From a bacterium UBA3756 (GTDB lineage: Bacteria; Bacteroidota; Bacteroidia; Bacteroidales; Bacteroidaceae): a stretch of 14,007 nt of DNA. The translations under genes were made by a program, and so were the position numbers. Positions 1 to 14,007 of the stretch are shown here, one piece after another (the stretch's first letter is position 1; every line of letters begins with the position of its first letter). The notes under the pieces are model-generated. The model was given only the letters and a program-made list of their open reading frames with translations. It was not told where the DNA came from and searched no databases. The stretch is taken from positions 2,457 through 16,463 of the forward strand of contig DFGG01000080.1 in NCBI GenBank assembly GCA_002371695.1. The letters run 5' to 3'.

Positions 1-1364
1 TAACCTTCCTTGTCGACACACTTAGCCACAAAGTTCGCGTCGAGTTCGTCCATCACATAGTATTTGCCCTGCAAATCCACCATCGGACGGGTTTCACCTT
101 TCTTATTAATAAGGAAGAGACTGGGTACATGGGCATCCTTGGCCACCTTGGCGTCGTCGGCACCAAAGGTAGGCGCAATATGCACGATACCGGCACCATC
201 CTCAGTCGTCACATAGTCACCGGGGATTACGCGGAAAGCCTCACTCTCCATCTCCACGAACTGGTCCTTGCCGTTTTCGCCGATGAAGACTTTCTCAGGA
301 TGAGCCTCAGCATACGCCTTCACATAGTCGGCGGCATTCTGGTCGAGTTTGGCCGTAGGCTTTACCCAAGGCATCAACTGCTGATACTTCAGGCCTACGA
401 GCTCCTCACCCTTATAGTGGCCTACGATACGGTAGGGCACAAACTTCTCGCCCTTCTTATACTCAGGCATCTCTCCTCCGTCGCTGATGTGGCCTTCAGG
501 AGCGAGATAGGCGTTCAGCCGGCTCTCAGCCAGGATGATAGTTATCTTCTCGCCATTATAGGCGTTGTATGTCTCCACAGCCACGTAGTCGATCCTCGGA
601 CCAACACAGAGGGCTGTGTTCGAAGGCAGCGTCCAGGGCGTCGTGGTCCAGGCCACGAAATATGGCGTGCCCCACTTGGTCCATTCTTCTTTCGGATCGA
701 CGGCCTTGAAGAGTGCTGTCACCGTAGTATCCTTCACGTCACGATAGCAGCCGGGCTGATTCAACTCGTGGCTGGAGAGTCCTGTACCTGCGGCGGGCGA
801 ATACGGCTGGATGGTGTAGCCCTTATAGAGCAGCCCTTTCTTATAGAACTGTTGGAGCAGCCACCAAAGGGTTTCGATATATTTGTTGTCGTACGTGATA
901 TACGGATGGTCGAGGTCTACAAAGTAGCCCATCTTCTCTGTCAGTTCACGCCACTCCTGAGTGAACATCATCACGTTCTCGCGGCATTTCTTGTTGTAGT
1001 CTTCCGTTGAGATGTATTTCTCCGACTCCTTATTGTCGATATCAGCCTTGGTGATGCCAAGTTCCTTCTCCACGCCGAGTTCCACGGGCAGTCCGTGGGT
1101 ATCCCAGCCGGCCTTACGCTTCACCTGATAGCCCTGCATCGTCTTATAACGGTTGAAGGTGTCCTTGATCGTACGGGCCAGTACATGGTGGATGCCAGGA
1201 TGGCCGTTGGCTGAGGGGGGACCCTCGAAGAATACAAATTGCGGACACCCCTCACGCTCTTCCACGGAGCGCCAGAACACATTTTTCTCACGCCACATCT
1301 TCAGGATGTCGTCGTTTACCTGAGTTAGGTTCAAGCCGTTATGCTCGGCAAATTTCTTAGCCAT
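1..1364 (-). CDS. ileS: Isoleucyl-tRNA synthetase, N-terminal part (runs off left edge)
   Basis: Charges tRNA-Ile with isoleucine in the cytoplasm (class I synthetase). About 454 codons are present. The family is usually over 1,000 residues in Bacteroidetes, so the KMSKS region and anticodon-binding domain lie outside the window. The protein starts MAKKFAEHNG. The nucleotide-binding signature is near residues 48-62, in the context GPPSANG..GIHH, a variant of the usual HIGH motif. The CP1 editing domain shows TTTPWTLPSN near residue 241 and GAGIVHIAPTFGADD near residue 390, both typical of IleS. The start at 1364 is supported by an upstream Bacteroidetes-type promoter and by the canonical N-terminus. 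It is transcribed divergently from the dicarboxylate transporter operon. The reading frame is open throughout. The family assignment is very secure. Confidence 0.96.
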   Translation of the reverse strand, partial: MAKKFAEHNGLNLTQVNDDILKMWREKNVFWRSVEEREGCPQFVFFEGPPSANGHPGIHHVLARTIKDTFNRYKTMQGYQVKRKAGWDTHGLPVELGVEKELGITKADIDNKESEKYISTEDYNKKCRENVMMFTQEWRELTEKMGYFVDLDHPYITYDNKYIETLWWLLQQFYKKGLLYKGYTIQPYSPAAGTGLSSHELNQPGCYRDVKDTTVTALFKAVDPKEEWTKWGTPYFVAWTTTPWTLPSNTALCVGPRIDYVAVETYNAYNGEKITIILAESRLNAYLAPEGHISDGGEMPEYKKGEKFVPYRIVGHYKGEELVGLKYQQLMPWVKPTAKLDQNAADYVKAYAEAHPEKVFIGENGKDQFVEMESEAFRVIPGDYVTTEDGAGIVHIAPTFGADDAKVAKDAHVPSLFLINKKGETRPMVDLQGKYYVMDELDANFVAKCVDKEG

Positions 1365-1411
1365 ATATCTATTTTTTTATCTTTTATTTCCAGCTTATCG
1401 TATTTAGCGTG

Positions 1412-1442
1412 CAAAGGTACACAAAATATTTGAGTCAGCAAA
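1412..1442 (-). promoter_or_regulatory. Bacteroidetes-type promoter for ileS
   Basis: Read on the minus strand, a TTTG (-33 type, 1442-1439) is followed by a 19-bp spacer and TACCTTTG (-7 type, 1419-1412). This matches the consensus known for Bacteroidetes primary sigma factor promoters. Transcription would begin near 1405 and give a leader of about 40 nt before ileS. Confidence 0.75.
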
Positions 1443-1477
1443 AGAAATAAATAATTTTAAGATTTCTTCCCAAAAAG

Positions 1478-1509
1478 TTTGTGTTTAAAAAATAAATTGA
1501 TTACTTTTG
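1478..1509 (+). promoter_or_regulatory. Bacteroidetes-type promoter for the dcu-rhamnosidase operon
   Basis: TTTG at 1478-1481, a 20-bp spacer, then TACTTTTG at 1502-1509, matching the TTTG/TAnnTTTG consensus. The expected start of transcription near 1516 gives a leader of about 35 nt before the first ATG at 1551. It lies back to back with the ileS promoter. No strong operator-like palindrome stands out between the two. Confidence 0.7.
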
Positions 1510-1550
1510 CAGGCGAAACTTAAAAACCCAATCAATAAGTAACTACTTAA

Positions 1551-2999
1551 ATGGTAACATTAACAATGGTTATAGAGTTGCTGGTAGTTCTTCTGGCACT
1601 CTACGTAGGTTCTCGATACGGCTCTCTGGCCCTTGGCGCCATATCCGGCATCGGTCTTGCCCTACTCGTTTTCGGCTTCGGCATGAAGCCAGGTTCCCCT
1701 CCGACAGATGTGATCTACATCATCATCGCTGCCGTCACTTGCGCCGGTATCATGCAATCCTCAGGAGGTATGGATTGGCTGATCCAGATTGCGGAGAAGA
1801 TGCTGCGCAAGCATCCTGAGCGCATCACTTTCCTGGCTCCGCTGTCGACATTCATACTGACAGTTTTGGTTGGAACGGGACATGTCGTATACACCTTAAT
1901 GCCAATTATTTGCGACATATCGCTCAAGCAAGGCATCCGGCCAGAGCGTCCCTGTGGCGTAGCCTCGATTGCCTCGCAGGTAGGTATCACTTGTTCGCCC
2001 ATTGCAGCTGCCGTGGTGGCCTTCGTGACCATCTCCAACTCTAACGGTTTCGACGTATCGATTCCCCAGGTGCTGATGGTCAGCTTTCCAGCATGTATAT
2101 GTGGACTGATGGCGGCGGCAGCAGCCAGCTACCATCGCGGCCTCGACCTCGACAAGGATCCTGAGTTCCAAGCCAAGTTGAAGGACCCCATCCAGCGCGA
2201 ATATATCTATGGCTCCAACGCCACCACCCTCGACAAGGAGATACCCCAGTCGGCCAAGAATGCCGTCTACGTGTTCCTGGGTGCCTTGTGCGTCATCGTG
2301 GCTTTTGCTATCTTCCAGGACGTACTGCCCTCCTATACAACCATCAAGGCCGTCAAAGGTGCACCCGACTTCACGTTCGACGACGGAACCGTGGCCTCTG
2401 CAGCTGCTTTGGCCAAGGCAAAAGTGTTTATTCCCGGCATTACCGAATATTCTTTCATCCAGCTGAAGATGAATGTGGTGATTCAGATTGTGATGATCTC
2501 GGCTGCTGCCATCATGATACTCTTCTGCAAGGCATCCCCGGCCAAGGCCGTTCGAGGAGCTGTTTGGCAGTCGGGCATGGTGGCCGTGGTGGCCATCTTC
2601 GGTATCGCATGGCTGGCCGACACCTATTTCTCTAATTACACCAACGAGATGCAAGCCATGCTGGGCGACATCGTGGCCAAGTACAACTGGTCGATAGCCT
2701 TGGTATTCTTCCTTGTCTCCGTGCTGATCAACTCTCAGGGAGCCGTTGTCGTATCGATGCTGCCGCTGGCCTATTCGCTCGGCATCCCAGGCCCCGTGCT
2801 GCTGGGTGTGCTGCCATCGGTCTACGGCTACTTCTTCATTCCGAACTATCCTTCCGACATTGCTACGGTCAACTTCGACCGCTCCGGAACGACCGTCATC
2901 GGCAAGTATCTGCTCAACCACTCGTTCATGATGCCCGGACTCATCCACATCTTCACGGCTACCATCGTAGCCTATGTCTTGTCTATGATCATTTTCTAA
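1551..2999 (+). CDS. Anaerobic C4-dicarboxylate transporter, DcuA/DcuB family (copy 1)
   Basis: An inner-membrane carrier of 482 residues. Dcu proteins exchange or take up fumarate, malate or aspartate and export succinate during anaerobic fumarate respiration. The sequence is hydrophobic throughout and follows E. coli DcuA closely in landmarks: PTDVIYIIIAAVTCAGIMQ near 51-69, the LVGTGH stretch near 106-111, SPIAAAVVAF near 150-159, WQSGMVAVVAIFGIAWL near 339-355, INSQGA near 393-398, and C-terminal PNYPSDIATVNFDRSGTT. It is about 35 residues longer than the E. coli proteins, mostly in a charged loop around residues 260-300. The start is ambiguous between 1551 and an internal ATG at 1566; the first is closest to the promoter. 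It is the first gene of a three-gene operon. Whether it is DcuA-like or DcuB-like, and its preferred substrate, cannot be read from the sequence. Confidence 0.93.
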   Translation: MVTLTMVIELLVVLLALYVGSRYGSLALGAISGIGLALLVFGFGMKPGSPPTDVIYIIIAAVTCAGIMQSSGGMDWLIQIAEKMLRKHPERITFLAPLSTFILTVLVGTGHVVYTLMPIICDISLKQGIRPERPCGVASIASQVGITCSPIAAAVVAFVTISNSNGFDVSIPQVLMVSFPACICGLMAAAAASYHRGLDLDKDPEFQAKLKDPIQREYIYGSNATTLDKEIPQSAKNAVYVFLGALCVIVAFAIFQDVLPSYTTIKAVKGAPDFTFDDGTVASAAALAKAKVFIPGITEYSFIQLKMNVVIQIVMISAAAIMILFCKASPAKAVRGAVWQSGMVAVVAIFGIAWLADTYFSNYTNEMQAMLGDIVAKYNWSIALVFFLVSVLINSQGAVVVSMLPLAYSLGIPGPVLLGVLPSVYGYFFIPNYPSDIATVNFDRSGTTVIGKYLLNHSFMMPGLIHIFTATIVAYVLSMIIF

Positions 3000-3020
3000 C
3001 CCCTAAAAACGAAGAAGATT

Positions 3021-4463
3021 ATGCTTATCACCATCATAGAACTACTGATAGTACTTCTGGCCCTCTATCTTGGGTCCAGGTACGGAAGTCTGGCCCTCGG
3101 AGCCATTGCCGGTTTCGGTCTGGCCATCCTGGTCTTTGACCATGGCCTTCGCCCCGGCACGCCCCCCACCGATGTCATCTATATCATCGTGGCAGCCGTC
3201 ACCTGTGCGGGTATCCTGCAGGCATCGGGCGGCATGGACTGGATGATACAGATAGCCGAGAAGATACTCCGGCGGCATCCACGCCTCATCACGATCCTGG
3301 CTCCCATCTCCACATTCGTCCTGACCATCCTCGTGGGAACGGGACACGTGATGTACACCCTCATGCCCATCATTACCGACGTAGCCCTGAAGAGAGGCAT
3401 CCGACCAGAGCGCCCTTGCGCCATCGCAAGCGTGGCCTCGATGCTGGCTATCATTTGCTCACCCATCTCGGCTGCCGTCGTGGCTTTCTCCGCCATCTCC
3501 ACGCTCAATGGTTTCCAAATCACCATTCCGCAGATTGTGGCCGTCACCATCCCCAGCTGCTTCATGGGCATCATGGTGGCCGCTCTCTGGAGCACACGCC
3601 GCGGACTCGACCTCGACAAAGACCCTCAGTTCCAGGCCAGATTGGCCGACCCCGCTCAACGCGAGTTTATCTATGGCAATACCCTGACCGTGCTCGACAA
3701 GCAAATCAGCCAGAAGTCGAAGTATGCTGTCTATATCTTCCTCTCCGCCGTCGCGCTGATTGTCATCCTCGCCTTTGCCCAGCAGATACTGCCAGCTTAT
3801 GAGCAGGTGGTGCCGATAGAGGGTGCCAAGGATGTGCTGCTGCCCACGGGCAAGTCCGTATCGCCCGAATCCCTGGCCTCGGCTGGTATCATCATGGAGG
3901 GCGTTACCGTCAAGCAGATGGTCACCATCAAGATGCATCTCGTCATTCAGATCATCCTCATCTCGGCAGCTGCCCTGATGATCATCATCTGCGGGGCCAA
4001 GCCCAAGAACGCCGTGGCCGACAACGTGTGGCAGTCGGGAATGGTGGCCGTCGTGGCCATCTACGGCATCGCATGGCTCTCCAGCACCTTCTTCAATGCC
4101 CACATGGACGATGTTCAGAACTTGCTCGGCACAATGGTTGAGGAGCACAAGTGGTCCATTGCCCTGGTGTTCTTCATCTTCTCCGTGCTCATCAATTCTC
4201 AGGGAGCCGTCATCGTGTCGCTACTCCCCGTGGCCTATGCACTCGACATACCCGGATGGGTGCTGCTCGGCGTGCTGCCCTGTGCCTACGGCTACTTCTT
4301 CATCCCCAACTATCCTACCGACATCGCCACGGTCAATATGGATCGCTCGGGAACGACCAAGATCGGAAAGTACGTGTTCAACCACTCGTTTATGATTCCA
4401 GGACTGATTAGCGTGGCCGTATCAACCGTCATCTGCTATCTTCTGGCTGACATATTCTTTTAA
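3021..4463 (+). CDS. Anaerobic C4-dicarboxylate transporter, DcuA/DcuB family (copy 2)
   Basis: A 480-residue paralogue of the preceding gene, with the same landmarks in the same order: VIYIIVAAVTCAGILQ, VGTGHVMYTLMPII, SPISAAVVAF, DNVWQSGMVAVVAIYGIAWL split across the loop, INSQGAVIVSLLP and PNYPTDIATVNMDRSGTT. The two copies are plainly a tandem duplication. They differ most in the soluble loop near residues 255-300 and in the stretch just after SPI(A/S)AAVVAF. It begins 21 bp after copy 1 with no terminator between, so the two are co-transcribed. The likely role is fumarate/aspartate uptake against succinate efflux in an anaerobe. Two retained copies may have different substrates or directions, which is inference. 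The start MLITIIELL aligns with the E. coli DcuA N-terminus. Confidence 0.93.
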   Translation: MLITIIELLIVLLALYLGSRYGSLALGAIAGFGLAILVFDHGLRPGTPPTDVIYIIVAAVTCAGILQASGGMDWMIQIAEKILRRHPRLITILAPISTFVLTILVGTGHVMYTLMPIITDVALKRGIRPERPCAIASVASMLAIICSPISAAVVAFSAISTLNGFQITIPQIVAVTIPSCFMGIMVAALWSTRRGLDLDKDPQFQARLADPAQREFIYGNTLTVLDKQISQKSKYAVYIFLSAVALIVILAFAQQILPAYEQVVPIEGAKDVLLPTGKSVSPESLASAGIIMEGVTVKQMVTIKMHLVIQIILISAAALMIIICGAKPKNAVADNVWQSGMVAVVAIYGIAWLSSTFFNAHMDDVQNLLGTMVEEHKWSIALVFFIFSVLINSQGAVIVSLLPVAYALDIPGWVLLGVLPCAYGYFFIPNYPTDIATVNMDRSGTTKIGKYVFNHSFMIPGLISVAVSTVICYLLADIFF

Positions 4464-4474
4464 ATAAAAAACAA

Positions 4475-7171
4475 ATGAGAAAGACACTCGCTATCGTGAT
4501 AACTTGCGCCGCCTGTCTGACGGTTCAGGCTCAGCAATGGCCAGAGGTGCGTCAGGAGGCCAAGCCCGGCACCCGCTGGTGGTGGCTCGGATCAGCCGTC
4601 GACAAGCAGAACCTGCAATGGACCATGCAGGAGTACGCCCGCCACGGCATCGGAGCCGTAGAGATCACGCCCCTCTATGGTGTGCAGGGCAATCAGGCCA
4701 ACAATATCCCCTACCTCTCCGACCAATGGATGGAGATGCTGCGCCAAGTGCAGGACAACGGCCGGCAGAATGGCATCGAAGTGGACATGGCGACTGGCAC
4801 AGGATGGCCCTTCGGAGGCCCGTGGGTACCACTAGAGGAGAGCGCCTGCAGGGCCATCTTCGTCGATAAGTCGTTCCAGGGGCTGAGCGTCGAGGGACTC
4901 GACCTCTCCGTACCGGAGAAGGATGCCAAGTACAGCCGCCTCGACCGCGTGATGGCCTACTGGCAGGGCACGGGCTACGATGTCACCCAGTACGTCGATG
5001 CCAACGGGCGCCTCACATGGAGCCCGCAGGCCATCCTACAGGCCGAGATGAAGGCCACGAAGGAGAAGACCTTCCGCAAGTACCTCAAGATGCGGCTCAA
5101 GGAGATGGAGACTGCCCAATGGCGAGTCATCGCCCTCCACATCCGCTACGGCGTGATGAAGGTGAAGCGGGCGGCACCCGGCGGCGAGGGACTCGTCATC
5201 GACCATTTCGACCGCAAGGCAGTCCACAACTACCTCGCCCATATCGAACAGGCCTTCGAGCGCACCAAGACGCCCTACCCGCATACATTCTTCAACGACT
5301 CCTACGAAGTGGCCGACGCCACCTGGACGCCATCTCTCTTCGACGAGTTCGAGAAGCGGCGCGGCTACCGGCTGCAGGACTATCTCATACAACTCACCGA
5401 GGGCAACCCCAAAATCGTGAGCGACTACCGCGAGACCCTCGGCGACCTGCTCCTGGAAAACTTCACCCAGCAATGGACGGCATGGGCACACTCCCACGGA
5501 GCCATCACGCGCAACCAGGCCCACGGCTCGCCTGCCAACCTCATCGACTGCTATGCCGCCGTCGACATCCCCGAGATCGAGGGATTCGGACTCTCCGAGT
5601 TTGACATCCGAGGACTCCGCCAAGACCCCGGCAAGACCCGTAAGAACGACTCCGACTTCTCCATGCTCAAGTATGCCCCGTCGGCTGCCCACATCTGCGG
5701 GAAACCATACACATCGAGCGAGACCTTCACATGGCTCACAGAGCATTTCCGAACCTCCCTCTCGCAGCTCAAGCCCGACATCGACCTGATGTTCTGCGCA
5801 GGCGTCAACCACATGTTCTTCCACGGTACGGCCTATTCGCCCAAAGACGACCCATGGCCGGGATGGAAGTTCTACGCCTCCATCGACATGAGCCCCACCA
5901 ACAGCATCTGGCGCGACGCACCCTACTTCATGCAGTACGTGGAGAGATGCCAGAGCTTCCTGCAGATGGGACAGCCCGACAACGACTTCCTCGTCTACCT
6001 CCCCATCCGCGACATGTGGCAGAAGCAGACCGACAAGCTGCTCATGCAGTTCTCCATCCACCAGATGGGCAAGCTGGCACCTGAGTTCATACAGGCCATC
6101 CTCGATATCGACCGCGCAGGCTTCGACTGCGACTACGTCTCCGACCAGTACCTGATGACTACCGAACTGAAGGACGGCATGCTCCAGACGGCTGCCGGCA
6201 CACGATACAAAGGTCTCGTCATACCCGAGTGCCAGATGATGCCCGAGGAACTGCGACAGCATATCGAGCAGCTACGCGCCCAGGGCGCACATATCATCTA
6301 CGGCACCAAGGCTGCCGACCTCAGCGCAGCCGCACGGCCGGAAGCCATGAAGCAGGAGTGCGGCCTGAAGGCCATCCGACGCAGCAATGCCACGGGCTAC
6401 CACTACTTCATCGCCAACCTCTCGCCTAACGATATCGAAGATGATGTGGCTCTGGCCGTTCCGTTCAAGGCAGCCTGCTTCTTTAACCCCCTCAACGGCG
6501 ACATCACCCCTGCCGTCATCAACGAGCAGGGACAGCTGCACCTCTCGTTGCGGAGCGGAGAGTCAATCATCCTGCAGACCTACAATGAAGCACCCGAACA
6601 GACCACCTCGTCACTACTCGACAATCTGGCCGAGATCTATCGTCACGTCTCACCTGCACCCCAGCAGGTGTATCCCCTCGCCGGACCCTGGAAGCTCTCC
6701 TTTACAGAGGAGTCTCCCCGCGTGGCCAAGACCTTCCAGCTGCCCAAGCTCCAGACCTGGGAAACCCTCGACGACGATAGTGCCCGCGTGACGATGGGAA
6801 CAGGCGTCTACACCACCCGAGTGAAACTCACCAGGCGAGACCTGAAAGGTGCCAACGACTGGCAGATCGACCTGGGCGACGTACGAGAGTCGGCCCGTGT
6901 CTACATCAACGGCCAGCTCATCGGATGCGCCTGGAGCGTGCCCTTCGTGCTCGACTGCCGTCAGACACTCAAGGCCGGATGGAACGACATCCGCATCGAG
7001 GTGACCAACCTGCCAGCCAACCGCATCGCCGACTACGACCGCCGAGGCATTAAATGGCGCAAGATGGAGGAGATCAACGTGGTCGACATCAACTACAAGC
7101 GCACCACCTACGATGCCTGGGAGCCCGTCCCCAGCGGTCTCAACTCCGAGGTGCGCCTCATCCGCAGATAA
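4475..7171 (+). CDS. Secreted glycoside hydrolase, GH106-type alpha-L-rhamnosidase
   Basis: An 898-residue exported enzyme predicted to release terminal alpha-L-rhamnose from plant polysaccharides such as pectin side chains. It has an N-terminal signal peptide of about 20 residues ending in VQA-Q, without a convincing lipobox, so it is probably periplasmic. The catalytic part opens with KPGTRWWWLGSAVDK and GIGAVEITPLYGVQG (about residues 31-72), typical of Bacteroidetes GH106 proteins. Candidate active-site stretches are TFFNDSYE (271-278) and TSSETFTW (413-420); their glutamates (E278, E416) are plausible catalytic residues by context only. The last 140 residues (ARVYINGQLIGCAWSVPF and on) look like a GH2-type jelly-roll sugar-binding domain. 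It is shorter than the roughly 1,100-residue characterised Bacteroides GH106 enzymes. It lies 11 bp after the second dcu gene and is GC-rich. No SusC/SusD pair is nearby, so it is not in a visible polysaccharide utilisation locus. Family call fairly sure; substrate unknown. Confidence 0.85.
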   Translation: MRKTLAIVITCAACLTVQAQQWPEVRQEAKPGTRWWWLGSAVDKQNLQWTMQEYARHGIGAVEITPLYGVQGNQANNIPYLSDQWMEMLRQVQDNGRQNGIEVDMATGTGWPFGGPWVPLEESACRAIFVDKSFQGLSVEGLDLSVPEKDAKYSRLDRVMAYWQGTGYDVTQYVDANGRLTWSPQAILQAEMKATKEKTFRKYLKMRLKEMETAQWRVIALHIRYGVMKVKRAAPGGEGLVIDHFDRKAVHNYLAHIEQAFERTKTPYPHTFFNDSYEVADATWTPSLFDEFEKRRGYRLQDYLIQLTEGNPKIVSDYRETLGDLLLENFTQQWTAWAHSHGAITRNQAHGSPANLIDCYAAVDIPEIEGFGLSEFDIRGLRQDPGKTRKNDSDFSMLKYAPSAAHICGKPYTSSETFTWLTEHFRTSLSQLKPDIDLMFCAGVNHMFFHGTAYSPKDDPWPGWKFYASIDMSPTNSIWRDAPYFMQYVERCQSFLQMGQPDNDFLVYLPIRDMWQKQTDKLLMQFSIHQMGKLAPEFIQAILDIDRAGFDCDYVSDQYLMTTELKDGMLQTAAGTRYKGLVIPECQMMPEELRQHIEQLRAQGAHIIYGTKAADLSAAARPEAMKQECGLKAIRRSNATGYHYFIANLSPNDIEDDVALAVPFKAACFFNPLNGDITPAVINEQGQLHLSLRSGESIILQTYNEAPEQTTSSLLDNLAEIYRHVSPAPQQVYPLAGPWKLSFTEESPRVAKTFQLPKLQTWETLDDDSARVTMGTGVYTTRVKLTRRDLKGANDWQIDLGDVRESARVYINGQLIGCAWSVPFVLDCRQTLKAGWNDIRIEVTNLPANRIADYDRRGIKWRKMEEINVVDINYKRTTYDAWEPVPSGLNSEVRLIRR

Positions 7172-7203
7172 GAAGGACGCCCCCCCGTATAGTGCTCAGA
7201 AGC

Positions 7204-7632
7204 CTAAAGCTCTTCTGGGAAATATTTGGAAAGGAAATCTTGTGGCTCTAAGGTCTCTGTTGTGAAGGCGAAATCAAAATCCTTCAGATTACGAGTGACA
7301 ACACATTCGGCGCCAGCTTGTTCAGCAGCATAATACTGCAGGGCATCCTCGAAATCCTTGGACTCGATTTGGTATGCCTTGTCTACGACAGGACTTCCTA
7401 ATGAGACAATACGATAGTAAGGGCGCAGACCTTTCATAACTGCATAGAACTGCTCCAGAGGAATATCCTTTCTGGTTATATAACGCATATTGGCTATGGT
7501 CAAGTCTGAAACCAACAGGTCGATATCTCCGTGGATAGCCAGAAAGAATATTGTCTCTGCCTCTTTCCAACCCTCCGGCCGCTCTTGTATATAGTCAAGA
7601 AAGACATTTGTGTCAATAAACACTTTCATCAT
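7204..7632 (-). CDS. PIN-domain ribonuclease toxin (VapC-like)
   Basis: A 142-residue PIN-domain protein, very probably the toxin of a type II toxin-antitoxin pair that cleaves RNA when the antitoxin is lost. PIN acidic residues are visible: D7 in FIDTNVFLDY, D43 in LLVSDLT, D96 in KDFEDALQ, and the TRNLKDF stretch with N115 and D118. Length is normal for a VapC. The first ATG (7632) overlaps the antitoxin stop codon by 4 nt as ATGA, so translation is probably coupled. Transcription converges with the rhamnosidase gene, which ends only 32 bp away. Expression depends on the promoter in front of the antitoxin. The PIN fold call is strong; the exact RNA target is not predictable. Confidence 0.88.
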   Translation of the reverse strand: MMKVFIDTNVFLDYIQERPEGWKEAETIFFLAIHGDIDLLVSDLTIANMRYITRKDIPLEQFYAVMKGLRPYYRIVSLGSPVVDKAYQIESKDFEDALQYYAAEQAGAECVVTRNLKDFDFAFTTETLEPQDFLSKYFPEEL

Positions 7633-7892
7633 TTTGATGCGTATTTCTCGGTGAGATAATCTTCCTTCACCTGTTTCCAGTCCTTCTCTGTCCTGCTTGC
7701 TGCAAAACTGCCAAGATAAGAATGGGCCAGCTCCTTTGCCTTAGCGCGGCGAAGGGATTCCTGGGCCATTTCGCCTTTTAGTGGCAAAGCCGTCGTAAGG
7801 TAAAGCCAGACAGACTCGATTGTTTTCTCATCACTCTCATCTAAGAGGTTTATACGCCTTACGGCATCATTCTTCATTTCGCGTATAGTCAT
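7629..7892 (-). CDS. Putative antitoxin of the PIN-domain toxin
   Basis: A small charged protein of 87 residues that begins MTIREMKNDA and ends TEKYASK. It sits directly upstream of the PIN toxin and overlaps it by 4 nt. By gene order and size it should bind and neutralise the toxin and repress their shared promoter. I do not recognise a standard VapB, AbrB or Phd sequence. The first 35 residues, ending ESVWLYLTTALP, could form helices for DNA binding or dimerisation; the C-terminal part is rich in K, E and R, suited to toxin binding. The start at 7892 is preferred over an in-frame ATG at 7949 because a promoter (7919-7950) occupies the intervening DNA. Function is inferred from context. Confidence 0.75.
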   Translation of the reverse strand: MTIREMKNDAVRRINLLDESDEKTIESVWLYLTTALPLKGEMAQESLRRAKAKELAHSYLGSFAASRTEKDWKQVKEDYLTEKYASK

Positions 7893-7918
7893 AATTACAA
7901 TTTTGTTGATTGCTGCCG

Positions 7919-7950
7919 CAAAGATAAGTATTTTCCTCCAAACTTCCAAA
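7919..7950 (-). promoter_or_regulatory. Bacteroidetes-type promoter for the toxin-antitoxin operon
   Basis: On the minus strand TTTG (7950-7947) is followed by a 20-bp spacer and TATCTTTG (7926-7919), matching the Bacteroidetes consensus. Transcription would start near 7912, only about 20 nt before the antitoxin ATG at 7892. This promoter decides the antitoxin start. Confidence 0.72.
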
Positions 7951-8015
7951 TAAATCTATCAAAATCTTGCCAAAGTGCACCTGACATCATCGATTAGATA
8001 AACAGGGTTTCCTCA

Positions 8016-8213
8016 CTAATTCCTCCTGATCATCCTGACATACTGGTCGAGACCGAAGATGGAGCCAGCCAGCAGAAACGACTGCGCCACGTAGTAGAGC
8101 AGCCCCGAGGCCACGTCGTCGGTCTCTATCACCTGATACGCCACAAGTGCGATGCTGCTCACGAAGAGCAGCACCGCACAGGCGTACTGGGAAATCTTGT
8201 ATCCTGAAAATAT
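8016..8213 (-). pseudogene. 5'-truncated small membrane protein remnant
   Basis: An open frame of 65 codons with no start codon that ends at a TAG (8018-8016). It reads as a good membrane protein: ACAVLLFVSSIALVAYQV forms one hydrophobic helix, ASGLLYYVAQSFLLAGSIFG a second, then a basic tail DQYVRMIRRN. Codon use is GC-rich like the metabolic genes to the left. It begins directly after the res stop codon and in the same frame, so its 5' end appears to have been cut off when the restriction-modification operon arrived. Alternatives are a very short gene using a non-ATG start (ATA or ATT) or chance coding potential. Family not recognised. The interval 7951-8015 just beyond it shows nothing else. 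Confidence 0.5.
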
Positions 8214-11111
8214 CTATACAAACAGTTCCCCAGTGGCAGCAGATAGCGAAACCTTACACCTATCGCAAATGTCGGTGATAGTAGCGCCATTGGCAGACAA
8301 GCCGTAGAAGTTGTCCTCGCTTATCAGCACGTACTCCCATTCGCGGTTCATCCGCTCCTCGGGCTTCAATTCGTTGATCTTCCTTGTCCATTCTACGGCA
8401 GCCGTCTGTTTTTGACGCACATTCTTGTCGAACACTTTGTCATTGCCCTTGGTCTCTATTAAATAGACTTTCTCCTGTGTCGCCACAATGAAGTCTGGAT
8501 GATAGGTGGCCATCAGTCCGTCTTTCCGCATATAATAGATGACGGCAAAGGGGTGCATATTCTCGCTGATTTTCAGGAAGCGCTCTGTCTCACCATCTTT
8601 GTCAAGGAAATCGATAAACGCCTTTTCCAGGCCTCCGCCATGCGAAGGATAGCCTTGCCGCTCATAGATGGTCTTATGGGTTTCTACGGAATACGCCTCG
8701 CGCATCTTGATTTCTGTTACGGATGAGAAACGGGTATGTATGACCTGCGCATCTGTCATCATGATGCTAATCTGGAGGTTGAAGATGGCCCGTGCCATCT
8801 CCTCGATGATATGCTTCGTGACGACGGCATCCTTTGAAAGCAGTATCTTCCAGTCGCTGCCATTAAAGGGATTGAACGGCTGCCCGAACAGCCGGGTGCG
8901 GATATATCTGTCTACGACGGCAATCATTTGTGCCTCGTTGATCTGTAAGGTGGGAACGGGCATCTCCCTATGCGATGTCACGCGGTCGAACCGGAGCGTA
9001 ATCGTCCGCAGCAGCTTCTGCAGATACTCATTATAACTCGCCGCCGTAAACAGATTGGCAGTCACCTTGTAGCGTCCGAACTGTGTCTTCGAGATGGCTT
9101 CCTGCGAGATGAAGGTCTCGCCATCCTGTGCCAGAAACTGGCGAAGCCTGTCGAGAGGGAATGCCGTAAACGGCTGGAGCGTGCGGATGTCTATCTCCGC
9201 ATCTTCCAGTTCCTCCTCGGCCTCCCTTACGATGATGGGCCACTCAAAGTCGAACTGCTCATAATCCTCTCGCAAGCCCACCTTGATCAGGTCGCCTGTG
9301 GAACCGCCCTCACCAGTCTCACCAGTCTCCTCGACGGCCAAGCCTTGTGCGAACAGGTCTTCATAGAACTGGATGAAGGCCGGATGCTCTATGATGCTCA
9401 GCATGTCGATATAGGTCTTGGGCTGGCTGTGCAGTTGCAACACGCGCTTGCGGTCATCCTCCTTGATGCTCTGATATTCCGGCTCTCGCCACATCAGCCG
9501 GAGTCCGCGCCCTATGATTTGCTCCAGCAGGATGGGTGCCTCTGAGGAGCGCAGCGGCACAATCACACAGATGTTGTTTACGTCGAATCCCTCACGCAAC
9601 ATCAAGACCGACACGATGACCTTGGGCTTCTGATATTTGTCGATGTCGAAGAGTTTCTTCTTGGTCTCCTTCCACTCTTCTTCCGACACCTCGCCCTTGG
9701 CGTTGCTGTCAATCGTCACCACTTCATCCTGTGCCAGCCCTTCGTCCAGCATCAGTTGGTTCACGTATGGCGCTACCGACGTGTCTTCACAGATGACGAG
9801 CATCTTCGGATTTTTCTTTTCATCGACAGCCGTAAACTCCGCTTCCAGTTTCTTCAGTTTGGCCAGTCCAGCACGGAGCATCAGCCGCTGACCGTCGCTC
9901 AGGTCGCAAACCTTCCCCCGCTCGTCGCGCACGGCCTTGTAGTCCAGGTCTTTCAGTTCTGTCAGTTCCTGACGGCGGTCGAGAAGGAGCGTCTTAACCA
10001 GCCCCTTGCGCATAGCCGTTGCCAAGTCGAAGTCAACAATGATATGGGGGAAGAAACATTTCTGTACTTTCTTGCCTGAGCCGCGCTGGTCGTAGGGCGT
10101 GGCCGAGAAGTCTATCTGGAAGAAGCGTTCGCCCTTCTTCTCGGCTATCGCATTCATTCCCTTCTGCCATTCCACCTCCTCTATCTCGCCGTTGCGCTTC
10201 AGTTCGTGGATGTGGTGGGCCTCGTCGTTGATCACCATGATGTCATCGAGTCCTGCCAAGTATTCCAGTTCCGAGCCTCGCAGATAGCGACGGTCGAGCA
10301 TCCCCAAGTCGTTGCCTGCCGCCTTGCCCGGACGGATGGGCAACAGTTCGTTGATGATGCCGGGCACGTCCATCTGCTGTGGTTCTGCCGCTTCGTCTGC
10401 CATCTGATTTTCAAACAGGTGCCAGTTCGTCAGGGCTATCAGCCCGTCGCCCGTCGTCTTGCGTCCGATACCTTCCTCTTTTGTCACCACATTGTTTTGG
10501 ATAAACGAGAACACCTCCTGCCGATAGTGTACCGGAATGAATACTTCTTGATTCAGATAGAAGTCGTTCGTCTCAATATCCCGTTCCTCCTTCTCTCTTT
10601 GCATCCGTCCGCAGAAGGCATCCAGCAGGCGGTCATAGACTATCAGGCCGGGAGCCACGATCAGGAAATTCTTCGTAAATCGTCCCGTCTTTACATCCTC
10701 ATGTCTTGCGTTCAGCATCTGCCACAACAGCAGGGCATGCATCACCCATGTCTTACCCGTGCCCGTAGCCATCTTCACGGCGTACTTGGGCATCTGGTAT
10801 TTCTTCTGCCCCAGGGTGCCAATATCCACGATGGGCATCAGGTCGGGTGTCAGCTGCTCATAATATTCCATCACATTCCTCACGCCCATCACCTCGTGCA
10901 GATACACGATGTTGAGGATAGCCTGTCGCTGACCAGCATGGAAGTTGCGATGGCGCAGCGAGCAGTATTCTTCTGAGAACCAGAACTTCAGCAGCTCCTG
11001 TGTGGTTGGTGTCACCTGATCCATCAGTTCGCCACTCTCGCATGCCGCATTCACCGTCTCGCTCAGCCGCTTGGCCAGTTCCAGCGAGGCATTCATTCCA
11101 TTTGTCTTCAT
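8214..11111 (-). CDS. res: Type III restriction-modification system, Res subunit (helicase-nuclease)
   Basis: A 965-residue restriction subunit that, with Mod, translocates or diffuses from unmodified sites using ATP and cleaves DNA. Superfamily 2 helicase motifs are clear: Walker A ATGTGKT at 115-121, DEAH at 296-299, SAT at 336-338, the LREGFDV motif near 505-511, and QIIGRGLRL at 531-539. A PD-(D/E)xK nuclease sits at the C-terminus, where PD at 872-873 is followed by ETK at 886-888 (D873, E886 and K888 as candidate catalytic residues). Length matches type III Res proteins. The start codon overlaps the end of mod by 4 nt (ATGA), indicating coupled translation. All motifs look intact, so the enzyme should be active. 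A truncated membrane-protein remnant begins immediately after its stop codon. Confidence 0.93.
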
Positions 11112-12997
11112 ACGCCCTCTACCACTTGACTTTCAAAACCAAACACATCCACAGCCTTGATGCACACCCGTCGCTGATCCTTATGCGCCACCCTCAGCCG
11201 CGTCTTATAGACACAATGCAGCGGGTCGTTGTCGTTATCCACATTCTCGCGATAGTCCTGCCACGTAGAGCGGAACGTCACGCCGTCGTAGTCGGGGTCG
11301 ATGCTCCAGTACTCTATCAGCGAGAGCGGGTCGCGCTCCAACACCTGTTGCAGTTTCTCCTTGTCCTTATCGTCGAGCGGGATGTTGTCAGGCGACAGCA
11401 GCACGTAGTTCTCCAGTTCCACGTCTATCTCGTCCTGCTCGCCATTCTGCTTCACTACTAATGGCTTCGCCACTAAGTATTGCAGCGACGAGAAGCGTAC
11501 CGACTTGTCGTCTATCAGTTTCTTGTAGCCCTTCTTGGCCAGCTTGTCTAACAGGTCTGGCGGAATCACCAGCACCTCCACGTTTGAGTCCTGGTACTTC
11601 TGAATGGCTGACGATATATCAAAAGCGAAGTTCCAACCCAGCACGACCACCTTTTCCCAGTCGCCGCCCAGCAGCGAGGCCTTGGCCTCCACAGCTCGGC
11701 GGATGGTGGCGGCAGTCGTCAGGCGGTTTGGCGAGTCTACCATCACCAATGTTCGCGTACCTTTTATATATCCGAAATTACGATCGTTCGTCTGCTCTGG
11801 GGTAAAGGGCAGCGCACCATACAGCCCCAGCACCACTTGGCTCAGGTCTCCCACATGCTTATAGCGCTTGTTGTTGCGGAAAGCCTCCTTCTGATAGTCG
11901 CCAATACTCTGATAGAGGAAAGGCTTCACCTCTTGGTCGATGAATCGCTTGCGCATCACTAACGAGGCTGGCTTGCCGATGTCACAGGTGATCCAGCGTC
12001 TGCCCAATCGCTCGGCTACTGCTGCCGTTGTGCCGCTGCCGCCGAAGAAGTCGCAGACGAGGTCGCCTTCGTTGGAAGAAGCTTTGATGATGCGCTCAAG
12101 AAGGGCTTCGGGCTTCTGAGTAGCGTAGCCAACACGTTCTGAAGACATTGGAGGGATTGCTGGAATATCCCACCAATCTTCAGGAATTTTCCCTAATGCA
12201 TTTGGCATATATACTTTCCCATTTATAACAACTCCCTTTCCTGATGTTTGATAACCACCCGTTCCCTCATATGGTACACGAATAGGATCTGCATTGAAAG
12301 TCCAATTGTTACCTTTAGCATACCAATATATAGTATCATGTTTTTGAGGATAATTTCCTTCAGAACGTCCACCTTGTCTATAACACCATATAATCTCATT
12401 AACAAGGTGATCTTTCCCCATAATATCATCCAAAAGAATCTTTACGTACGCATTGGCATGATAATCCACATGAACAAATAGCCCCCCCGTGTTACATAAA
12501 AATTCTTTAATTAGGACTAATCTGGAATATAGCATTTTCAAATAGCTAATTGTGCCATGTTCCCATGTATCTGCATAAGCAAATTGTTCCAATACGGTTG
12601 GTTTCTGTTCAATATTAACCCCAGGCAAAGATATCTTCGTCCGATAATCAGCCTTCGAATCAAACGGTGGGTCAATATATATCAAATCGACTTTCCCGCG
12701 AAGCGAGGGCAACCCCGTCTGGGCATCGCCAGCCAGCAGGGCCTGCATCGCTAAGAGATTATCCCCATAGATGAGGCGGTTCATCCACTCCCCATTGCCT
12801 CCCGCCATATTGAAGGCATTGGGAATCTGAGGCGAACTGCCTTTGAACAGTCCGCTCACATCCTTACTCGGCAGCACCAGCTCATTGGTCTGTAGACCAA
12901 TCTGCGTGCCACTACTCAGCCGCTCCAATATCTGGGCAGCCTCACGCCTGCCCTCGCTCACAATGCGGGGCAGCTCTTCAATCAATGATTTAGCCAT
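11108..12997 (-). CDS. mod: Type III restriction-modification system, Mod subunit (DNA methyltransferase)
   Basis: A 629-residue site-specific DNA methyltransferase that methylates the recognition site (N6-adenine expected) and supplies specificity to Res. Motif IV is DPPF at 109-112 and the AdoMet-binding motif I is FFGGSGTT at 317-324. Motif IV before motif I is the beta-class order used by type III Mod proteins. [10 protein letters not shown] (171-180) and YATQKP (291-296) are further family landmarks. The target-recognition region should lie between motifs IV and I, and that DNA (about 12140-12690) is markedly AT-rich: sampled 60-bp blocks give 28-35% GC, against 65% at 12001-12060. Residues 395-629 form a long C-terminal part I cannot assign. 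The ATG at 12997 is the first in frame and lies 3 bp from a 20-bp palindrome. It is the first gene of the mod-res operon. A promoter next to the ATG is not obvious. Confidence 0.92.
12482..12488 (-). repeat. G7 homopolymer tract inside mod
   Basis: Seven consecutive C on the plus strand read as G7 in mod, encoding the two glycines of the conserved TGGLFV stretch (residues 170-175). A slipped base would truncate Mod and, through translational coupling, reduce Res. Type III mod genes elsewhere are often phase-variable through simple repeats, but seven bases is short, so slippage here would be slow. Confidence 0.5.
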
Positions 12998-13000
12998 ATA

Positions 13001-13020
13001 GCATTATAGTTTTATAATGC
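13001..13020. repeat. 20-bp palindrome next to the mod start codon
   Basis: A perfect inverted repeat with arms GCATTATA and TATAATGC and a 4-base centre. It ends 3 bp before the mod ATG (12997). In RNA it would form an 8-bp AT-rich hairpin that could mask the start; in DNA it could be an operator. There is no U-run, so it is not an intrinsic terminator. No controller-protein gene is seen beside it. Confidence 0.7.
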
Positions 13021-13042
13021 GCCGAGCCACCAAACAAAACGA

Positions 13043-13188
13043 TTCCTGCAAGGTACCGATTAAGCGAGAGAAGAACGATGCTTGCATCAGTTCTTCCAAG
13101 CGTGAGGTAACTCGCCCGTAGGGCAAGCACCCGTATGGACACAAAACGTGGACGAATCCCCGTTTGATGTTCCAGGTACTTGCAGGAA
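13043..13188. repeat. Long-range inverted repeat competing with the large hairpin
   Basis: TTCCTGCAA (13043-13051) pairs with TTGCAGGAA (13180-13188), and GTACC (13053-13057) with GGTAC (13175-13179), giving 14 bp with one bulged base. The same middle strand also pairs 9 bp with 13267-13275, so the two arrangements exclude each other. Two small hairpins lie inside the loop. Confidence 0.6.
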
Positions 13189-13286
13189 ACCTATAACTGA
13201 GAAACAGGAAAACGCCCACTATACGAAATAGGCGTCACCATTATTATCTCAGTTATGTTCTTTCTACCTGCAAGTTTCGGAACATC
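13166..13286. repeat. Large interrupted hairpin of about 120 bp
   Basis: Four nested helices share one axis: GATGTTCC 13166-13173 with GGAACATC 13279-13286 (8 bp), ACTTGCAGG 13178-13186 with CCTGCAAGT 13267-13275 (9 bp), ATAACTGAGA 13193-13202 with TCTCAGTTAT 13247-13256 (10 bp), and ACGCC 13212-13216 with GGCGT 13231-13235 (5 bp). They are separated by small asymmetric internal loops. All stems are perfect. Four nested perfect helices are most unlikely by chance. Confidence 0.8.
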
Positions 13287-13371
13287 TTGAATAATAGCCA
13301 ACGCTAAAGTTATTTACCCACGAAAGTCGCGCCAGCACCTCCACCGAGGCTCATCGCCAGCGTTCAAGGGG

Positions 13372-13379
13372 CAAAGGTA
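13372..13379 (-). promoter_or_regulatory. Possible promoter (-7 box) for the structured RNA and mod-res
   Basis: TACCTTTG on the minus strand matches the Bacteroidetes -7 consensus. The matching -33 TTTG is not present at 19-20 bp, where only CATT or TCAT is found, so the promoter is weaker evidence than the others. Its position just before the structured region, back to back with the hicB promoter, supports it. Confidence 0.45.
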
Positions 13380-13429
13380 GCAATTTTATTTGTATTATAA
13401 TGATAGAATCAGAAAAAAATAGCGAAAAA

Positions 13430-13461
13430 TTTGGTTTGCAACTAAAATATTGTTACCTTTG
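13430..13461 (+). promoter_or_regulatory. Bacteroidetes-type promoter for the hicB remnant
   Basis: TTTG at 13430-13433, a 20-bp spacer and TACCTTTG at 13454-13461. It ends only 4 bp before the ATG at 13466, so the transcript would be almost leaderless. It shows that the true start is 13466 and not an in-frame ATG at 13400. Confidence 0.68.
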
Positions 13462-13465
13462 CGCT

Positions 13466-13594
13466 ATGAATACGATGACTTATAAAGGCTATCTGGGATC
13501 GGTAGCTTTCAGCGAGAAGGACAATGTGTTTTTTGGAAAGATTGAGGGCATCAACGGAATGGTTGTTGACTCTGGGGCCTGGCCCCAAAACTAA
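13466..13594 (+). pseudogene. HicB-family antitoxin, N-terminal fragment (interrupted)
   Basis: Forty-two residues beginning MNTMTYKGYLGSVAFSEKDN, followed by VFFGKIEGING. This is the first strand-turn-strand of the partial RNase H-like fold typical of HicB antitoxins, which are normally about 105-140 residues. After GMVVDS the frame enters a GC-rich hairpin element (13570-13615) and stops at once, losing the rest of the fold and the DNA-binding tail. No HicA toxin gene is seen beside it. The promoter is intact, so the fragment may still be transcribed. Family call from the N-terminal pattern is fairly strong; loss of function is inferred from the truncation. Confidence 0.72.
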
Positions 13595-13615
13595 GCGCTG
13601 GGGCCAGGCCCCGAG
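13570..13615. mobile_element. 46-bp GC-rich palindromic element inserted in the hicB remnant
   Basis: A perfect 14-bp inverted repeat, GGGGCCTGGCCCCA (13574-13587) with TGGGGCCAGGCCCC (13599-13612), with an 11-base loop and a further CTC/GAG pair outside one bulged base. Each arm is itself nearly palindromic. It contrasts sharply with its AT-rich surroundings and breaks the hicB frame. GTTG flanks both sides (13565-13568, 13615-13618), a possible short duplication. It resembles a REP- or MITE-like unit; copies elsewhere cannot be seen here. Confidence 0.55.
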
Positions 13616-13658
13616 TTGCACAGACGAAGAAATCAGAATTGTGGAGGGCGATAACTAA
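13614..13658 (+). pseudogene. Possible C-terminal tail of a lost methyltransferase
   Basis: Directly after the palindromic element one frame reads SCTDEEIRIVEGDN and stops at TAA. The pattern (T)EEEI.IVEG is common at the extreme C-terminus of Eco57I/TaqI-type DNA methyltransferases, so this may be the last residue stretch of a deleted gene. With only 14 residues it could be chance. The frame differs from that of the hicB fragment. Confidence 0.22.
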
Positions 13659-13674
13659 AATAATTGGCAAAACA

Positions 13675-13706
13675 TTTGGAAGTTTCAACAGAAACGACTA
13701 TCTTTG
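13675..13706 (+). promoter_or_regulatory. Bacteroidetes-type promoter for the nucleotidyltransferase gene
   Basis: TTTG at 13675-13678, a 20-bp spacer and TATCTTTG at 13699-13706 fit the consensus closely. The start of transcription near 13713 leaves about 12 nt before the ATG at 13725. Confidence 0.72.
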
Positions 13707-13724
13707 CAACCAAAAGACAGAGCA

Positions 13725-14007
13725 ATGAATCAGGAAGTGTCACGCACCATAAGGGAATATTTCAAAACCAAACCAGTGGAAAAGGCTTGGGTTTTTGGTT
13801 CGTTCTCCCGTGGGGAAGAGCGGGCAGACAGCGATGTTGACATTATGATTACGCTTATTCCCGGCACTCGTATGGGACTGACATTCTTTGCGATGAACAT
13901 AGAACTGGAGAAACTTCTCAATCGGCCCGTAGACCTTGTCATTGAGGGGGACTTGTTGCCATTCGCTGAAAAGACTGCCAACCGTGATAAAGTATTAGTC
14001 TATGCGC
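13725..14007 (+). CDS. MNT-type nucleotidyltransferase, MntA-like antitoxin (runs off right edge)
   Basis: Ninety-four residues of a minimal nucleotidyltransferase. The signature GSFSRGE (25-31) followed by SDVDIMI (36-42) supplies the metal-binding aspartates D37 and D39; D70 in NRPVDLV is the likely third. Proteins of this kind pair with HEPN toxins: MntA transfers AMP to HepT and silences it. The family is about 95-110 residues, so nearly all of the gene is present and a hepT partner would be expected just beyond the window. It has its own promoter. The fold assignment is strong; the antitoxin role depends on the unseen neighbour. Confidence 0.85.
   Translation, partial: MNQEVSRTIREYFKTKPVEKAWVFGSFSRGEERADSDVDIMITLIPGTRMGLTFFAMNIELEKLLNRPVDLVIEGDLLPFAEKTANRDKVLVYA

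Follow-up and report, generated by a model that had tools for sequence, protein, structure and literature searches.

An apparently undescribed family of conserved structured leader RNAs before restriction and cell-surface genes in Bacteroidota

The type III restriction operon and its upstream region

The window, which is the whole stretch of 14,007 nucleotides analysed here, carries on its minus strand a type III restriction-modification operon consisting of mod (11108..12997), encoding a DNA methyltransferase of 629 aa (Pfam N6_N4_Mtase, 8e-46; PADLOC MTase_III, 3.5e-90), and res (8214..11111), encoding a restriction subunit of 965 aa (Pfam ResIII, 2.1e-13; PADLOC REase_III). The minus strand of the region upstream of mod (13000-13400) folds at -147.9 kcal/mol, compared with -110.7 +/- 5.4 kcal/mol for shuffled sequences (z -6.9; 0 of 100 shuffles as stable), and the plus strand of the same region gives a folding z of -5.2. 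An earlier note on this DNA had described the region as a gene-free, structured RNA of no known class, with many inverted repeats, a four-helix hairpin at 13166-13286 and a promoter box pointing to mod. The hairpin was recovered, with its stems P2-P5 assigned to the minus strand, and the TACCTTTG box is present at 13372-13379 of the minus strand, directed towards mod. No credible gene was recognised: the longest of the ORFs listed within the region (13004-13219, 71 aa) crosses a repeat that most homologous leaders are without. A covariance-model scan of the window against Rfam 15 returned no match at the RNA. The hairpin and leader fold are thus real, while the inverted repeats cannot all be assigned to the leader, since about 70 bp (13053-13127) are a REP-like repeat foreign to it that is also found in other genomes of the genus. 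Based on covariation, the promoter box, the absence of an Rfam match and the linkage to mod, the region is a structured leader of the mod-res operon and of no recognised class.

Anatomy of the leader

All elements of the leader lie on the minus strand and are given here from the promoter side towards mod. The TACCTTTG box (13372..13379) follows TAnnTTTG, the consensus of the Bacteroidota -7 promoter box, and 40 of 42 mod-type leaders carry such a box no more than 160 nt before the core, against 4.9 expected from dinucleotide shuffles. It is followed by a 5' domain (13317..13363), a hairpin within a longer stem, with the tetraloop GGTG here and usually AGYG in relatives; of the 43 mod-type leaders, 32 have a stem of at least 3 pairs around AGYG, the window falling outside these 32, and this is weak evidence because shuffles do equally well in 20% on average. 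The conserved RNA core, captured by the covariance models R1 and R2, spans 13140..13305 and scores 178.3 bits (E 1.1e-38) with R1, whose training set includes the window itself. The core opens with the segment AGCGTTGGCTATTATTC (13289..13305), which supplies one strand of the long-range stem P1 as well as one strand of a pseudoknot, in which ATTATTC at the 5' end pairs with the loop AATAATGG (13238..13245). The nested stems are P2 (13279-13286/13166-13173), P3 (13267-13275/13178-13186; 5' strand ACTTGCAGG, 3' strand CCTGCAAGT), P4 (13247-13256/13193-13202; 5' strand ATAACTGAGA) and P5 (13228-13235/13212-13220), and the core closes with P6, a terminator-like hairpin with a T-run (13140..13165), the T-run being conserved in mod-type leaders.

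Between the core and mod, a second copy of the P3 5' strand, CTTGCAGG (13045..13052), is conserved in mod-type leaders, and the P3 3' strand (13178-13186) is able to pair alternatively with it. The 3' strand of P1, GGCTCGGCGC (13019..13028), is complementary to the 5' end of the RNA and overlaps by 2 nt the hairpin P7, GCATTATAAAACTATAATGC (13001..13020), which stands directly before the mod start codon. The REP-like repeat (13053..13127) is probably an insertion and lies outside the conserved RNA; it is absent from most other mod leaders, its 50-nt unit occurs up to several times per relative, and it is arranged in tandem at 73-80 bp in two genomes (G033 and G056).

Linkage of the RNA to mod

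For leader linkage, 80 Mod homologues drawn from genome contigs served as the locus set, four of these loci being without the mod start. The core was detected upstream of mod by blastn in 42 of the 80 loci, and by R1 on the correct strand before mod in 55 of the 80 and in the window, one of them clipped by a contig end. The more general model R2, applied to 22 of the remaining or doubtful loci, added 3 labelled Parabacteroides, in which 0.7-1.2 kb separate the upstream RNA from mod. With E values allowed up to 0.01, it found nothing in 17 mod loci labelled as other phyla and nothing in L046, where only 92 nt precede mod. The copies at L090:589-851 and 2569-2834, L096:2567-2825 and L084:1146-1404 are distant from mod and do not adjoin it, the two-copy locus L090 also having one at 3.1 kb.

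Among 43 Mods including that of the window, the target-recognition part of the protein (residues ~160-300) is hypervariable, the remainder being nearly constant, and the recognition domain seems to be swapped among otherwise near-identical Mods (42 loci within L040-L109 and the window). The same recognition domain occurs with different leader stems, and vice versa. The idea that the P4 stem is a copy of the Mod recognition site was rejected, as P4 and the recognition-domain cluster do not co-vary, in a comparison in which one stem strand was misread for L049, L065 and L085 and missed for L047.

Covariation supports a conserved RNA fold

Two alignments carry the evidence for the fold, together with a swap test. 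In A3, a plain MAFFT alignment of 40 cores with the structure drawn by eye aided by RNAalifold, 93.8% of the cells in a 52-pair structure form standard pairs, compared with 34-44% when partners are slid, and 20 pairs show double changes, none of 500 shuffles reaching as high on any measure. In A9 (98 distinct members), which leans towards the model because the alignment was fitted to it, 92.2% of the cells are paired (slid controls 34-42%), all 43 nested pairs show double changes (38.7 on average in shuffles, 1 of 500 as high) and the covariation score is 0.79 versus 0.24 in shuffles. The compensatory changes thus exceed the column-composition and the register controls, with the proviso that the shuffle controls ignore kinship and many of the relatives are close kin. 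The earlier note had named a lack of covariation across homologues among the outcomes that would speak against its proposal, and strong covariation is present.

Differential support was observed for the individual stems. Every cell of P3 is paired in A3 and two of its pairs changed on both sides. P4 is the most variable stem, its sequence being almost wholly different between relatives with complementarity kept, and in A9 it has 96.5% of cells paired and compensatory changes in 7 of 7 pairs. For the pseudoknot, 90% of cells are paired in A3 and one pair is doubly changed in two sequences, the outermost pair (C18 in A3) being unpaired in 31 of 40. The weakest helix of A9 is the short one between P3 and P4, with 69.7% paired. 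P6 is among the less well supported stems of the core, with 82.5% of cells paired in A3, no double change and one pair out of four left open in 21 of the 40 cores, and with 87.9% of cells paired in A9. P1 reaches 98.4% of cells paired in the alignment A2, and no double changes occur within the mod group, so it is without covariation support there. The alignments show a conserved fold of the core, comprising P2-P5 and the pseudoknot.

Promoter, terminal hairpin and alternative pairings

The arrangement seen before mod recurs across the family. Within 160 nt upstream of the core, TAnnTTTG is found in 187 of 220 copies (~30 expected), at a median distance to the core of 68-89 nt in four sets; of the 8 nt that close the core, at least 5 are T in 192 of 221 copies (background 4-10%), the mod-type leaders contributing 40 of 43 against a background of 4%. 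In 163 of 173 copies a same-strand ORF begins no more than 300 nt behind the core, and a divergent ORF lies on the opposite side in 40 of 176. Three copies were counted double in these promoter, T-run and ORF tallies (L164/L312, L165/L233, L234/L348), and some gene starts may be wrong, since the downstream gene was chosen mechanically as the first ATG with a long enough ORF. At the level of sequence, the RNA is therefore placed as a cis leader, with a promoter box upstream and a same-strand gene directly downstream. Several surface-type copies (L236, L240, L243, L248, L250 and similar ones) have GCCTATG before the core. A consensus terminator scan of the window did not call the P6 hairpin and called P5 instead, such calls being no commoner than chance; the P6 of the window is a weak terminator with the tail GTTTTGTG.

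Pairings were also assessed by a swap test on 99 members, in which a segment was paired with the partner from a less similar member. The own partner was favoured most for the P3 3' strand paired with the 45 nt that follow the core (own -13.9 versus swapped -9.7 kcal/mol). Smaller gaps were observed for the P5 3' strand and the terminal GUCCACG (-12.3 versus -10.2), for the RNA's 5' end and the 90 nt following the core (-12.6 versus -10.7) and for the pseudoknot (-8.3 versus -6.5), and two controls showed no preference for the own partner. This support is broad and not uniform, as 23-42 of the 99 members reach the best tenth of swaps. In the non-surface subset, P1, formed by the first 11 nt with a stretch near the start codon, gave -9.9 versus -7.6 when shuffled, and in 23 of 59 members no more than 5% of shuffles were equally strong; in the surface-type subset the values were -6.1 versus -6.0, with 4 of 40 members at that level. 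The surface subset was sorted by our reading of the first gene, and the P1 shuffles preserve single-base composition only. As P1 was not seen in surface-type copies, the two groups may work differently. In the window P1 is not the best duplex, because the repeat displaces it beyond the stretch that was searched. An arrangement of P1 and the pseudoknot as mutually exclusive states was dropped because both use neighbouring nucleotides; only P3 and the downstream repeat compete for one strand.

Distribution of the RNA family

R1 detected the RNA in 157 of 398 genomes of the genus, and R2 in 135 of 393 Bacteroidales genomes, covering 85 of 206 genera, and in 29 of 296 genomes drawn from the whole phylum Bacteroidota. 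R2 found none in 150 genomes of the phylum of L095 (labelled Sulfurimonas), a group with no known positive that was searched under stricter filters. In 12 genomes picked for having matches, deeper scoring counted 3, 5, 6, 7, 10, 10, 11, 11, 13, 14, 19 and 22 copies; a single-contig genome of the genus contains 10, and five genomes with the mod type contain 2-11 each. Of six genomes behind Mod homologues, the three labelled Bacteroidota have 2-7 copies, and no copies were found in the three from other phyla. The Rfam 15 covariance scan at E up to 1 gave no family at the RNA in the window and 45 other loci; two RNA-family matches inside the window fall outside the RNA and under their gathering scores. 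The leader of the window is therefore one copy of a large, multicopy and Bacteroidota-wide family of structured RNAs, apparently undescribed. No description of the RNA was found in open-licence papers; earlier RNA screens might list such a motif unnamed.

Carriage of the RNA by phages was considered and not upheld. BLAST of the window leader returned nothing in phages or plasmids, and BLAST of two other leaders nothing in plasmids. Two 18-base patterns matched 4 viral contigs, on which R2 gave a single weak full-length match (36.9 bits), which does not coincide with the pattern site, two partial matches that are also weak (20-21 bits) and none on the fourth. The viral contigs L362:2549-2576 and L364:5967 onwards resemble the first part of the RNA.

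Genes behind the RNA

Behind the RNA stand restriction genes of types I, II, IIG and III, further defence genes, and genes for enzymes that modify the envelope and for proteins that are secreted or BspA-like. The earlier remark that such a leader is unusual for type III systems thus stands in so far as it concerns an unrecognised structured leader of a restriction operon and is too narrow otherwise, because the same family precedes these other genes too. The leader might, as the earlier note proposed, time restriction after transfer or sense infection. Among 80 loci of the genus (L150-L229), a first gene was found in 79: EcoRI-family methylase (14), MmeI-like type IIG (12), ResIII-type cluster (11), acyltransferase_3 (7), type III mod (3), C5 methylase (3, L150 assigned by hand), sulfatase (2), SspB/DUF4007, PLD-SNF2 helicase, TupA-like ATP-grasp and MBOAT (1 each), and secreted, LRR, lipoprotein or unknown proteins (23). 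These genes were clustered by blastp and one or a few members per cluster compared with Pfam (one for the ResIII-type cluster), and their make-up is not that of a random sample, since the loci were hand-picked from the listed matches scoring below the mod type. For 90 more genes, from other genera and whole genomes, the Pfam families, which overlap within proteins, were LRR_5 (10), N6_Mtase (7), Por_Secre_tail (7), EcoRI_methylase (4), Eco57I (4), TonB plug (4), N6_N4_Mtase (3), MmeI_Mtase (3), HsdM_N (2) and HSDR_N_2 (2); PADLOC was run as well. Two copies are shared between the two sets of genes, and a third is present twice within the second set (L164/L312, L165/L233, L234/L348).

In a less biased set of 37 loci, comprising all 10 copies in G391 together with 10 of the 11 in G386 and 17 of the 19 in G671, a restriction methylase or PLD-helicase gene comes first in 11 by our reading; the ResIII helicase of L341 is uncounted, the gene start of L344 is 456 nt away, and L348-L350, which belong to another genome, were left out. 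In the reverse survey, based on the best-scoring methylase loci, one per genome, a strong copy stands at 8 of 30 EcoRI-type loci with 4 more weak, and at 0 of 30 C5 loci with 2 weak, indicating that the RNA is a common and not an obligatory companion. L150 and L154 have similar upstream genes (flavodoxin-like, then a short gene) and different genes behind the RNA, as if cargo had been exchanged beside a resident leader. L151 and L155 have one neighbour gene in common, oppositely oriented.

Proposed mode of action and alternatives

The control of restriction-modification expression is a long-standing question that is often answered by small C-protein regulators, and one RNA fold common to unrelated restriction systems and surface genes would represent a general control layer. 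That the family is conserved and placed in cis is very probable, and the RNA standing before defence and cell-surface genes probably switches them on and off. The best reading is a cis-acting attenuator, a leader similar to an orphan riboswitch, because this joins the conserved fold, the promoter box, the hairpin with its T-run and the same-strand gene; we give it about even chances. The leader RNA would fold during transcription, and a factor or small ligand would set whether polymerase halts at the terminal hairpin or continues into the gene. In restriction-type copies, the read-through RNA could refold, with the P3 3' strand shifting to the repeat that follows the T-run and the RNA's 5' end pairing (P1) beside the start-codon hairpin P7, so that translation may be tuned too. 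With orphan riboswitches and attenuators the RNA has in common the cis position, the conserved pseudoknotted fold, the terminal hairpin with T-run and the alternative pairings; unlike them it stands before genes for restriction and for the cell surface, not before genes of metabolism, and no Rfam class matches it. No ligand or protein partner of the RNA was identified. As restriction and surface genes bear the same leader, a signal common to both is likely. A further step, on the unlikely side in our estimate, would make the RNA a phylum-wide switch: a single ancient leader fold would respond to one signal shared by all these genes, perhaps linked to infection or envelope stress, and would tie immune and surface genes into one regulon controlled through transcription elongation. 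The D12-methyl RNA motif, apparently an Rfam family linked to a DNA methyltransferase, likewise lies beside DNA methylase genes, and the Rfam scans at E up to 1 gave no match to it at the RNA.

Several alternatives bear on the same observations. The complex, conserved fold whose end adjoins the start-codon hairpin could be a binding site through which the restriction-modification product itself or a global RNA-binding protein controls translation, and a global RNA binder, RbpB, is described for Bacteroides thetaiotaomicron (PMC11697453); cognate autoregulation is at odds with one RNA before unrelated proteins, P4 does not track the Mod recognition domain, and we think this unlikely. It is rather more doubtful that the RNA is an independent, trans-acting small RNA terminated at P6, its position before genes being incidental: the promoter box of its own, the terminator-like end and the 3-22 copies in the 12 chosen genomes would suit such a role, whereas it is at odds with the finding that 163 of 173 copies have a gene on their own strand at most 300 nt away, and with the complementarity extending past the T-run towards the gene. 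The FopS/GibS sRNAs of Bacteroides are likewise a multicopy Bacteroidota family with terminator hairpins, and according to PMC11697453 FopS RNAs are ~65-70 nt long, with a single-stranded 5' end and a terminator, and act in trans on susC mRNAs; the core here differs from that description in being ~165 nt, highly folded (P2-P5 and the pseudoknot) and placed in cis.

The put RNA of HK022 and the EAR element are processive antitermination RNAs, and in general description they resemble the present RNA as compact folded RNAs opening long operons. By analogy, a compact pseudoknotted RNA ahead of long genes or operons, such as those of type IIG and type III, might make polymerase resistant to downstream terminators; such a role appears improbable to us, as the RNA, unlike put and EAR, itself closes with a conserved terminator-like end, and copies precede short genes too. 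Lastly, the multicopy state and the adjoining repeat at 13053-13127 would fit a mobile DNA element or the end of a repeat, with the folding as a property of the DNA, an explanation that is strongly disfavoured given the single orientation, the fixed place between promoter box and gene and the stem-by-stem covariation, which includes many G-U pairs.

Other features of the window

Beyond the leader and the operon, an inverted repeat with perfectly matching 14-bp arms, GGGGCCTGGCCCCA / TGGGGCCAGGCCCC, and 11 nt between them was observed at 13574-13612, and an MNT-like nucleotidyltransferase gene (13704-14006; PADLOC candidate PDC-S09) is clipped by the end of the window. At 7204-7949 of the minus strand, a gene for a PIN-domain protein overlaps that of a 106-aa partner without a Pfam family, and the two look like a toxin-antitoxin pair.
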